The notes: a model not told the origin generated them from the sequence alone. A DNA stretch of 64,000 nt from Gemmatimonadota bacterium (GCA_029863645.1 JAOTVA010000007.1:1-64000), one strand, 5' to 3'. Shown: positions 1 to 64,000, counted from the stretch's first letter. Translations and numbers: made by a program.

Positions 1-2
1 CG

Positions 3-99
3 ATCTTCTTGACCGACGTGAGGCACTTCGAGAATCGGCTCGAGCGAGTTTGGAACGGCGAGTGGTGGCGCCCCGAGAAGGGCACCGAGTTCCGGTTCC

Positions 100-113
<14 letters not shown>
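3..113 (+). CDS. C-terminal end of an unidentified protein (partial)
   Basis: Only the last 36 codons are in the window. The frame opening at base 3 runs to a TGA at 111-113 and gives a Trp-, Arg- and Glu-rich tail ending in FPTGG, with codon use like the neighbouring genes. No family is recognisable from so short a tail. It is convergent with the acyl-CoA dehydrogenase and overlaps its last 14 bases, so no terminator fits between them. Confidence 0.5.
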
Positions 114-1425
<1,312 letters not shown>

Positions 1426-1458
1426 TCGGCTGCTCCTGTCCGCGTCTGAGACGAACGA

Positions 1459-2343
1459 CTAGCGCGGATCTCTCTCAGAGATGTAGAGCGTCGCGTCCGA
1501 TACGTCATCCCCGTAGGTCCCCACCCAGATGTCGTAGAGGCCTTCTTCGGCCTTCTGCAACACCACCAGCGGATTGGTTCCGGTGTGACCGTCATCGTCA
1601 CAAGTCCAGGAGCCGTCGGGCCTGTTGATGAGCAATGTCGTGTCCTCTCCGCCCTCCACGTAGATGTAGAGATCGCGGCCGCCCGAAGGCGTATAGAAGA
1701 GGTCCACGTCGGGCGCGTTGGCTACGAAGCCGTAGGAGCACGAGCCCACATCCACCTCGATGCTACCGCCCGCCCTCACCGAAACGGTGTGGGGGTCCGG
1801 AAGGAAGCCGCCGTCGAGTCGCACGTTTCCATAGAGCGGGTCCAACGAGAGATCCGGCGCGCCCGACTGTGAGCTGGCCCCACTGGGGTTGATCTCCGAC
1901 ACATAGAGCGTCGCGGCGTGGTTGTCGTTGCTGAACGAGCCCACCCAAATGTTGTAGAGGCCGTCGGCGGCTCCGGCGAAGTGGACCACCGGGTCCAGGT
2001 CCCCGTGGGAGTCGTCATCGCACACCCAGTCGCCGCTGGGCGTATTGATCAGAAGCATCGTGTCGCCCTCACCCTCGGCGTAGATGTAGAGCCCGGACCC
2101 CCCGGTCGTCGTGTAGTAGAGGTCCACATCGGGTGCATTGGAGACGTAGCCGTAGGAACAGCTCCCGCGGTCCACGTCGATGCTCCCGCCCGAGGTGACA
2201 GAAACGCTCTGCGGATCGGGTAGGAACGCCTCCTTGAGCTGGAGGTCGCCGAAGTTCGGCTGGGCGCCGACGTCTTGCGCTTCGACTGCGGGGACAGCGG
2301 CGATCAGAAGGCCTGTCAGAAGGAAAAGGGGCCGCGGGCGCAT
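1459..2343 (-). CDS. Secreted protein made of two tandem beta-domains (PPC-like)
   Basis: A 294-residue exported protein of unknown function. It starts at the ATG at 2343, just after a GGAGGA Shine-Dalgarno sequence, with a clear signal peptide (MRPRPLFLLTGLL... cleaved near VEAQ). The mature part is two about 125-residue repeats, roughly residues 32-150 and 165-294. Each carries FLPDP, GSCSYGYV/GSCSYGFV, NAPDVDL, WVCDDD/WTCDDD and GLYxIWVG blocks, so it arose by internal duplication. The repeats resemble the pre-peptidase C-terminal (PPC) beta-sandwich, which caps many secreted proteases, but no catalytic domain is attached. An Asp-rich CDDD loop in each copy could bind calcium (inference). 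It lies downstream of the NamZ-like gene on the same strand with about 100 bp between. Confidence 0.8.
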   Translation of the reverse strand: MRPRPLFLLTGLLIAAVPAVEAQDVGAQPNFGDLQLKEAFLPDPQSVSVTSGGSIDVDRGSCSYGYVSNAPDVDLYYTTTGGSGLYIYAEGEGDTMLLINTPSGDWVCDDDSHGDLDPVVHFAGAADGLYNIWVGSFSNDNHAATLYVSEINPSGASSQSGAPDLSLDPLYGNVRLDGGFLPDPHTVSVRAGGSIEVDVGSCSYGFVANAPDVDLFYTPSGGRDLYIYVEGGEDTTLLINRPDGSWTCDDDGHTGTNPLVVLQKAEEGLYDIWVGTYGDDVSDATLYISERDPR

Positions 2344-2441
2344 GGTCGGGTTTCCTCCGGGAAAGGGGGCTGTACCACTTCCAACGTACACTCCTGGGGG
2401 CGCGGAGGCACAGGTTGTTTCGAGCGACGTAGTGGGCAGCC

Positions 2442-3788
2442 TCAGTAGAGGAGGAACGGTCTCCGTAAGGCGTCGAACTCGGCGGCCTGTCTCGCCCAGT
2501 CCCGTGTCAGATCCTCCGCGCTGGACCCGGCCTCGATGCCCAGCCGGAGCGCGTCGGTTCCCGCGAGCCGATCGAAGTGGGTGGTCTGCCACGACCAGTT
2601 CGCACCTGAGGCGCGATAGGCCTCCACGAGCATGGCCACTGCGGCTCGGGGCGCATCGAACGAGGTCGATTCTGCGATCAGGCGGACGCCGCTCACGGAC
2701 TGGCCGGCGAACTTACCGTCCCCAGGAGCGACGGGGGTGAAGGTCGCGGCCTCGAAGCGCACCCCGTCGAGATCGTAGCGGTTGAGCGCAGTGGCCAGCT
2801 CAGCGCCGTCGAGCCAAGGCGCCCCGATCCACTGGAAGGCTCGGTCCGTGCCACGTCCCACGGACAGGCCAGTCCCTTCGAACAAGCAGGTGCCGGGGTA
2901 GGCGAGCGCACTTTCGAGTGAGGGCATGTTCGGGGAGGGGGCGACCCAGGGAAGTCCGGTGTCCGAAAACGGGAGCGCGCGGGACCACCCCTCCAGCGGG
3001 ACGACGCGCAGATCGACGTCGATTCCGAATTCACCGACGTAAAGACGCGCGAGCTCCCCGGCGGTCATCCCGTGTCGCATTGGCACCGGATACCTGCCGA
3101 TGAACGTCGCGAATTCCGGGTCCAACACGTTGCCCTGCACGACGTCGCCGCGGACCGGGTTGGGCCTGTCGAGCACGACGAACGGCACGTCTGCGCGGCC
3201 TGCGGCCTCCATCGACAACGCCATGGTGGACACATAGGTGTAGTATCTGGCGCCGATATCCTGCAGGTCGAAGAGCAAGACATCGATCTCGTCGAGCATG
3301 TCACGGGTGGGGCTCAAGGTCTGCCCATACAGCGAGTAGATCGGCAGGCCGGTCGGGCCATCGACTTCGCTCGCGATGCTTGCCCCGGCGTCCGCAGTGC
3401 CGCGGATGCCGTGCTCCGGCGCAAACAGGGCGACCAGGTTCACGTCCGTGTGCTGGACGAGCAAGTCGATGCTTGAGCGACCCTCGGCGTCGATGCCCGT
3501 CTGGTTGGTGATGAGGCCCACGCGGACCCCGGAGACGAGATGTAGGGAGTCCGTGAGCAGGACCTCGATGCCCGGGCGCACGGCCTGCTGGGACGGTGCC
3601 GCCCCGGTTGCTGCGGCGAGATCTCGAGCGGGCGCCTCACCGCCGCCAGAGCCGCAGGCTGGTGCCGCCAGGGCGGCGATCCAAACCAAAAACAGCGCTC
3701 CAGGCGAGCGCGGACGTATATTGGAGTATCCGACGCTCGGTCGGAACGCGCGCCGCTGCTTTCCGTGCGCGTACATGGGGCGTGACAT
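2442..3788 (-). CDS. DUF1343 / NamZ-like exo-beta-N-acetylmuramidase, lipoprotein
   Basis: Matches the DUF1343 family, whose characterised member NamZ releases MurNAc from the non-reducing end of peptidoglycan fragments. Visible family blocks are VGLITNQTGI, FAPEHGIRG, PIYSLYGQT, VLLFDLQDIGARYYTYVSTM, VVLDRPNP and APSPNMPS. The C-terminal half continues the family fold to the end. A hydrophobic segment ending AAPAC suggests a lipoprotein site. The chosen start (ATG 3788) gives a rather long n-region; ATG 3776 is the alternative. It is divergent from the NagZ-like GH3 gene with under 70 bp between starts, so the two promoters must share this gap. With the GH3, transporter and kinase genes it completes a cell-wall sugar salvage route. 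Confidence 0.9.
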   Translation of the reverse strand: MSRPMYAHGKQRRAFRPSVGYSNIRPRSPGALFLVWIAALAAPACGSGGGEAPARDLAAATGAAPSQQAVRPGIEVLLTDSLHLVSGVRVGLITNQTGIDAEGRSSIDLLVQHTDVNLVALFAPEHGIRGTADAGASIASEVDGPTGLPIYSLYGQTLSPTRDMLDEIDVLLFDLQDIGARYYTYVSTMALSMEAAGRADVPFVVLDRPNPVRGDVVQGNVLDPEFATFIGRYPVPMRHGMTAGELARLYVGEFGIDVDLRVVPLEGWSRALPFSDTGLPWVAPSPNMPSLESALAYPGTCLFEGTGLSVGRGTDRAFQWIGAPWLDGAELATALNRYDLDGVRFEAATFTPVAPGDGKFAGQSVSGVRLIAESTSFDAPRAAVAMLVEAYRASGANWSWQTTHFDRLAGTDALRLGIEAGSSAEDLTRDWARQAAEFDALRRPFLLY

Positions 3789-3856
3789 GCGGCAAGCTTC
3801 GTCCCCACATTGGACGCCGTCAACGCACCCGACTCGGACTGGACCGCCCCCCAACT

Positions 3857-5788
3857 ATGAAGCAGCACACAGCCCCCTCCTCCCGCGGTGTCAGACGCGG
3901 CGCCGCTGTGTGCGTGATTTGGCTGGTCTCCGCAGCGTGTGGACCGTCGATTCCGTTCATCGGAGGGCCCGAGGACCCGCCAGCTCCTGCGGCTGAGGCC
4001 GTGCCAGAGCAGGTGGTCGGGCTTCCCGAACCAGTGGTGGTGGTTGCCGACGAACTGCCTATCGTGGAACTGCCCAGGGTGGTCCCGGAAGCCCCCCTGT
4101 CATGGGAAGAGCGCACGCTCCGTGAGTTGACGCTTCGCGAGAAGGTCGGGCAGCTCATCATGCCGTTTGTACTGGGCGACTTCGCTCCCGAAGGAAGCCC
4201 TAGCCACGAACGAGTCGTCGGATACATCGAGGAGCAGGGCATTGGCGGCGTCATCATGTCGGTCGGTACGCCGATCGAGGTGGCTGCGAAGCTCAACGAC
4301 TTGCAGCGGCACGCGAGCATTCCGCTCCTCGTAGCTGCCGATCTGGAGACCGGTGCTGGCTTCCGCATGAGGGGCGCCGTCTACATGCCTGGCAACATCG
4401 AGTTGGGTGGTGCCACGGATTTCCCTTCGCTGATGGCGGTTGGGGCGGCAGGCGACGAGCGTCTGGCATATGAGATGGGGCGGATCACCGCGATCGAGGC
4501 ACGGGCGGTCGGCATCCACGTGCCCTTCGCTCCGGTGCTCGACGTGAACAACAACCCGGACAACCCCATCATCAACGTGAGGTCGTTCGGGGAGGATCCG
4601 GCCGAGGTCGCTCGCATGGGGACCGCGTTCGTCATGGGGATCCAGGACCACGGAGCCATCGCAACCGGCAAGCATTTCCCCGGTCACGGTGATACCGACA
4701 CCGACTCGCACCTGGCGTTGCCGGTCATTCGGCACGACCGGGCCCGCATGGACTCCGTCGAGTTGCGGCCTTTCAAAGAAGCGATCGATGCTGGGATCGG
4801 CGCGATCATGACAGCACACATCTCCGTGCCTTCTCTGAACGGTGGCATTCTCGAGCCGTCGACGCTGTCGCCAATCGTGCTGACCACGGTTCTGCGGGAC
4901 GAGCTGGGCTTCGACGGCATCATCTTCACCGACGCCATGGACATGAGCGCCATCGCGCGCCGGCACAGCACCGGGGACGCCGCGGTACGCGCGCTGGAAG
5001 CGGGGGCCGACGTCATCCTGATGCCCCCTGATGTGAGTCAGGCCATCGACGGAATCGTGGACGCGGTTGAGTCGGGTAGGTTGAGCGAGGAGCGCATCGA
5101 TGTGTCCGTGCGCCGCGTCCTGGCGGCCAAGGCAAAGCTCGGGCTCGACAGCGAGCGCCTTGTCTCGATCCAGAATATCGGTGAGGTCGTGGGCACTCCC
5201 GATCATACCGCAGTAGCGACCGAGATCGCCGAGAAGTCCATCACCATCCTCAAGAACGACCGCAACCTCCTGCCGCTGAGAGGGACACGCTCGGCGTCGG
5301 TGTTGTCGGTAACGTTCCGGCGGGGCTCGGACGTGCTTGCCGGGCGGTACTTCAACCAGGCGATGCGAGTCACCTACCCACGCCTGAGGACCGCCGATCT
5401 CGAGGCCGGCGACGACGAATCCGACTACGACGCCGTCCTGCGCCGTGCACGAGGACAGGCGCTGGTCATCGTGGGCACTTACTCCTCCTACGCCGGATCC
5501 GTGGACGACCGCGACCAACTGACAGTTCTCATCGAGGGTCTCGCGCGGCTCGGCGTGCCTCACGTGGTCGTTTCGTTCGGCAATCCGTATCTGATTTCCG
5601 AGTTCCCAGGGACTCAGGCCTACATGCTCGCGTGGAATGGGTCCGAGGCGAGCCAGCGCGCCGCCGCGGGTGCACTGCTCGGCGCGTTCGATGTACTCGG
5701 GCGGGTGCCGACACGGATTCCTCCGGTCTTCGCGCTGGGTGACGGGCTGACCATCCCCATGAAGATTACGGCTGACGGTGGTCGGTGA
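3857..5788 (+). CDS. GH3 beta-N-acetylglucosaminidase (NagZ-like), lipoprotein
   Basis: Family 3 glycoside hydrolase of 643 residues, expected to cleave terminal beta-GlcNAc from muropeptides or chitooligosaccharides outside the cytoplasmic membrane. A short hydrophobic leader ends in VSAAC (lipobox). The TIM-barrel domain (about 85-420) carries the NagZ signature KHFPGHGDTDTDSH at 272-285, including the Asp283-Ser-His285 general acid/base dyad, and the nucleophile Asp359 in FTDAMDM. A second alpha/beta domain follows (about 430-640, starting SITILKND). The start ATG 3857 is the first that leads directly into the signal peptide; no strong Shine-Dalgarno is visible. The stop overlaps the next gene by 11 bases. 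Confidence 0.92.
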   Translation: MKQHTAPSSRGVRRGAAVCVIWLVSAACGPSIPFIGGPEDPPAPAAEAVPEQVVGLPEPVVVVADELPIVELPRVVPEAPLSWEERTLRELTLREKVGQLIMPFVLGDFAPEGSPSHERVVGYIEEQGIGGVIMSVGTPIEVAAKLNDLQRHASIPLLVAADLETGAGFRMRGAVYMPGNIELGGATDFPSLMAVGAAGDERLAYEMGRITAIEARAVGIHVPFAPVLDVNNNPDNPIINVRSFGEDPAEVARMGTAFVMGIQDHGAIATGKHFPGHGDTDTDSHLALPVIRHDRARMDSVELRPFKEAIDAGIGAIMTAHISVPSLNGGILEPSTLSPIVLTTVLRDELGFDGIIFTDAMDMSAIARRHSTGDAAVRALEAGADVILMPPDVSQAIDGIVDAVESGRLSEERIDVSVRRVLAAKAKLGLDSERLVSIQNIGEVVGTPDHTAVATEIAEKSITILKNDRNLLPLRGTRSASVLSVTFRRGSDVLAGRYFNQAMRVTYPRLRTADLEAGDDESDYDAVLRRARGQALVIVGTYSSYAGSVDDRDQLTVLIEGLARLGVPHVVVSFGNPYLISEFPGTQAYMLAWNGSEASQRAAAGALLGAFDVLGRVPTRIPPVFALGDGLTIPMKITADGGR

Positions 5789-8700
5789 CTCACGATGGCT
5801 GTGGGCCGGAGTACTCTCTCTCTGCCTGACATCGTGCGGCGGCACCGCTGAGCCACCATCCCTTTCGGTAGTACCCGCGGCTCGGCTCGATTCCGAGTCG
5901 AGGGAATGGGTGGAACGAACCCTCTCGGAACTGTCTGATCGCGAGCTGGTGGGTCAGCTGGTGATTCAGTGGATTCCCGGCGGCTACGTCTCGCCGTCGA
6001 GCCCTGACTTCGCGTCGATGCAGCGCTGGGTCGTGGAAGACGGCATCGGGGGTGTGCTTCCGTCCATCGGGACGCCGCACGCATACGCCGCGAAGCTCAA
6101 CGCGCTGCAGGCCCTTGCGAAGGTGCCATTGCTGGTCGCCTCGGACTTCGAGAACGGCGGGCCGGGGATGCGGATCAATGGGTCTTACGCGTTGCCGTCG
6201 ATGTTGCCGCAGGGTGGCGGCACCGACTTTCCGCCGACGATGGCCTTCGGCGCAATCGGGGACGAGCGATTTGCCTTCGAGTACGGCAGGATCACGGCGG
6301 CGGAGGCCCGTGCGAGCGGGGTGCACCTGCTCTTCGCCCCCGTCCTGGACGTGAACTCCAACCCCGACAATCCGGTCATTGCAACGCGCTCTTTCGGAGC
6401 CGATCCGGAGCGCGTGGGCGCACTGGGCGCGGCTTTTGTGCGCGGCGCGAGGGCCGGCGGTGCCTTCTCGACTGGGAAGCACTTTCCGGGACATGGCGAT
6501 ACCGGCACCGATTCCCATCTCGGGCTGCCCGTGGTCGAGGCGGACAGGGAACGGTTGGACCGCGTCGAGCTCGTTCCGTTCGTGCGTGCGATCGACGCGG
6601 GCGTTGATGGAATGATGACCGCACACGTCCAAGTTCCCGAGGTACTCGGCATCGGGGCTCCGCCCGCGACGATGTCACCGGAGCTCTTGACCGGTCTCCT
6701 GCGCGACGAGTTGGGCTTCGACGGCGTGCTGTTCACAGACGCGCTCACCATGCGCTCCATCACCGACATGTACGGGGCCGGCGAGGCCGTCGTGAAAGCG
6801 GTGGAGGCCGGCGCCGACGTGATCCTCTATCCCGCCGACGTCGACCAGTCGATCGGCGCCATGGTGCGAGCACTCGAGAGCGGACGCATCTCGAGGGGCC
6901 GCCTCGAGCGATCCGTTCGGCGTCTCCTGGAGTGGAAGGCTCGCCTCGGTCTCCATCGGGAGCGTCTCGTATCGCTCGACCGTGTCGGTGAGGTGGTTGG
7001 GGCGGGGGCCCATCTGGCGTTCGCCGATTCCGCGGCCACGCGCTCAATCACCTTGGTCCGCGATGCGGACCGTCTGGTCCCGCTGACGCCAGACCTGGCG
7101 GGCACGACGCTGCACCTGGCTTACGCACCCTCACGCATGCTCTGGGCGGGCCAGGCCTTTTCGCCTGGATTCATGGACCGTCTGGTGGACGTGAGAGAAA
7201 TCCGTCTCGACGAGCGGAGTGACTCTGCAGCGTACGCGACGGCCGACTCGGCGCTCGCAGGGGCGGCGCGGGTCGTGATTAGCGCCTATGTGTCGCCGTC
7301 CGCTGGCGGAGGGCCCGACGCCCTGGCGGAGCCGCTTAGGGAGTTGATCCGCCGTAGCGCGACGGAGCGACCCACCGTCCTCGTTTCGTTCGGTAACCCG
7401 TATCTGCTTTCGGCGGTCCCGGATGTGGGCAGCTACGTCCTGGCATGGGGGGATCGGGAGGTCTCCCAGAGGGCCGCGCTTTCGGCGTTGTTCGGTGAAG
7501 AGGCGATCAGCGGGCGTTTGCCGATCCCGCTGCCACCCTTCCACGCCCTGGGTGGCGGGTTGGACCGCGCGAAGGTGACGGACCGATTCATGGCAGCGGC
7601 CGTGGACCCGCTGGCGGAGGTGGGCATCGCCTCCGCGGTGCGAGGCAGCGGCTACGGCGCGGACCAGTCGGTGGCCGACCCTGTCGACGTCGGGATGTCG
7701 CTTGACGGACTGGCGCGCGTGGATTCGATCATCCGGGCGGCGATTGCGGACTCCGCAGCATCCGCGGTGTCGGTCGCCATCGGGCGACATGGCCGCCTCG
7801 TGACGCTTGGCGGATACGGTGAGCTGGCCTACGGAAGCGGTCGTCCCACGACGCCAACGTCCCTCTTCGACCTGGCGTCCGTGTCGAAGGTGGTAGGGAC
7901 CACGACTGCTGTCATGGTCCTGGTCGGGGAGGGCGCGTTGGATCTCGACGCTGCCGTCGTCTCGTACCTGCCGTGGTGGTCGAGGGGAGATAGTCGTAAG
8001 GCAGGGGTGACGGTCCGCCAGCTGCTTCTCCACCGGGCCGGCTTGCCGGCGTTCCGGAGGTGGTTCCTCGACATCGAAGGGGAGCAGGCGTACAAGGATG
8101 CGGTAGCGGATGAGCCGCTCGTCGCGGACCCGGGCACGACGACAACCTACTCGGACATCGGTGCCATCACGTTGGGTTGGATCGTCGAGGAGGTCTCGGG
8201 ACAACTTCTCGACGCGTTCCTGCGGGAGCGCGTGTGGAGTCCGTTGGGCATGAGGGAGAGCCGGTACCGCCCGGAATCCATTCTGCTCTCACGCATCGCG
8301 GCGACCGAGCTGGACACGAGCTGGCGCCGTGAGCTCGTGTGGGGCCGGGTGCACGACGAGAACGCCGACGCCATGGGAGGCGTTGCCGGACACGCGGGGC
8401 TCTTCAGCACGACCGTGGACCTATCCGTGTTCGCACGCATGATGCTCAACGACGGAATGGCGCCGGCGTGCGGTCCATCCGGTCCGGCGGGCGAGCCCTG
8501 TCCGGTGGCTCGGCCCCAAGGCGTACGCCTTTTCGACCAGGACGTCGTAACTGCGTTCACCAGTCGCTATGACGATACTTCGACTCGCGCACTCGGTTGG
8601 GATACGCCCTCCGGTCGATCGTCTGCGGGCGACTACATGACCGAGGCCGCGTTCGGGCACACGGGCTTCACGGGCACGTCGGTCTGGATCGATCCGGAGC

Positions 8701-8840
8701 TCGACCTCTGGGTCGTCCTCCTGACCAACCGGGTCCACCCTACACGCGACAACCAGAAGCACGTTGCGCTGCGCCGCGCGGTACATGACGCCGCCGCGCT
8801 CGCCATCACGGACCAGCCGGTAGAGCCGCGACTGCCGTGA
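5778..8840 (+). CDS. Bifunctional GH3 glucosaminidase - serine hydrolase (beta-lactamase fold) fusion
   Basis: A 1020-residue lipoprotein (lipobox LTSC) fusing two enzymes. Residues about 45-600 are a NagZ-like GH3: KHFPGHGDTGTDSH at 234-247 with the Asp245-Ser-His247 dyad and nucleophile Asp321. Residues about 630-1010 are a class-C-beta-lactamase/penicillin-binding-fold hydrolase with SxxK at Ser701-Lys704, Tyr791-Ser-Asp in place of YxN, and His961-Thr-Gly. The pairing suggests one surface enzyme that trims both the glycan and the peptide (or an ester) of muropeptides; the second activity is inference. GH3-serine hydrolase fusions are known, mainly in Bacteroidota. The GTG start at 5778 lies inside the previous gene, and the end overlaps the transporter by 4 bases, so translation is probably coupled. 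Confidence 0.9.
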   Translation: MVGDSRWLWAGVLSLCLTSCGGTAEPPSLSVVPAARLDSESREWVERTLSELSDRELVGQLVIQWIPGGYVSPSSPDFASMQRWVVEDGIGGVLPSIGTPHAYAAKLNALQALAKVPLLVASDFENGGPGMRINGSYALPSMLPQGGGTDFPPTMAFGAIGDERFAFEYGRITAAEARASGVHLLFAPVLDVNSNPDNPVIATRSFGADPERVGALGAAFVRGARAGGAFSTGKHFPGHGDTGTDSHLGLPVVEADRERLDRVELVPFVRAIDAGVDGMMTAHVQVPEVLGIGAPPATMSPELLTGLLRDELGFDGVLFTDALTMRSITDMYGAGEAVVKAVEAGADVILYPADVDQSIGAMVRALESGRISRGRLERSVRRLLEWKARLGLHRERLVSLDRVGEVVGAGAHLAFADSAATRSITLVRDADRLVPLTPDLAGTTLHLAYAPSRMLWAGQAFSPGFMDRLVDVREIRLDERSDSAAYATADSALAGAARVVISAYVSPSAGGGPDALAEPLRELIRRSATERPTVLVSFGNPYLLSAVPDVGSYVLAWGDREVSQRAALSALFGEEAISGRLPIPLPPFHALGGGLDRAKVTDRFMAAAVDPLAEVGIASAVRGSGYGADQSVADPVDVGMSLDGLARVDSIIRAAIADSAASAVSVAIGRHGRLVTLGGYGELAYGSGRPTTPTSLFDLASVSKVVGTTTAVMVLVGEGALDLDAAVVSYLPWWSRGDSRKAGVTVRQLLLHRAGLPAFRRWFLDIEGEQAYKDAVADEPLVADPGTTTTYSDIGAITLGWIVEEVSGQLLDAFLRERVWSPLGMRESRYRPESILLSRIAATELDTSWRRELVWGRVHDENADAMGGVAGHAGLFSTTVDLSVFARMMLNDGMAPACGPSGPAGEPCPVARPQGVRLFDQDVVTAFTSRYDDTSTRALGWDTPSGRSSAGDYMTEAAFGHTGFTGTSVWIDPELDLWVVLLTNRVHPTRDNQKHVALRRAVHDAAALAITDQPVEPRLP

Positions 8841-10267
8841 GCTTCACGACGCTCGACCTCGTCGTGCTCGTTGTCTATCTGCTCGGGATCACGGCGTGGG
8901 GAGCGTGGCTCGGGAGGGGGCAGACCGGCGGCACCGACTACTTCCTCGGCAGCCGCTCCCTACCCTGGGTGGCCGTCATGCTTTCGGTGGTCGCCACGGA
9001 AACGAGCACGCTCACCTTCCTGAGCATACCGGGCGTGGCGTATACGGGGAGCCTCGTCTTCTTGCAGCTCACGCTGGGATACCTGATCGGCCGGGTGCTC
9101 GTGTCCATGCTCCTTCTGCCCGCGTACTACGCGGGGTCGTTGACCACGGCGTACGCGCTCCTGGAAGTGAGATTCGGCTTGGGCGCTCGGCGCTTCACGT
9201 CGGCGATCTTCATGGTGACCCGACTCTTGGCCGATTCCGTCCGTCTGTTCGCCACCGCGATTCCGCTCGCGCTCATCACGGGACTGCCCTACTGGGCCTC
9301 CATCGTGGTCATCGGCGTTCTCACGGTCGTCTACACGTACTTCGGTGGGATCAAGGCGGTCGTGTGGGTCGACGCGGTCCAGATGGGCCTCTACCTGCTG
9401 GGCGCACTCGTGGCGATCGGTGCGGTTCAGGCGTTGGTCCCCGGAGGCTGGGGTGAGGTTTTCGCCAGCGGTCGCGCGGCTGGAAAGTTGGATGTCATCG
9501 ACCTGTCCTTCGATATGAGCGTCGCGTACACCCTGTGGGCCGGCGTCTTGGGAGGAGCCATCTTCACCATGGCCTCGCACGGCACGGACCAACTCATCGT
9601 GCAGCGGCTCCTCACGTGCCAAGATCTGCGCGCCGCGCAGAAGGCACTCATCGGCAGCGGCTTTGCCGTCATCCTCCAGTTCGCGCTCTTCCTCTTCGTC
9701 GGGCTCGGCCTGTGGGCCTTCTACGGGGGCCGCGAGTTCGCGGTTTCGGATGAGATTTTCGCGCTGTTCATCGTCGAGGAGCTTCCGGCCGGCATTACCG
9801 GACTGCTGATCGCTGGAGTCTTTGCCGCGGCGATGTCGTCCCTCTCCTCTTCCATCAACGCCTTGGCTTCGGCGACGGCGTACGACTATTGGGCGCCGAT
9901 GGCGGGTGCGCGGGACGACGAATCGCGGATTCTGCGGGCAGGGAAGGCCTTCACCTTGCTCTGGGCAACACTGCTGATCGTCGGGGCGATCCTCTTCATC
10001 CCGCTGTCCCAGGGGACGTCGGCCGTTGAGGTCGCGCTCGGCATCGCCTCGCTTGTGTATGGCGGTCTCCTCGGGGCCTTCGCCTTAGGTGTGCTCACGA
10101 AACGCCCGGGCCAACGCGCCGTCATGATCGGCATGGTGGTAGGTATCGGCTCGGTGACGCTCATCAGAGACCTGGTCGCCTGGCCGTGGTACGTCCTGCT
10201 GGGTTCGGTCATCACCTTCGCTGTCGGCTCCCTTATTGGGCTCGTGCTCGACGAGAGCACGGCGTGA
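8837..10267 (+). CDS. Sodium:solute symporter (SSS family)
   Basis: A 476-residue polytopic membrane protein with about 13 hydrophobic segments, the usual size for SSS transporters. Recognisable family features are the N-terminal DYFLGSRSLPWVAVMLSVVATETST region, the YTYFGGIKAVVWVDAVQ segment and the conserved MASHGTDQLIVQRLL block. It would import a sugar or amino sugar with Na+. Its position between two muropeptide hydrolases and an amino-sugar kinase suggests MurNAc, GlcNAc or the disaccharide as substrate (inference from context). The GTG start at 8837 overlaps the upstream stop as GTGA; the same GTGA overlap joins it to the kinase. Confidence 0.92.
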   Translation: MSFTTLDLVVLVVYLLGITAWGAWLGRGQTGGTDYFLGSRSLPWVAVMLSVVATETSTLTFLSIPGVAYTGSLVFLQLTLGYLIGRVLVSMLLLPAYYAGSLTTAYALLEVRFGLGARRFTSAIFMVTRLLADSVRLFATAIPLALITGLPYWASIVVIGVLTVVYTYFGGIKAVVWVDAVQMGLYLLGALVAIGAVQALVPGGWGEVFASGRAAGKLDVIDLSFDMSVAYTLWAGVLGGAIFTMASHGTDQLIVQRLLTCQDLRAAQKALIGSGFAVILQFALFLFVGLGLWAFYGGREFAVSDEIFALFIVEELPAGITGLLIAGVFAAAMSSLSSSINALASATAYDYWAPMAGARDDESRILRAGKAFTLLWATLLIVGAILFIPLSQGTSAVEVALGIASLVYGGLLGAFALGVLTKRPGQRAVMIGMVVGIGSVTLIRDLVAWPWYVLLGSVITFAVGSLIGLVLDESTA

Positions 10268-11187
10268 CGCTCGTCGCTGGGGTCGATGGAGGCGGGACGC
10301 ATGCCCGCGCCGTCATCGTCGACGAGCGTGGCCAGGAAGTCGCCCGCGCCGAAGTGCCTGGCGCTGTCGCGAGCGCCGAATTTCCAGAACGAGCAGCGCT
10401 GTATGTGTCCCGGGCCGTGCACGCCGCGGCAGAGCGCGCCGGAGTCGAACTTCCGCTGGCGTTCTTGTGGGCTGGTCTCGCCGGCGCGGGCGCGCAGGCT
10501 GCCAGGTCAGCGGTTGCCGGCGAGCTCGGGTCGGCCGCCCTGGCGGACCGAGTCGTGGTGGGGACCGATGTCGAAGCTGCGTTCCACGACGCGTTCGGCG
10601 AGGAGGCTGGGATCCTCCTGATTGCCGGGACGGGATCCATCGCGTGGGCCCGCGACCTGGCCGGAGTGGTGGTCAGGGTCGGTGGCTGGGGCGAGCGGCT
10701 GGGCGATGAGGGGAGCGGCTTCGCGATCGGTTCGGGGGCGTTGCGAGCCGTGGCTCGCGCGCACGACCGTCGGGGGCCGGAGACGGCGCTCCGCGACTCG
10801 CTCCTGGCGCATCTGGCCCTCGGCGGACCCCAGGATCTGGACTCGTGGTGGGAGGACGCGACCAAGCGAGACGTGGCGGCCCTGGCGCCCCTCGTGGCCC
10901 GGGCCAGCGCAGAGGGCGATGCGGTGGCCAGAGACCTCCTTGCCACGGCCGTGTCCGATCTCATAGCTCATATCAGCGCCGTGCTGGATGGCTCGGATCA
11001 GTGGCCGGAGGCAGCGCCGCTCGTTCTCTGGGGTGGCCTCATCAGCGACGGAGGGCCCCTTCGGGACGCGCTAGTCGGAGCGGTTTCTAGCCTGCCGGTT
11101 CGGCTGGAGTCGCGCGAGGTGGATCCGCCGATGGGCGCCGCGAACATGGCGCTCGCCGCGCTGGCGGAGTCGCCCAGCACAGGCTGA
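10264..11187 (+). CDS. BadF/BadG/NAGK-type ATPase, probable amino-sugar kinase
   Basis: A 307-residue cytoplasmic kinase of the ASKHA superfamily. The start GTG at 10264 (GTGA overlap with the transporter stop) leads straight into the phosphate-1 loop GVDGGGTHARAVIVD. The phosphate-2 region reads LLIAGTGSIAWARD and is followed by GGWGERLGDEGSGFAIG, a block typical of N-acetylglucosamine kinases and MurK-like enzymes. It would phosphorylate the sugar imported by the adjacent SSS transporter, feeding GlcNAc-6-P or MurNAc phosphate into recycling. No MurQ etherase or NagA is visible in this window, so later steps must be encoded elsewhere. It closes the operon. Confidence 0.88.
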   Translation: MTLVAGVDGGGTHARAVIVDERGQEVARAEVPGAVASAEFPERAALYVSRAVHAAAERAGVELPLAFLWAGLAGAGAQAARSAVAGELGSAALADRVVVGTDVEAAFHDAFGEEAGILLIAGTGSIAWARDLAGVVVRVGGWGERLGDEGSGFAIGSGALRAVARAHDRRGPETALRDSLLAHLALGGPQDLDSWWEDATKRDVAALAPLVARASAEGDAVARDLLATAVSDLIAHISAVLDGSDQWPEAAPLVLWGGLISDGGPLRDALVGAVSSLPVRLESREVDPPMGAANMALAALAESPSTG

Positions 11188-11230
11188 CGCCCGGTGCGTT
11201 GCCGAAACGGCAGCCACCTAGAGGTCACGA

Positions 11231-11254
11231 TGTCAATCTGACAGACCATCGGTC
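11231..11254. promoter_or_regulatory. Pair of adjacent short palindromes upstream of hsp20
   Basis: Two perfect inverted repeats sit side by side with the same ATC centre: TGTCA-ATC-TGACA at 11231-11243 and GACC-ATC-GGTC at 11244-11254. They lie 125-150 bp before the Hsp20 start, in the only intergenic gap on that side. They do not match the CIRCE or HAIR heat-shock operators. A regulator site is plausible but unproven. Confidence 0.3.
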
Positions 11255-11377
11255 TCATAACTCGTTGTACACGTTCACTTTGACAGGTCTTGTGGCCCTG
11301 TGGATGGCACGCGGGTTGCTTCGTTAGAGGGCACAGGTTCACCGATCTCTGTTTGACTAACCAACCCGGAGGCTGAA

Positions 11378-11836
11378 ATGGCCATCGTCAAGTATCCCTT
11401 CCGCAATGCCGTGTACTCCCCGTGGCGCGATCTGGACGACGTGTCCAACCGGCTGGCCCGGTTGTTCGACGACTCATCGCTCCGCCGCAGCGAAGGGACA
11501 CTCTGGTCGCCGCCGGTTGCTGTCTCTGAGACTGCAGACGAGCTGATCTTCTCGGCAGAGCTCCCTGGGCTCACCGAGGAGGACGTGACGATCGAGCTCG
11601 AGAACGACGTCCTTACCATCAGCGGCCAGAAGACAGAGCAGCGTACCGAGGGAGACGAGGAGCGGAACTACCATCTCTGGGAGCGCTCCTACGGCGCGTT
11701 CCGGCGGTCGTTCTCACTACCGCGCGCCGTCGACGGCGCGGATGCGAGGGCCCACTTCGACAAGGGCATCCTCGAGATCAGGCTGCCCAAGGCTGCCGAG
11801 GCCAAGGGCCGCAAGATCGAGATCTCCAAGAGCTAG
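11378..11836 (+). CDS. Small heat-shock protein, Hsp20/alpha-crystallin family
   Basis: ATP-independent holdase chaperone that binds unfolding proteins in the cytoplasm. The 152 residues comprise an N-terminal arm (YSPWRDLDDVSNRLARLF), an alpha-crystallin domain from about residue 45 (PPVAVSETADELIFSAELPG) with IELENDVLTISGQK, YGAFRRSFSLP and FDKGILEIRLPK, and a short tail. The tail has an I-E-I variant of the I-x-I motif that docks on neighbouring subunits. An AACCCGGAGG Shine-Dalgarno precedes the ATG. It is a single gene flanked by a 190-bp upstream gap and a strong downstream hairpin. Confidence 0.95.
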   Translation: MAIVKYPFRNAVYSPWRDLDDVSNRLARLFDDSSLRRSEGTLWSPPVAVSETADELIFSAELPGLTEEDVTIELENDVLTISGQKTEQRTEGDEERNYHLWERSYGAFRRSFSLPRAVDGADARAHFDKGILEIRLPKAAEAKGRKIEISKS

Positions 11837-11879
11837 GAGGTCCTGGGGGTACGGACCGCGTTTGCGGACCGGTCGCGAC

Positions 11880-11903
11880 GGGTCCGGGCGAGAGCCCGGG
11901 CCC
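11880..11903 (+). terminator. Strong GC hairpin after hsp20
   Basis: A 10-bp stem (GGGTCCGGGC pairing with GCCCGGGCCC, one G-U pair) closes a GAGA tetraloop 44 bases after the Hsp20 stop. The following bases are not T-rich, so it may act as a weak intrinsic terminator or as a 3' stabilising structure. Confidence 0.45.
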
Positions 11904-11919
11904 GTTCTGGTCCCCCGAG

Positions 11920-12207
11920 TTGCGTATCCGCTGCGGCCTCTCCAGGTTTCGGAGCGTCGATCCTGGAGGAAGCCATGCGCCAGCAGAGCGGCGCCTCCGC
12001 ACGTTTCCTTGCGGGGCCGTGTCGTACGTGCTGCGGCCGGGAAGCGGCACGGTCACCGGTGATGTCGTGGCCACCGTGCTGGAAGGGAGGCGGGTCGAGC
12101 AATGTCTCCGGCGGGGAGTGAACGGAACCTGCCTGCAGAGCCACATGACGGTGGTCACCCGTTCGGCACGGAAGGAAGCCAGGCTACGAGTGCGTGAGCT
12201 GGACTGA
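11920..12207 (+). CDS. Doubtful small open frame in the 11837-12211 gap
   Basis: The 375 bases between hsp20 and the inositol-phosphatase-like gene contain no recognisable gene. This 95-codon frame (TTG start; a GTG at 12019 would give a 62-residue version) has GC-rich third positions like its neighbours, ends convergently 4 bases from the next gene, and encodes a basic C terminus (SHMTVVTRSARKEARLRV). There is no family match, no clear Shine-Dalgarno and no signal peptide. It may be a decayed gene or chance. Confidence 0.25.
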   Translation: MRIRCGLSRFRSVDPGGSHAPAERRLRTFPCGAVSYVLRPGSGTVTGDVVATVLEGRRVEQCLRRGVNGTCLQSHMTVVTRSARKEARLRVRELD

Positions 12208-12211
12208 CCGC

Positions 12212-13090
12212 TCAGCCCCGGAGCACCGCCATGAGTTGCTCCAACATCTCCTGGCTGTTCGCCCCTCGCACCGGCCCCTCTGCCAGCGCGAGCGCGCCAC
12301 CTTCGGGGCCGACGATCACCCCGCCCGCCTCTTTGACGAGGACGACTCCCGCCGCAAAGTCCCACGGCATGAGGACTTCCTCCCAGAAAGCGTCGAGGGA
12401 CCCCTGGGCGAGATAGCAGAGGTCGAGCGCCGCGGAGCCGCCCCTACGCGCGCCCGAGGCGGCACGAAGTACGCGGTCGAGTTGTCCGAGATACTCATGG
12501 AGCACCTCGACCTTCTTGAAAGGGAAGCCGGTTCCGACCAATGCGTCGCGGAGCCGACTGTACGTGGAGACCCGGATAGGCCGACCGTCCTTGTAGGCTC
12601 CCTCGCCTTCGGCGGCCCACCAGCGCTCGCCCGACGAGCCGGACACGACCGCTCCGGCGATCAGTTGGCCGTCTGAGGCGACAGCCACCGACGCGCAGTA
12701 GAGTGGGTGGCCGTGGAGAAAGTTCGCAGTGCCGTCGAGCGGGTCGACGATCCACAGTGGGCGCCCGTCCCACGACTCGAGCTGTTCAGACACGGTTCCC
12801 GCCCCCTCCTCGGCGAGGATCGCATGCTTCGGGTGCCGCTCGGCGATGACCCGGAGGGCGGCTGCCTGCGCGTCCAGGTCCGTTTGGGACACGTAGTCGG
12901 CGCGGGACTTTTCGGTGGCACGAAGGAGCGAAACGCTTTGCGCGTCCCTTCGGTGAATCCGCACTGCGGCCTCGGCGGCCGCGAGGGCCGTACTGACGAG
13001 TGGATTCAAGGAGGGACGCTCGAGATCGAGGTGCCACGCCGGTCGGGGGGCCGCTAAGTTAGCGGGCCTCTCGTTCCGGCCCCAACCCAC
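12212..13090 (-). CDS. Inositol monophosphatase family phosphatase
   Basis: Mg2+/Li+-sensitive phosphatase fold. Motif A WIVDPLDGTANFLHG (about residues 113-127) and motif B WDFAAGVVLVKEAGG (near the C terminus) supply the metal-binding Asp residues, and LAEEG upstream supplies the metal-binding Glu. Family substrates include inositol-1-phosphate, 3'-phosphoadenosine 5'-phosphate, fructose-1,6-bisphosphate and histidinol phosphate; the sequence does not decide between them. The long frame begins at a GTG at 13090, only 8 bp from trpS. A start further in, for example the TTG in the SLNPLVS segment, is more likely because family homology begins there and room is needed for the trpS promoter. 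Confidence 0.88.
   Translation of the reverse strand: MGWGRNERPANLAAPRPAWHLDLERPSLNPLVSTALAAAEAAVRIHRRDAQSVSLLRATEKSRADYVSQTDLDAQAAALRVIAERHPKHAILAEEGAGTVSEQLESWDGRPLWIVDPLDGTANFLHGHPLYCASVAVASDGQLIAGAVVSGSSGERWWAAEGEGAYKDGRPIRVSTYSRLRDALVGTGFPFKKVEVLHEYLGQLDRVLRAASGARRGGSAALDLCYLAQGSLDAFWEEVLMPWDFAAGVVLVKEAGGVIVGPEGGALALAEGPVRGANSQEMLEQLMAVLRG
13051..13065. promoter_or_regulatory. Perfect palindrome in the trpS / IMPase divergent region
   Basis: CCGCTAA-G-TTAGCGG, 7-bp arms around one base, lies 34 bp upstream of the trpS ATG. It falls within the unlikely N-terminal extension of the divergent phosphatase frame. It could be an operator for either gene; no matching known box is recognised. 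Confidence 0.35.
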
Positions 13091-13098
13091 CTGACCGC

Positions 13099-14118
13099 AT
13101 GAGCAAGACCGACCGCGCCGGCCGCAAGAAGCGCGTCTTCAGCGGCATGCAGCCGTCCGGTGAGGCGCATCTCGGAAACTACCTCGGGGCGCTCAGGCCC
13201 TGGGTGGAGTTGCAGTCCGAGTACGACTGTGTCTTCTGCATCGTCGACGACCACGCCATCACGGCCGGCGGCGATCCGGCCGAGATGCCAGCCAACGTCA
13301 TGGACCTCGCGGTGTCCTTTCTCGCGGTCGGGCTCGATCCGGAGAAGGCGATCATCTTCGTCCAGTCGGACGTGCATGAACACACCGAGCTGGCCTGGCT
13401 CTTCAACGCAGTCACGCCGGTCGGCGATCTGGAGCGCATGACGCAGTACAAGGACAAGTCTCAGCACTTCGAGTCGATCCCCGCAGGCATTCTGAACTAT
13501 CCGATCCTCCAGGCCGCCGACATCCTCCTCTACAAGGGGGAGGCCGTCCCGGTCGGAGAGGACCAGCGCCAACACCTCGAGCTGACGCGTGACATCGCTC
13601 GAAAATTCAATGCCACATATGGGGACACGTTTCCCGAGACCGAAGCGCTGATCGACAAAGGCGTCGGGCGAATCCTCGGGCTCGACGGCAACGCGAAGAT
13701 GAGCAAGTCGCTCGGCAATACGGTCGGGATCCTCGCCGAGCCGGACGCGGTGTGGGATCGCGTGCGCACCGCGGTCACCGACCCGCAACGCATCAGGCGC
13801 GACGACCCCGGTCGCCCTGAGATCTGCAACGTCTTCACGTTACACGGACACTTCACGGATGACGCTACGCGCGCCGACATCGAGGCGAAGTGCCGGGCCG
13901 CCGAGATCGGTTGCGTGGACTGCAAGCGCATCCTCTCGGACAATATCGCTGACGCGTTCGCGCCGTTCCGGGATCGGGCCGCGCACTTCCGCGCCCATCC
14001 CGAGGACGTTCGGAAGGTGCTCGACGACGGGGCTGAACGGGCCAGGGGCATCGCTCGCGAAACGATGACCGAGGTGCGCCGGAAGATGGGCCTCGACTGG
14101 CGCAGCGCGATTATTTGA
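13099..14118 (+). CDS. trpS: Tryptophanyl-tRNA synthetase
   Basis: Class Ic aminoacyl-tRNA synthetase charging tRNA-Trp in the cytoplasm. The length (339 residues) is normal for bacterial TrpRS. The N-terminal SGMQPSGEAHLGNYLGAL segment carries the HIGH-equivalent (HLGN), and NAKMSKSLGN (about residue 200) is the KMSKS loop. The intervening VGEDQRQHLELTRDIARKFN block is also conserved. The ATG at 13099 is the natural start, a few bases before the SGMQPSG block. It is a monocistronic gene facing the divergent phosphatase; 62 bp separate it from pilT. Confidence 0.96.
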   Translation: MSKTDRAGRKKRVFSGMQPSGEAHLGNYLGALRPWVELQSEYDCVFCIVDDHAITAGGDPAEMPANVMDLAVSFLAVGLDPEKAIIFVQSDVHEHTELAWLFNAVTPVGDLERMTQYKDKSQHFESIPAGILNYPILQAADILLYKGEAVPVGEDQRQHLELTRDIARKFNATYGDTFPETEALIDKGVGRILGLDGNAKMSKSLGNTVGILAEPDAVWDRVRTAVTDPQRIRRDDPGRPEICNVFTLHGHFTDDATRADIEAKCRAAEIGCVDCKRILSDNIADAFAPFRDRAAHFRAHPEDVRKVLDDGAERARGIARETMTEVRRKMGLDWRSAII

Positions 14119-14180
14119 ATCGCGTTCGCTGCTCGTCGCACCTATTTTCGGGTATCGCTTAAGGATTCCGGAGGAGCACC

Positions 14181-15323
14181 ATGCAGGAACTGTTCAAGGC
14201 AGCCGTCGAGCGCGGCGCCAGCGACATCCACATCAAGGCCGGTGACTTCATGCGGGCCCGGATCCACGGCGTCCTGCAGCCCCTCACCCAGCAGAGGCTT
14301 ACCGTCGAGCAGGTGAAAGGGATCGCGCTGCAGCTGATTCCTCACGAAGAGGACAAGAAGGACTTCGAGAGGCTGCTCGACTATGACTGCTCTTGGGGCA
14401 TCCCCGGTGTGGGTCGCTTCCGCGTCAACATCATGAAGCAACGTGGCTCGCCCATGATCGTGATGCGGGCGATTCCTATCGAGATCCCGTCTGTTGAAGA
14501 CCTGGGTCTTCCTCCGATCATCAACAAGATCGCGGCGGCGGAGCGTGGCTTGATTCTCGTGACGGGGGTGACGGGCTCTGGGAAGAGCTCGACCATGGCC
14601 GCCATGATCAACTGGATCAACCGAAACAAGCAACTTCACGTGGTCACGCTCGAGAACCCGATCGAGTTCTTGCATCGTGACAACGAGTCGTCCATTACAC
14701 AGCGCGACATCGGCACCGACACCGACTCGTTCGCAACGGGGCTCCGGTCCGTACTCCGGCAGGACCCGGACGTGATCCTAATCGGTGAGATGCGAGACAA
14801 GATCACCATCGAGACCGCGCTCAAGGCCGCCGAGACCGGGCACCTGGTCATCTCGACGCTGCATACCAAGAACGCCGTCCAGACCATCTCGCGCATCATC
14901 GCGGTCTTCGAGCCCAGCGAGCAGGAAATGATCCGCGTGCGTCTTTCGGAGTCGCTTCAGGCGGTGGTGTCCCAGCGTCTCGTGCAGCGCACCGAGGGTG
15001 GCCGCGTCGCCACCGTGGAGGTGATGATCATGACTGCGACGATCCGCGATTGCGTCCGCGACCAGGACCGCATGGAGGAGATCGGCGACCTCATCGAGGA
15101 AGGCCGAGAGCACTACGGCTCGCAGAGCTTCGACCAGCACCTCCAGGAGCTGGTACAGAGCAAGGAGGTCGCGTTCGAGGTCGCCAAGGCCGCCGCGAAC
15201 AACCCGGCCGATTTCGACCTCAAGATGAACATGTTCGGCGACCCGCGGTCTCAGCAGGGCGGATCGCGCACGGGCGGGACACAGGATCTGGCCGACGAAA
15301 TGACTAAGATGATGGGCCGCTGA
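14181..15323 (+). CDS. pilT: Type IV pilus retraction ATPase, PilT family
   Basis: Hexameric secretion ATPase that disassembles type IV pili for twitching motility. The 380 residues show the N-terminal SDIHIKAGDFMRARIHG domain, Walker A GVTGSGKSS (about 130-138), Asp box, Walker B VILIGEMRD, and His box HLVISTLHT. The C-terminal segment differs from PilT proper in length and has an extra tail ending GGTQDLADEMTKMMGR, so PilU is an alternative assignment. GGAGG precedes the ATG. No pilus assembly genes are nearby. The stop is followed immediately by the DapA-like gene (TTG start 1 base later), suggesting cotranscription. Confidence 0.92.
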   Translation: MQELFKAAVERGASDIHIKAGDFMRARIHGVLQPLTQQRLTVEQVKGIALQLIPHEEDKKDFERLLDYDCSWGIPGVGRFRVNIMKQRGSPMIVMRAIPIEIPSVEDLGLPPIINKIAAAERGLILVTGVTGSGKSSTMAAMINWINRNKQLHVVTLENPIEFLHRDNESSITQRDIGTDTDSFATGLRSVLRQDPDVILIGEMRDKITIETALKAAETGHLVISTLHTKNAVQTISRIIAVFEPSEQEMIRVRLSESLQAVVSQRLVQRTEGGRVATVEVMIMTATIRDCVRDQDRMEEIGDLIEEGREHYGSQSFDQHLQELVQSKEVAFEVAKAAANNPADFDLKMNMFGDPRSQQGGSRTGGTQDLADEMTKMMGR

Positions 15324-15324
15324 G

Positions 15325-16236
15325 TTGGGCCTGAACCTCGGCGGGACCTTCCTTCCCGTCACCACGCCGTTCGATCCCGTCACGGGCGACATCGACGTCG
15401 TCGCCTTCCGGTCCAATCTGAGGCACTGGTTCGAGAGCCCCATAAGGGGTGTCCTCATTGCCGGCACGACCGGCGAGTCGGTGCTCCTGGACGAGGCGGA
15501 ACGTCAGGTCCTCCTCGAGGCTGCCGCCGACGTGGTCCCTGAAGATGCGCTCATCATCGTGGGCACCGGAGTCGAGTCGACCCGGGGCACCGTCGAGCTC
15601 TCTCGCCGAGCTGGGGCGGCGGGTGCCGATGCCGTACTGGTTCAGCCGCCCGTGTTCTTCAAGGGGGCGATGACGCCGGAGGTGTTGGCTAGGCACTACA
15701 AAGAGATCGCCGATGCTTCCCCCGTGCCGGTCCTGGTCTATCAGGTGCCGCTACGCATGAGCACGCTGGACCTGCCGACTGGGCTCGTCGAAGAGCTGTC
15801 CCGTCACCCGAACATCGTGGGCATCAAGGACTCTCGCGGTAAGCTGGACCTGGTAGGCGAACTGGTTCAGCACTCCGCGGACGACTTCCAGGTGCTCGTG
15901 GGGAGTGGTGCACTGCTCTACGCCGCGCTCGAGACGGGGGCGGTGGGTGGGATCGTGGCGGTCGGACTTCTCGCGACCGCGGGTGCGGCGGAGATCACTA
16001 TGGCGTACCGCGAAGGCAGGGTCGCCGACGCAGGTCGCATCCAGGAGCGCATCGCTCCGGTCCACCAATCCATCGTCGCTCAGATGGGCGTGCCCGGGGT
16101 CAAAGCCGCCCTCGATCTACTGGGACTCCGCGGTGGAGACCCACGCGCTCCTCTGTCCAAGGCGTCCGAATCCAAGGTCGAGGAGATACGTGAGATCCTC
16201 GCGACGGCGGGCCTCCTCACGCTCGCTCGCGTTTGA
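15325..16236 (+). CDS. DapA-like aldolase (dihydrodipicolinate synthase family)
   Basis: Class I aldolase TIM barrel of 303 residues, normal for the DHDPS/N-acetylneuraminate lyase family. Schiff-base lysine is Lys168 in GIKDSRG; the conserved tyrosine is Tyr139 in YQVPLR, and GTTGES binds the pyruvate carboxylate. True DapA usually reads YNVPxRT at the tyrosine, so Gln140 and Leu143 here leave room for another pyruvate-dependent lyase. Lysine/diaminopimelate synthesis remains the most likely role. The TTG start at 15325 follows the pilT stop by one base. No other lysine genes are adjacent. A terminator hairpin lies downstream, before purA. Confidence 0.82.
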   Translation: MGLNLGGTFLPVTTPFDPVTGDIDVVAFRSNLRHWFESPIRGVLIAGTTGESVLLDEAERQVLLEAAADVVPEDALIIVGTGVESTRGTVELSRRAGAAGADAVLVQPPVFFKGAMTPEVLARHYKEIADASPVPVLVYQVPLRMSTLDLPTGLVEELSRHPNIVGIKDSRGKLDLVGELVQHSADDFQVLVGSGALLYAALETGAVGGIVAVGLLATAGAAEITMAYREGRVADAGRIQERIAPVHQSIVAQMGVPGVKAALDLLGLRGGDPRAPLSKASESKVEEIREILATAGLLTLARV

Positions 16237-16260
16237 TGGGCGAGATGACCCGGGATTTCG

Positions 16261-16289
16261 TTGACACTCCCTTGAGGCGCGCCTAGCTT
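16261..16289 (+). promoter_or_regulatory. Predicted sigma-70-type promoter for purA
   Basis: TTGACA (16261-16266), a 17-bp spacer and TAGCTT (16284-16289). The same -10 hexamer and spacing occur before ffh. The predicted transcript would begin about 16296, upstream of the hairpin at 16311-16344, which would then be in the purA leader. Confidence 0.5.
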
Positions 16290-16310
16290 TTCCCGAAGGA
16301 TACGGCAGCC

Positions 16311-16349
16311 AACGGGCCCGTCCCCCACCGGGGACCGGCCCGTTTTCTA
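16311..16349 (+). terminator. Intrinsic terminator-like hairpin between dapA-like gene and purA
   Basis: The outer stem AACGGGCC (16311-16318) pairs with GGCCCGTT (16337-16344). The inner stem GTCCCC (16320-16325) pairs with GGGGAC (16330-16335) around a CACC loop. A T-rich run follows directly. It has the form of a Rho-independent terminator 75 bp after the aldolase stop and ends 19 bp before purA. Confidence 0.75.
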
Positions 16350-16362
16350 TTTTGGGGAACTC

Positions 16363-17646
16363 ATGCCTGAGCAAGGTGCGTGCACTGTCGTCGTCGGCTG
16401 CCAGTGGGGCGACGAGGGGAAGGGGAAGATCGTCGACGTTTTAGCGGAGAACGTCGATATCGTGGCCCGCTATCAGGGCGGTGCCAATGCCGGCCACACG
16501 GTTCACGTAGGCGACGGGCAATTCGTCCTGCATCAGATCCCGTCGGGCATTCTGCATTCAGGTCGGCGCTGCCTGCTGGGCAACGGGGTTGTGCTCGATG
16601 TCCTGCAGTTCTTCGAGGAATACGACGCTCTCCTCGACAGGGGCATCGACATCAAAGGCAGGGTCGGCGTGAGCTACCGGGCGCAGCTCTTGATGCCGTA
16701 CCACAGGTATCTCGACAAGGCGGTCGAAGACTCGGCGGTCACCAAGATCGGTACTACGGGACGCGGCATAGGGCCGGCGTACGAGGACAAGGCCGGTCGG
16801 CGCGGTGTGCGGGTGGCGGACCTGCTGGCCCCGGAGCGGTTCGCCAAGCGGGTCGACGCGGCCAAAGCGCGAGTTTGCGGCAGGCTCGAGGAGTTGGGCG
16901 CGGGCACGGAGGAGCTGGACCGCGCCATGGATGCCACGTTTGCGCTCGGGGACCGGCTGCTCGCGCTCGCGGCGGACGTCGGCAAAGAGATCAGCGCCGC
17001 GTTGGCAGGGGGCCGGAGCGTCCTGCTCGAGGGAGCGCAGGGCACCGCGCTCGACCTCGACCACGGCACTTATCCGTTCGTCACGTCGTCGAACACCACG
17101 GCGGGAGCCGCGGCGATCGGCACCGGAATCGGGCCCACCTCGATCACCGATGTGATCGGGGTCGTCAAGGCGTATACGACTCGGGTGGGGGAGGGCCCAC
17201 TGCCCAGCGCATTCGAGCCCGAGATGGACGAGCACGTGCGTAAGCTCGGCGGTGAGTTCGGAGCCACCACTGGCCGCCCGCGGCGGTGTGGTTGGTTCGA
17301 CGCGGTACTCACGCGGTATGCGTCCCAGGTGAACGGGCTGACCGGAATCGCGGTTACGAAGCTCGATGTGCTCGACACGCTTCCGGAGTTGAAGATCGCC
17401 ACGGGGTACCGCATGCCGTCGGGCAAGGTGCGAGAGTTCTTCCCGGCGGACACCTGGTCCCTGTCGGAGATCGAGCCCGTCTACGAGACGCTTCCGGGCT
17501 GGCAGGCCCCGACGACTGAGGCCCGCAAGCTGGACGACCTACCGCGAAACGCGCGCTCCTACCTCGACCGGATCGAGGAGCTGACGAACGCCCCCGTGCG
17601 CTGGGTTTCGGTCGGCACTCAGAGAAGTCAGATCATCCCAGTTTGA
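16363..17646 (+). CDS. purA: Adenylosuccinate synthetase
   Basis: Joins IMP and aspartate using GTP to make adenylosuccinate, the first committed step to AMP. The 427 residues match the family. GCQWGDEGKGKIVD at the N terminus is the GTP-binding P-loop with its catalytic Asp. NAGHTV supplies the catalytic His, and GTTGRGIGPAYEDK, VLLEGAQGTALDLDHGTYPFVTSSN, TTRVGEGPLPSAFEPE and TGRPRRCGWFD are all present. The ATG lies 19 bp after the hairpin described separately. It is convergent with a small membrane protein gene. Confidence 0.97.
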   Translation: MPEQGACTVVVGCQWGDEGKGKIVDVLAENVDIVARYQGGANAGHTVHVGDGQFVLHQIPSGILHSGRRCLLGNGVVLDVLQFFEEYDALLDRGIDIKGRVGVSYRAQLLMPYHRYLDKAVEDSAVTKIGTTGRGIGPAYEDKAGRRGVRVADLLAPERFAKRVDAAKARVCGRLEELGAGTEELDRAMDATFALGDRLLALAADVGKEISAALAGGRSVLLEGAQGTALDLDHGTYPFVTSSNTTAGAAAIGTGIGPTSITDVIGVVKAYTTRVGEGPLPSAFEPEMDEHVRKLGGEFGATTGRPRRCGWFDAVLTRYASQVNGLTGIAVTKLDVLDTLPELKIATGYRMPSGKVREFFPADTWSLSEIEPVYETLPGWQAPTTEARKLDDLPRNARSYLDRIEELTNAPVRWVSVGTQRSQIIPV

Positions 17647-17678
17647 GGTACCGTTTGAACCGGTGACCGAAGGCTTCC

Positions 17679-18083
17679 CTACAGAAGTCCGACCACCGTT
17701 CCGACCACCAAGGCGATCCCCGCCAAGAGCGTCGGGAGCAGCGCGAGCCCGACGGAAAACGTGAGCCCCATGCGGTAGAGCATGGGACCGGTCGGTAGGA
17801 CCTGGCGGCCCCACAACGTTTGGATGAGCAGCTCCGTGAGCGGCCCTAGCAGGTAGCAGATGTTCGCCGCCGTGCCGAAGACAATCGGCACGATCCAGAA
17901 TTCGCCCCTCGGCACACCGGCCCCGAGCATAAGGGATACCAGGCTGACGGCACCGATCGAGACAAGGCCTGCCGCGCCCACGAACGCGTTGTAGGCCAGG
18001 CGGCGCCGCTCCCACCAGGTGACGATGGCCCCGGTGGTCCGCCGCGCGGGCGCCGGGAAGAGGAACTCCGTAAGCGTATTCAT
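17679..18083 (-). CDS. Small integral membrane protein, unknown function
   Basis: 134 residues with about four hydrophobic helices (residues roughly 30-52, 62-84, 100-118 and 118-134) after a cationic N terminus (ARRTTGAIVTWWERRRLAYN). No family is recognised. Codon use matches the neighbours, the start ATG is clear, and the frame fills the purA-ffh gap, so it is probably real. The A/T-rich stretch at 18133-18147 upstream could be its promoter region. Confidence 0.65.
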   Translation of the reverse strand: MNTLTEFLFPAPARRTTGAIVTWWERRRLAYNAFVGAAGLVSIGAVSLVSLMLGAGVPRGEFWIVPIVFGTAANICYLLGPLTELLIQTLWGRQVLPTGPMLYRMGLTFSVGLALLPTLLAGIALVVGTVVGLL

Positions 18084-18191
18084 GCGCTAGGTCCGTATGG
18101 GGGTCTCCGACGCCATCCTGGCGCCCCTCAGCTGATATATAAAGTACTCTGCTATGCAAAGTCGATGCCACGAATACATCTCCCCGTCGGG

Positions 18192-18220
18192 TTGAGGGGC
18201 TCATGACCCGTCTCTAGCTT
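18192..18220 (+). promoter_or_regulatory. Predicted promoter for ffh
   Basis: TTGAGG (18192-18197), 17-bp spacer, TAGCTT (18215-18220), 26 bp before the ffh ATG. The -10 and spacing equal those of the purA promoter. Confidence 0.45.
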
Positions 18221-18246
18221 TCGGCCCGCCCACGACCAGGGAACGC

Positions 18247-19575
18247 ATGTTCGACGAACTCGGCACCAAGCTCGACGCCGCGCTGAAGAAGCTCAGGCAG
18301 CGCGGTGTGCTCACGGAGCCCATGATCAAGGAGGGGCTCCGCGAGGTGCGGCGCGTCCTGCTCGAGGCCGACGTCAACTTCCAAGTCACGCGTGACTTTC
18401 TCGGTCGGGTGCAGGAGCGCGCGCTCGGCGAGGCCGTCCTCAAGGCGGTCTCACCAGGACAACAGATCGTAAAGATCGTCCACGACGAGCTCGCTACTCT
18501 GTTCGGCGAGGGGAGCCCGACGCTGGCGACCGGAGCTCAGCGTCCAGACGTGATCTTGATGGTCGGCCTGCAGGGTTCCGGGAAGACCACCTCTTCGGCG
18601 AAGCTCGCCCGCAGGCTGGGGCGGGAAGGAGCGACGCCCATGCTCGCCGCGTGCGACCTCCAGCGCCCGGCCGCGATCGAGCAGCTGCAGACGCTGGGCG
18701 CCCAGATCGGCGTGCCCGTGGCAGCGGGCGAGTTCGGAGGAGACCCCGTCGCGGCAGCCCAGCAGGCCCTCGAGCGGGCGCGCGCCGAGGGGCACTCGGT
18801 CCTGATCATCGACACCGCCGGTCGACTCCAGATCGACGAAGACCTCATGGACGAGCTGCGCCGCGTCCGGGACGTCACAGCTCCGTCCGAGATCCTCTTG
18901 GTCGCCGACGCCATGACCGGCCAGGAGGCGGTGAACGTGGCCCAGGGCTTCGACGAAGCCCTCGGTCTCACCGGTGTCGTCATGACGAAGATGGATGGCG
19001 ACGCCCGCGGGGGCGCTGCGCTCTCGATCCGCGGCGTCATCGGCAAGCCCATCAAGTTCGTCGGTGTCGGCGAGGGGGTCGACGACCTCGACACCGCCGA
19101 TCCTCAGCGGCTTGCTGGCCGGATCCTGCAGATGGGAGACGTGGTCGGGCTGGTCGAGCGCGCCCAAGTGGCGATCACCGACGAGGACCAGGCCCAGCTC
19201 CAGAAGAAGGTGATGGGGCAGGGCCGCTTCACGTTGGAGGACTTCCTGGTGGCGATGCGGCAGATCCAGCGCATGGGTCCGCTCGACCAAATTCTCAAGC
19301 TGATCCCCGGCGCCGGCCGTATGAAGATTCCGGCGGCCAACATGGACCCGAAGCGCCTCAAGCATGTCGAGGCCATCATCCTCTCGATGACGCCGGAGGA
19401 ACGCCGTAAGCCGGAGGTACTCAATGCCTCCCGCCGGGCGCGAATCGCCAAAGGAAGCGGGCGTCCAGTCTCCGAGGTGAACCGCTTGATGAAGCAGTTC
19501 AAGGAGATGCAGGGCTTCCTCAAGCAGATGAAGGGTATGATGGGGGGCATGCCTGGGCTGCCGTTCGGATCCTAG
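18247..19575 (+). CDS. ffh: Signal recognition particle protein Ffh (SRP54)
   Basis: GTPase subunit of SRP that binds signal sequences and 4.5S RNA and delivers ribosomes to FtsY. The 442 residues have an N domain (residues 1-90), a G domain with MVGLQGSGKTTSSAKLA (G1, about 102-118), CDLQRPAAIEQL, IIDTAGRLQIDE (G3), TKMDGDARGG (G4), and a Met-rich M domain. The M domain ends GFLKQMKGMMGGMPGLPFGS, with the SGSG-type RNA-binding segment AKGSGRPVSEVN. It heads the conserved translation/export block and is followed by rpsP. Confidence 0.97.
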   Translation: MFDELGTKLDAALKKLRQRGVLTEPMIKEGLREVRRVLLEADVNFQVTRDFLGRVQERALGEAVLKAVSPGQQIVKIVHDELATLFGEGSPTLATGAQRPDVILMVGLQGSGKTTSSAKLARRLGREGATPMLAACDLQRPAAIEQLQTLGAQIGVPVAAGEFGGDPVAAAQQALERARAEGHSVLIIDTAGRLQIDEDLMDELRRVRDVTAPSEILLVADAMTGQEAVNVAQGFDEALGLTGVVMTKMDGDARGGAALSIRGVIGKPIKFVGVGEGVDDLDTADPQRLAGRILQMGDVVGLVERAQVAITDEDQAQLQKKVMGQGRFTLEDFLVAMRQIQRMGPLDQILKLIPGAGRMKIPAANMDPKRLKHVEAIILSMTPEERRKPEVLNASRRARIAKGSGRPVSEVNRLMKQFKEMQGFLKQMKGMMGGMPGLPFGS

Positions 19576-19672
19576 CCGCCGCTGTACAGCCTCCTGCACC
19601 CCTTGTATCCTTTGCGTCTGCCTTTTTCGCGGCCCACCGCCGTGGATTGTACTCTGAGATGAATCGCTGACG

Positions 19673-20161
19673 ATGCCCGTACGAATCAGACTCCGGCGCA
19701 TGGGCCGGAAGAAGCAGCCCCACTACCGCGTGGTGGTAACCGACAGCAAGTCCCCGAGGGACGGACGCTTCGTGGAAACGCTCGGCTACTATAAGCCGCT
19801 GTCCGACCCCGCGCGCCTGGTCTTGGACATGCAACGGGTCGACCACTGGCTCGGTGAGGGCGCCAGCCCGTCGGGGACCGTCAAATCACTCATCTCCAAA
19901 GCTCGCGTTGGCGGGGATGCCGTCGTCGCCGTCGGCGAGGTGGACGCAGAAGAGCGCCAGGCGAAGCGGGCCGAGGAGCTCGCGGCTCGTCGCGCTGCGG
20001 AGCAGAAGGCGGCAGGGGACGCGAAGGCGAAGGCTGCCGAGGCCGCCGCGGCTGAGGCCGCCGCGGCCGCGGAAGCGACTGCGGAAGCAGAGGCCCCTAC
20101 CGAGGAGCCTGCTGACGCCGAGGCAGAGTCGAGCGCCGAGGAAGAGGAAAAGTCCGAGTAA
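19673..20161 (+). CDS. rpsP: 30S ribosomal protein S16 with long acidic C-terminal extension
   Basis: The first about 80 residues are ordinary S16 (MPVRIRLRRMGRKKQPHYRVVVTDSKSPRDGRF... GYYKPL... VDHWL.GAxPSxTV). It then continues for another about 75 residues of charged and Ala/Glu-rich sequence (KRAEELAARRAAEQKA... ending in Glu-rich ESSAEEEEKSE). Typical S16 is about 80-90 residues, so the tail nearly doubles the protein. The tail is low-complexity, helical then acidic, and probably protrudes from the ribosome surface. Extended S16 tails occur in several high-GC lineages. It is followed by rimM after 20 bp. Confidence 0.95.
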   Translation: MPVRIRLRRMGRKKQPHYRVVVTDSKSPRDGRFVETLGYYKPLSDPARLVLDMQRVDHWLGEGASPSGTVKSLISKARVGGDAVVAVGEVDAEERQAKRAEELAARRAAEQKAAGDAKAKAAEAAAAEAAAAAEATAEAEAPTEEPADAEAESSAEEEEKSE

Positions 20162-20181
20162 CACTCGGACAGCCCTGACCG

Positions 20182-20724
20182 ATGGGTCGACAAGACCCGA
20201 GATTTCTCGTCGTCGGGCATCTCAACAAGCCGCACGGGACCAAGGGCGAGCTGTTCGCCTGGCCACTCACGGACCGCCCTGAGAGCGTTTATGCGCCCGG
20301 GGCACTGCTGCTCCCCGGCGATGTGGACGGCACCCAACCCGACCCCGACCTCGCGCCGTTGCGGCTCGACTCGGTTCGCCCCTTCAAGCGGGGCTACCTC
20401 GTGTCCTTCGGCGGTGTCCGGGACCGCGAGGGCGCGGAGCGGCTCCAGGGGCGCTACCTCTTCCTGGAAACCGAGGCCCTCGAGCCTCTGGCGGAAGGAG
20501 AACTCTTCTACCACCAGCTTCTGGGGATGGAGGTGGTGACCAAAGGTGGGGAGGCGGTGGGCCAAATCGAAGAGGTCTATGAGCTCCGGCCGGCCGATTT
20601 GCTCGAGGTGCGCGGCCCCAACGGCACGGTCATGATCCCGTTCCTGAGCCATATCGTGATCGATGTCGACGCCGAAGCCGGCCGCATGGTCATCGACCCG
20701 CCCGAAGGACTGCTCGACCTGTAG
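20182..20724 (+). CDS. rimM: Ribosome maturation factor RimM
   Basis: Binds S19 during assembly of the 30S head. The 180 residues comprise the N-terminal RimM barrel (FLVVGHLNKPHGTKGELFAWPLTDRPE, the standard opening) and a C-terminal PRC barrel (LFYHQLLGMEVVTKGGEAVGQIEEVYELRPADLLEVRG, then the typical MIPFLSHIVIDVD ending). It lies 20 bp after rpsP and 3 bp before trmD. Confidence 0.96.
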   Translation: MGRQDPRFLVVGHLNKPHGTKGELFAWPLTDRPESVYAPGALLLPGDVDGTQPDPDLAPLRLDSVRPFKRGYLVSFGGVRDREGAERLQGRYLFLETEALEPLAEGELFYHQLLGMEVVTKGGEAVGQIEEVYELRPADLLEVRGPNGTVMIPFLSHIVIDVDAEAGRMVIDPPEGLLDL

Positions 20725-20727
20725 CGT

Positions 20728-21408
20728 ATGCGCGTCAACATCGTCACCATCTTTCCGAACTTCTTCGATGGCCCTCTCGGGCTATCGATTCCTGGCCGGG
20801 CGGCCGCGGCTGGGATCGTCGAATATCGCGTCGTCGATCTTCGGCACTACACCAAAGACAAGCATCGGACCGTGGACGACGTCCCTTATGGGGGCGGCGC
20901 GGGGATGGTCATGAAGCCCGAGCCCTTCTTCGAGGCCGTCGACGACCTCGCCCCTTCGGGCCCCATCGTCTTGCTCTCCGCCAGGGGTCGTCCGTTTCGG
21001 CACGAGCAGGCTGTCCGCTTCAGCGTCGGACAAGAGCTGACGCTCCTATGCGGCCACTACAAGGACGTCGATCAACGCGTCGCGGATCACTTGGCGACGC
21101 ATGAGATTTCGTTGGGGGACTTCGTCCTGTCAGGGGGTGAAGTCGCGGCGTTGGCGGTCACGGACGCCGTGGTGCGGCTACTTCCGGGCGCGCTGGGCGA
21201 CCACGACTCCGCGGCCTCGGACTCCTTCTACGACGGCTGTTCTCTGTCGCCGCCCTCCTATACGCGCCCGCCCGAGTACCGGGGCCATGTGGTGCCGGAC
21301 GTGCTGCGGTCGGGCGATCACGCCCGCATCGAGGCCTGGCGGGCGGAACAGGCCGAGCGACTCACGCGGGAGCGCCGGCCCGAGCTCCTCGACGGCGAGC
21401 CGGATTGA
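20728..21408 (+). CDS. trmD: tRNA (guanine-N1-)-methyltransferase TrmD
   Basis: SPOUT-fold enzyme making m1G37 in tRNAs with G36, preventing +1 frameshifts. The 226 residues have the expected start MRVNIVTIFPNFF, HRTVDDVPYGGGAGMVMKPEP, LLSARGRPF and the AdoMet trefoil-knot region LLCGHYKDVDQRV followed by EISLGDFVLSGGEVAALAVTDAVVRLLPG. SLSPPSYTRPPEYRG is the C-terminal family block. The start ATG is 3 bases after the rimM stop, with its ribosome-binding site inside rimM. Confidence 0.97.
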   Translation: MRVNIVTIFPNFFDGPLGLSIPGRAAAAGIVEYRVVDLRHYTKDKHRTVDDVPYGGGAGMVMKPEPFFEAVDDLAPSGPIVLLSARGRPFRHEQAVRFSVGQELTLLCGHYKDVDQRVADHLATHEISLGDFVLSGGEVAALAVTDAVVRLLPGALGDHDSAASDSFYDGCSLSPPSYTRPPEYRGHVVPDVLRSGDHARIEAWRAEQAERLTRERRPELLDGEPD

Positions 21409-21513
21409 GGGCCAACTACCACGGGCTCCTAGAGGGCTTCACCGCCCCGAGAGACCTGATTAGTTTACTCGTCTCTGTCCGAATGCCTCGGGCGCACGCC
21501 GCGGGAGTCCACC

Positions 21514-21867
21514 ATGGCCGATCTCATCAAAGAACTCGAGAAGGAACAGCTCCGCGAGGATTCTCCTGACTTCGCGCCAGGAGATACCGTCAAGGTGCTG
21601 TACCTCGTGCGCGAGGGCGCCAAGGAGCGCATCCAGGCCTTCGAGGGCGTCTGCATCGCCCGGAAGGGCGGCGGCGTCGACGAGACGTTCATGGTCCGCA
21701 AGATCTCGAGCGGCATCGGTGTGGAGAGGATCTTTCCGCTACACGCGCCCACGGTGACGGGTGTGGAGGTCGTTCGGCGAGGGCGCGTGCGCCGGGCCAA
21801 GCTCTACTACCTGCGTGGCCGTCGCGGAAAGTCCGCCCGGATCGCGGAGAAGCGCCAAGTCCGCTGA
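21514..21867 (+). CDS. rplS: 50S ribosomal protein L19
   Basis: 117 residues, the usual length. It contains the standard [60 protein letters not shown] and [20 protein letters not shown] segments. L19 sits at the 30S-50S interface. A 105-bp gap separates it from trmD, so it may have its own promoter. GGGAGTCC precedes the ATG. Confidence 0.97.
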
Positions 21868-21878
21868 CGACGCCGGCG

Positions 21879-22517
21879 ATGAAGCCGGAAGACACCAGGC
21901 CAGAGCGGCCCCGGGACCTGCTCGAATACGAGCGGAGGTTCTGGGGCCGCGGTCGTTTGGTGGCGGGAGTCGACGAGGCCGGTCGGGGACCTTTGGCGGG
22001 TCCGGTGCTCGCGGCGGCGGTGGTGCTGCCGGAAGGAGTATTCGTCGACGGAGCGGACGACTCGAAGGTGCTCTCTGCCCGGGTCCGGGAGGAGCTCTTC
22101 ACTCAGATCCTTGCTGCGGCCCTCGCAGTCGGCATCGGGGCGGCCTCCGTGCGCGAGATCGACCGACGCAACATACTTCGTGCGACGACGGTGGCCATGC
22201 AGCGAGCCCTCGCTCGTTTGCGGGTGCGGCCGGACCACGTGGTCGTCGATGGCCTACCAGTGAAGTACCTCGGCCGTGAACACGATGCGGTCGTCGACGG
22301 AGACTCACTCGTCCACTCCGTTGCGTGCGCGTCGATCGTGGCGAAGGTCGTTCGCGACCGACTGATGCACCGCCTGGCGTTGCGGTACCCGGGCTACGCA
22401 TGGGACGCCAACGTCGGATACGGCACGGCGCAGCACCGTGCCGCCATCGACGAGCTGGGCGTGACGCCACACCATCGACTTACGTTTACCGGGCTCCAGT
22501 TCGAGTTCGACATCTAG
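21879..22517 (+). CDS. rnhB: Ribonuclease HII
   Basis: Cleaves the RNA strand of RNA-DNA hybrids and removes single misincorporated ribonucleotides. The 212 residues include the RNase HII opening VAGVDEAGRGPLAGPVLAAAVVLP with the metal-binding DEAGRG. Also present are DDSKVLSARVREELF, VVDGLPVKYL, ASIVAKVVRDRLMHRLALRYPGYAWDANVGYGTAQH (AKVxRD) and the conserved HHRLTF near the end. It lies 11 bp downstream of rplS, as in many genomes. Confidence 0.96.
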   Translation: MKPEDTRPERPRDLLEYERRFWGRGRLVAGVDEAGRGPLAGPVLAAAVVLPEGVFVDGADDSKVLSARVREELFTQILAAALAVGIGAASVREIDRRNILRATTVAMQRALARLRVRPDHVVVDGLPVKYLGREHDAVVDGDSLVHSVACASIVAKVVRDRLMHRLALRYPGYAWDANVGYGTAQHRAAIDELGVTPHHRLTFTGLQFEFDI

Positions 22518-22532
22518 GAGACGCGAGACCTC

Positions 22533-22943
22533 ATGCAATCCGAGCATCTTTCCAACCTCCACGCAGGTTGGGTCATAGGGGGCTGGCTCATCGCCGCATC
22601 CGTGACGGCAGGGCTCTACCTGGGCGGTGTCGGCCTCGGGCTGGTTCAGCCCGGTCAAGGCGCAGCCGTTTGGATCGGCGTGTCCATGGGCGGGGGCTTC
22701 TTCGTGGGCGGCATGCTGGTCGGAATGCGCTGGAGCGACGCCCCCCTGCTGCACGGGGCGGCGATCACCTTCTTCAGCGTGCTGGTGTGGTTCGTGGTGA
22801 CGCTGACCGTTGAGTCCGGCGGAGTCGAGTCGGTGCGGCTCGTGCTCGGCCTCGTGCTGCTGCAGTTCGTCGCGTCGTGTAGTGGGGCGTGGATGGGGCG
22901 GCGCGTGACGTTGGGAGGAACCTCAAGGGAGACGGGAAGATGA
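22533..22943 (+). CDS. Four-helix membrane protein, unknown
   Basis: 136 residues with about four transmembrane segments (roughly 14-38, 47-66, 74-92 and 100-122), many Gly residues and a short basic tail. It resembles small TIGR04086-like membrane proteins in layout, but the match is not certain. It follows rnhB by 15 bp, and its ATGA stop overlaps the OsmC start, so the three genes are probably cotranscribed. Confidence 0.7.
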   Translation: MQSEHLSNLHAGWVIGGWLIAASVTAGLYLGGVGLGLVQPGQGAAVWIGVSMGGGFFVGGMLVGMRWSDAPLLHGAAITFFSVLVWFVVTLTVESGGVESVRLVLGLVLLQFVASCSGAWMGRRVTLGGTSRETGR

Positions 22944-23374
22944 TTCGAGAAGCGAATGCACGTTGGGGGGGAGATCTCCGGAAGGGCAGCGGAACGATGG
23001 CGTTGGGAAGCGGTGCCTTCGAGGGGCGGTACAGCTTTCGCTCGCGTTTCGAGGACGGCCCGGGCACGAACCCCGAGGAACTCATCGGTGCGGCACACGC
23101 GGGCTGCTTCTCGATGGCGTTCAGCAACATGCTGGCGCAGGCAGGCCACGAGCCGACGCTTGTCCAAACGACCGCCCGAGTTCACATAGGGCCCGTCGAC
23201 GGCAAGCCGACGATCAGCCTCATCGAACTGGTTTGTGAGGGCGACGTGCCGGGAATCGACCCCGAGACGTTTCAGAAGATCGCGGGCGAGGCCAAGGAGG
23301 GTTGCCCGGTGTCGCGGGCTTTGGCGTCGGTCGAGATCACGCTCGAGGCGAGTCTGGTGGGCGCGGAGAAGTAA
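22940..23374 (+). CDS. osmC: OsmC family peroxiredoxin-like protein
   Basis: Thiol-dependent organic hydroperoxide reductase family. The 144 residues start at ATG 22940 (overlapping the previous stop). The peroxidatic Cys56 sits in AAHAGCFSMAFSNML and the resolving Cys122 in EGCPVSRAL. The N-terminal RSRFEDGPGTNPEELIGAAHAGC layout is typical of OsmC rather than Ohr. Substrate hydroperoxides are reduced using lipoyl or dihydrolipoamide donors in relatives. It is the last gene of the strand block and convergent with the TerC-like gene. Confidence 0.93.
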   Translation: MIREANARWGGDLRKGSGTMALGSGAFEGRYSFRSRFEDGPGTNPEELIGAAHAGCFSMAFSNMLAQAGHEPTLVQTTARVHIGPVDGKPTISLIELVCEGDVPGIDPETFQKIAGEAKEGCPVSRALASVEITLEASLVGAEK

Positions 23375-23404
23375 GCGAGCTGCGTCGGCTTAGCTCCCCA
23401 ACCG

Positions 23405-24655
23405 TCAGCCGTCGTCTCGGCCGCGCCGCCTCGCGGCTCTGAAGTCGTCGCGCATCTTGTCGACGCCCTCGTTGACCTCGCCGCGCACGCGTTCAAGAAG
23501 GCGCCGTGCCCACACGAACTGAGTGGCGAGAACCGCGAGCCCAGCCGGGATCACCACCACAGCTGGGCCCGGTAGCACGATCATCGCCATGCCGATCACC
23601 AGGATCGTGCCGCCGACGATGAGGACCACGCCTTTCCAGGCCGCAGAGACGGTCGTGCGGGCCAGCTGACGGCCCGAAACTGGAGGAGCTAGCGCGGCCG
23701 TGTCTCGGCTGGAACCGATGAGCGATGCTAGAATGCCCACCGCCAAGATCCCCCCGATCATGGCCAGCGAGACCATTGCCGGGATCGGGTAGTGGTGCGC
23801 GAGCAGCATCTTCACGCCGACGTAGGCCAGCAAGAAGACGAGGCTGGCCTTCAGGTAGCGGAACCGCTGAAGCAGGGGCGCCAGCGCGAAATAAAGAGCG
23901 CGCAGCCCGAGTAGGGCGAAGATGTTAGACGTGTAGACAATGAAGGGCTGGTCGGTCACCGCGAAAATCGCTGGGATGGAGTCGACCGCGAAGAAGACGT
24001 CCGTCGTCTCGACCATGATGAGAACAAGCAAGAGTGGGGTCGCCATCCGGACCCCGTTCTCGACGACGAAGAACTTCGCCCCGTGAAACTTCTCTGTGAC
24101 CGGGATCCAGCGCCTCGTCGAGCGGACGACGAAGTTGTCTTCGGCCGTGAGATTGTCGTGACGAGCCACCAGCATTCTCGCGGCGCTGAAGAGGAGCAGG
24201 CCGCCGAACACATAAGTCATCCAGGCGAAGTTCTGGAGCAACAGAGCCCCGGCGCCGATCATGATCCCACGCAGGACGAGTGCCCCGACGACACCCCAGA
24301 ACAGTACGCGATGCTGGTAGGCGAGCGGGACCTTGAAGTAGGAGAAGATCAGCGCGATGACGAAGATGTTGTCGAGGCTGAGCGACTTCTCCAGCAGGTA
24401 TCCGGTGAGGAACTCCACAGCGGCCGTGCGGCCGTCGATGTCGGGCGAGAACTGGAGTCCGGCCCCCATCCAATTGTTCTCGTAGAACCAGTACACGAGC
24501 ACATTGAAGGCGAGTGCCGTGAGGATCCAAAAGCCGGTCCAACAGAGCGCCTCCGTCACCGAGATCTCGTGGGGACGCCTGTTGAATACACCCAGATCGA
24601 GGGCCAAGAAGGCCAAGATCAGGACGATGAATCCGGCCCAGATCAGGGCGGTCAT
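23405..24655 (-). CDS. TerC/Alx family membrane protein fused to a PGPGW domain
   Basis: 416 residues. Residues 1-310 form a TerC/Alx-type transporter of about nine helices with the family blocks GYLLEKSLSLDNIFVIALIF, RGIMIGAG and FFAVDSIPAIFAVTDQPFIVYTSNIFALLGLRALYF; the paired acidic residues are the likely Mn2+/Ca2+ pathway. Residues about 335-395 are a second hydrophobic module with MIVLPGPAVVVIPAGLAVLATQFVWARRLLE, which fits the PGPGW/TIGR02611 family. A charged cytoplasmic tail follows. TerC relatives export Mn2+ and help membrane-protein metalation. The fusion is unusual. It is preceded by a small single-helix protein gene on the same strand. Confidence 0.88.
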   Translation of the reverse strand: MTALIWAGFIVLILAFLALDLGVFNRRPHEISVTEALCWTGFWILTALAFNVLVYWFYENNWMGAGLQFSPDIDGRTAAVEFLTGYLLEKSLSLDNIFVIALIFSYFKVPLAYQHRVLFWGVVGALVLRGIMIGAGALLLQNFAWMTYVFGGLLLFSAARMLVARHDNLTAEDNFVVRSTRRWIPVTEKFHGAKFFVVENGVRMATPLLLVLIMVETTDVFFAVDSIPAIFAVTDQPFIVYTSNIFALLGLRALYFALAPLLQRFRYLKASLVFLLAYVGVKMLLAHHYPIPAMVSLAMIGGILAVGILASLIGSSRDTAALAPPVSGRQLARTTVSAAWKGVVLIVGGTILVIGMAMIVLPGPAVVVIPAGLAVLATQFVWARRLLERVRGEVNEGVDKMRDDFRAARRRGRDDG

Positions 24656-24710
24656 TTCGTCGAGTTATCGAGGAATGGCGGGGGCGTCTGTCGCATCGTT
24701 CCCGGCCCGC

Positions 24711-24893
24711 CTAGGCGGGCCGACCTCCTTTGGGTCGTCCAGCCCACAAGACAAGCACAGCCGAGCCGACAAGCAAGGCGATCACGAAGAGTGAGGCCGG
24801 GTCCGTCGGAAGAGCCTGCACGATCCGGTGGAGTGCTTGAGCGACTCCGGTGGTGGGCGGGACCTGGGCAACGAGCATGATCGACGTAGACAT
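24711..24893 (-). CDS. Small single-helix membrane protein
   Basis: 60 residues. An N-terminal segment (MSTSIMLVAQVPPTTG) is followed by one clear transmembrane helix (FVIALLVGSAVLVLWAG) and a short basic tail KGGRPA. No family is recognised. It lies 55 bp upstream of the TerC fusion on the same strand. The ATG has a weak AGGA ribosome-binding site. It is possibly a regulator or subunit of the TerC protein, but this is inference. Confidence 0.45.
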   Translation of the reverse strand: MSTSIMLVAQVPPTTGVAQALHRIVQALPTDPASLFVIALLVGSAVLVLWAGRPKGGRPA

Positions 24894-24987
24894 GGTGAAC
24901 GCATTCCTGGCCGCGAACGGCCTGTAGGTCGTGGACCCCGCGCGGGATCGCGCGGAGGATCGCTGTGGGCGCTGACGTGAGCGCCGT

Positions 24988-25398
24988 CTACGACCTCGGA
25001 GGTGCGTTCGCCGGTGTGCCGGTCAGCCCGAGCAGACGAGCGCCGAGCAGTGTGGGGTCTGCCCGATCACTGCTGTGTCTGGAGACTGAAGCAGTGCGCG
25101 TCGCCAGTGGACGGTAAGCCGGGCTCTGCTGCCCCGGGGTGCTGGACCGCGGGGACTCGGCCCGTCGGTCGACAAGCTGGGGCTCCGCTTCCTCGGGCAA
25201 GCCGAGGCGCTGACTCCAAGCGGTCCCACCCACCGACGGATCGATGGTGTGAGTCGAGGAGGCCGTGACCGCACATGTGCCATCGGCCAGCGGCGCTCCG
25301 CCCAACGAGAACGCCCCGGCGGCTCCGAGAAGGAGCGCCAGGGCGAGAGGTGCCGTTTGGGAGCGAGGCCCCCACGACCGGCTGGCGTAGCGGAACAT
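24988..25398 (-). CDS. Possible exported protein, unknown function
   Basis: 136 residues opening with a plausible signal peptide (TAPLALALLLGAAGAFSLGGAPLADG). The remainder is Ser/Pro/Arg-rich and low in secondary-structure cues, with no family match and no clear Shine-Dalgarno. Overlapping frames in this stretch have similar composition, so the call rests on the signal peptide and on otherwise leaving 24894-25465 empty. Confidence 0.35.
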   Translation of the reverse strand: MFRYASRSWGPRSQTAPLALALLLGAAGAFSLGGAPLADGTCAVTASSTHTIDPSVGGTAWSQRLGLPEEAEPQLVDRRAESPRSSTPGQQSPAYRPLATRTASVSRHSSDRADPTLLGARLLGLTGTPANAPPRS

Positions 25399-25465
25399 GA
25401 GAGAATTTAACGAGCCTCAGCGACCCGTAGAAGGAGCGACTTGGGCGACTTGCCCGGGCGCAGCC

Positions 25466-25954
25466 TCAGGCCGCCGGACGGCTCGACGGAGGCCGGTAGA
25501 CCGCGAGGTCCAGCTCGCGCGTCCGGCGCCGCGCCCAGCGCTTCGGCACCACCGCTTGATGGGCCGCAAGTCCGAGCAGGTACCCCACCCCCGTACCCAG
25601 GTGGATCCATCCTAGCGCGGACAGCCATCCCGGGGCCGTCACCGCTTGGATGAGGTACCCGCTTACGACCATCGGCCCGAAGACCCACATGGCCGACAGG
25701 CCGGACCGCCGCCCGGCCTTGATGCCGAGCCGGTACTGCTTCCAGATGTGGTCCACGGCGATGAGCCCGATGGCGAACACGAGGAGAGGCGCCGTCACGA
25801 TATGAGCCTTGAGCACCCAAGGCTGCAGCGGATGATTGATGACAGCAAACTCTCCGACCGGCTCCATCATGTGGTCCATCCACCAGTAGACCAGCCCCGA
25901 AAGGCCCGAGACCACGGAGCCGATCCAGATACACCAACGCGGGAACGGCTTCAA
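25466..25954 (-). CDS. Four-helix membrane protein with conserved histidines (probable b-type cytochrome-like)
   Basis: 162 residues with four transmembrane helices and His residues on or near them (DHMMEP, NHPLQPW, KAHIVTAP, VDHIWKQ, WIHLGTG, AAHQAV). This is the arrangement of DUF4405/cytochrome-b561-type membrane subunits that bind haem b, though haem binding is not proven. It overlaps the FMN-binding protein gene by 4 bases (ATGA). It is the natural candidate for the quinol-facing partner that passes electrons to the exported flavoprotein. Confidence 0.75.
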   Translation of the reverse strand: MKPFPRWCIWIGSVVSGLSGLVYWWMDHMMEPVGEFAVINHPLQPWVLKAHIVTAPLLVFAIGLIAVDHIWKQYRLGIKAGRRSGLSAMWVFGPMVVSGYLIQAVTAPGWLSALGWIHLGTGVGYLLGLAAHQAVVPKRWARRRTRELDLAVYRPPSSRPAA

Positions 25955-26514
25955 CGGGCAGTCTCCGAGAGCGGGTCGATCACTTGGTGGAGGGCCAGCG
26001 CGCGCCGCGCGGCGCGAGTCGCCGCCCCCGCAGTGAGCGTCGCGCCTGTGATCGTCGCGATATCACCCCGCAGGGAGAGCGCCCGGTCGAGCCTGCGCCC
26101 ATTGAATTGGCGTAGCCACCCGTCCGGTGCGCGATACTCCGGCGGTTCGCGAAAGCTCACGGTTTCGATGCGCACGACGCGTCCGTCGGTGCCGACCACG
26201 ATCATGAGCACCTGCGGGAGGGTGCGGACCCGGTGCGCGTCGAAGTACGCGACTCCGACTGGCTCGCCGCCGCGTGAGGCCACGTAGTAGCTGACCACGC
26301 TCGACCGGACCTCCACATCGGGGCCGGCGAGGCGCTCGGCGGCGGCGAGGTCCTCGTCGCCCAGGAAAGCCGTCCGTCGTTCGAGCTGTGCATCCGGAAA
26401 CGCGAGCGCGAGGGCCTCGTCCTGCGTGAGCGTCTGGGCCCCGGCGATGGCCGGGAAGACCGCCGCCCCGAGGCAAGCGAGTGCAGTCAAGGCGCGTCTT
26501 CTCAGAATAGCCAC
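25951..26514 (-). CDS. Exported FMN-binding domain protein (RnfG/NqrC-type)
   Basis: 187 residues starting at GTG 26514, where the signal peptide begins (MAILRRRALTALACLGAAVFPAIAGAQ). The C-terminal motif D151-IATITGATLT contains the Thr-Gly-Ala-Thr sequence that receives FMN through a phosphoester bond (Thr159) in RnfG, NqrC and related proteins. ApbE, the transferase that makes this bond, is encoded two genes upstream in the same operon. It overlaps the porin gene by 13 bp and the four-helix protein by 4 bp. It is predicted to be a periplasmic one-electron carrier. Confidence 0.85.
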   Translation of the reverse strand: MAILRRRALTALACLGAAVFPAIAGAQTLTQDEALALAFPDAQLERRTAFLGDEDLAAAERLAGPDVEVRSSVVSYYVASRGGEPVGVAYFDAHRVRTLPQVLMIVVGTDGRVVRIETVSFREPPEYRAPDGWLRQFNGRRLDRALSLRGDIATITGATLTAGAATRAARRALALHQVIDPLSETAR

Positions 26515-27767
26515 CCCAACTGGACGTTGAATTGATTCACGCCCGTATCGGCCTCGTTCGAGTGGATCTGGTACCCGAGTTTGGTGACGACCTGGGGGGC
26601 AGGCTTCCACGCGAACCCGAGCGACGTCACCGTGAGGTCGTTCGCGGGGTCGGGCGAATACCCTGCCGCCACGCTCCGCTGCGTGTCGACGCGCTCGTAC
26701 CGCACGTACGGAATGAGCTGATGCGCTGTGTCCGTGCGCCGCAGCACGTTGTAGCCCGCCTCGAGGTACCAACCCAGCATGGCCGACCCGATGCCATCCG
26801 GGCCGGTGAGGCCATTGAGCTGGTTCAGCTCGTCGGCTTGGTCCACCTGGGCACCCGCCATGAGCGCGCGTAGGTCCCACCCGCGCAGGTCGAGGTCTCC
26901 GTGGACATCCCAGACGAACACGCGGCCACCTACGTCCTCCCCGGCCAACTGCTGGCCCTGAGTGGTCTGGCCGTGGTACGCGGAGGCTCCGAGGATGAGC
27001 CCAGGGGTGCCGACGAAGTCGAAACGAGCCGCGACGCCCAGGTCCTCAGCCAGTGCGGTCGCCCCCTTCTGACGTCCTCCCCGCAGTCCGGCCGCCGTGA
27101 AGCCGGAACCGTCGAAGGAGTTCATGAGGTACGCGCGCCAGGCGAACGCATCGGTCCCGCCGAAGAGACCGATGCCGTTCTCGCGCCACGTCGTCGGGAT
27201 GATGCGACTCTCGGTGACCGACCGTTCCGTGCCGAGAAAGACGGGCGGCTCGTGCAGCTCGTTGACGAGGCCGAGAGGAGCGAGCACCAAACCCGCTCTG
27301 ACGCCGACGTTGTCGGTCAACTTGTAGTCGAGGTAGGCGAACTCGAGGAAGATCTCGCTGGCGTGCTCGACCTCGATCTCGGAGTTGAACAGCAGACGGT
27401 CGTTGAACTTGTAGCCGACGTAGAGGATCGCACGCAGCGCGTCGAAGCGGTCCAGGGCTCCGGAGGGCCCCCCTCCTTGTGTTTCATTGGCGAATCGCTC
27501 GTACAGGATCTCACCATATCCGCCAATCGAGACGCCTTCACTCACCCGGTATACGCGTGACGCGGCGGGTCCCAGGCCTTGGACGGAGGAGTCGGCTTGG
27601 ACGATGTCGCCCCCCAAGCTGACCCGCTCCAATTCTCGAGTGATCGCCTCCACCTGACGCTCGAGCAAAGCGATGCGAGCGGAGTCCGTGGCCTGCGCCA
27701 TGAGCTCAGTGTCCGGCGCGCTGAACGCGGTCACGGCGAGAACCACGAGGATCGGTGCGATCTTCAC
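26502..27767 (-). CDS. Outer-membrane beta-barrel (porin-like)
   Basis: 421 residues. A signal peptide (to about LMAQA) is followed by a short coiled-coil (IALLERQVEAITRELERV) as in OprP/porin-like trimers, then a long series of alternating aromatic/polar strands ending with a C-terminal aromatic residue (QLGWLF), the BamA-recognised beta-signal. Segments such as GGYGEILYERF, AILYVGYKFNDRLLFNSEIEVEH and EIFLEFAYLDY are typical of the phosphate-selective-porin-like group. It lies between ApbE and the FMN-binding protein, so it probably provides an outer-membrane path or anchor for that flavin system (inference). Confidence 0.85.
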   Translation of the reverse strand: MKIAPILVVLAVTAFSAPDTELMAQATDSARIALLERQVEAITRELERVSLGGDIVQADSSVQGLGPAASRVYRVSEGVSIGGYGEILYERFANETQGGGPSGALDRFDALRAILYVGYKFNDRLLFNSEIEVEHASEIFLEFAYLDYKLTDNVGVRAGLVLAPLGLVNELHEPPVFLGTERSVTESRIIPTTWRENGIGLFGGTDAFAWRAYLMNSFDGSGFTAAGLRGGRQKGATALAEDLGVAARFDFVGTPGLILGASAYHGQTTQGQQLAGEDVGGRVFVWDVHGDLDLRGWDLRALMAGAQVDQADELNQLNGLTGPDGIGSAMLGWYLEAGYNVLRRTDTAHQLIPYVRYERVDTQRSVAAGYSPDPANDLTVTSLGFAWKPAPQVVTKLGYQIHSNEADTGVNQFNVQLGWLF

Positions 27768-27771
27768 GAGT

Positions 27772-28779
27772 CTATCGTTCCTTGTCTGGCTGGGGTGATG
27801 CGGGGGGCTCTAGGAGCCACGGCTCCATGGCCGAGGTCCAGGCGGGGCGTACCGTTTCGCCGTCGAGTTCGAGGAAGAGCGCGGCCACACCGGCTTGCTC
27901 CGCCCACGCGATACCCGTTCGAGGGCCCATCACGTAGAGCGCGGTCGACAGAGCGTCGGCGGTATAGGCGTCCGCATCGACGACGGTGACGCTTCCCCAA
28001 GGGTCGACCGGGAGTCCGCTGCGCGGATCGAGGATATGGCGTCCCCGCTCGGAGCTGCCGCTCGTAGACGCCGATCCGTCGTGGACCGAGAGGGTGGCCG
28101 CGGATTCAAAGCGGCGAAGTGGGTGCGCGACGTCTACGATCCAGGGTGACGCGAACGGGGCGAACGCCAAGACCTGCCCCCCGAGGTCCAGTAGGACCCG
28201 GGCCTCGCTGGGTACAGGCGACTCGTCCATCAATCGGCGGGCCGCCCGAAGCGCCGCGCCCTTCCCGAAGCCGCCCGAGTCCATCCAGGCGGCCCCGGAC
28301 GACCGCATCAGACCCCGCTCGCCAAGCTCGACCGCATTTGGGCCGCTCGCTGCGAGGGCCGCTGCGAGCTCACCCGCTTGAGGCGAACGCCCGCTCCCTC
28401 GCAGGTCCCAGGCGTCGATGAGCGCACCGATTCGGGTGTCGAAGGCGCCGGAGGTCGCATCAGCCCAGCCCGAGCTCTCCCGCAGGAGCGCAGCGAGCTC
28501 GCCGTCCACATCAGTCCAGCTGCTCGGCGGCGCCTGGTTCAGGCGGCCCAACGGGGTCGAGGGGTCCCAGGTGTTGAGCAGGGCATCGATGCGCTCGACT
28601 TCACGGAGCATCGATTCCCCGAGTCGGTCCGCCGTGGCCCTGTCGACACCCTCGATCACCACGTGGAAGCGCGTGCCCATCAGCCACGCCTCGCGCTCGA
28701 CGCGTGGCATGAGGGAGGGGGACAGCAGGCCGGCCGCGAGGTGCTGCAGGGCCAGAACGACCCAGAGGGTGAGGCTCAA
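27772..28779 (-). CDS. apbE: FAD:protein FMN transferase ApbE
   Basis: Attaches FMN to Thr of exported target proteins, using FAD and Mg2+. The 335 residues start with an N-terminal signal/anchor (LWVVLALQHLAAGLLSPSL). The catalytic domain includes LMGTRFHVVIEG, IDALLNTWDPSTPLGRLNQ, SGAFDTRIGALIDAWD, VLLDLGGQVLAF, HILDPRSGLPV and SVTVVDADAYTADALSTALYVMG, all ApbE blocks. It is the first gene of the minus-strand operon; its likely substrate is the FMN-binding protein two genes down. A Fur-box-like palindrome sits 21 bp upstream of the start codon. Confidence 0.92.
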   Translation of the reverse strand: MSLTLWVVLALQHLAAGLLSPSLMPRVEREAWLMGTRFHVVIEGVDRATADRLGESMLREVERIDALLNTWDPSTPLGRLNQAPPSSWTDVDGELAALLRESSGWADATSGAFDTRIGALIDAWDLRGSGRSPQAGELAAALAASGPNAVELGERGLMRSSGAAWMDSGGFGKGAALRAARRLMDESPVPSEARVLLDLGGQVLAFAPFASPWIVDVAHPLRRFESAATLSVHDGSASTSGSSERGRHILDPRSGLPVDPWGSVTVVDADAYTADALSTALYVMGPRTGIAWAEQAGVAALFLELDGETVRPAWTSAMEPWLLEPPASPQPDKER

Positions 28780-28799
28780 TCCGTGACCCTATTTGCGAA

Positions 28800-28814
28800 T
28801 GAGATCCGTTCTCA
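28800..28814 (-). promoter_or_regulatory. Fur-box-like palindrome upstream of apbE
   Basis: TGAGATCCGTTCTCA is a 7-1-7 element with outer arms TGAGA/TCTCA, close to the TGAGAAT-N-ATTCTCA form of Fur/Zur family boxes (two mismatches per arm or fewer). It lies 21 bp before the apbE start and also in the promoter region of the divergent CMD gene. Metal regulation of this operon is therefore possible. Confidence 0.35.
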
Positions 28815-28946
28815 ACTATCAGGGCCGAGAAGCTAGCCCTCCCCTGCGGGGCGGACAAGCGCTTGGGGAACGGCTTTCCAACCGGCCTCGGGCCACCCAC
28901 TTTGGCGATCCGGATTCGGTGCTCAGCGAAGAAAGGAGAACACGAC

Positions 28947-30032
28947 ATGCGCGGTTCAGCCCGTCCGCCCCACCCACGCCTCTTGGTCCTGTGCTCCTTG
29001 GCCCTGTTCGGGACGCTCCTGCCGCGGACCTCTACGGCGCAGCAGCCAGCAGCCCCCGTCGGCGCGTACGACGCTGCGCCCTACCTGGGCGAGATCCGAG
29101 ATGCCGTTCTGTACGGTGACATCTGGGAACGTCCACAGCTCTCCCCCAGGGATCGCAGCCTGATCACCGTTGCCGTGACCCAGGCGCTCTATGCGACCAA
29201 CGAGCTGCGGATCCACATGGGTAGGGCGCTCGACAACGGGGTCACTCAGGCCGAGATCTCCGAGCTCATCGCCCATGTGCTGTGGTACTCGGGATTTCCG
29301 ACTGGCGTGAACGCGGCCCGAGTCGCCGCGGAGGTGTTCGCGGAGCGTGGCCTCCCGACCACACCCCCGGGGGCCTCCTCGCGCCAACCGCCGGTGAATC
29401 CGGAACTCGAATTCCCCGGGGCCTTCCCCCAGACGCCCTATCTGCGCGACCTGCTCAACGAAGTCGTCTACGCCGAGACGTGGGAGCGCCCCGAACTTTC
29501 ACCCCGCGACCGGAGCCTCATCACGGTCGCTGTCGGTGCGTCCCTTTATGCCTCGAGTGAGGTCAGGTATCACGCGGGGCGAGCCCTCGACAACGGGGTC
29601 ACCCAGGAAGAGCTCTCGGAGGCCGTCACCCACGTGACCTTCTACTCCGGCTTCCCGACCGGCGTCAACGCAGCCCGGGTCCTGGCGGAGGTCTTCGAGG
29701 CGAGGGGCCTTCCCCTGCCTGACTCCCGTTTTCCGGGAGCGCCCTACCTCGACACGCTCATCGACGGGCTCGTGTATGGTGATACGTGGACTCGGCCGGA
29801 GCTGTCGCCCCGAGACCGAAGCCTCGTGACCATCGCGATGACCCAGGCGGCCTACCAGACGGACCAGCTGCGGGTTCACCTCCGCAGGGGACTCGACAAC
29901 GGCATCACCCCCGAGGAACTGTCCGAGCTCATGGCACAGGTCACGCTCTACTCGGGCTTTCCTTCGGGGGTCAACGGGTCGAGGGTGCTCGCCGAGGTGC
30001 TCACCGAGCGTGCGATCCCTTTGCCGAATTAG
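28947..30032 (+). CDS. Exported protein with three tandem carboxymuconolactone-decarboxylase domains
   Basis: 361 residues: signal peptide (to about STAQ) and three CMD-fold repeats (about 40-140, 165-260 and 265-361). Each contains SPRDRSLITVAV, a GRALDNGVT-like turn and an xVxxYSGFPTGVNAARV-like stretch. The repeats lack the AhpD CxxC redox motif and look like gamma-carboxymuconolactone decarboxylase. The third repeat has Gln in place of the His that precedes YSGFP in the first two. CMD proteins normally are single-domain, cytoplasmic and hexameric, so a secreted three-domain chain would be a half-hexamer in one polypeptide. The start is ATG 28947 after AGGAG. Confidence 0.88.
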   Translation: MRGSARPPHPRLLVLCSLALFGTLLPRTSTAQQPAAPVGAYDAAPYLGEIRDAVLYGDIWERPQLSPRDRSLITVAVTQALYATNELRIHMGRALDNGVTQAEISELIAHVLWYSGFPTGVNAARVAAEVFAERGLPTTPPGASSRQPPVNPELEFPGAFPQTPYLRDLLNEVVYAETWERPELSPRDRSLITVAVGASLYASSEVRYHAGRALDNGVTQEELSEAVTHVTFYSGFPTGVNAARVLAEVFEARGLPLPDSRFPGAPYLDTLIDGLVYGDTWTRPELSPRDRSLVTIAMTQAAYQTDQLRVHLRRGLDNGITPEELSELMAQVTLYSGFPSGVNGSRVLAEVLTERAIPLPN

Positions 30033-30154
30033 TCGGCCACATGCCACGAAACCCGGAGGGGTGGTGGAACGTACGACTAGAAATGCGTAGCTTAACCTAC
30101 TCTATAGTCTAGAAGTCCGGACGTATGCGTCACTCTCAGGTAGGAGTTCTTTCC

Positions 30155-31636
30155 ATGAGGCTTTCCCCCACCCTTCGCAGCTGGGGCATGCTCGCGCCGC
30201 TCGCGCTTCTCCTCGTGCTGCCCGCCGTTGTCGAGGCTCAGTCTGCCGTGGCCATGGCATCGCGAGAGCTGCACCTCTACGACGTGAGGGATTTCGGGAT
30301 CGATCCTACTCAGGTGACGTTCTCGAGGGACATCGCCCCGATTCTCCAGCGGAGCTGTGAGAACTGCCACCGCCCGGACGGCGGCGGCCCCATGTCGCTC
30401 GTGGAGTACAACGAGGTGCGGCGTTATGCGTCGAGGATTCGGCAGCGCACCGCCATCCGCGACCGGATGGGTGCCATGCCGCCTTGGTACGTCGAGAAGG
30501 AAATCGGCATTCAGCACTACCAGAACGACAACTCGCTGTCCGATCTCGAGCTGGGGCTGATCCAGGCCTGGGTCGACAACGGCACGCCCGAGGGCAACCC
30601 GGCAGACCTGCCTGAGCCGCTCGAGTGGACCGACGGTTCGCAGTGGACGATTCGTCCGGATCTGGTCGTCATCGGCGAGGACATCGTGGTCGATGGCGAT
30701 GCTCCGGACTGGTGGGGCGAGATCACGAGCATCCCCACCGGCCTCGAAGAGGACAGGTACGTCAAGGCAGTCCAGGTCCGCGAGGTCAACGACGTCCCCA
30801 CTGGCGGATCCGGGACGGCGACCGTTGGAGGCAAGTATGTCTTCCATCACATGATCTGGAACACCCGGGTGCCGGGAACGCCCCGTGCGACCTTCTGGCC
30901 CGTTCACGAGGTCGGGCGTAATCCCGACGTCTTTGCCGAAGGCGCGGGTCGCATGCTCCATGCGGGCTCCGAGATTCAGTCCGAGTCCATTCACCTGCAC
31001 TCGAATGGACGCAACACGACCGCCCACTTGGAGATCGCGTTCGAGTTCTTCCCCGAAGACTACGAGCCCCTCTACCAGGGAAGCATCACCTCCCTGGCGA
31101 ACGGCACGGACATCGACATCCAGCCCGGACTAGATGGACAGCGGTTGGAGGCCTATACCGTGGTCACGCGGCCGACGAAGATCGTCAGCTTCGAGCCGCA
31201 CCTGCACGCGCCCGGCGAACGCATGTGCCTCGAGGCCATCTGGGGATTCAAGGCCGAGACGCTGGCTTGCGTGGGCTACGACCACAACTGGGTTCGGACC
31301 TACGTCTTCGATGAGAACTACCAGCCGCTCATCCCACCGGGGACCGTGCTGCACATCACCGGCTACATGAACAACTCCGAGACGAACCCCAACGTGGCGG
31401 ATTCCCGCAATTGGCAGGGCGCTGGTAACCGGTCCGTGGCGAACATGTTCATCGACCTCGGGGAGCGCGTGTCGATGTCGGAGGAGCAGTTCGTCAAGGA
31501 GGTTCAAGAGCGGGTCGAGTACCACGGCCTGACGAAGAACGATTACTTCATCGGGTGTCCACTATGTCTGGCGATCGTGGAAACGCCAGGCGCTACGCCG
31601 ACTCCGACGCCGGCGGGAGGACAGGACCAGCAGTGA
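30155..31636 (+). CDS. Exported cytochrome c - type II copper monooxygenase-like protein
   Basis: 493 residues. A signal peptide (VVEAQS) is followed by a short cytochrome c domain with C68-ENC-H72 and SRDIAPILQRSC. The remainder resembles copper type II ascorbate-dependent monooxygenases (PHM/DBM fold): His231-His232-Met233 as in the CuA site, His280-Leu-His282, His349-Leu-His351 in PHLHAPGERMC as in the CuB site, and Met431 in ANMFIDL near the C terminus. It may hydroxylate a substrate with electrons delivered through the attached haem; the substrate is unknown. The ATG at 30155 follows TAGGAG at good spacing. GTGA overlap with the next gene suggests a two-gene operon. Confidence 0.82.
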   Translation: MRLSPTLRSWGMLAPLALLLVLPAVVEAQSAVAMASRELHLYDVRDFGIDPTQVTFSRDIAPILQRSCENCHRPDGGGPMSLVEYNEVRRYASRIRQRTAIRDRMGAMPPWYVEKEIGIQHYQNDNSLSDLELGLIQAWVDNGTPEGNPADLPEPLEWTDGSQWTIRPDLVVIGEDIVVDGDAPDWWGEITSIPTGLEEDRYVKAVQVREVNDVPTGGSGTATVGGKYVFHHMIWNTRVPGTPRATFWPVHEVGRNPDVFAEGAGRMLHAGSEIQSESIHLHSNGRNTTAHLEIAFEFFPEDYEPLYQGSITSLANGTDIDIQPGLDGQRLEAYTVVTRPTKIVSFEPHLHAPGERMCLEAIWGFKAETLACVGYDHNWVRTYVFDENYQPLIPPGTVLHITGYMNNSETNPNVADSRNWQGAGNRSVANMFIDLGERVSMSEEQFVKEVQERVEYHGLTKNDYFIGCPLCLAIVETPGATPTPTPAGGQDQQ

Positions 31637-32607
31637 GAAAGATGCCGCAAAGGTCCCTCATGACCGCGATCGGAATGGCGGTCGCCCTCGGCTTCGTGCT
31701 GGGGGCGCCGTCCGTCGCGGAAGCCCAGGGACTTACGTTCAACAAGGGACAGTCGATCTCGCCCGCGTTCGAGGGGTGGACGGAAAACGCCGACGGGACG
31801 TTCAACCTGATGTTCGGCTACATGAACCGGAACTGGGAAGAACAGCCGGACATACCGGTCGGAGCCGACAACTACTTCTCGCCGGGTCCGCAGGATCGCG
31901 GGCAGAACACGCATTTCCTTCCCAGACGGAATCGGTTCGTGTTCGAGGTCCGCGTGCCGGCGGACTTCGGAGAGCAGGAGCTGATTTGGACGCTGCGCGT
32001 CAATGGGGTAGAGCAGCAAGCGTACGGCCATCTAGGGCGGGACTATTTCGTCGATAACGTCGTCATCATGTCGGAGAACGGCGCTTTGGGGGCCGGGTCG
32101 AGCAACCCCGCGCTCCGCGCCCATACCCCACCGGTAGTCGAGATGGAAACGCCGGCGGAGATCGAGGCGGTCGTGGGGCGGCCCGTCCGGCTGGTCGCCA
32201 TGGTCTCTGACGACGGGCTACCCAGGAGGGCTGGGGGTAGACTACCGATCGACGACGAAGGCAACCTGGACCTGGCGAGAGCCTTGCGGGCTCCACCTTC
32301 GCGGATCACGCCCGAGAAGATCATGGGGCTGAACATCAGCTGGCATATCTTTCGGGGTCCGGAAGGGGGTCAGGACGCGGTTTCGTTCAATCCGCCGCAG
32401 CCCGCGGTCTGGGAAGACACGCGGCCGTTTTCGAACTCGCCTTGGGCGCCGTTCTGGATTCCGCCTGAGCTGCCGGAGGATGGCCGCTGGGTGACGGAAG
32501 TGACGTTCAGCGAGCCGGGGACGTATCTGCTGAGGGGCCGGGCCGACGACGGCGGACTCTACACGGACCGGGAGGTTCGTGTCACCGTGCGGATGCCTAC
32601 ACTCTAA
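31633..32607 (+). CDS. Exported protein paired with the cytochrome c/copper protein
   Basis: 324 residues beginning at GTG 31633, overlapping the upstream stop. There is a signal peptide (LGAPSVAEAQG) and a beta-rich mature part: NLMFGYMNRNWEEQPDIPVGADNYFSPG near the start, WTLRVNGVEQQAYGHL, TPPVVEMETPAEIEAVVGRPVRL (Ig-like) and a C-terminal GTYLLRGRADDGGLYTDREVRVTV strand pair. No enzymatic motif is seen. Tight coupling suggests it works with the monooxygenase-like protein as partner or scaffold. A perfect 10-bp stem hairpin follows. Confidence 0.75.
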   Translation: MRKMPQRSLMTAIGMAVALGFVLGAPSVAEAQGLTFNKGQSISPAFEGWTENADGTFNLMFGYMNRNWEEQPDIPVGADNYFSPGPQDRGQNTHFLPRRNRFVFEVRVPADFGEQELIWTLRVNGVEQQAYGHLGRDYFVDNVVIMSENGALGAGSSNPALRAHTPPVVEMETPAEIEAVVGRPVRLVAMVSDDGLPRRAGGRLPIDDEGNLDLARALRAPPSRITPEKIMGLNISWHIFRGPEGGQDAVSFNPPQPAVWEDTRPFSNSPWAPFWIPPELPEDGRWVTEVTFSEPGTYLLRGRADDGGLYTDREVRVTVRMPTL

Positions 32608-32642
32608 CAGGTCACGGTTCGCCTCAGTGGAGGCGATCAACG

Positions 32643-32673
32643 AGAGGGCAGGGGCGAGGCGCTCCTGCCCTCT
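32643..32673 (+). terminator. Hairpin after the cytochrome operon
   Basis: AGAGGGCAGG (32643-32652) pairs perfectly with CCTGCCCTCT (32664-32673) across an 11-base loop, 35 bp after the preceding stop. The bases beyond are TCGCGTTTC, only moderately T-rich. It fits termination before the tRNA gene. Confidence 0.6.
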
Positions 32674-32735
32674 TCGCGTTTCAGCGGTGCTGGCCGGCGC
32701 TAGATCACCGCATCCCAACTAGGTAGGATTCGGAA

Positions 32736-32809
32736 GACCCGGTAGCTCAGTTGGCTAGAGCAACTGACTTTTAATCAGTAGGTCCTGGGTTCGAGTCCCA
32801 GCCGGGTCA
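32736..32809 (+). tRNA. tRNA-Lys (anticodon TTT)
   Basis: Complete cloverleaf: acceptor GACCCGG pairs with CCGGGTC (discriminator A), D arm GCTCAGTTGGCTAGAGC, anticodon arm ACTGA-CTTTTAA-TCAGT with anticodon TTT, variable AGGTC, and T arm CTGGG-TTCGAGT-CCCAG. CCA is not encoded, so it must be added after transcription. The next gene starts 18 bp downstream. Confidence 0.97.
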
Positions 32810-32827
32810 CTATAGACGGAGGCTTAG

Positions 32828-33763
32828 ATGAGCGCAGGACACAGCCGTGCGGCCCTCGTCTTGGTGCTGCTCGGCGTGGCCGCCACGGCAACATGTGGTG
32901 GATCCGAGCATGAGCCACCGACCGGGGCCAAGAAAGTCCTGCTCATAGGGATTGATGGGGTGCGTCCCGATGTACTGGCTGAGGTGGAGACGCCCAACCT
33001 GGATCGACTGGCTGACCGGGGAACGTTCGCTGACGACGCCCGCACTGGCTTTCCGACCATGAGTGGGCCGGGGTGGTCGAGCTTCCTTACCGGAGTGTGG
33101 CCGGACAAGCATGGCGTGACCACCAACGAATTCGAGAACAAGCATTACGATGCTTTCCCCGACGTGTTCACTCGTATCGAATCACTGCGACCGGACTTGA
33201 ACACGTGGGTCGCGGCCGACTGGCTTCCGCTGGTAACGAGCGACCACAACGGGCCCGTCATCTCCGATGCAGTGGACACGAAGCACGTCCTCGACGGGTA
33301 CGAAGTCGGCTGGTCTGAGGGTGACGAGTTGACCGTGGAGCTGGCTGCTGAGGCGCTGGCAGAGAGCGATCCCGATGCCATGTTCGTCTACTTGGGCAAC
33401 CCCGATGAAACCAGCCACCAGCACACGTCCATCGGGCTAGAGTATCGCTCAGCCATCGAATTGGCGGACGAACACGTCGGCCGCCTCGTAGGAGCGATCG
33501 AAGCTCGGCCGACATACGACCAGGAGGATTGGCTGATCCTGGTGAGCACCGACCACGGTCGACGGGCGAATGGCGGACACGGCGGCGACACCCCCGAGGA
33601 GCGGACCATCTTCTACATCGCGTCCGGTCCGTCCGCTACCGTGGGCCGAGCGGGCGTGGAGACCTCGATCGTGGACGTGCCGGTCACGGCTCTTGCCCAC
33701 CTCGGGATTCCGATCGACCCGGCATGGAACTTGGACGGTAAGGTGGTGGGGCTCGGGCGGTAG
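32828..33763 (+). CDS. Alkaline-phosphatase superfamily phosphodiesterase-like lipoprotein
   Basis: 311 residues with a hydrophobic leader ending ATATCGG (lipobox-like). The core is a nucleotide pyrophosphatase/phosphodiesterase-type alkaline phosphatase fold: metal Asp in LLIGIDGVRPD, nucleophilic Thr in FPTMSGPGW, metal Asp/His in NPDETSHQH, and STDHGRRANGGHGG near the end. It would hydrolyse a phosphomono- or phosphodiester (or sulfate) outside the membrane; the substrate is not deducible. The ATG follows the tRNA-Lys 3' end by 18 bp, so they may share a transcript. Confidence 0.85.
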   Translation: MSAGHSRAALVLVLLGVAATATCGGSEHEPPTGAKKVLLIGIDGVRPDVLAEVETPNLDRLADRGTFADDARTGFPTMSGPGWSSFLTGVWPDKHGVTTNEFENKHYDAFPDVFTRIESLRPDLNTWVAADWLPLVTSDHNGPVISDAVDTKHVLDGYEVGWSEGDELTVELAAEALAESDPDAMFVYLGNPDETSHQHTSIGLEYRSAIELADEHVGRLVGAIEARPTYDQEDWLILVSTDHGRRANGGHGGDTPEERTIFYIASGPSATVGRAGVETSIVDVPVTALAHLGIPIDPAWNLDGKVVGLGR

Positions 33764-33768
33764 AGCCC

Positions 33769-34797
33769 TCACGATGCGACGACGATCGTCTCCCCGTGTC
33801 GCGCTACGCGCAGGTCTGACGCGTCGAGCCCCGCGGCGTGCCACGCCATGCGGGTTCGTTCGGGCGGCTCGAGGGGATCTTCGAAGGTCAGGCGAAATGT
33901 GCCCCAGTGCGTGGGGATGAAGGCGCCTGATGCACCCAGGTCCCGATAGACCTGAACGGCCTCCTCCGGGTTCATGTGCGAGGCGCTCATGAACCATGCG
34001 GGCTCGTACGCACCGACGGGGATCAGCGAAACGTCGAACGGCCCGAGTCGCATACCGATTTCGGCGAAACAGGCGGCGTAGCCGGAGTCCCCTCCGAAGT
34101 AGACGGCCGGTCCAGGGGCCGATTCGGGGGCTGCGAGAGATCGACCCGCAGGAGTGATCGCCCAGGAACACCACAGGCGCGTGTTGGTGCTCCACGGAGT
34201 GCGACGGGTCCAGTGACGCGCGGGCGCGGCGGTCAGCTCGAATCCTCCCGTGGGCGCCTCTACCCGGTCCCACCAGTCGCACTCGACGATGTGTGTCACG
34301 CCTAACGCGCCGAACCACGCTCGGTATCCGAGCGGCGTGTACCAAGCCAGGTCGTCGCCGAAGCGCCGATGAAGCGCGCGCACAGTCGGACGGTCCAGGT
34401 GGTCGTAGTGGTCGTGTGAGAGCAAGACCCCGTGAATCGGCGGGAGCGACTCGAAGGCGAGCCCTGGTGGAGAGAAGCGCTTCGCGCCCGCGAAGGGGAC
34501 CGGAGAGGCTCGCTCGGACCAGACCGGGTCGGTCAGCAGGTTGAGGCCCGGCAACTGAATGAGGTATGTGGCATGACCGATCCAGGTGACCCGGACCTGC
34601 CCATCCAGCGTGGTGGGTCGCGCGATGCGTGACTCGGCCGCCTGCAGGTCTGAGGGAGTCGGATCCGGGGCATGCCTACGGGTGATCCACTCCCAAGCCA
34701 CCCTACGGATCCGACTACGCAGCGCGTCGTCACCCGCGGCTTCTGGCCAGGGGTTCCGGAATCGACCGTCCCCTCGGTGGTGCGCGGGCCTCGTCAA
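33769..34797 (-). CDS. MBL-fold hydrolase, NAPE-PLD/UlaG-like
   Basis: About 342 residues from the TTG at 34797, the first plausible start after the upstream gene ends. It contains an N-terminal GRFRNPWPE segment like that of NAPE-phospholipase-D-type proteins, VTWIGHATYLIQLPGLNLLTDPVWSERASPVPFAGAKR, the metal motif SHDHYDHLD (HxHxDH), YFGGDSGY and PTHWGTFRL. There is no signal peptide, so it is cytoplasmic. Relatives hydrolyse phosphodiester or lactone bonds. The start is uncertain: no Shine-Dalgarno is visible, and a hairpin separates it from the NIPSNAP gene. Confidence 0.8.
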   Translation of the reverse strand: MTRPAHHRGDGRFRNPWPEAAGDDALRSRIRRVAWEWITRRHAPDPTPSDLQAAESRIARPTTLDGQVRVTWIGHATYLIQLPGLNLLTDPVWSERASPVPFAGAKRFSPPGLAFESLPPIHGVLLSHDHYDHLDRPTVRALHRRFGDDLAWYTPLGYRAWFGALGVTHIVECDWWDRVEAPTGGFELTAAPARHWTRRTPWSTNTRLWCSWAITPAGRSLAAPESAPGPAVYFGGDSGYAACFAEIGMRLGPFDVSLIPVGAYEPAWFMSASHMNPEEAVQVYRDLGASGAFIPTHWGTFRLTFEDPLEPPERTRMAWHAAGLDASDLRVARHGETIVVAS

Positions 34798-34807
34798 CGG
34801 AACTGGC

Positions 34808-34833
34808 GCGGCCCCGAGCGTTGTCGGGGCCGC
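34808..34833 (-). terminator. Perfect 10-bp hairpin between NIPSNAP and MBL-fold genes
   Basis: GCGGCCCCGA (34808-34817) and TCGGGGCCGC (34824-34833) form an uninterrupted stem with a 6-base loop, 11 bp after the NIPSNAP stop on the minus strand. There is no T tract. It may attenuate or stabilise the transcript between two same-strand genes. Confidence 0.5.
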
Positions 34834-34844
34834 GGTCCAGCCAG

Positions 34845-35294
34845 CTATTTCAGATTGGAGTAGTTCGTGGAGCTCATCCAGTACGCTTGGATGGAGAGCG
34901 ACACGTCGTACTTCTCTCGCAGGACGGCCCAGTCCGGATCGGCAGCGAAGCCGGCCCACACCTCGTCACGATGCGCGCGGTCACGGTACGCCAACATCCA
35001 AACCAGCGTGTTGGGGTCGTCGAGACGCTGCCAAACCGCGATGACCTCGGCGCCGTGCTTCTCGAAGATGGCGACCTCCTGCTCGCGGAAGCGCTGGTGC
35101 AGCATGTTGATGTCGCCGCGCTCGTTGGACGCCGTGTACATGCGGAGCTCGAAGCAACGCGCGTCGGCCCCGACGTTGGCGGAAAGGTTCGCCGGCAACT
35201 GGCCGGCTGGGCCGCACGCATCAGGTGGGCGCTGCGCTTCGGCGGGGGCACTGAATGCGAGGCCCATGACCAGGGCGAGAATCAATCTCTTCAT
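34845..35294 (-). CDS. Secreted NIPSNAP family protein
   Basis: 149 residues from ATG 35294 (GAGGGGAT ribosome-binding site). A signal peptide (MKRLILALVMGLAFSAPAEAQ) is followed by one dimeric alpha/beta-barrel-type NIPSNAP domain: CFELRMYTAS at the start, NMLHQRFREQEVAIFEKHGAEVIAVWQRLDDPNTLVWMLAYRD, and WAVLREKYDVSLSIQAYWM. NIPSNAP proteins are poorly understood; the exported form is common in soil bacteria. It lies upstream of the MBL-fold gene on the same strand. Confidence 0.85.
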   Translation of the reverse strand: MKRLILALVMGLAFSAPAEAQRPPDACGPAGQLPANLSANVGADARCFELRMYTASNERGDINMLHQRFREQEVAIFEKHGAEVIAVWQRLDDPNTLVWMLAYRDRAHRDEVWAGFAADPDWAVLREKYDVSLSIQAYWMSSTNYSNLK

Positions 35295-35467
35295 GCCTAT
35301 CCCCTCTTGAGTTGGCTGCCGGCGCGCGGGGCGAACCGGGATGGCACGGTGGCGACCACCTTGTCGGCGGTCAAGAGGACGCGGTCTGGCGGGCGGGTAC
35401 ATGATCCAGGCAGGTTGGCGGGGAGTCTACGGGCCTCCGAGGGGGGCCAATCTAGCCGGAGGTGAGG

Positions 35468-36328
35468 ATGAGGTGTCTCGTCGTGATTCTTCTTGCCGCT
35501 CTGCCGGGCGCCGCGATGGCGCAGGGCTCAGACTGGACGAACCCGCGTGAGCCGTTCCAGATCGCCGACGATCTCTACTACGTCGGGACGGAAGGACTGG
35601 CGGCGTTCCTCTTCACCTCGGACCAAGGGCACCTGCTCATCGATGTGCCGCTCCAGGAGAATGTGCCGCAGGTGCTTGCCAGCATTCGAGCTCTGGGCTT
35701 CGACCCGGCGGACATTCGCATCCAGCTCGCCAGCCATGCTCACTTCGACCACGTCGGTGGACTAGCGGACATGCAGCAGGTGACCGGCGCCGACCTGGTC
35801 ATGAGTGCGGCCGATGCGGCGTTCGTCCGGCAAGGTCGAAACTTCGGCTTGAATGGCGGCTACCCCGCGGCTGATGTGGCGCGCACCGTCGGTCACCTCG
35901 AAACCGTCCGCCTGGGGGACATCGAGCTCACCGCTCATCTGACGCCGGGCCACACGCCGGGGTGCACGAGTTGGGGTGGTCGGGTCGAGATCGAAGGTCG
36001 CCCGTACGACTTCGTGTCGATCTGTAGCCTTTCCGTTTTGGGCAATTATCAGCTGGGCGGAGATGATCCGACTTATGCGGGCCAGGCGCGGGACTACTGC
36101 ACGAGCGTCGCGCATCTCGAGAGCCTCGAACCCGACATCTTTCTCGCTGCGCACGGAAGTTGGTTCGGGATCGACGACAAGATGGCCCGCCGCAGCGCGG
36201 GGGACGCTCGAGCGTTCGTCGAGCGGGGGATGTACCGCGACTACCTGGAACGTGCCCGGGCGTCCATTGAGGGTCGCCTGGAGCGGGAGGGCTTCGCGGG
36301 TGGCTGCGCGGGGTTGATGGGAGGGTAG
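35468..36328 (+). CDS. Subclass B3-type metallo-beta-lactamase
   Basis: 286 residues with a signal peptide (LLAALPGAAMAQG), thus periplasmic. Zinc ligands match subclass B3: His90, His92, Asp94 and His95 in SHAHFDHVGG; His162 in PGHTPGCTSW; and His229 in AHGSWF. The GHTPGCTSW block is characteristic of B3 enzymes rather than of general MBL-fold hydrolases. Predicted to open beta-lactams with two Zn2+, but related exported MBL enzymes with other activities exist, so resistance is not proven. The ATG at 35468 follows GGAGGTGAGG; a GTG 6 bases earlier is also possible. No regulator of the ampR type is adjacent. Confidence 0.85.
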   Translation: MRCLVVILLAALPGAAMAQGSDWTNPREPFQIADDLYYVGTEGLAAFLFTSDQGHLLIDVPLQENVPQVLASIRALGFDPADIRIQLASHAHFDHVGGLADMQQVTGADLVMSAADAAFVRQGRNFGLNGGYPAADVARTVGHLETVRLGDIELTAHLTPGHTPGCTSWGGRVEIEGRPYDFVSICSLSVLGNYQLGGDDPTYAGQARDYCTSVAHLESLEPDIFLAAHGSWFGIDDKMARRSAGDARAFVERGMYRDYLERARASIEGRLEREGFAGGCAGLMGG

Positions 36329-36364
36329 GGTCCCCGCCGGCCGGCGTGTGGCACGGCTCACTCA

Positions 36365-36402
36365 GGTGGCCCACATTGGGATAGGCATCCCAGTGACCCA
36401 CC
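36365..36402. promoter_or_regulatory. Extended inverted repeat in the CBS-gene leader
   Basis: CATTGGGAT (36374-36382) and ATCCCAGTG (36387-36395) pair at 8 of 9 positions around AGGC. Outer arms GGTGG/CCACC extend the hairpin. It lies 12-50 bp before the CBS gene ATG and 37 bp after the B3 enzyme stop, so it could be a terminator of the former gene or an operator. Confidence 0.4.
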
Positions 36403-36414
36403 CGGGAGGCAGCG

Positions 36415-36846
36415 ATGAACGTCGGGGATATTCTGCATTCGAAGGGGAGTGACGTCGTCACGATCGATGGGGCGAAGACCGTTCTCGACGCCGTGCAAGT
36501 GCTCGTGGAGCGCAATATCGGCTCCCTCGTCGTCGTCGAAGGTCAACGACTGACAGGCATCATCACGGAACGCGACATCCTGCGGGTGACATCGCGCGCG
36601 CCGGGGGAGCTTGGTGCGCTCGCTGTGGGTGAGGTGATGACCCAGGAGGTGATCACGTCGGGGCCGGGGGCCGAACTCTCGGCCGTCATGGACGTCATGT
36701 CGGAGAATAAGGTGCGCCACCTTCCGATCACGGAAGGCGATCGCCTCGTGGGCATCATCTCGATCGGCGACGTGGTGAACGCATGCCGAGTGTCGGCCGA
36801 AGAGGAGAACTCTCAGCTGCGGCAGTACATCCAGGGATCGGGCTGA
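36415..36846 (+). CDS. Two-CBS-domain protein
   Basis: 143 residues made of a CBS pair: first CBS about residues 8-62 (VTIDGAKTVLDAVQVLVERNIGSLVVVEGQRLTGIITERDILR), second about 70-130 (VGEVMTQEVITSGPGAELSAVMDVMSENKVRHLPITEGDRLVGIISIGDVV). Stand-alone CBS pairs bind adenosine nucleotides and sense energy state; the partner is unknown. GGGAGG precedes the ATG. The gene is alone between the B3 enzyme and the metal-efflux region. Confidence 0.93.
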   Translation: MNVGDILHSKGSDVVTIDGAKTVLDAVQVLVERNIGSLVVVEGQRLTGIITERDILRVTSRAPGELGALAVGEVMTQEVITSGPGAELSAVMDVMSENKVRHLPITEGDRLVGIISIGDVVNACRVSAEEENSQLRQYIQGSG

Positions 36847-36879
36847 GGAGGTCGTTCGACAGTTGGGGGGGTGAACGGT

Positions 36880-36908
36880 TTGACCTCCCTCCGCGTCTGC
36901 TTCATAAT
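36880..36908 (+). promoter_or_regulatory. Strong sigma-70 promoter giving a leaderless transcript
   Basis: TTGACC (36880-36885), 17-bp spacer, CATAAT (36903-36908). Transcription would begin about 7 bp after the -10, that is at or next to the ATG at 36915, leaving no 5' leader. Confidence 0.65.
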
Positions 36909-36914
36909 CACGAC

Positions 36915-37250
36915 ATGCGCGCGAGACCCCTCTTCCGAGTCCAGGCCCTCTTCCTGGTCGCGCTCGTAGGTGTGCTGGCCTCAGCACTGCCGTCCCACCA
37001 CCACGAGGGGTCCGACGTCGGGCCAGTTCTCGAAGATGCGGGTCATCACGGGCACGGTGTCCAGCTCATCGAGCAGGCCAATCGACTGACGGCGCAGACG
37101 TTCGCCGTGGCCCTGCCGACGCCTCACCCGGTCGAGATCGCCGCCGAGACGCCCACGCTCCAGCCGGTTTTCGTCACGGCTGTCGAGCCGGTCGCTCGGG
37201 GCCGACCGCCACCCTCCGATCGCCCGAGGGCCCCGCCCGTCTCCGTGTGA
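36915..37250 (+). CDS. Small exported His-rich protein heading an RND efflux operon
   Basis: 111 residues: a signal peptide (LFLVALVGVLASALP) then a His-rich mature N terminus (SHHHEGSD... AGHHGHGVQLIEQ) and a Pro-rich tail (PPPSDRPRAPPVSV). The His cluster is typical of periplasmic metal-binding peptides placed at the head of CzcCBA-type operons, similar to the DUF2946-like group. The ATG at 36915 lies directly at the predicted transcription start. The OMF gene follows about 105 bp later. Confidence 0.75.
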   Translation: MRARPLFRVQALFLVALVGVLASALPSHHHEGSDVGPVLEDAGHHGHGVQLIEQANRLTAQTFAVALPTPHPVEIAAETPTLQPVFVTAVEPVARGRPPPSDRPRAPPVSV

Positions 37251-37355
37251 TCGCCCGGCCGCCTCAGCGGCTGCGGCTCCACTAATCCATTCCTGAAAGC
37301 TTGCTTGGCAGCCGCATAGGCGGCAGTTGAGCCGAGCGTGTCCGGAGACGTCGTC

Positions 37356-38627
37356 GTGTTACGATCACGCATATCATTCATCGGCCTTGTTGCTGCCTTA
37401 TGTGCCGCACCGTTGGGTGCGCAGGAGGCGCGGGTCATAAGCCTCGATGACGCGCTCCGCATGTTCGCGGAAGACAACCTCGAGCTCCGCCTCACTCGGT
37501 CAAGGGCCGATCAGGCCGCTGGGCTCGCTCTTCAGGCCGGAGCGTTTCCGAATCCGTCGCTCGGCGCCACGCACGAACCGCTTTCGGGCGGCGGAAGCTC
37601 GTACTCGGAGACGTATCTGACGGCGAGCCAACGATTCGAGCTCTCGGGGTCGCGGGGCGCCAGGACCGAAGAGGGAGCTATGCGTCGCGATGCCGCGATT
37701 CAGCGTATACACGCCGATAGCGTTCGCTTGGCCTTCGATGTGAAGAGCGCGTACGTGCTGGCCCTGCACGCCCAGGATCGGCGCTCGGTCACGCAGCGCA
37801 TCACGGAGGTCTTTCGTGAGGCCACTCGCACCGCCTCGGAGCGCTACGAGGCCGGTGACATCTCCCGGTACGCGCGCAGCAGGATACGCGTGGAGCGCGC
37901 GCGCTACGAGACCCTTCTCGCAGACGCGGACATGGAGGTCGGCTCGGCGCAACGGACGCTGGCCCTCCTGGTCGCACCTGGTGGGGAGGACATCCGATTG
38001 GCCGCTGCTCCCTTGCCGACGCCCACGCCCCCACCGATTCCCAGCCGCGTGTTCGACCTCGCGGTCGTGGAGGAGCGGGCTGAGCTAGCCTCCGCCCGTG
38101 CTGAGGTGGACGCCGAGGTAGCGCGTGCCCGCCTGATGCGAGCCGAGCGGGTCCCGGACCTGACCGCCTCGGGCGGCTTCAAGCGCCAGTCCGACGGCCT
38201 TCGCGGGGTGTTCCTCGGGCTCTCGATTCCCGTTCCGTTCTTCGACCGCGGGGCTGGGGCAGTACAGGCCGCCGATGCCGGCCTGCTCGCAGCGGAAGAA
38301 CGCCTCATGCTGACAAGGCGCCAACTCCAGAACGATGTGCTGCAGGCGGTCGAGTCCTTCGAGACGCTCCAGCGGCGCTCCCAACTTCTCTCTGGGGAGG
38401 CGATGGGCGAGGCCGACGATCTCCTAGACATCGCGCTCGTCGCGTACGAGGAGGGCGAGATGGAGTTGCTCGAACTGCTCGATGCCGCGGCCGCTCTTCA
38501 TGGCGCGCGGACGGCCGAGTCCGGCCTTCAGACTGCTCTTTGGACCGCCTATTACGACCTAGAACGCGCGGTCGGCGGATTCGACGACGCCTCCGCGCAA
38601 TCAACGACTGATCCGGAGATCCGATGA
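37356..38627 (+). CDS. RND efflux outer-membrane factor (TolC/CzcC-like)
   Basis: About 423 residues: signal peptide (LVAALCAAPLGAQ) and two tandem OEP repeats forming a trimeric outer-membrane/periplasmic tunnel. Segments such as ISLDDALRMFAEDNLELRLTRSRADQAAGLALQAGAFPNPSLG and the second repeat ending LQTALWTAYYDLERAVGG are typical. The GTG at 37356, 8 bases after GGAG, is preferred; GTG 37338 is an alternative start. It overlaps the adaptor gene by 4 bp. Confidence 0.88.
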   Translation: MLRSRISFIGLVAALCAAPLGAQEARVISLDDALRMFAEDNLELRLTRSRADQAAGLALQAGAFPNPSLGATHEPLSGGGSSYSETYLTASQRFELSGSRGARTEEGAMRRDAAIQRIHADSVRLAFDVKSAYVLALHAQDRRSVTQRITEVFREATRTASERYEAGDISRYARSRIRVERARYETLLADADMEVGSAQRTLALLVAPGGEDIRLAAAPLPTPTPPPIPSRVFDLAVVEERAELASARAEVDAEVARARLMRAERVPDLTASGGFKRQSDGLRGVFLGLSIPVPFFDRGAGAVQAADAGLLAAEERLMLTRRQLQNDVLQAVESFETLQRRSQLLSGEAMGEADDLLDIALVAYEEGEMELLELLDAAAALHGARTAESGLQTALWTAYYDLERAVGGFDDASAQSTTDPEIR

Positions 38628-40132
38628 TGAACCGTAATCGACTTCACACACGGCTGACGACCACGTTGAGAACGGTGGCCAGCGTTGCGCTCGCTGCTTC
38701 ATGGGTCGCATGCGGAGTCGCCGAGGACGCCGCAGAGGCCCCGGAACTCGGCGCCGTCGTGGTCACGCAATGGGTCGACGCAACGGAGCTCTTCCTCGAG
38801 TACCCGTTCTTAGTCGCCGGGCAACAGACGGGCAATTGGGCGATTCACCTTACTGAGCGAGACGGCTTCGAGCCGATTCGCGCGGGCACGCTCCAGGTTC
38901 GCTTCACGGCGGAGGGAGCTGTTGCCGAGATGTTCACGGTGGATGCTCCGCTACGCGATGGAATCTTCCTGCTCGATCCGGTGATCGCGCGTCCGGGCAT
39001 CTACGAGGTCGAATTGATGCTCGAGAGCGACCAAGTAAACAGCCGCCACGTGGTGCCGAACGTCTTGGTCCACAGCAGTGGGGAAGAAGCCCTCGCATAC
39101 GAGCCTGCCGAGGAGCTAGCGGGCGTTTCGTTCCTCAAGGAACAACAGTGGGTCATCCCGTTCGCAGTTCACCCGGTCGAGGAGCATGCGGTCCAACGCA
39201 CGGTCCGCGCGCCGGGCGAGATCGTGCCGCCGGATGGCGCCCTCGTTCGGGTCAGCGCCCCGGTTCAGGGGATCGCTGAGGCCCGATCCAACCGGAGCGC
39301 GCCTTCGGTAGGCGACCGGGTGAGTGAGGGACAAGTGCTAGCAGTACTCTCTCCAACGAGCCAGGAGGGCGGATTCGCGCAGTCACGCGGGCAGGTCGAA
39401 CGACTGAGGCGGGAAGTCGAAAGGGACCAGACACTCTTTGACGCGGGAGCGATTCCGGCCAGGCGCCTCGAAGAGTCTCGACATGATCTGGAGATCGCTG
39501 AAGCCGAGCTGCTTGCGATAGGAGGCGGGACGGAGGGGTCGTACCAGCTCACGCTTCGCTCGCCTATGGCGGGCGTGATCGCCGAGCGCACCTTCGTGCC
39601 GGGTGGGCGTGTGGAAGCCGGAGAGTCGCTGTTCACGGTGGTCGACCCCTCGCGGGCCTGGGTGCGGGTGCAGGTATCCGCCGCGATAGCAGGAGAGTTA
39701 TCCCCAGGGGCCACCTCGCTCTTTACGATCGACAACTCCGAGGAGGTCTTCGACTCTCGGTTGAGATCGATCGGGAGCGTGATTAACCCTGCCACGCGCA
39801 CCGTTCCCGTGGTCTTCCAGGTGTCCGGAGGACAGGGTCCCTTCGCGTTCGGGACGTTCGTCCAGGCAACCGTCCCGACGGGTGAGTCAGTGACAGGAAT
39901 CGCGATCCCCAACGCCGCGATTCTGGATGAGAATGGAACGCCGGTCGCGTACGTCCAGGCCGGCGGCGAGACCTTCGAGCGGCGAATCCTCACCACCGGT
40001 GTCACGGATGGACGCCGAACCCACATCGTCGCTGGGCTCAGACCTGGCGACATGGTGGTCACCGTCGGTGCCTACCAGGTGCGGCTTGCCTCCCTGTCCG
40101 GCGGCGATTTCGCCGGCGGGCACGCCCACTAG
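38624..40132 (+). CDS. RND periplasmic adaptor (HlyD/CzcB-like), lipoprotein with extra N-terminal domain
   Basis: 502 residues, longer than usual adaptors. A lipobox (ASWVAC) is followed by about 150 residues of beta-rich sequence (residues 35-180, e.g. WAIHLTERDGFEPIRAGTLQVRFTAEGAVAEMF) that is not part of the standard adaptor. The usual modules follow: barrel-sandwich ( VSAPVQGIAEARSNRSAPSVGDRVSEGQVLAVLSP ), helical hairpin, beta-barrel and membrane-proximal domain. The C terminus ends GGHAH. The ATGATG start overlaps the previous stop. It connects the OMF to the pump encoded next. Confidence 0.87.
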   Translation: MMNRNRLHTRLTTTLRTVASVALAASWVACGVAEDAAEAPELGAVVVTQWVDATELFLEYPFLVAGQQTGNWAIHLTERDGFEPIRAGTLQVRFTAEGAVAEMFTVDAPLRDGIFLLDPVIARPGIYEVELMLESDQVNSRHVVPNVLVHSSGEEALAYEPAEELAGVSFLKEQQWVIPFAVHPVEEHAVQRTVRAPGEIVPPDGALVRVSAPVQGIAEARSNRSAPSVGDRVSEGQVLAVLSPTSQEGGFAQSRGQVERLRREVERDQTLFDAGAIPARRLEESRHDLEIAEAELLAIGGGTEGSYQLTLRSPMAGVIAERTFVPGGRVEAGESLFTVVDPSRAWVRVQVSAAIAGELSPGATSLFTIDNSEEVFDSRLRSIGSVINPATRTVPVVFQVSGGQGPFAFGTFVQATVPTGESVTGIAIPNAAILDENGTPVAYVQAGGETFERRILTTGVTDGRRTHIVAGLRPGDMVVTVGAYQVRLASLSGGDFAGGHAH

Positions 40133-40141
40133 AAGGGGTAC

Positions 40142-43100
40142 ATGATGCTAGACCGAGTGATTCGCTGGTCCATCGGTAACCAATTGCTAGTGGCAGTAGC
40201 TGCTCTGGTTCTTCTCATCGGTGGTACCGTCACGGCCCTTGGTATGCCTGTCGACGTGTTTCCTGACCTGACAGCACCAACCGTGACCGTCCTGACCGAG
40301 GCGCATGGCATGGCGCCCGAGGAGGTCGAGGCGCTGGTGACGTTCAGGATCGAGACGGCGGTGAACGGCGCAACAGGCGTACGCCGGGTGCGATCCTCCA
40401 CCTCGCAGGGCATCAGCATCGTGTGGGTCGAGTTCGATTGGGGCACGGATATCTTCCAGGCCCGCCAGATCGTGAACGAGAAGCTCCAGCTGGTGGCCGC
40501 GGGTTTGCCGCTGAGCGTCGGGACGCCGACTCTCGCGCCCATTTCGTCGATCATGGGCGAGATCATTCTGATCGCAGTGACGGGCGACGAGTCCGTGACA
40601 CCGATGGAAATGCGATCGATGGCCGACTGGACGCTGCGTAGACGCCTTCTCGCGATCCCGGGTGTGGCCCAGGTGATTCCCCTCGGCGGTGAGGTGCGCG
40701 AGTACCAGGTCCTCGTGGACCCCGATCGCCTGGTCGCGTTCGACGTCACGCTCGAGGATGTGGTCCGAGCAGCCGAGGGGTCGAATGTGAATGCGTCAGG
40801 GGGCGTGTTCATGGAACGCGGGCAAGAGTACCTGATTCGAGCCACGGGACGAGTGCAGTCAATCGACGACGTTCGGCTCACGGTCGTCGCCGCTCGCGAC
40901 GGGGCACCGATTACGATCGGGGACGTCGCGGATGTACGCATCGGACCCGCTACTCGGCTGGGAGATGGATCCGCGAATGCTTCGAGGGCGGTCATTTTGA
41001 CCCTCCTCAAGCAGCCGGGCACGAACACCCTCGAGCTGACGGATCGCATCGACGAAGAGCTCACCAGTATCGAGGCGACCCTCCCCGCAGGCATGACGAT
41101 TAATCGCGGCATTTTCCGGCAGGCGGACTTCATCCGGACTGCGGTACGAAACGTCATGGTAGCGCTCCGCGACGGAGCCATACTCGTAGTCGTGATCCTT
41201 TTCTTGTTCCTCTGGAGCGTCCGCACGACGTCCATCTCGGTGCTTGCGATTCCGCTCTCGCTCATCACGGCAGTGCTGGCGCTCAAGCTTCTGGACATCA
41301 CGATCAACACCATGACGCTGGGAGGCATGGCGATCGCGATCGGTGCGTTGGTGGATGACGCGGTGATCGTCGTGGAGAATGTCTTTCGACGCCTGCGGGA
41401 GAATCAGCACCGGCCCGAGAGCCAGCGTAGTTCTGTATCCGAGGTCGTATTCGACGCGTCCAAGGAGATCATGCGGAGTATTGTCGTGGCGACGCTGATC
41501 ATCATCGCCGTCTTCATTCCGCTCTTCTTCCTCTCCGGGGTGGAAGGTCGCATGCTCCGGCCTCTCGGGGTCGCCTATGTCGTTTCGATCCTGGCCTCAC
41601 TCGTCGTGGCGGTCACGGTCACGCCTGCGCTGTCCGCGTACCTGCTACCGCGCTCGAAAGCGCTGGAGACCGACGAGGAGAGTCTGGTCGTTCGCACCCT
41701 CAAGCGTTGGTACGGGGCGACGTTGATCCCGATCCTCAGGCGGCCAGCCATCGTAATGACAGGAGCCGCCTCCCTCGTGGTCTTGTCGCTGGTCGCGCTC
41801 CCATTTCTCGGCCGCTCGTTTCTGCCCGAGTTCCAAGAAGGATCGTTGGTCATCAGCGCGCTTACGGTACCGGGTACGTCGCTCGACGAGTCTGATGCGC
41901 TGGGTCGAAGGATCGAGCAGATCCTTCTGGCGCACCCGGCGGTGCTCGAGACAGCCCGGCGTACGGGCAGGGCAGAGCTGGATGAGCACGCTCAGGGAGT
42001 CAACGCGGCAGAAATCGACGCGCGGCTCGACATCGAGTCCTACGATTACGATCTCATTCTCGAAGAAATACGTGCTGACCTCGCTGCAGTACCGGGGACG
42101 CAGATCACCGTTGGTCAGCCCATCGGCCATCGGATCGACCACATGCTGTCAGGTACGCGCGCCAGCATCGCCGTCAACATCTTCGGACCCGACTTGTATG
42201 AACTCCGGCGGATCGCTCGCGCCATCGAGGCCGTCGCACAGGGCGTGGTGGGCACGGTGGACGTGGCCACGGAGCAGCAGGCAGATGTGCCGCAGATCCG
42301 CATCGACATGAACCGGCCCACCATGGCGCGCTACGGCGTGACGCCTGCGCTGCTCGCTGAGGCGGTCGATGTGGCGCTCGCGGGCGAGGCCGTTTCACAG
42401 ATACTGGAGGAGCAGAGGACCTACAACCTCGTGGTGAGGTTCTCGGAGGAACACCGAAAGAGCCTCGAGACTGTCCGGAACGCGCGCATCAACACCCCGG
42501 TGGGTGCCCAGGTCACGATCGGGACGCTTGCCGATGTGCGCTTCGATCTGGGTCCGAACTCGATTTCCAGGGAGGACGTCCAAAGAAAGATCGTGGTCCA
42601 GTCGAACGTGGCTGGACGGGACGTCGGAAGCGTGGTCCAAGATCTCCGCCAACAGGTCGCAGAAGCGGTCGACCTTCCCGCAGGATACTTCGTCGACTAC
42701 GGTGGGCAGTTCGAGTCCGCCGAGGAGGCGTCGCGCACGATTGGACTCATGAGCCTGCTTTCGGCAGCAGCCGTATTCCTGCTGCTTCTGGTCGAGTTCA
42801 ACTCCGTCCGACAGGCACTCCTCGTCATGGTGAACCTGCCGTTGGCGTTGGTCGGTGGGGTCTTCGCGGTGTGGCTCACGGGGGGCGTGTTGAACGTCGC
42901 GACGCTCGTGGGATTCATTACGCTGTTCGGGATCGCGATACGGAATGGGATTCTGATGGTGAGCCATTTCAACCACCTCCAGGCCGAGGGAGTCGCGCTC
43001 TACGACGCCGTAGTGAGGGGCTCGATGGAGCGACTGAGCCCGATCATGATGACTGCGCTCACGGCGGGGCTCGCCCTCTTGCCCCTCGCACTCTCGGGTG

Positions 43101-43225
43101 GGGAGCCTGGCAACGAGATTCAGAGCCCCATGGCGGTCGTCGTTCTCGGTGGACTGCTCACCTCACTGGCGCTGAACATGGTCGTCGTGCCCGTCCTCTA
43201 TCTCCGCCACGGGTCGGCGAGATGA
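40142..43225 (+). CDS. RND heavy-metal efflux pump (CzcA/HME-type)
   Basis: 1027 residues with 12 transmembrane helices and two large periplasmic loops. HME-RND blocks are present: MPVDVFPDLTAPTVTVLTEAHGMAPEEVEALVTFRIE and FDWGTDIFQARQIVNEKLQ. The helix-4 signature is GGMAIAIGALVDDAVIVVEN (about residues 395-415), which differs from both CzcA (DFGLIVDGAVVIVEN-like) and CusA, so the ion is not predictable. GSMERLSPIMMTALTAGLALLPLAL is the C-terminal block. The start lies 9 bp after the adaptor stop. The upstream His-rich protein argues for a divalent ion such as Zn, Co or Ni (inference). Confidence 0.9.
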   Translation: MMLDRVIRWSIGNQLLVAVAALVLLIGGTVTALGMPVDVFPDLTAPTVTVLTEAHGMAPEEVEALVTFRIETAVNGATGVRRVRSSTSQGISIVWVEFDWGTDIFQARQIVNEKLQLVAAGLPLSVGTPTLAPISSIMGEIILIAVTGDESVTPMEMRSMADWTLRRRLLAIPGVAQVIPLGGEVREYQVLVDPDRLVAFDVTLEDVVRAAEGSNVNASGGVFMERGQEYLIRATGRVQSIDDVRLTVVAARDGAPITIGDVADVRIGPATRLGDGSANASRAVILTLLKQPGTNTLELTDRIDEELTSIEATLPAGMTINRGIFRQADFIRTAVRNVMVALRDGAILVVVILFLFLWSVRTTSISVLAIPLSLITAVLALKLLDITINTMTLGGMAIAIGALVDDAVIVVENVFRRLRENQHRPESQRSSVSEVVFDASKEIMRSIVVATLIIIAVFIPLFFLSGVEGRMLRPLGVAYVVSILASLVVAVTVTPALSAYLLPRSKALETDEESLVVRTLKRWYGATLIPILRRPAIVMTGAASLVVLSLVALPFLGRSFLPEFQEGSLVISALTVPGTSLDESDALGRRIEQILLAHPAVLETARRTGRAELDEHAQGVNAAEIDARLDIESYDYDLILEEIRADLAAVPGTQITVGQPIGHRIDHMLSGTRASIAVNIFGPDLYELRRIARAIEAVAQGVVGTVDVATEQQADVPQIRIDMNRPTMARYGVTPALLAEAVDVALAGEAVSQILEEQRTYNLVVRFSEEHRKSLETVRNARINTPVGAQVTIGTLADVRFDLGPNSISREDVQRKIVVQSNVAGRDVGSVVQDLRQQVAEAVDLPAGYFVDYGGQFESAEEASRTIGLMSLLSAAAVFLLLLVEFNSVRQALLVMVNLPLALVGGVFAVWLTGGVLNVATLVGFITLFGIAIRNGILMVSHFNHLQAEGVALYDAVVRGSMERLSPIMMTALTAGLALLPLALSGGEPGNEIQSPMAVVVLGGLLTSLALNMVVVPVLYLRHGSAR

Positions 43226-43301
43226 GCTGGAACTGGGGGCTTGCACCCCATTCATGGCGGGCGGTCGCGATCCTCGTTCTAGCCAGCGACGCAGCGGTCC
43301 C

Positions 43302-44186
43302 TCAGCTGCAACGCTCGTTTTCTCCGCGCAGCATCCGCTGTCCGTTCACGAAGAGCCGGTCTTCGTCGTAGTCGTATTCGAGCGCCCATGTGCTTCGGCC
43401 GCCGCCCGACCAGTCTAGGTTCAGAGTCCCGCTCGCACCCGCGCCGGTTGCGGACCAGCGCCCGTTGCCCGCTCCTTGAACCGCTCCACTGGCTCCTCCA
43501 CCGAAGCCGCCGCTCTGGTCGTTGAAGTAGAAGGAGCCGTCGCTACAGAGCCAGAGCTCGGTCGACTCCGTGTAACCGGTCTGCGTATAGAAGCGAGCGA
43601 GATACCGGCCGCGCATGTAGGGCTCCCACTCGTCGCTCCCGCCGGCACCTTGCGCTATCGGATCGGTGACCCCGAGGCTCAGCGCGAGCTCCCGCATATC
43701 TTCGAGATGCGGCTCCGAAGCAGCAGGAGGGGACAGCAGGATGAACGCTACGGCCAAGCCACCCTGGGTGAGGCGAACATCGACGGTACCCACCATCTGA
43801 GTCGGCACGCCCGTGACGGTGTAGCCTGCGCTCAAATGTCCGGACGCGATCTGTCGGACCTCTCCGTCGGGTCTGAGCACAACGCCGTCACCGACGTCCA
43901 GTGGCTCGGCCATAAGTGCCCTGGCCTCCGCCTCCGTACCCTCTTCAGCAATGACGACCATGTAGCCACCCCCCGTCTCAGACTCCATCAGGAACGAGCT
44001 TCCGTCGGGTGATAACGCCCCACGCCACCCGCCCGGCAGAGTCAGAGCGAGCCCGAGCGAGGGTTCGCCGATCTGCTCGCCACCAGTGTAGATCCGCCCC
44101 GGCTGGATCTGCGCGCCCACGGGAGAAGCGGCGAGGATCAGGGCCACCACGAGAAGGGGTAGGCGACTCCTGCCTGCTACGATCAC
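43302..44186 (-). CDS. Exported protein, unknown function
   Basis: About 294 residues from GTG 44186 (GTG 44189 and TTG 44231 also possible). A signal peptide (LPLLVVALILAASPVGAQ) precedes a mature region. Its first half (LGLALTLPGGWRGALSPDGSSFLMES... YMVVIAEEG) looks like a lipid- or protein-binding module. The second half ends in Gly/Ser-rich beta sequence with a tyrosine-rich tail (WALEYDYDEDRLFVNGQRML). A LWLCSDGSFYFND segment recurs in Gemmatimonadota exported proteins but has no assigned role. It is convergent with the pump and divergent from the two-component system. Confidence 0.7.
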   Translation of the reverse strand: MIVAGRSRLPLLVVALILAASPVGAQIQPGRIYTGGEQIGEPSLGLALTLPGGWRGALSPDGSSFLMESETGGGYMVVIAEEGTEAEARALMAEPLDVGDGVVLRPDGEVRQIASGHLSAGYTVTGVPTQMVGTVDVRLTQGGLAVAFILLSPPAASEPHLEDMRELALSLGVTDPIAQGAGGSDEWEPYMRGRYLARFYTQTGYTESTELWLCSDGSFYFNDQSGGFGGGASGAVQGAGNGRWSATGAGASGTLNLDWSGGGRSTWALEYDYDEDRLFVNGQRMLRGENERCS

Positions 44187-44408
44187 CACGCCTACCACGA
44201 AGATGCGGATCCAGGGGATCTGTTTGCTCAAGCTAATGCCTCGTCTCTTCAATGGTGCTAACGGACTTGCGATTCTGCTGGCGGGCCCCGCACGGTCGCA
44301 AGGCCCCGGTGATCTTCTCGCGGGTGAGCCGGAGCCCCACAGTGCGCGCACCCGCGCCGACGATTAGAGTTCTCCGAGGCCTCCCCGCTGACGCGTGAAG
44401 TGACTGCG

Positions 44409-45089
44409 ATGCGCATTCTGGTAGTCGAAGACGAGAAGAAAGTCGCCAGCTTCCTGCAGAAGGGCCTGCGGGAAGAGGGCTACGCCGTGGACGTCGCGCA
44501 CGACGGCGACGACGGGCTCGTCAAGGCGCTGGTGAACGACTACGACCTCCTGGTTCTCGACGTCATGCTGCCTGGTCGGTCGGGTATCGAGATCGTCCGC
44601 GAGCTCCGGTCGAAGGAGAAGGCGACGCCGGTCCTGATGCTCACGGCGCGGGATGCGGAGCAGGACGTGGTACTCGGTCTGAACGCGGGTGCCGACGACT
44701 ACCTGACAAAGCCGTTCGGATTCGACGAACTCCTCGCGAGAGTCAGAGCCCTTCTGCGTCGCGGTGGAGCGGCGCGTCCGGACCGGCTCGTGTACGACGA
44801 TGTGCAGCTCGACCGCGTGGAGCACGCGGCGGTCCGGCGGGGCGAGCGTCTTGATCTCACGCCGAAGGAGTTTCAGCTCCTCGAATTCTTCATGGTGAGT
44901 CCCGAGAAGGTCGTCAGGCGCACGGAGCTGCTCGAGAAGGTCTGGGACCTCACGTTCGATCCCATGAGCAACGTGGTCGATGTGCACGTCGGGCACCTCC
45001 GCCGGAAGCTCGGACGGTCAGGGGACGATCCCCTCCTTCACACGGTTCGAGGCGTGGGCTACGTGCTCAGAAAGGGCGGGCCGGCATGA
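44409..45089 (+). CDS. OmpR/PhoB-family response regulator, CusR/CopR-like
   Basis: 227-residue regulator: receiver domain with phosphoacceptor Asp51 in LLVLDVMLPG, Lys in LTKPFGF, and a winged-helix DNA-binding domain (RLDLTPKEFQLLEFFMVSPEKVVRRTELLEKVWDL...SNVVDVHVGHLRRKL). It is most similar to heavy-metal regulators CusR/CopR/CzcR. OmpR-type dimers bind direct repeats, which agrees with the 11-bp-period boxes upstream of cusCBA and the copper genes nearby. It overlaps the sensor kinase gene by 4 bp (ATGA). Confidence 0.9.
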   Translation: MRILVVEDEKKVASFLQKGLREEGYAVDVAHDGDDGLVKALVNDYDLLVLDVMLPGRSGIEIVRELRSKEKATPVLMLTARDAEQDVVLGLNAGADDYLTKPFGFDELLARVRALLRRGGAARPDRLVYDDVQLDRVEHAAVRRGERLDLTPKEFQLLEFFMVSPEKVVRRTELLEKVWDLTFDPMSNVVDVHVGHLRRKLGRSGDDPLLHTVRGVGYVLRKGGPA

Positions 45090-46510
45090 GCCGATCGTTC
45101 CGGGTGCAGCTCGCTCTCAGGGCGACGGCCACCATCGCGCTCGCACTCGTTGTGATCTCGGTCGTGAGCGTACTCGGGCTCGCATCCGTCCTGGACCGCG
45201 ACCTCGACGCGACGATTCTCAACGTCGCAACCATTCAGGCGGCGTCTCTCACGGACGGTCCGCTCGGGGAGATGCACTTCCACGATTGGGAGCTCACTCC
45301 TGCCGAGGCCGAGTCGGTCCGCGACCTGGTGCGGTACGCGCAGGTGTGGCAGGTAGAGGGCGTGAGCCTGCTCCGCAGTCAGTATATGACGGGAGACCTC
45401 CCTCTAGAGCTGGCGTACCTCGATCGGGCTGGCGCTGGCGAGCTCGTCTGGACGGACGCGACGTTTCAGGACATCCCGGTTCGCGTCCTTTACTTTCCAC
45501 TTGAGCGCCTCGGCGAGCTTCACGAGCGGCACGTGCTACAGGTGGCGGCGCCCCTTAGCAGTCGCAACGCACTCGTCTCACAGGTGGGTCTGTTTCTCAC
45601 CCTTCTCTCGGTGGGGGTCATCGCTTCGATGTTCGCCGGCTCGTGGTGGCTGGCAGGCCGTGCCATTCGCCCGGTTCACGAGGTGATCGACCAAGCGGAG
45701 GAGATCGGGGCCAAGTCGTTGGAGCGACGAATCCAGGCTTATGCGGACACTCGAGAGTATCGGCGCCTGGTCGACGTGCTGAATACGATGCTCTCACGGA
45801 TCGAGAGCGCGTTCGAGGGTCAGCGCCAGTTCACGGCGGATGCGAGCCACGAGCTCCGCTCTCCGTTGACGGCCATGCGAGGGGAGCTGGAGTTGGCGCT
45901 CAGGAGAGACCGTGACGCGCCCGAATACAGGCGAGTCCTGGGAAGCACGTTGGAGGAAGTCGTGCGTCTCTCACGCATAACCGAGGACCTCCTGACTCTC
46001 GCGAGATCCGATTCCGGCGTCTTGCTCACGCGGCCCGAGCCTGTCGAGGTGGCCGGCATCGTCGACCGCGTGATCGAAAAGCTCCGTGGTCCAGCAGCTG
46101 CCAAGGGCCTCGAGGTGGAACAGAGCATGGTGGGTGACACGACTGCCGAGGTCGATCCGGTGCTGCTAGGACAAGTCGTCTGGAATTTGGTGGACAACGC
46201 GATCCGCTTCACCCCGAGGGGTGGGCGAATCCGCGTGACCGCCCAGGGCAGCGACGGTCACGTGGACCTGGCGGTGGAGGACAGCGGACCCGGGTTCCCG
46301 GAGGACAGGGTCGACCGTGTCTTCGATCGGTTCTTCCAAGCTGACCCCGCACGAAGTCGCAGCGAGGAGGCCCCTGGCACCGGGCTCGGCCTCGCAATCG
46401 TAAAGGGCGTTGCCGAGGCACACGGCGGTGAGGTGGATGCCACCAACCTGCCAGGGGGTGGCGCCCGCGTGGCCGTGCGCTTCCCGCGCCACTCGGCGGT
46501 GAAAGGCTGA
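45086..46510 (+). CDS. Sensor histidine kinase, CusS/CopS-like
   Basis: 474 residues: transmembrane helix at about 14-34, periplasmic sensing domain with a MHFHDWEL segment rich in His/Met that may bind copper or silver, second helix about 170-190 and HAMP. H-box FTADASHELRSPLTAMRGE holds phospho-acceptor His255. N-box WNLVDNAIRFTPRGG, G1 VEDSGPGFPED and G2 GTGLGLAIVKG complete the kinase. It autophosphorylates and signals to the overlapping response regulator. The 3' end contains the first copy of the composite operator described separately. Confidence 0.92.
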   Translation: MSRSFRVQLALRATATIALALVVISVVSVLGLASVLDRDLDATILNVATIQAASLTDGPLGEMHFHDWELTPAEAESVRDLVRYAQVWQVEGVSLLRSQYMTGDLPLELAYLDRAGAGELVWTDATFQDIPVRVLYFPLERLGELHERHVLQVAAPLSSRNALVSQVGLFLTLLSVGVIASMFAGSWWLAGRAIRPVHEVIDQAEEIGAKSLERRIQAYADTREYRRLVDVLNTMLSRIESAFEGQRQFTADASHELRSPLTAMRGELELALRRDRDAPEYRRVLGSTLEEVVRLSRITEDLLTLARSDSGVLLTRPEPVEVAGIVDRVIEKLRGPAAAKGLEVEQSMVGDTTAEVDPVLLGQVVWNLVDNAIRFTPRGGRIRVTAQGSDGHVDLAVEDSGPGFPEDRVDRVFDRFFQADPARSRSEEAPGTGLGLAIVKGVAEAHGGEVDATNLPGGGARVAVRFPRHSAVKG

Positions 46511-46561
46511 AGACTTCTTCATCTTGATCTCATCGGGGCTTCACCCGTAGCTCCACACCTT
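46507..46561 (+). promoter_or_regulatory. Composite 11-bp-period operator and promoter of cusCBA
   Basis: CTGAAG (46507), 4 bp, CTTCAT (TTCAT 46518-46522), then CTCAT (46529-46533) and TTCAC (46540-46544), each half-site exactly 11 bp after the previous one. After a further 11 bp, CACCTT (46556-46561) sits at the -10 position, 28 bp before the GTG start of the OMF gene. The same layout occurs at two other copper genes. It overlaps the end of the sensor kinase gene. Confidence 0.75.
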
Positions 46562-46589
46562 CCGTGTGTCCATCGGTCCACAGCCGTGA

Positions 46590-47921
46590 GTGACACACGT
46601 GACATCATCCAAGACCACTTGCTGGATCGCCGCACTGTCGCTTTCGGTGGCCGTGGTGGCGCCCATCTCCGCGCAGATCGCTGAGGGGTACGCCGACCCG
46701 CCCAGGGGCGTGCAGCTGAACGAAATCCTCGCGCTCGTCGAGGCCCGCAACCCCGGACTCCAGGCCTTCCGCTCCGCCGCGCGTGCCGCAGTCGCGCGCG
46801 AGCCGGAAGCCTCCACGCTGCCTGATCCGATGTTCCAGTTCGGAGTGATGAATTTCGGCGTCCCGAACCTGAACACGGACATGCCGATGTCGATGGCCCC
46901 GTCCGTACAGCTGACGCAGATGGTTCCCTTCCCGGGAAAGCTGTCGCTCAGGGGGCAGGTCGCCGCTTATGCGAGCGAGATGGCCACGACCACCGCCGAC
47001 GAGACCTGGTGGGAGATCCGCCGCGAGGCGGCGTCGTTGTTCTTCGATCTCCATTCACTGGACAGTCGCCTCGGCGTGATGCGAGAGACGTTTGCACTCT
47101 TGGGTGATTTTCAGCAAGTGGCGACGGCCATGTACGTGGCGGGTACGGGGCGACAGACAGACGTCCTGCGTGCCGACGTCGAGCTAGCCCGCATGGATGG
47201 CGAGATCCAGCGCGTGGAGGCGATGCGCACGGCCCAGGCGGCCCGGCTGAACGCGCTCCTGGACCGTCCTGCCGCGACTGATGTGCCCAACCCAGAGCTG
47301 GGAGAACTGCCGCTGGACCTGCCCCCTCGGGACACCCTGCTGGCATGGGCCCGCGACTCGAGGCCACTGCTCGAAGGTGGTCGGCTCGGTGTCGACCAGG
47401 CACGTACCCGCAGCGACCTCGTGCACAAGGACATTTGGCCGGACTTCACGGTCGGCCTCTCCTACGGCCAGCGAGATCGTGGCTTCGGGACCGAGCGCAT
47501 GGGCAGCGCCATGATAGGCTTCAGCCTCCCGATCCACGCGGGTAGCCGCCAGTACGCGGCGCGCGAGGAGGCGGCGGCCATGGAGGCGCTCGCCAGCTCG
47601 CAACTGCGGGCACTCGAGGCCTCGGTCGATGCTCAGGTCGGCGTTCTGCTTGCCGAGCTGGACCGGGCCAGAAGCCTCACGGCCCTCTACCGAGACGAGG
47701 TGATCCCGGAAGCCCACGCGACGGTCGAGTCCGCGTTTTCGTCCTATAGGGTCGGGGCCGTGGACTTCATGACGCTCGTCGACGCTCAGATGACCGTGAA
47801 CCAGTTCGAAGGTGATCTGCATCAACTCTTCGGTGACTACGGCAAGGCGGTTACGGCCATGGAGTCCATGGTCGGTCGCGAGTTGCCTCGCACCGGCCGC
47901 CTGCTCAGGGAAGAACAATGA
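46590..47921 (+). CDS. cusC: CusC-like outer-membrane factor of a copper/silver RND system
   Basis: 443 residues: signal peptide (VAVVAPISAQ), two OEP repeats and a Met-rich segment after the signal region (DPMFQFGVMNFGVPNLNTDMPMSMAPSVQLTQMV, about residues 75-110). The last feature is characteristic of outer-membrane partners of CusA-type pumps in environmental bacteria. Start GTG 46590; GTG 46599 is possible. It overlaps cusB by 4 bp. The composite operator lies just upstream. Confidence 0.88.
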   Translation: MTHVTSSKTTCWIAALSLSVAVVAPISAQIAEGYADPPRGVQLNEILALVEARNPGLQAFRSAARAAVAREPEASTLPDPMFQFGVMNFGVPNLNTDMPMSMAPSVQLTQMVPFPGKLSLRGQVAAYASEMATTTADETWWEIRREAASLFFDLHSLDSRLGVMRETFALLGDFQQVATAMYVAGTGRQTDVLRADVELARMDGEIQRVEAMRTAQAARLNALLDRPAATDVPNPELGELPLDLPPRDTLLAWARDSRPLLEGGRLGVDQARTRSDLVHKDIWPDFTVGLSYGQRDRGFGTERMGSAMIGFSLPIHAGSRQYAAREEAAAMEALASSQLRALEASVDAQVGVLLAELDRARSLTALYRDEVIPEAHATVESAFSSYRVGAVDFMTLVDAQMTVNQFEGDLHQLFGDYGKAVTAMESMVGRELPRTGRLLREEQ

Positions 47922-49111
47922 CCATCAAGAAAGAGCTCGTAGTCTCCGCCTTGATCGTGGTGGCAGCGCTCGCTGTCGTCACGGTGCGGATTCGCATGAG
48001 CGAGGCCGTCCTCGTCGAGGGGGACGAGGGACACGACCATGCCGCGATGACCACCGGCTCGGGCGAGATGAGCCCCGTGGTTCTCGACGACGAGAGTGCC
48101 CGCCGCATCGGCGTGACGTTCGCCACGGCAGAATTCCGGTCACTTCCGGTGGTCGTCCGCGCCGTGGGGACCGTGTCGTACGACGAGAGGCGGCTCGTTA
48201 CCGTCAATCCTAAAGTGAACGGATGGGTCGAGGAGCTCCACGTCGACTTCACGGGTGCTCCGATCACGCGTGGGGAGCCGCTGCTCGAGATCTACAGCCC
48301 GCAACTCGTCTCCGCTCAGGAGGAGCTGATTCTGGCTGTGAGGCTGCTTGCCGAGGCCGGTCCGGGGCGGGCGAGCGACAATGCCAGTCAGCTGCTCGAG
48401 TCGGCCCGACGACGGCTTGCTTACTGGGACATCCCCGAGGACGAGATCCTCAGGATCGAGGCGTTGAGAGAGCCCACCAGGACGATCACGCTTCGGGCGC
48501 CCGCGTCTGGGATCGTCGTCGAGAAGAACGTCGTGGAGGGCGACCAGATCATGCCCGGCATGACCCTCTACCGCATCGCGGACCTCTCGCGCGTCTGGAT
48601 CGAAGCGGACGTATTCGAGAAGGACATCGCGATGGTCTCCGAGGGTCAGCGGGCCGACCTCACGTTCGAGGCGTTTCCTGGCCAGGTCTTCGAGGGTCTG
48701 GTGACCTACGTCTACCCAACCGTGTCGATGCAGTCACGTACGGCTCGTATTCGGCTCGAGCTTCCGAACCCAGAATTGGCGCTCAAGCCGGGCATGTACG
48801 CGGACATCGATCTTGAGGTCCCGCCGTCCGCACCGGCTCCGGTGGTGCCGCGCAGTGCCGTGATCGATACCGGGGAGCGCGTGCTCGTGTTCGTGAGGTC
48901 TGCCACCGGTGCGCTGCTCCCGAGGGAAGTCACGGTCGGGCGGGCATCCGGCCGGTTCACTCAGATCTTGGAGGGTCTGGAGCCTGGTGAGCAGGTCGTC
49001 TCGTCCGCTGCCTTCCTGGTGGATGCCGAGTCGAACCTCGGCACGATGACCGGTGAGATGAGCGACGAAGTGACTGATGCAGAGAGCGCGGCCCACCTGG
49101 GCCACGAGTAG
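47918..49111 (+). CDS. cusB: CusB-like periplasmic adaptor
   Basis: 397 residues: N-terminal anchor helix, a short metal-binding linker (GDEGHDHAAMTTGSGEMS), then the usual adaptor modules. These are barrel-sandwich VNPKVNGWVEELHVDFTGAPITRGEPLLEIYSPQLVSAQEEL, an alpha-helical hairpin, the returning half-lipoyl APASGIVVEKNVVEGDQIMPGMTLYRIADLSRVWIEADVFE, and the beta-barrel and membrane-proximal domains. Met and His residues in the N-terminal stretch recall the CusB sites that relay Cu+/Ag+ from CusF. ATGA overlap with cusC. The stop is 10 bp before cusA. Confidence 0.92.
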   Translation: MTIKKELVVSALIVVAALAVVTVRIRMSEAVLVEGDEGHDHAAMTTGSGEMSPVVLDDESARRIGVTFATAEFRSLPVVVRAVGTVSYDERRLVTVNPKVNGWVEELHVDFTGAPITRGEPLLEIYSPQLVSAQEELILAVRLLAEAGPGRASDNASQLLESARRRLAYWDIPEDEILRIEALREPTRTITLRAPASGIVVEKNVVEGDQIMPGMTLYRIADLSRVWIEADVFEKDIAMVSEGQRADLTFEAFPGQVFEGLVTYVYPTVSMQSRTARIRLELPNPELALKPGMYADIDLEVPPSAPAPVVPRSAVIDTGERVLVFVRSATGALLPREVTVGRASGRFTQILEGLEPGEQVVSSAAFLVDAESNLGTMTGEMSDEVTDAESAAHLGHE

Positions 49112-49121
49112 GTAGCGACCC

Positions 49122-52100
49122 ATGCTCAAGCGAATCATCGAGTGGTCCGTCGAGAACAGATTCCTGGTTCTCGTAGCTGCGCTGTTCATTGCGGTCGCGG
49201 GCGTCGTAGCGATGCGGAGTATGCCGCTGGAGGCCCTTCCCGATCTCTCGGACGTGCAGGTGATCATCCGGACGGACTTCGCGGGGCAAGCTCCGCAGAT
49301 CGTCGAGGACCAGGTCACGTACCCAATCGCGTCCGAGATGCTGAAGGTCCCAGGAGCCGAGACCGTGAGGGGCTACTCGTTCTTCGGGACGTCCTTCGTG
49401 TACATCATTTTCGCCGACGGCACCGACCTGTATTGGGCCCGCAGCCGCGTGCTGGAGTACCTCTCGGCCATCCGTGGACGTCTCCCGGACCAGACCGAGC
49501 CGTCCCTCGGCCCCGACGCGACGGGCCTGGGCTGGGTCTATCAATACGTCCTGCTCGACACCACGGGGACGTGGTCTCTGGCGGACATGAGGACGTATCA
49601 GGACTGGTACCTTCGCTACCAGCTCACGGCGGTCCCGGGAGTGGCCGAGGTCGCCACGGTAGGCGGCTACGAGAAGGCCTACGAGGTGACCGTCGACCCG
49701 ATCAAGCTGCGTGGCTTCGGGATTCCCGTGACCCGTGTCATGGACGCCATTCGCTCGTCGAACGAGGACGTGGGCGCCATGGTCATGGAGCTCGCAGAAC
49801 GTGAATACATGATTCGCGGGCTCGGGTACCTCCAGAGTCTGGAGGATATCGAAAGCGTCGTCGTGGCGGCGAGCGACCACGGTACGCCGGTCCGCGTGTC
49901 CGACCTCGCCGAGGTACGCCTCGCCCCGGAGGTGCGCCGAGGCGTCGCGGATCTGAACGGACGGGGCGACGTCGTCGGCGGCATCGTCGTGATGAGGTTC
50001 GGCGAGAACGCGCTGGCTACGATCGACAGGGTGAAGGAGCGGCTCGCGACCCTCGAAGCCGGACTCCCCGAAGGCCTGGTCATTAGGCCTGTCTACGACC
50101 GCTCCGACCTCATCCGCAGGGCCATCGACACGTTGAAGACCAAGCTCCTCGAGGAGTCCGTGGTCGTCGCGCTCGTCACGCTTGTCTTTCTGCTGCACGT
50201 CCGGTCGGCGCTGGTGGCGCTCGTCACGCTGCCGCTCGGCATTCTCATGGCGTTCATCGCGATGAGGGGGCTCGGACTCGGGGCGGACATCATGAGCCTC
50301 GGCGGCATCGCGATCGCGATCGGCGCGATGATCGACGCGGCGATCGTGATGATCGAGAACATGCACAAGCATCTGGAGCGCGCCATCGACGAGAAACGTG
50401 CGGCTCTGGCTTCGAGCAGCGGAGCCGCGCCGGTCGATGACGAGGACGTGCTTCACACCGGGATTCTCACTTCGAGAGAGCGTTGGGACGTCGTGATCCG
50501 CTCGTCGAAGGAGGTGGGGCCGGCGCTCTTCTTCTCCCTCCTCATCATCACTGTCTCGTTCCTGCCGGTCTTCAGTCTGGAGGCTCAGGAGGGCAGGCTG
50601 TTCAAGCCCCTCGCCTGGACCAAGACGCTCGCGATGGCGAGCGCGAGCCTGCTCTCTGTGACTCTCGTTCCCGTCATGATGGGGCTCTTCGTGCGCGGGC
50701 GTATCCGGCGCGAGCACGCGAACCCCGTGAACCGGTTCCTGACCAGGGCGTACCGACCGGTCCTCGGTTTCGTGCTCGACCACAGGTGGCCGGTCGTCGC
50801 TGGGGCGATCGCGGTCCTCGTGCTCACCGTGCTCCCGCTACGGCGGATCGGCTCCGAGTTCATGCCCCCGCTCAACGAGGGCACGATCCTCTTCATGCCG
50901 ACGACGCTTCCCGGAGTCAGCGTGGCCAAGGCCCTCGAGATCCTGCAGTTGCAGGACTCCATCCTGGCCACCTACCCGGAGGTGGAGTCGGTCTTCGGCA
51001 AGGCCGGACGAGCGACGACGGCTACGGACCCGGCGCCGCTGTCGATGTTCGAGACCACCATAGTTCTGAAGCCCGAAGAAGAGTGGCGTCCTGGTATGAC
51101 GTACGAGGCGCTCGTCGAGGAAATGGACCAGAACCTTCAGATCGCCGGCATCACCAACTCATGGACGATGCCCATAAAGGGGCGCATCGACATGCTGGCG
51201 ACCGGAATCAGGACGCCCGTGGGCATCAAGATCTTCGGAGAAGACCTCAACGAGCTTCAGCGTCTCGCCACCGAAGTAGAGGCGGCAGTGCAGACCGTCC
51301 CAGGTACACGCTCGGCGATCGGAGAGCGTGTCATGTCGGGCTCCTACCTCGACATCGACATCGATCGGGACGCCGCAGCCCGCTACGGTATCAGCATACG
51401 GCAGATTCAGATGGTGATCGGTGCCTCCATCGGAGGAATGAGCATCACCCGGACCGTCGAAGGCCGCGAGCGGTACTCCGTACGCGTTCGTTATCCGCAG
51501 GAGTTGAGGGACCAGCCGTACAAGCTCGAGGAAATCCTCGTTCCGGTGGGTAGGCTTAGCGCCGGCATGAGCGACATGGCGTCTCCCGCGACCATGGCCG
51601 GAATCGAGGGAGGCACTGCCACGACCGCCGGTATAGAAGGTGCGATGGTTGGAGACATGGGGGCCATGCCACAGGGCGCGATGCAGACGGCGCAGATTCC
51701 CCTCGGGCAGATAGCGCGCATTCGCATCGTGAGTGGCCCCATGGCCGTGAAGACGGAGCAGGCGTTTCCGACCGCCTGGGTCTTCGTGGATGTCAATGTG
51801 AGCGACCTGGGCGCTTATGTGGCCAGGGCGCAGGAGACCGTTGCGGAGATGGTCGAGCTCCCGGCCGGATACACGCTCACGTGGTCGGGTCAGTACGAGT
51901 ACATGGTGAGAGCCAAGGAGCGGCTGGCGCTGGTCGTGCCGGCGACCCTCGGGATCATCCTGCTTCTGCTCTACCTCAACTTCGGCCGCATCGGCGAGAC
52001 GCTCATCGTTGCGCTGTCCATTCCGTTCAGTCTCGTCGGGGGTGTAGTGATCATCGCGCTCCTCGGCTTTCACTGGTCTGTCGCGACCGGTGTCGGGTTC

Positions 52101-52502
52101 ATCGCCCTCGCCGGGGTCGCCGCCGAGATCGGGGTGATCATGCTCCTCTACCTAGGCAACGCCTGGGACGAGCGAAGGCGACGGGGCGGCGGGACCACCG
52201 AGCTGCGCGAGGCCATTATGCACGGCGCCGGGCTGCGCGTGCGACCGATCCTGATGACGGTCACGGCCGTCGTGGGTGGACTGCTGCCGATCTTCTGGGG
52301 ACATGGTGCCGGGGCCACGGTCATGCGGCGTATCGCCGCGCCCATGATCGGAGGGATGATCTCGGCGACCCTGCTCGCGCTACTCGTGATCCCGGCGACC
52401 TACTCGCTCTGGCAGGAGGCGCTACTCAGACGAGAGGCCCGAGTCGCGGCGACGGCGCAACCTGTGCCGTCCGAACTCCTGCCCGCGGGGGCAGATACCT
52501 AG
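49122..52502 (+). CDS. cusA: CusA-type Cu(I)/Ag(I) RND efflux pump with Met-rich loop
   Basis: 1126 residues, larger than E. coli CusA (about 1047). The helix-4 signature GIAIAIGAMIDAAIVMIEN is that of the monovalent-cation HME group. The three-methionine site is conserved: Met592 (FMPTTLPG), Met642 (PLSMFETTI) and Met691 (RIDMLATGI), equivalent to CusA Met573/623/672. A segment at about residues 811-855 is an insertion of about 42 residues rich in Gly, Ala and Met (seven Met) within the periplasmic domain, between the ILVPVGR and IPLGQIARI blocks. It would extrude Cu+ and Ag+ from periplasm and cytoplasm. It is the last gene of cusCBA. Confidence 0.93.
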   Translation: MLKRIIEWSVENRFLVLVAALFIAVAGVVAMRSMPLEALPDLSDVQVIIRTDFAGQAPQIVEDQVTYPIASEMLKVPGAETVRGYSFFGTSFVYIIFADGTDLYWARSRVLEYLSAIRGRLPDQTEPSLGPDATGLGWVYQYVLLDTTGTWSLADMRTYQDWYLRYQLTAVPGVAEVATVGGYEKAYEVTVDPIKLRGFGIPVTRVMDAIRSSNEDVGAMVMELAEREYMIRGLGYLQSLEDIESVVVAASDHGTPVRVSDLAEVRLAPEVRRGVADLNGRGDVVGGIVVMRFGENALATIDRVKERLATLEAGLPEGLVIRPVYDRSDLIRRAIDTLKTKLLEESVVVALVTLVFLLHVRSALVALVTLPLGILMAFIAMRGLGLGADIMSLGGIAIAIGAMIDAAIVMIENMHKHLERAIDEKRAALASSSGAAPVDDEDVLHTGILTSRERWDVVIRSSKEVGPALFFSLLIITVSFLPVFSLEAQEGRLFKPLAWTKTLAMASASLLSVTLVPVMMGLFVRGRIRREHANPVNRFLTRAYRPVLGFVLDHRWPVVAGAIAVLVLTVLPLRRIGSEFMPPLNEGTILFMPTTLPGVSVAKALEILQLQDSILATYPEVESVFGKAGRATTATDPAPLSMFETTIVLKPEEEWRPGMTYEALVEEMDQNLQIAGITNSWTMPIKGRIDMLATGIRTPVGIKIFGEDLNELQRLATEVEAAVQTVPGTRSAIGERVMSGSYLDIDIDRDAAARYGISIRQIQMVIGASIGGMSITRTVEGRERYSVRVRYPQELRDQPYKLEEILVPVGRLSAGMSDMASPATMAGIEGGTATTAGIEGAMVGDMGAMPQGAMQTAQIPLGQIARIRIVSGPMAVKTEQAFPTAWVFVDVNVSDLGAYVARAQETVAEMVELPAGYTLTWSGQYEYMVRAKERLALVVPATLGIILLLLYLNFGRIGETLIVALSIPFSLVGGVVIIALLGFHWSVATGVGFIALAGVAAEIGVIMLLYLGNAWDERRRRGGGTTELREAIMHGAGLRVRPILMTVTAVVGGLLPIFWGHGAGATVMRRIAAPMIGGMISATLLALLVIPATYSLWQEALLRREARVAATAQPVPSELLPAGADT

Positions 52503-52541
52503 GGGGCTCACCTGTCATAGCACGGCAAGCGCCGTAGCGGT

Positions 52542-53357
52542 CTACCTGATCGACGGGTTGGGATAGTCGGGCACGGTCCCCCCGACTCCGAACACGCGAG
52601 CGAACCCCAGGACGATTTCGACGTTCGGCTGGCCGGCCTCCCATTCGTCGAGGCGCGTCGCCAAACCGATGTCCAACACGCTTACGTTGCTGATCTGGAT
52701 CCTCATCCCGACCTCGGTCCACACGCGAGCCCGTGCTCCTGAGGTGGGAATCTCGGCGTAGACGTCCGCCAGAAGCGCGCGGCTGAAGAGCCCCCACGGG
52801 TAGTCTCCACCGAGGCCGCCCCGCCAGTAGTCACCGCCGTCGGATTCGCTGGCTATCATGTACCCGCCGTTCCCGTGTAGCCGGAGGCGGCCGAAGGAGC
52901 GTGACGCTATGCCTTTCAGGCCACCCTGTGGGTCCGCGTTCCCGAGCACACCTGTTCCTGGACTTGCGGCATCCAGGCGCACGGCAAGCGCCGGCCCCGA
53001 GACCGTCTCCCGCCGGACGCCGTAGAGCAAGTGGACCGATGCCGACTCCAGCCCGGTTTCCGTGCCCACCCCGGATCCGAGCCGCTGGAGCACTGGCTCC
53101 ACCTCGACCCCGATCTGGACGTTTCTGAGCAGGCCGGCCTTCAGCTCCAGAGCTCCCTCGAGGTGCTGCGAGCCCTCCGCGAGTCCGCCGCGGGTCCCAA
53201 ACTCGAGCTCCCACGCCCTGAACTCGATCGGGTTTGCGTCCTCGACCATGATCGGCCGGTCGAGGTCTGCAGCCCGGAAGTCCTCCTGAGCCGCTGCCCC
53301 CGTGGCGACGCCGAGCGCGGCGATGGCGCCGAAGGCAGACAGGACAAGTGATCTCAT
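52542..53357 (-). CDS. Outer-membrane beta-barrel protein (transporter-like)
   Basis: 271 residues from ATG 53357, which follows a GGAG site. Signal peptide (LGVATGAAAQ) then strands of alternating aromatic and small residues typical of the putative MetA-pathway/DUF transporter barrels: WELEFGTRGGLAEGSQHLEGALELKAG, ASVHLLYGVRRETVSGPALAVRLD and a final VEIVLGFARVFGVGG. It overlaps the lipoprotein gene by 4 bp and is the last of the cupredoxin-led operon. The cargo is unknown, although position suggests copper or a copper-containing metabolite. Confidence 0.75.
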   Translation of the reverse strand: MRSLVLSAFGAIAALGVATGAAAQEDFRAADLDRPIMVEDANPIEFRAWELEFGTRGGLAEGSQHLEGALELKAGLLRNVQIGVEVEPVLQRLGSGVGTETGLESASVHLLYGVRRETVSGPALAVRLDAASPGTGVLGNADPQGGLKGIASRSFGRLRLHGNGGYMIASESDGGDYWRGGLGGDYPWGLFSRALLADVYAEIPTSGARARVWTEVGMRIQISNVSVLDIGLATRLDEWEAGQPNVEIVLGFARVFGVGGTVPDYPNPSIR

Positions 53358-54436
53358 CGAGCGTCTCCGCCGGGAGCGGGTCCGGGGGGGAGTTCCCGCA
53401 TCATGTCCTGCATCGAGCCCATGTTCGCATCGGGGTGCCCCTGCGGAAGCCACTCCCCCGAGGGCAACAGGGTGGGCATGCGCATGGACGCGGGGCTCAT
53501 CTCGTGCCCCGGGCCCATGGGCATCGCGGGCGCGCTCGTTTCGTCTTGGAGGGCGTAGCTCATCAGGTCTCGAAGGCGCGCGATCTCCGCTGCCTTCTCG
53601 GGCAGGGTGTATAGGGGCGAGGCCATGACGTCGTTCGCGACGTCGTGCATCATGTGAAGGTTGTCGAAGATGTGCGCGGCCGCGGGAAACATGCGCGAGA
53701 ACCGCGGGGCGACCTCGGCCGTCAGCGGCATCACCGTCGGCGGATCGGCCAACACCGAGTCGGCGAAGACCCGTATGACTCGGTCCAGCTCGGCGGCGCG
53801 ACTGGTGGCGTCGGACTCCATGAGCGCCTCGTAGACGGCGGCGTGGTGCCAATGGTAGGCCCACAAGATCCCGTTCACCGCTGGATAGGTTTCCCTGAAT
53901 GCACCCGCCCACGGACCGCCACCTTCCATCCATCTGTGGCCGTAGCCGCGGGTCGAAAAGGCGGTCTCGGCCTCAGAGAGGTAGTAGGCCATCGCACGCT
54001 CACCGGCCGCCTGCTTGTCGCGCACCCGCTCGTCGGTGAGGATGTCGTACAGCTGCGAGTGCAGCATGTGAGTCCAGTCCATGGACTGCCCGGTCTCGAA
54101 TGCCATCCGGGTCCAGGACGGGGCGACGATGTCCGCCGGCGGCTCGAACTTGGGTGGATCCACCACGAAGGCACGCACCTGCGACTCGAACTCGACCATC
54201 CTCTGGTCTAGGTCCGGGCCGGGATCCATCAACAGCTCGTAGGCACCGAAGTGGGCGAAGTGAGCCGCGTAGAACGAGCGCGCCGCCGGCTCGTGCGTGT
54301 CGTAGAACTCGAAGTTGTAGGGCGCGGACAGGCGGTACACATCGTTGCGCTGCGGAAAGCCGCAGGCGGTGATGGCGATCGTGACCGCCAGGGTCGCCAG
54401 ATGTGACGGGGAAGGCGTCCGTGGACGGGCAGGCAC
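53354..54436 (-). CDS. Met/His-rich lipoprotein, unknown family
   Basis: About 360 residues from GTG 54436 (GGAG 9 bases upstream; TTG 54451 also possible). A lipobox (ITACGF) anchors it in a membrane. The body is helical, with several His clusters (MDWTHMLHSQ, HWHHAAVYEA, AHIFDNLHMMHDV). The C-terminal 60 residues are Met- and His-rich (MPMGPGHEMSPASMRMP... ASMQDMMREL), a composition common in periplasmic copper carriers. No family is recognised. Placed between the cupredoxin and the barrel protein, it is probably the central component of this copper-regulated export or uptake unit (inference). Confidence 0.75.
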   Translation of the reverse strand: MPARPRTPSPSHLATLAVTIAITACGFPQRNDVYRLSAPYNFEFYDTHEPAARSFYAAHFAHFGAYELLMDPGPDLDQRMVEFESQVRAFVVDPPKFEPPADIVAPSWTRMAFETGQSMDWTHMLHSQLYDILTDERVRDKQAAGERAMAYYLSEAETAFSTRGYGHRWMEGGGPWAGAFRETYPAVNGILWAYHWHHAAVYEALMESDATSRAAELDRVIRVFADSVLADPPTVMPLTAEVAPRFSRMFPAAAHIFDNLHMMHDVANDVMASPLYTLPEKAAEIARLRDLMSYALQDETSAPAMPMGPGHEMSPASMRMPTLLPSGEWLPQGHPDANMGSMQDMMRELPPGPAPGGDAR

Positions 54437-54452
54437 CTGAGAATTCTCCAAG

Positions 54453-55043
54453 CTAGTAGACCGTCAACATGCCGTGCATACCACGGTCGTAGTGGCGCGG
54501 GAGAAAGCATGCCATCTCCCACTCACCGCGACGATCGGCGGGCAGCGTGAAGGTCATCGTCGTGCGGCCGCCGGCATCGAGTCCCACCATTGTGCCGTGG
54601 TCATCGCCGCCATGCTCATGACCCCCTGCGTCGGCTGCGTCGGCGTGGTCATGCGCGGGTGCGCCCGGAGGATCGACATGGTCGGCGGCGCCAGCTGCGT
54701 GGTCGTGGCCCGCGTCTCCGTCGTGCACGGCCATTTCGGCGGTCCCGATTACAACCTCGAGGCCGGCGAACAGGTCCACGTCGAAGTCACCGTCGGATAC
54801 GCCGCGTCCCGCCATGAACTCGTGCTCTACCGAGCCGGTGTTCTCGAAGACCAACGTTACGGGGTGACCGGCCGGGATCCGGAGGGTCGCCGGAGTGAAG
54901 GAGTGGTCGGCCATGTCGACCTCGATGACCATCGCGTCACCGGCCGCGGCATCGTGATCGTGTGCCTGCGCGGACAGCGCTGTGGCACCCAACGACGATG
55001 TTATGAAAACACTCAAGGCGAGCGTCAAGATTGGCTGCCTCAT
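54453..55043 (-). CDS. Exported cupredoxin with His-rich insertion
   Basis: 196 residues from ATG 55043 (strong GGAGG). A signal peptide (ATALSAQ) is followed by a plastocyanin/azurin-type fold: DMADHSFTPATLRIPAGHPVTLVFENTGSVEHEFM at the front, with ligand His74, and EMACFLPRHYDRGMHGM at the back, supplying Cys179, His184 and Met189. The two halves are separated by an insertion containing nine His (107-149). Type 1 copper binding is clear from the motif; the insertion would be an extra copper buffer. It heads a three-gene operon under the second copy of the composite operator. Confidence 0.9.
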   Translation of the reverse strand: MRQPILTLALSVFITSSLGATALSAQAHDHDAAAGDAMVIEVDMADHSFTPATLRIPAGHPVTLVFENTGSVEHEFMAGRGVSDGDFDVDLFAGLEVVIGTAEMAVHDGDAGHDHAAGAADHVDPPGAPAHDHADAADAGGHEHGGDDHGTMVGLDAGGRTTMTFTLPADRRGEWEMACFLPRHYDRGMHGMLTVY

Positions 55044-55143
55044 AGATACCTCCGAACTCGGGTCGAGGTTGGTTGCGTCTCGACCGTGCCGGAGGGGTAA
55101 TGCGTGTGCAACCGCCGGGCAGGGCGCGGACACTACAGCGTGC

Positions 55144-55201
55144 ATTCTAGGCTGGCCTACATGAACGGAACCTGAAGGCAACATGAAGGAATCTTCATGT
55201 T
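55144..55201 (-). promoter_or_regulatory. Composite 11-bp-period operator and promoter of the cupredoxin operon
   Basis: Read on the minus strand: ATGAAG (55198-55193), 4 bp, CTTCAT, then TTCAG (55176-55172) and TTCAT (55165-55161), all half-sites spaced exactly 11 bp. After 11 bp comes TAGAAT (55149-55144) as the -10. On the plus strand the first two elements form a perfect inverted repeat, AACATGAAG and CTTCATGTT (55180-55201). The cupredoxin ATG is about 100 bp downstream. Apart from this site, 55202-55335 shows nothing recognisable. Confidence 0.8.
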
Positions 55202-55335
55202 CGGCTCTTACAACTGGGCTGCCCAAGACCCCTTCGCCGTCGCATGAAGCTTCCATCACCGTGCGTCCATTCGGCGGGGCTTCGCGCGCGCTCGATGACA
55301 ACGGATTGGGCGATGACTTGATGTGAGCAGCGATC

Positions 55336-55581
55336 CTAGTTGTGCCCGTGCTCTTCCGCTTCCTCTTCGGCCTCGAGGACCGGTGGGTCGGCGGCAAGCG
55401 TGGCTCTGAAGCCCTTCAGGAGCGCGGCCAGTGTCCCGTCCGTGAGGCGCGCTTCGGCATGCATCAGGGCGTAGCCTCTGGGGGGCATCTAGCCGCCCTC
55501 CAGAACTTCGATGATCTCCTCCAGACCGTGGTTCGGCCGGTCCCACGTCGAGAAATTCAAGTGCTCGCGGCCCTCAGTCAC
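55336..55581 (-). pseudogene. Remnant of a haem-binding-domain protein (Haem_bd family), internal stop
   Basis: In one frame, MTEGREHLNFSTWDRPNHG... ends at a TAG (55489-55491) and continues MPPRGYALMHAEARLTDGTLAALLKGFRATLA to a TAG at 55336. This is the C-terminal half of the Haem_bd domain, where the conserved block reads DV-x-EGR-x-x-LNFSEW followed by GEMPPxxYTLxHPEA. The TAG sits exactly where the conserved Glu before MPP is expected, so a GAG-to-TAG change explains it. The N-terminal half with the CxxCH haem site is missing; the matching ARDV residues lie inside the end of the APC permease gene. It is therefore a truncated, disabled gene left by a deletion that joined it to the permease. 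Confidence 0.7.
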
Positions 55582-56900
55582 GTCCCGAGCTCGCCTGTGG
55601 CCCGACGTCTGCGTAGGTAGAAACGCTCGAACGCAACGACGACGGCGATCGACACGAGGCTGACTGCGACGATCAGCGGATCGGAGGAGCCCTTCACGAT
55701 CAAGAATGCTCCTAGGGCCACGAGATCGAGGCCGATCGCGGTGCCGAGAACCACGCGGTTCGCTCCGACGGCCTGGTGCAGATGTCGCAAGACACCCCAG
55801 TGAATGGTGATGTCCATCATCAAGTAGAAGACCGCGCCCAGCGAAGCGATGCGGGACAGATCGAACACGGCTGCGAGGGTTGCGGCGATGACCACCGTGT
55901 AGACCAATGTGTGCTTCTGAATGTCGCCCGGCATCCCGAAATGGCTGTGTGGGATCAGGTTCATCTCTGTGAGCATCGCGAGCATGCGCGAGACGGCGAA
56001 GATGCTCGCCAGCAAGCCGGAAGCCGTCGCGATCATGGCGATGACTACGGTGAACCACATCCCATATCCACCCATGGCCGGCCGAGCCGCCTCGGCGAGC
56101 GAGTAGTCTTTGGCCAGGATGAGCTCATCGAGCGTCAGGCTCGATGCCACCGCGAAGCAGACGGCGAGGTACACCACGAGACAGATCGCCAAGGAGATGA
56201 TGATGGCGCGGCCGACGTTCTTCTCTGGCTCCGTAACCTCGCCGCCCGTATTGGTGATCGTGGTGAACCCCTTGAACGCGAGGATCGCCAGCGCAACGCC
56301 GCCGAGGAAGCTCCCGAGCGAAGGGTCGCCGCTCGGCGGAACGATGCTGGTCTGCAGGCTGATCCCGGAGGCGGCCACGGCGATCGCCGCGAAGACGAGG
56401 AGCCCGCCGATCTTGAGGACCGCGCTGACGTTCGACACGGTCCCGATGACCTTGTTGCCGGCGACATTCACAAGGAATGCCGCGACGATGAGTCCGACGG
56501 CGAGTACCGGCACCCAGATCCCCGCTGGGTCGGATGGGAAGAGCTGAAGGGTGTAGGTGCCGAAGGTTCGGGCTACCAAGCTCTCGTTGATGATCATCGA
56601 GAGCGCCATGAGGAGCGCGGCGGCTCCCGTCACCGTGGTCTCGCCGTACGCCTTTTTGAGGATCATGGCGATGCCGCCAGCGGATGGGTATGCGCTGGCG
56701 ACCTTGATGTAGCTGTATGCGCTGAAGCCGCTGATGACCGCCGCGACGATGAACGCGATCGGAAAGAGTCCTCCCGCGAGCTCGGCGACCTGCCCCGTAA
56801 GTGCGAAGATGCCGGCTCCTATCATCACGCCGGTGCCCATCGCGATCGTACCCAGCAGGCTGAGGCTACCCTTCTTGTACTGAGCTGAGCGTTCGTTCAT
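55578..56900 (-). CDS. APC family amino acid/polyamine permease
   Basis: 440 residues with 12 predicted helices. It carries the APC opening LLGTIAMGTGVMIGAGIFALTGQVAELAG (unwound helix 1), YPSAGGIAMILKKAYGE, LAILAFKGFTTITNTGGEV (helix 6, the substrate region) and VSRMLAMLTE. The substrate is unknown. The last few residues may be foreign, because the Haem_bd homology continues across its stop codon. It is divergent from the YHS gene, with 219 bp between starts containing the third operator. Confidence 0.9.
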   Translation of the reverse strand: MNERSAQYKKGSLSLLGTIAMGTGVMIGAGIFALTGQVAELAGGLFPIAFIVAAVISGFSAYSYIKVASAYPSAGGIAMILKKAYGETTVTGAAALLMALSMIINESLVARTFGTYTLQLFPSDPAGIWVPVLAVGLIVAAFLVNVAGNKVIGTVSNVSAVLKIGGLLVFAAIAVAASGISLQTSIVPPSGDPSLGSFLGGVALAILAFKGFTTITNTGGEVTEPEKNVGRAIIISLAICLVVYLAVCFAVASSLTLDELILAKDYSLAEAARPAMGGYGMWFTVVIAMIATASGLLASIFAVSRMLAMLTEMNLIPHSHFGMPGDIQKHTLVYTVVIAATLAAVFDLSRIASLGAVFYLMMDITIHWGVLRHLHQAVGANRVVLGTAIGLDLVALGAFLIVKGSSDPLIVAVSLVSIAVVVAFERFYLRRRRATGELGT

Positions 56901-57027
56901 CCGGCAGCCTTCGTCCTGATAAGCGCTTCGATGACCCGCTTCGACTCACTCTCACGTGGCTCGATTCGATCACCTCTCTGGACTGTCGTCGGCTGGAAGG
57001 ACGGCGGGCCAGCCAGCCAGCCCCACG

Positions 57028-57082
57028 GTGAAGAGGGCTTCACGGTTGGTTCATCTCCGCTTCATGCGCCGTGCGGTAGAGT
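57028..57082 (+). promoter_or_regulatory. Composite 11-bp-period operator and promoter of the YHS/DUF5676 genes
   Basis: GTGAAG (57028-57033), 4 bp, CTTCAC (TTCAC 57039-57043), then TTCAT (57050-57054) and TTCAT (57061-57065), all exactly 11 bp apart. After 11 bp comes TAGAGT (57077-57082) as the -10. The YHS ATG is 37 bp after the -10. The arrangement is identical to the sites before cusCBA and the cupredoxin gene. Confidence 0.8.
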
Positions 57083-57119
57083 ACTTCAAGAAAGCGTTTC
57101 CCGAGACTAGGGGACCGAC

Positions 57120-57278
57120 ATGCGCGTGCAAGACGAAGTTTGCGGCATGACCATCGAGGCCGAGACGGCCGCAGCGTCTGCGGAGTGCCAAGGAATAGCG
57201 CATCACTTCTGCTCCGACCGTGCGTGCCCCTGGCGGCAGTCCCACCATCGCAACGGGGGGCATCATGCTCATCACTAA
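57120..57278 (+). CDS. 52-residue YHS-domain copper-binding peptide with His-rich tail
   Basis: Begins MRVQDEVCGMTIE, the YHS-domain opening (D-x-V-C-G-M), and continues to HHFCSDRAC (Cys31, Cys36), matching the YYFCSEGC block of YHS domains; Cys8 and Met10 complete the site. After Ser41 the tail is SHHRNGGHHAHH. YHS domains bind copper and usually occur in CopA/CopB ATPases or next to them. There is no signal peptide, so it is a cytoplasmic metal chaperone or buffer. An AGGGGA site precedes the ATG. It overlaps the DUF5676 gene by 14 bp. Confidence 0.85.
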   Translation: MRVQDEVCGMTIEAETAAASAECQGIAHHFCSDRACPWRQSHHRNGGHHAHH

Positions 57279-57525
57279 GGTCGTAACGTGGGCTCTGGCG
57301 TCGTTTGCCACCGTGACCTACCTGATCTGCATCCTCTACGGGTTGATCGTTCCGGAGTCGCTGCACATGACCGGATTCCTGGAGCAGATGCTTCCCGGCT
57401 TCGAATGGCTGACGCCGCGGGGATTCGTGATCGGTCTGGTGGAGGCGTTCCTGTACGGCGGATACACCGGCCTCGTGTTCACACCCATGTACAACGCGTT
57501 CCACAAGAGGTGGGCGGCACAGTGA
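57265..57525 (+). CDS. DUF5676 family small membrane protein
   Basis: 86 residues from ATG 57265, preceded by a GGGGGG site: MLITKVVTWALASFATVTYLICILYGLIVPESLHM, then LEQMLPGFEWLTPRGFVIGLVEAFLYGGYTGLVFTPMYNAFHKRW. The two helices and the PGFxWLT and PxYN blocks match DUF5676, a family that accompanies copper-efflux ATPases and YHS proteins in metal islands. Function unknown; probably part of the copper response. It overlaps the YHS peptide gene. Confidence 0.85.
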   Translation: MLITKVVTWALASFATVTYLICILYGLIVPESLHMTGFLEQMLPGFEWLTPRGFVIGLVEAFLYGGYTGLVFTPMYNAFHKRWAAQ

Positions 57526-57612
57526 CGCGACGATGCGTGGACCCGTCGCATATGAGTCCGTTCAGCCTCGCCTGGGTGTCGGCGGCAGCTGAGAGAGGTT
57601 TGGGGTGAGGTC

Positions 57613-58464
57613 GTGACCACGCGCCCGTTCACGCTGGTGTTCGCGGGTGGAGGGGCCCGCGGGTACGCCCACGTGGGAGCGCTTCGGGCACTCCAGCACC
57701 TCGGTTTCGCGCCGGCGGGTGTCGTCGGCGTCTCGATGGGCGCGGTGGTCGCGGCCACCTATGCGTTGCGAGAGGATTGGTACGAGGCGCTGCTGTCGAT
57801 CGACCTGAGCGCGTTCCCCGACCCGACCTCCAGGCGGGCCTCGGCCGGGAAACGGTCTCCGGGGATCCGCCGGGCGCTCAATTATGCGCACACGGCTTGG
57901 AACATGGTGACGGGCTGGGGAGCGCCGGACGACGCGGCGGATGCTGGGCGTGTGGTCCTGGACCAACTCCTGGGCTCGCAGGGGCTCGAGGAGGGCCGGA
58001 TTCCGGTGGTCGTTTGCGCTACGGATCTCCGCTCAGGCTCGAGGGTCGAGCTCAGTTCGGGCCGCGCGGCCACGGCTGTTTACGCGAGCGCGGCCCTCGC
58101 CGGCATCTTGCCACCGGTCGAGCAGGACGACCGAGTCCTGGTCGACGGCGTATACGCGGATGTCGCCCCGGTAGATCTAGCTCGGGCGATGGGAGCCCCC
58201 GTCGTCATCGCGATCGACCCGGGGCAGACTTCCGGGGCTGTGTCGATAACGAATGGGCTGCAGGCCGTGATGCGCGCCATGGAGATTTGTCATCATACCC
58301 ATGCCCATCTTCGCATGGCCCAGGCAGACCTCGCGCTGCGTCCGGAGTTCGGCCGGTTCATCGATGTGCTCGACTTCCGGAGCCGGCGGGAGTGCGTCGC
58401 GGCCGGAGTGAGAGTCGTGAAGGCGAACCGCAAGTCACTCGAGCGGATACTTCGGTCCGATTGA
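57613..58464 (+). CDS. Patatin-like phospholipase
   Basis: 283 residues with the patatin catalytic dyad: GGGARG oxyanion loop (about residues 11-16), GVSMG nucleophile serine (about 40-44) and the Asp of VLVDGVYADVAP. No signal peptide, so cytoplasmic or membrane-associated. It would hydrolyse acyl ester bonds of phospholipids or lipid esters. It lies between the DUF5676 gene and the CopB-like ATPase. A role in membrane repair under copper stress is possible but unsupported. GTG start at 57613. Confidence 0.9.
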   Translation: MTTRPFTLVFAGGGARGYAHVGALRALQHLGFAPAGVVGVSMGAVVAATYALREDWYEALLSIDLSAFPDPTSRRASAGKRSPGIRRALNYAHTAWNMVTGWGAPDDAADAGRVVLDQLLGSQGLEEGRIPVVVCATDLRSGSRVELSSGRAATAVYASAALAGILPPVEQDDRVLVDGVYADVAPVDLARAMGAPVVIAIDPGQTSGAVSITNGLQAVMRAMEICHHTHAHLRMAQADLALRPEFGRFIDVLDFRSRRECVAAGVRVVKANRKSLERILRSD

Positions 58465-58615
58465 TGGGAAGCCACTCTGGCGTCGGCAAGCCAACCGCGC
58501 TCCCTCGGTCCCCCCCGCGAGTCGCGGCTGACGTGCTGTACTGGAGTATCATCTCTGCGGGCCCGCGGGGGTCGGTAGTTCCGCCCGGCGGCCCTCCCCT
58601 CCTACTGTGCTGGAT

Positions 58616-60698
58616 ATGAACCACGACCACGCAGGGCATCAGGCCATGGAAGGCGACCACAACGGTCACGGCGACCGCCATGGCATGCCCCCCGGCCAGG
58701 ACAAGAGCTCCGGCCACGACGCCCACGACAAGCACGCCGGCCACAGCCCCTCGATGTTCCGGGACAAGTTCTGGCTGAGCTTGGTGCTGTCCGTCCCGAC
58801 GCTCGTGTGGAGCCCATCCGTGCAGGAATGGCTCGGCTTCACCGCCCCTGACTTCCCGCTTTCACAGTACATCCCGGTGTTCTTCGGAACGGCGGTCTTC
58901 CTCTACGGGGGGCTCGTCTTTCTGAGAGGTGCCATCGGCGAGCTGAAAGACCGCCTCCCAGGCATGATGACGCTGATCTCCCTCGCGATCAGCGTCGCGT
59001 TCGTCTACAGTCTCGCGGTCACCTTCGGGTGGCCCGGAGACCCGTTGTGGTGGGAGCTCGCGACGCTGGTGACCATCATGATCCTGGGGCACTGGATCGA
59101 GATGCGCTCCATCGGACAGGCTCGGGGGGCGCTCAAGGAGTTGGCGAAGCTTCTGCCGGATTTGGCCGTGAGAATCGGCGAGCACGGCAACGAAGAGGTC
59201 CCGGTCGCGGAGCTTCGCGACGGGGACCTGGTCCTGGTTCGGCCGGGAGCCTCCGTGCCCGCATGGCGTGGTGAGCGAGGGCCGGAGCGCGGTCAACGAA
59301 TCCATGATCACGGGCGAGTCGCAGCCGGTCGAGAAAATTGCGGGGGCGTCGGTGGTTGCGGGCACGGTCAACGGCTCGGGCTCGCTCCGCGTCGAGGTCA
59401 CTCGTACAGGTGACAAGACGGCGCTCGCCGGCATCATGCGCCTGGTCGCCGACGCGCAGTCCTCACGCTCGCGGGCGCAGGCGCTCGCGGACCGGGCGGC
59501 CTTTGCTCTCACGATCGTTGCGATCAGTGCCGGCGCGGCGACTCTAGTCACCTGGCTGATCGTCGGCGACGACTCGGCCTTCGCGGTGCAACGACTCGTG
59601 GCGGTGCTCGTGATCGCCTGTCCGCATGCCCTCGGGTTGGCGATTCCCTTGGTGGTCGCGATTTCGACCACGCTCGGCGCGAGAAACGGCCTGCTCGTGC
59701 GAGATCGCCGGGGCCTCGAAGAGGCGAGGAACCTCGACGCCGTCGTCTTCGATAAGACCGGGACGCTCACGACGGGCGAGTTCGGCGTGGTCTCGATCTC
59801 GACTCACGAAGGCATGTCTGAAACGGAGGCCCTACGGCTCGCCGCCGGCGCGGAGCAGGACTCCGAGCACACGATCGCTCAGGGCATCGTCAAGGCGGCC
59901 CGTGACAGGGAGTTGGAGATCCCGTCGACCACGGATTTCGAGTCGATCCCGGGTCACGGTGTGGTGGCTCACGTCGAGGGGCGGGAGCTCCGTATGGGTG
60001 GGCCCGCGCTCCTGAGAAAGCTCGACCCCGAGGTCCCTCCCGCGATCCGCTCCGCGGGAGAGGAGAGTGAGCGGCGCGGCCAGACCACCGTCTATCTGCT
60101 CGAAGCCAATCGGGTGGTCGCCGTATTCGGTCTCGCGGACAAGGTGCGTGAGGAGTCTCGGGCAGCGATCGACGCGCTCCACCGCATGGGCGTGGAGGTC
60201 GTGATGCTCACCGGCGACGCACAAGCCGTGGCCGACGCTGTTGCGTCCGACCTCGGTATCGACACGGTCTTCGCCGAGGTCCTTCCCGAACAGAAGGCCG
60301 ACAAGATCCGGGAGCTCCAGGCCGAGGGAAAGCGGGTGGCGATGGTGGGCGACGGGGTGAACGATGCGCCCGCCTTGGTCTTGGCCGACGTCGGTGTCGC
60401 GATCGGAGCGGGTACGGATGTGGCGGTCGAGGCAGGCGACGTGGTTCTGGTGCGTAGCGATCCACGCGACCTCCCTCGGATCATCGCGCTCAGTCGCGCC
60501 ACCTATCGCAAGATGATCCAGAATCTTTGGTGGGCGGCGGGCTACAACGTCTTGGCTATTCCCTTGGCCGCGGGTGTGCTCGCGAGTAGGGGTGTGTTGT
60601 TGGCGCCTGCGGTTGCCGCCGTGCTCATGTCCCTGAGCACGGTGATCGTCGCGATGAACGCACAGCTTCTTCGGCGAACGGACCTGAGCGTCAGCTGA
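58616..60698 (+). pseudogene. copB: CopB-type P1B copper ATPase, frameshifted
   Basis: The 5' part (58616 to about 59263) encodes a His-rich N terminus (MNHDHAGHQAMEGDHNGHGDRH...), membrane helices and the actuator start [22 protein letters not shown]. The next frame, from about 59264 to 60698, continues with [18 protein letters not shown], the CPH ion-binding motif [12 protein letters not shown] (P1B-3 type), [13 protein letters not shown] and MVGDGVNDAPALVLADVGVAIG. The consensus PADG is short by two bases at 59261-59266 (GCA-T-GGC instead of GCA-GAT-GGC), so a 2-nt deletion splits the gene. Everything else is intact, so a recent mutation or a sequencing error must be separated. If real, Cu2+ (and Cu+/Ag+) export by this pump is lost. 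Confidence 0.8.
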
Positions 60699-60755
60699 CA
60701 GCGGCTGTCACTACCAGCCGGTCCACTCGACTCGCCAGGGCAGTTGCGGGGACCG

Positions 60756-60777
60756 GCGCACCCTATCTATGGTGCGC
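60756..60777. promoter_or_regulatory. Inverted repeat upstream of the esterase-glpK operon
   Basis: GCGCACC (60756-60762) and GGTGCGC (60771-60777) form a perfect 7-bp pair around a TATCTA-containing loop, 69 bp before the esterase ATG. The loop could include a -10 hexamer, so this may be an operator for a glycerol-responsive repressor. Confidence 0.35.
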
Positions 60778-60845
60778 GCCGAGCCTTCCCCGGGGCAGGC
60801 CACCTTCCCGAGTCCCCGACGTTCATTATCACAGGACGACAATCC

Positions 60846-61871
60846 ATGAAGAGACGTTGGCAGATTGGGGTCGCTGCGTGCCTCCTGATGGTGCCGACGG
60901 CAGTCTCGGCGCAGGGTGCTTCAAGCGCGGCGCAACTCGCCCCAAATCAGAGTTGCTCCCTCGTGACCCAGGCGAACGCCAACGAGAGCGCCGGCACGCC
61001 CAACATCGGTCACGACGGCTCGGCGCTGCCCGGGATTCCGGTGCCGGACATCTCTCAGGGATTTCGGGGCATTCCGCGCTCTGCGCAGCCCCCGCTGACG
61101 GCGTCGCAGCGCCGCATCCTCGAATGTTCGTACCTCTTGGACGAGGCTCAGGCGGAGATGCCGTACACCGTCTTCGTCCCCTCGAGCTATCGCGCCGGAA
61201 CGCCCACGCCGCTCGTGGTGGACCTGCACGGTCTGAACATCACGCCCCTGATGCAGATCCTGTTCGACGGGACCACCGACTTCGCGGAGCGGCACGGATC
61301 AATCGTGGTGGCTCCCATGGGCTATAGCGTCGCCGGGTGGTGGGGTGCGCGGGCTGGAAATCCCGTCGAGACCGCACGGATGAAGCCGGGCACGTCGGAG
61401 CGCTACGCCGTCGGAGAGCTGTCCGAGATCGACGCGATGCGGGTCCTCGACATGATGCGGGAGAACTACACGATCGACGAGGACCGCATCTACCTGATGG
61501 GACACTCCATGGGCGGAGCCGGTACCTATCACCTCGGCGCCAAGTACAACGACGTGTGGGCCGGCATCGCGCCGTTGGCAGGCGCGGGCGGCATCCCCGA
61601 TGCAGAGACGGCGGCGCGGTATCGCTCCTTCCCGTCGCTCATCATGCATGGGGAGAAGGACTCCATCGTGCCGGCGTTGGCCTCTCGGCGCGCCGTCCAG
61701 ATGCTACAGTCCGTGGGCGCGCCTCATATGTACCTCGAGTTCCCGGGCGAAGACCACGAGTTCTGGATCAGGCGCGGTGCCGAGCATATGGAGAAGGTGT
61801 TTCTGTTCTTCGATACCGTTTCGCGCAGGACCACTGTCGGATTCATCACCGAAGAGATGGTTCTCCCATGA
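60846..61871 (+). CDS. Secreted alpha/beta hydrolase (esterase, PHB-depolymerase-like)
   Basis: 341 residues from ATG 60846. Signal peptide (VPTAVSAQG), then an alpha/beta hydrolase: [10 protein letters not shown], catalytic Ser in [13 protein letters not shown] (GxSxG), Asp in [15 protein letters not shown] and His in [10 protein letters not shown]. It is closest to esterase/polyhydroxybutyrate-depolymerase-type secreted hydrolases. The stop overlaps the glpK start (ATGA), which suggests it releases glycerol from a glycerol ester for the downstream kinase and dehydrogenase (inference). Confidence 0.85.
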
Positions 61872-63355
61872 GTCATATTCTCTCGCTGGACCAGGGCACC
61901 ACCAGCTCGCGGGCCATCGTCTTCGACCATCACGGCAGCATCACCGCCGTTGCCCAGAACGAGTTCGAGCAGTTCTTCCCGAAACCGGGCTGGGTGGAGC
62001 ACGCTCCGCGCGAGATCTGGTCCTCGCAGATCGGGGTCGCGACCGAGGCGATCTCCCAGGCCGGCCTCAAGGCCCAGGACATCGATGCGATCGGGATCAC
62101 CAACCAGCGAGAGACGACCGTCGTCTGGGAGCGGGCGAGCGGAAAGCCCGTGTACAACGCAATCGTCTGGCAGGACCGTCGCACGGCAGAGTTCTGCGAC
62201 AGCCTGAAGGCCGCCGGTCACGAGAAGAAATTCCGCGAGAAGACGGGCCTCGTGCTCGATGCCTATTTCTCGGGCACCAAGGTCCGCTGGATTCTCGACA
62301 ACGTCGATGGCGCCAGGAAGAAGGCCGACGCGGGGGAGCTCTGCTTCGGCACCGTCGACAGCTGGCTGGTCTGGAACCTGACAGGTGGATCGCTCCACAT
62401 CACCGATCCGAGCAACGCGAGTCGGACGCTTCTGTACGACATCCACTCCGGTGACTGGGACGACGAGCTTCTCGGCATCTTGGGTGTGCCGCGCAGCATG
62501 CTGCCTGAGGTGCGGTCCTCGAGCGAAGTGTACGCGGAGACATCCAAGGACGTGTTCCCGCATCCGATTCCCGTCGCCGGCATCGCGGGTGACCAGCAAG
62601 CGGCGCTGTTCGGCCAGCGCTGCACCGAGCCGGGCATGGTCAAGAACACTTATGGGACCGGGTGCTTCATGTTGCTCAACACGGGCACAGAGGCGGTCCC
62701 CTCGAAGAACAACCTGCTGACCACGGTGGCCTGGAAGATCGATGGGCGCACCGAGTACGCGCTGGAAGGCAGCGTGTTCATCGCGGGCGCCGTCGTGCAG
62801 TGGCTGCGTGACGGACTCAAGCTCATCCGCAGCGCGCCCGAAGTGGAGGCGCTGTCCGCGACGGTCGAAGACAACGGAGGCGTCTACATGGTGCCCGCCT
62901 TCGCCGGACTCGGCGCGCCCCACTGGGACCAGTACGCGCGGGGCACGATCGTGGGCATCACACGTGGGACCACGGCTGGGCACTTCGCCCGCGCCGCGCT
63001 CGAGAGCATCGCCTACCAGGTCGCGGACGTGCTGGACGCCATGAGAGCCGACTCGGGCATCGACATCAAGGAGCTCCGCGTGGACGGGGGGGCAGCCGAG
63101 AACGACCTGCTCATGCAGTTCCAGTCGGACGTGCTGCAGGCTCCCACGGTGCGGCCCAAGATCTTCGAGACGACCGCGCTCGGCGCGGCCTACCTCGCGG
63201 GCCTCGCCGTCGGGTTCTGGAAGGATCAGGCCGAGGTCAGCAAGCAGTGGCAGGCCGATCGCCGCTTCGAGCCCGAGGCCGATGCTGCTTCGATCGACGC
63301 CCTACGTGCGGACTGGCGCCGGGCGCTGGAACGCTCCAAGGCCTGGGCTCAGTAG
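61868..63355 (+). CDS. glpK: Glycerol kinase
   Basis: Phosphorylates glycerol to sn-glycerol-3-phosphate in the cytoplasm. The 495 residues match the FGGY kinase family: opening [99 protein letters not shown], and [22 protein letters not shown]. The start ATG overlaps the esterase stop by 4 bp. glpD follows 15 bp later, so esterase-glpK-glpD is one operon. Confidence 0.96.
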
Positions 63356-63370
63356 GCGTCCGAGAGCGCG

Positions 63371-64000
63371 ATGCAAAGAGAAGCCATGCTGGGGGCGCTC
63401 GAGAGCCAAGAGGGCCCGTGGGATTTCGTCATCGTCGGGGGAGGCGCGACGGGCCTCGGCTGCGCGATCGACGCGTCGTCACGGGGCTATCGCACGCTCC
63501 TCCTCGAGCAGAGTGACTTCGCCAAGGGCACCTCGAGCCGTTCTACGAAGCTGGTGCATGGAGGCGTGCGCTACCTGCAGCAGGGGAATGTGTCGCTTGT
63601 GCTGGAGGCCCTGAGAGAACGCGGCCTCCTGCTGAAGAACGCACCGCACCTCGTGCACGACCTTCCGTTCATCGTGCCCAACTACACCTGGTGGGAGGGG
63701 CCGTACTACGGCATCGGCCTGAAGATGTACGACCTCCTGGCAGGGCGTTCCGGCTTCGGCCGATCGAAGCACCTGTCCAAGGAAGAGACCATCGAGCGCA
63801 TTCCCACGATCGAGCCCGATGGGTTGGACGGCGGCGTCATCTACTTCGATGGCCAGTTCGACGATGCACGCATGGCCGTGAACATGGCCCAGACCGCGGC
63901 TGAGCAGGGAGGCATCCTGCTCAACTACTTTTGCGTCACCGGCCTCCTCAAGAACGACGACGAGATCGCCGGCGTCCGAGCGACCGACGCAGAGACCGGG
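63371..64000 (+). CDS. glpD: Glycerol-3-phosphate dehydrogenase, N-terminal part (partial)
   Basis: The first 210 codons of the respiratory, membrane-associated flavoenzyme that oxidises glycerol-3-phosphate to dihydroxyacetone phosphate. The FAD-binding GxGxxG loop is VIVGGGATGLGCAIDASSRG (about residues 20-39), followed by SSRSTKLVHGGVRYLQQ, a GlpD block. ATG 63371 is 15 bp after glpK. The gene continues beyond the window edge. Confidence 0.93.
   Translation, partial: MQREAMLGALESQEGPWDFVIVGGGATGLGCAIDASSRGYRTLLLEQSDFAKGTSSRSTKLVHGGVRYLQQGNVSLVLEALRERGLLLKNAPHLVHDLPFIVPNYTWWEGPYYGIGLKMYDLLAGRSGFGRSKHLSKEETIERIPTIEPDGLDGGVIYFDGQFDDARMAVNMAQTAAEQGGILLNYFCVTGLLKNDDEIAGVRATDAETG

Follow-up and report, generated by a model that had tools for sequence, protein, structure and literature searches.

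The window (i.e., the whole 64-kb stretch of DNA that was analyzed, part of a 3.9-Mb draft genome) contains four genes on the minus strand that run from 28779 to 25466 in the order apbE, barrel, FMN_bind and four-helix protein, with a predicted operator in front of them:

28795..28813, no strand assigned: predicted Fur box (operator) GCGAATGAGATCCGTTCTC, 15 nt upstream of the apbE start codon
27772..28779, minus strand: apbE, FAD:protein FMN transferase (PF02424, E=6e-52; TTG start)
26502..27767, minus strand: dedicated outer-membrane porin (barrel), from the AlphaFold2 model, Foldseek and conserved columns
25951..26514, minus strand: exported FMN_bind protein (PF04205, 26.2 bits)
25466..25954, minus strand: four-helix membrane protein, likely a di-haem b cytochrome, from the AlphaFold2 model and invariant His

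The genes are tightly packed: apbE and the barrel gene are 4 nt apart, the FMN_bind gene starts with a GTG at 26514 within the last codons of the barrel gene, and the TTG of the four-helix gene lies across the FMN_bind stop. The first-pass annotation had placed one coupled operon here, and all four genes were found in that arrangement; the evidence also supports its description of a coupled set of flavin redox genes, in which the enzyme that attaches the flavin is encoded together with a carrier in the periplasm, a membrane donor rich in His and a barrel in the outer membrane, while its interpretation as a whole holds only in part. The product of the divergent gene on the other side of the Fur box (28863-30032) is a carboxymuconolactone decarboxylase protein; it carries three CMD domains in tandem and what appears to be an export signal, a layout that looks unusual for that family.

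Components of the cassette

The apbE product matches its Pfam profile over the full length (positions 1-266 of 266) and has an apparent N-terminal export signal, as judged by eye; on sequence, its identity as an ApbE is certain. The match of the FMN_bind protein is modest and lies above the Pfam cut-off of 22 bits. Its acceptor motif reads D-I-A-T-I-T-G-A-T, with the acceptor at Thr159 when counted from the GTG start, the same position that the first-pass annotation had given; G-A-T is invariant in 20 of 20 FMN_bind homologues, and the T-G-A-T acceptor falls within their sole run of invariant residues. An exported ApbE and an FMN_bind domain with a [ST]-G-A-[ST] acceptor, which together define an ApbE-dependent extracytosolic flavinylation system, are both present, and Thr159 is predicted to carry covalent FMN. 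To our knowledge, no ferric reductase is known within the FMN_bind subfamily to which the cassette protein belongs.

Neither the barrel nor the four-helix protein has a Pfam or NCBIfam family above cut-off, and PDB sequence searches with the two proteins returned nothing meaningful. The AlphaFold2 model of the barrel (mean pLDDT 92) consists of an N-terminal helix (20-58) and 16 strands, and Foldseek matched it to general and specific porins (OmpT, OmpC, OprP and OmpM1, with E down to 2e-12); as modeled, the barrel is a porin rather than a wide conduit. The likeness to OprP is in fold only, with no Pfam match to the phosphate-selective porin family PF07396, and the features of a TonB-dependent receptor are lacking, there being 16 strands instead of 22, no plug and no Pfam match. 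Among 78 homologues, 20 barrel columns are invariant, including E130, E132 and E134, which form a Glu ladder on a single strand; because these are alternate residues, they probably face the lumen. A conserved N169-E170-x-H172-E173 motif, of which H172-E173 is invariant in the same homologues, lies in the loop after strand 5. No relatives of the barrel occurred among the viral contigs scanned.

In the first-pass annotation the barrel served as a route to the outside, with the FMN protein handing on electrons, at the barrel or through it, to extracellular acceptors. This model draws on the presence of a quinol-side donor, a carrier, the attaching enzyme and an outer-membrane protein, complete in one operon, and on the Desulfuromonadales and methanotrophs that are among the relatives. 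Mtr-type conduits, in which a wide barrel surrounds a multihaem cytochrome, resemble the cassette in coupling an outer-membrane barrel to a periplasmic redox protein. However, the cassette encodes no c-type haem protein, its 16-strand fold is that of OmpT, OmpC and OprP and not of a wide conduit, and its single FMN domain has neither a multihaem partner nor a second carrier. The Fur box and the linkage to iron genes in relatives, including Feo genes (both described below), also fit assimilation better than respiration. Because of the porin fold and the Fur control, we rejected an electron conduit through the barrel as first choice, and extracellular electron transfer appears quite unlikely as the function of this operon.

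The model of the membrane protein (pLDDT 93) has helices at residues 3-29, 44-76, 82-104 and 108-153. Two His in helix 2 (H51 and H69) and two in helix 4 (H118 and H132) are invariant among 43 homologues, and H41 is present in 90% or more of them. With helices 2 and 4 running in opposite directions, two bis-His haem sites, H51/H118 and H69/H132, would form, one at each membrane face, and from this model the protein is likely a di-haem b cytochrome. Its best Foldseek matches, to hydrogenase-1 cytochrome b, were not significant, and one relative showed a match to cytochrome b561 below threshold. Searches of Pfam and NCBIfam gave no match to NapH, MsrQ, PepSY, DsbD or NQR/RNF proteins, nor was PF14358 (DUF4405) matched. 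The DUF4405 flavinylation-associated cytochromes (PMC10979944) are likewise small membrane proteins with buried invariant His pairs, encoded beside apbE, but they have six helices rather than four, and the Pfam DUF4405 match seen in one relative of the cassette protein (E=0.42) is below threshold; the 2024 paper on these cytochromes contains no porin.

Conservation of gene content and order

The nearest named relatives of the draft genome are Gemmatimonadota. Across 200 genomes of this phylum, 44 carried the barrel, and the phylum holds at least 12 full cassettes; independent cassette loci were also found in a second phylum. Loci whose barrels share about 50% or more identity retain the order apbE-barrel-FMN-four-helix wherever the contig is complete and unmasked, and a second set of loci, at about 33-37% barrel identity, has the order barrel-FMN-membrane protein-apbE. 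When one genome per species was scanned, 588 barrel relatives emerged, and the 80 best were retained. Among these 80 loci, which are not fully independent of one another, the barrel was followed by FMN_bind in 79, the lone exception being at a contig end, and the four-helix protein came next in nearly all; same-strand apbE was present in 51. They span more than 10 phyla and include Gemmatimonadota, Acidobacteriota, Planctomycetota, Verrucomicrobia, Elusimicrobiota, KSB1, Caldithrix, Dadabacteria, Desulfuromonadales, Myxococcota and Methylococcales. This gene order persists across phyla at barrel identities as low as about 37% and is not due to chance. An ApbE was encoded somewhere in all 28 genomes checked, most of which lacked an adjacent same-strand apbE, as compared to 7 of 14 control genomes.

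The first-pass annotation had called the placement of a barrel between ApbE and the carrier "not a standard layout," which is borne out insofar as two surveys of flavinylation clusters do not describe it (PMC8238504; PMC10979944) but not insofar as the order proved to be conserved and widespread. It had also held that a barrel conserved elsewhere without the flavin genes would speak against a joint system, and no such separation was seen in close relatives: Flavin-free barrels are confined to distant relatives, mostly below about 36% identity, with one (L050) at 37-41%.

In nearly half of the wider relatives, the window's cytochrome is replaced by a second type of four-helix protein with invariant E50, H53, H55 and H68 (e.g., L151, 8984-9472), which has no Pfam family and, by profile comparison, no detectable homology to the type in the window; the window holds only one of the two. 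In two other loci (L061, 11569-14725, and L183, 3-1119), the cassette is adjoined, in convergent orientation, by genes for a second ApbE and for a NapH-like protein whose N-terminus resembles FMN_bind, such that two flavin systems lie side by side.

Predicted Fur boxes and iron genes

Matches of at least 13/19 to the Fur consensus occurred upstream of 42 of 75 cassettes but of only 34 of 463 other gene starts (Fisher 1e-21), and in 76 of 2831 random stretches of the cassette loci. With a matrix built from sites of relatives, excluding the window, the box at 28795-28813 ranked first of 63,982 positions in the window (15.5 bits; next best, 12.3). The best Fur match of the whole locus lay 300-420 nt or less upstream of the cassette in 35 of the 42 loci outside the matrix (17/20 with two duplicates removed, plus 8/12 in the second phylum and 10/10 new loci, both after removal of duplicates and contig-edge cases), a count from a matrix that was seeded with the classical consensus and may miss lineage-specific boxes. 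Three loci with strong tandem Fur boxes just outside the fixed search stretch (L156, L157 and L162) were still counted as misses. As a control, we took 11 related barrels (about 25-35% identity) that lie beside a gene for DHOR and, in several cases, one for a Rieske protein; a Fur match ranked first in one of the 11, and was weak. In view of the independent loci, the rank-1 positions and this control, we rejected a chance occurrence. We also considered whether the box serves the divergent carboxymuconolactone decarboxylase gene, but it stays with the cassette in relatives that have other upstream neighbors. By sequence, the operon belongs to a predicted Fur regulon. At one locus (L167, 9060-10322), a strong Fur box also precedes a distant barrel that has no flavin neighbors, an arrangement consistent with members of the barrel family being iron porins.

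Fur control could also be expected if the barrel were a TonB-independent receptor for ferric siderophores or citrate and periplasmic reduction of the chelate by the FMN protein released the iron. Francisella has TonB-independent iron receptors that are predicted 14- to 16-strand barrels (PMC5378763), and the conserved acidic and His-Glu residues of the cassette barrel would suit such a role. However, no siderophore synthesis or export genes were recognized as recurrent cassette neighbors, and we regard a receptor of this kind as unlikely.

Iron genes themselves adjoin a minority of cassettes. FeoB lies within 7 kb of the cassette in 6 of the best 80 of the 588 relatives (L096, L101, L102, L105, L114 and L131, each from a different lineage; Pfam confirms FeoB in the first four), whereas about 0.3 would be expected, because there is about one clear FeoB per genome and roughly 1 Mb was examined. 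A fur gene is beside the cassette in four loci, directly upstream in L118, L125 and L144, and recognized by similarity in L160. In the Caldithrix locus (L105, 7125-7907), the four-helix protein, which is of the second type, has a C-terminal FeoA domain (PF04023, 7.9e-21), and the stop of this fused gene overlaps feoB. In L096 a PepSY_TM protein lies between the cassette and feoB, and in an Acidobacteria genome (L120, 8295-9797) a multicopper oxidase lies between the barrel and the FMN gene. Two FeoB genes are present in the window's genome, and no FeoB or fur was identified among the annotated immediate neighbors of the cassette in the window.

These neighbors also bear on whether the operon might be an iron-sparing module, in which, under iron shortage, a periplasmic flavin route replaces iron-rich carriers in serving another reductase. 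Flavodoxins are flavin carriers under Fur control, and the cassette in the window likewise places a flavin carrier under Fur and includes no iron transporter. However, its membrane partner is itself likely a haem protein, the FeoA fusion and FeoB linkage point elsewhere, and the dedicated porin is left without explanation; iron sparing thus seems very improbable.

A predicted iron-uptake route

Fur control together with Feo linkage points to iron as the substrate, and it is the Fur box that carries the most weight in this sequence-derived reading. Computation shows which parts are present and how their order is conserved, as well as the Fur box, the porin fold and, in relatives, the linkage to Feo and fur. 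We consider it probable that the cassette serves to take up iron for assimilation, as a Fur-repressed system that reduces Fe(III) and comprises a porin of its own, a reductase with covalent FMN and a di-haem b cytochrome. Under iron shortage, Fur would leave the box at 28795 and the operon would be made. The porin, most simply the supplier of the periplasmic acceptor from outside, may offer an acidic pore by which Fe3+ or a small ferric chelate, and possibly Fe2+, crosses the outer membrane. The FMN_bind protein in the periplasm would receive its FMN at Thr159 from ApbE, the four-helix cytochrome would carry electrons from the quinol pool to this FMN, and the reduced flavin would convert periplasmic Fe3+ to Fe2+. 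Fe2+ would then enter the cell via FeoB, which is encoded elsewhere in the window's genome and beside the cassette in some relatives.

The components place the cassette next to the flavinylation clusters of Meheust et al. (2021; PMC8238504), which also combine ApbE, an exported FMN_bind carrier and a membrane electron donor and were divided into NapH-, MsrQ-, PepSY-, DsbD- and NQR/RNF-like classes. In that study, PepSY, MsrQ, VIT1 and P19 clusters were tied to iron, and some classes to iron assimilation and Fur. Unlike any of them, the cassette has a four-helix donor that falls outside all five classes and a dedicated porin in its core, and the words "porin" and "FeoB" are absent from the text of that paper. 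A Fur-controlled hypothetical porin, psp, was reported in Geobacter and Desulfuromonas and guessed to pass iron (Rodionov et al., 2004; PMC545781). It too is a porin-like outer-membrane protein with tandem Fur boxes upstream and a weak likeness to phosphate porins, but it was reported without mention of a flavin, cytochrome or ApbE partner; psp and the cassette barrel are possibly members of the same family. Entry of iron by way of a porin and Feo is established in E. coli, where the ferrous OmpC/FeoB route (PMC7315122) combines a general porin fold with FeoB, as proposed here, but involves neither a dedicated porin nor a periplasmic reductase, and the porin is under EnvZ/OmpR.

No description of the four-gene system was found in the literature searched, in which subscription papers were sparsely covered. 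We lean toward regarding it as an ancient, widespread and undescribed route, in which a dedicated porin for iron, a ferric reductase bearing covalent FMN and a minimal four-helix di-haem cytochrome supply FeoB without TonB in more than 10 phyla. If so, many Gram-negative lineages, among them Gemmatimonadota, Acidobacteriota, Planctomycetota, Desulfuromonadales and methanotrophic Methylococcales, would share one means of acquiring iron, which is invisible to current annotation because Pfam has no family for two of the four proteins. A function could then be assigned to many "hypothetical" porins and FMN_bind proteins, and the route would represent a TonB-free counterpart of siderophore uptake that is testable in cultured methanotrophs.

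Distant paralogues of the barrel form a conserved set of their own together with the di-haem oxidoreductase DHOR and, in several cases, an exported Rieske protein (L040, L043-L048, L049, L052 and L053; L049, 7855-10741, is on contig C90 of the window's own genome). Some of these loci are near genes for a DtxR-type regulator (DtxR-FeoA), FeoB or Nramp, indicating that the wider barrel family also accompanies metal-uptake genes, and the DHOR/Rieske loci are possibly a parallel metal-uptake set based on haem and Fe-S.
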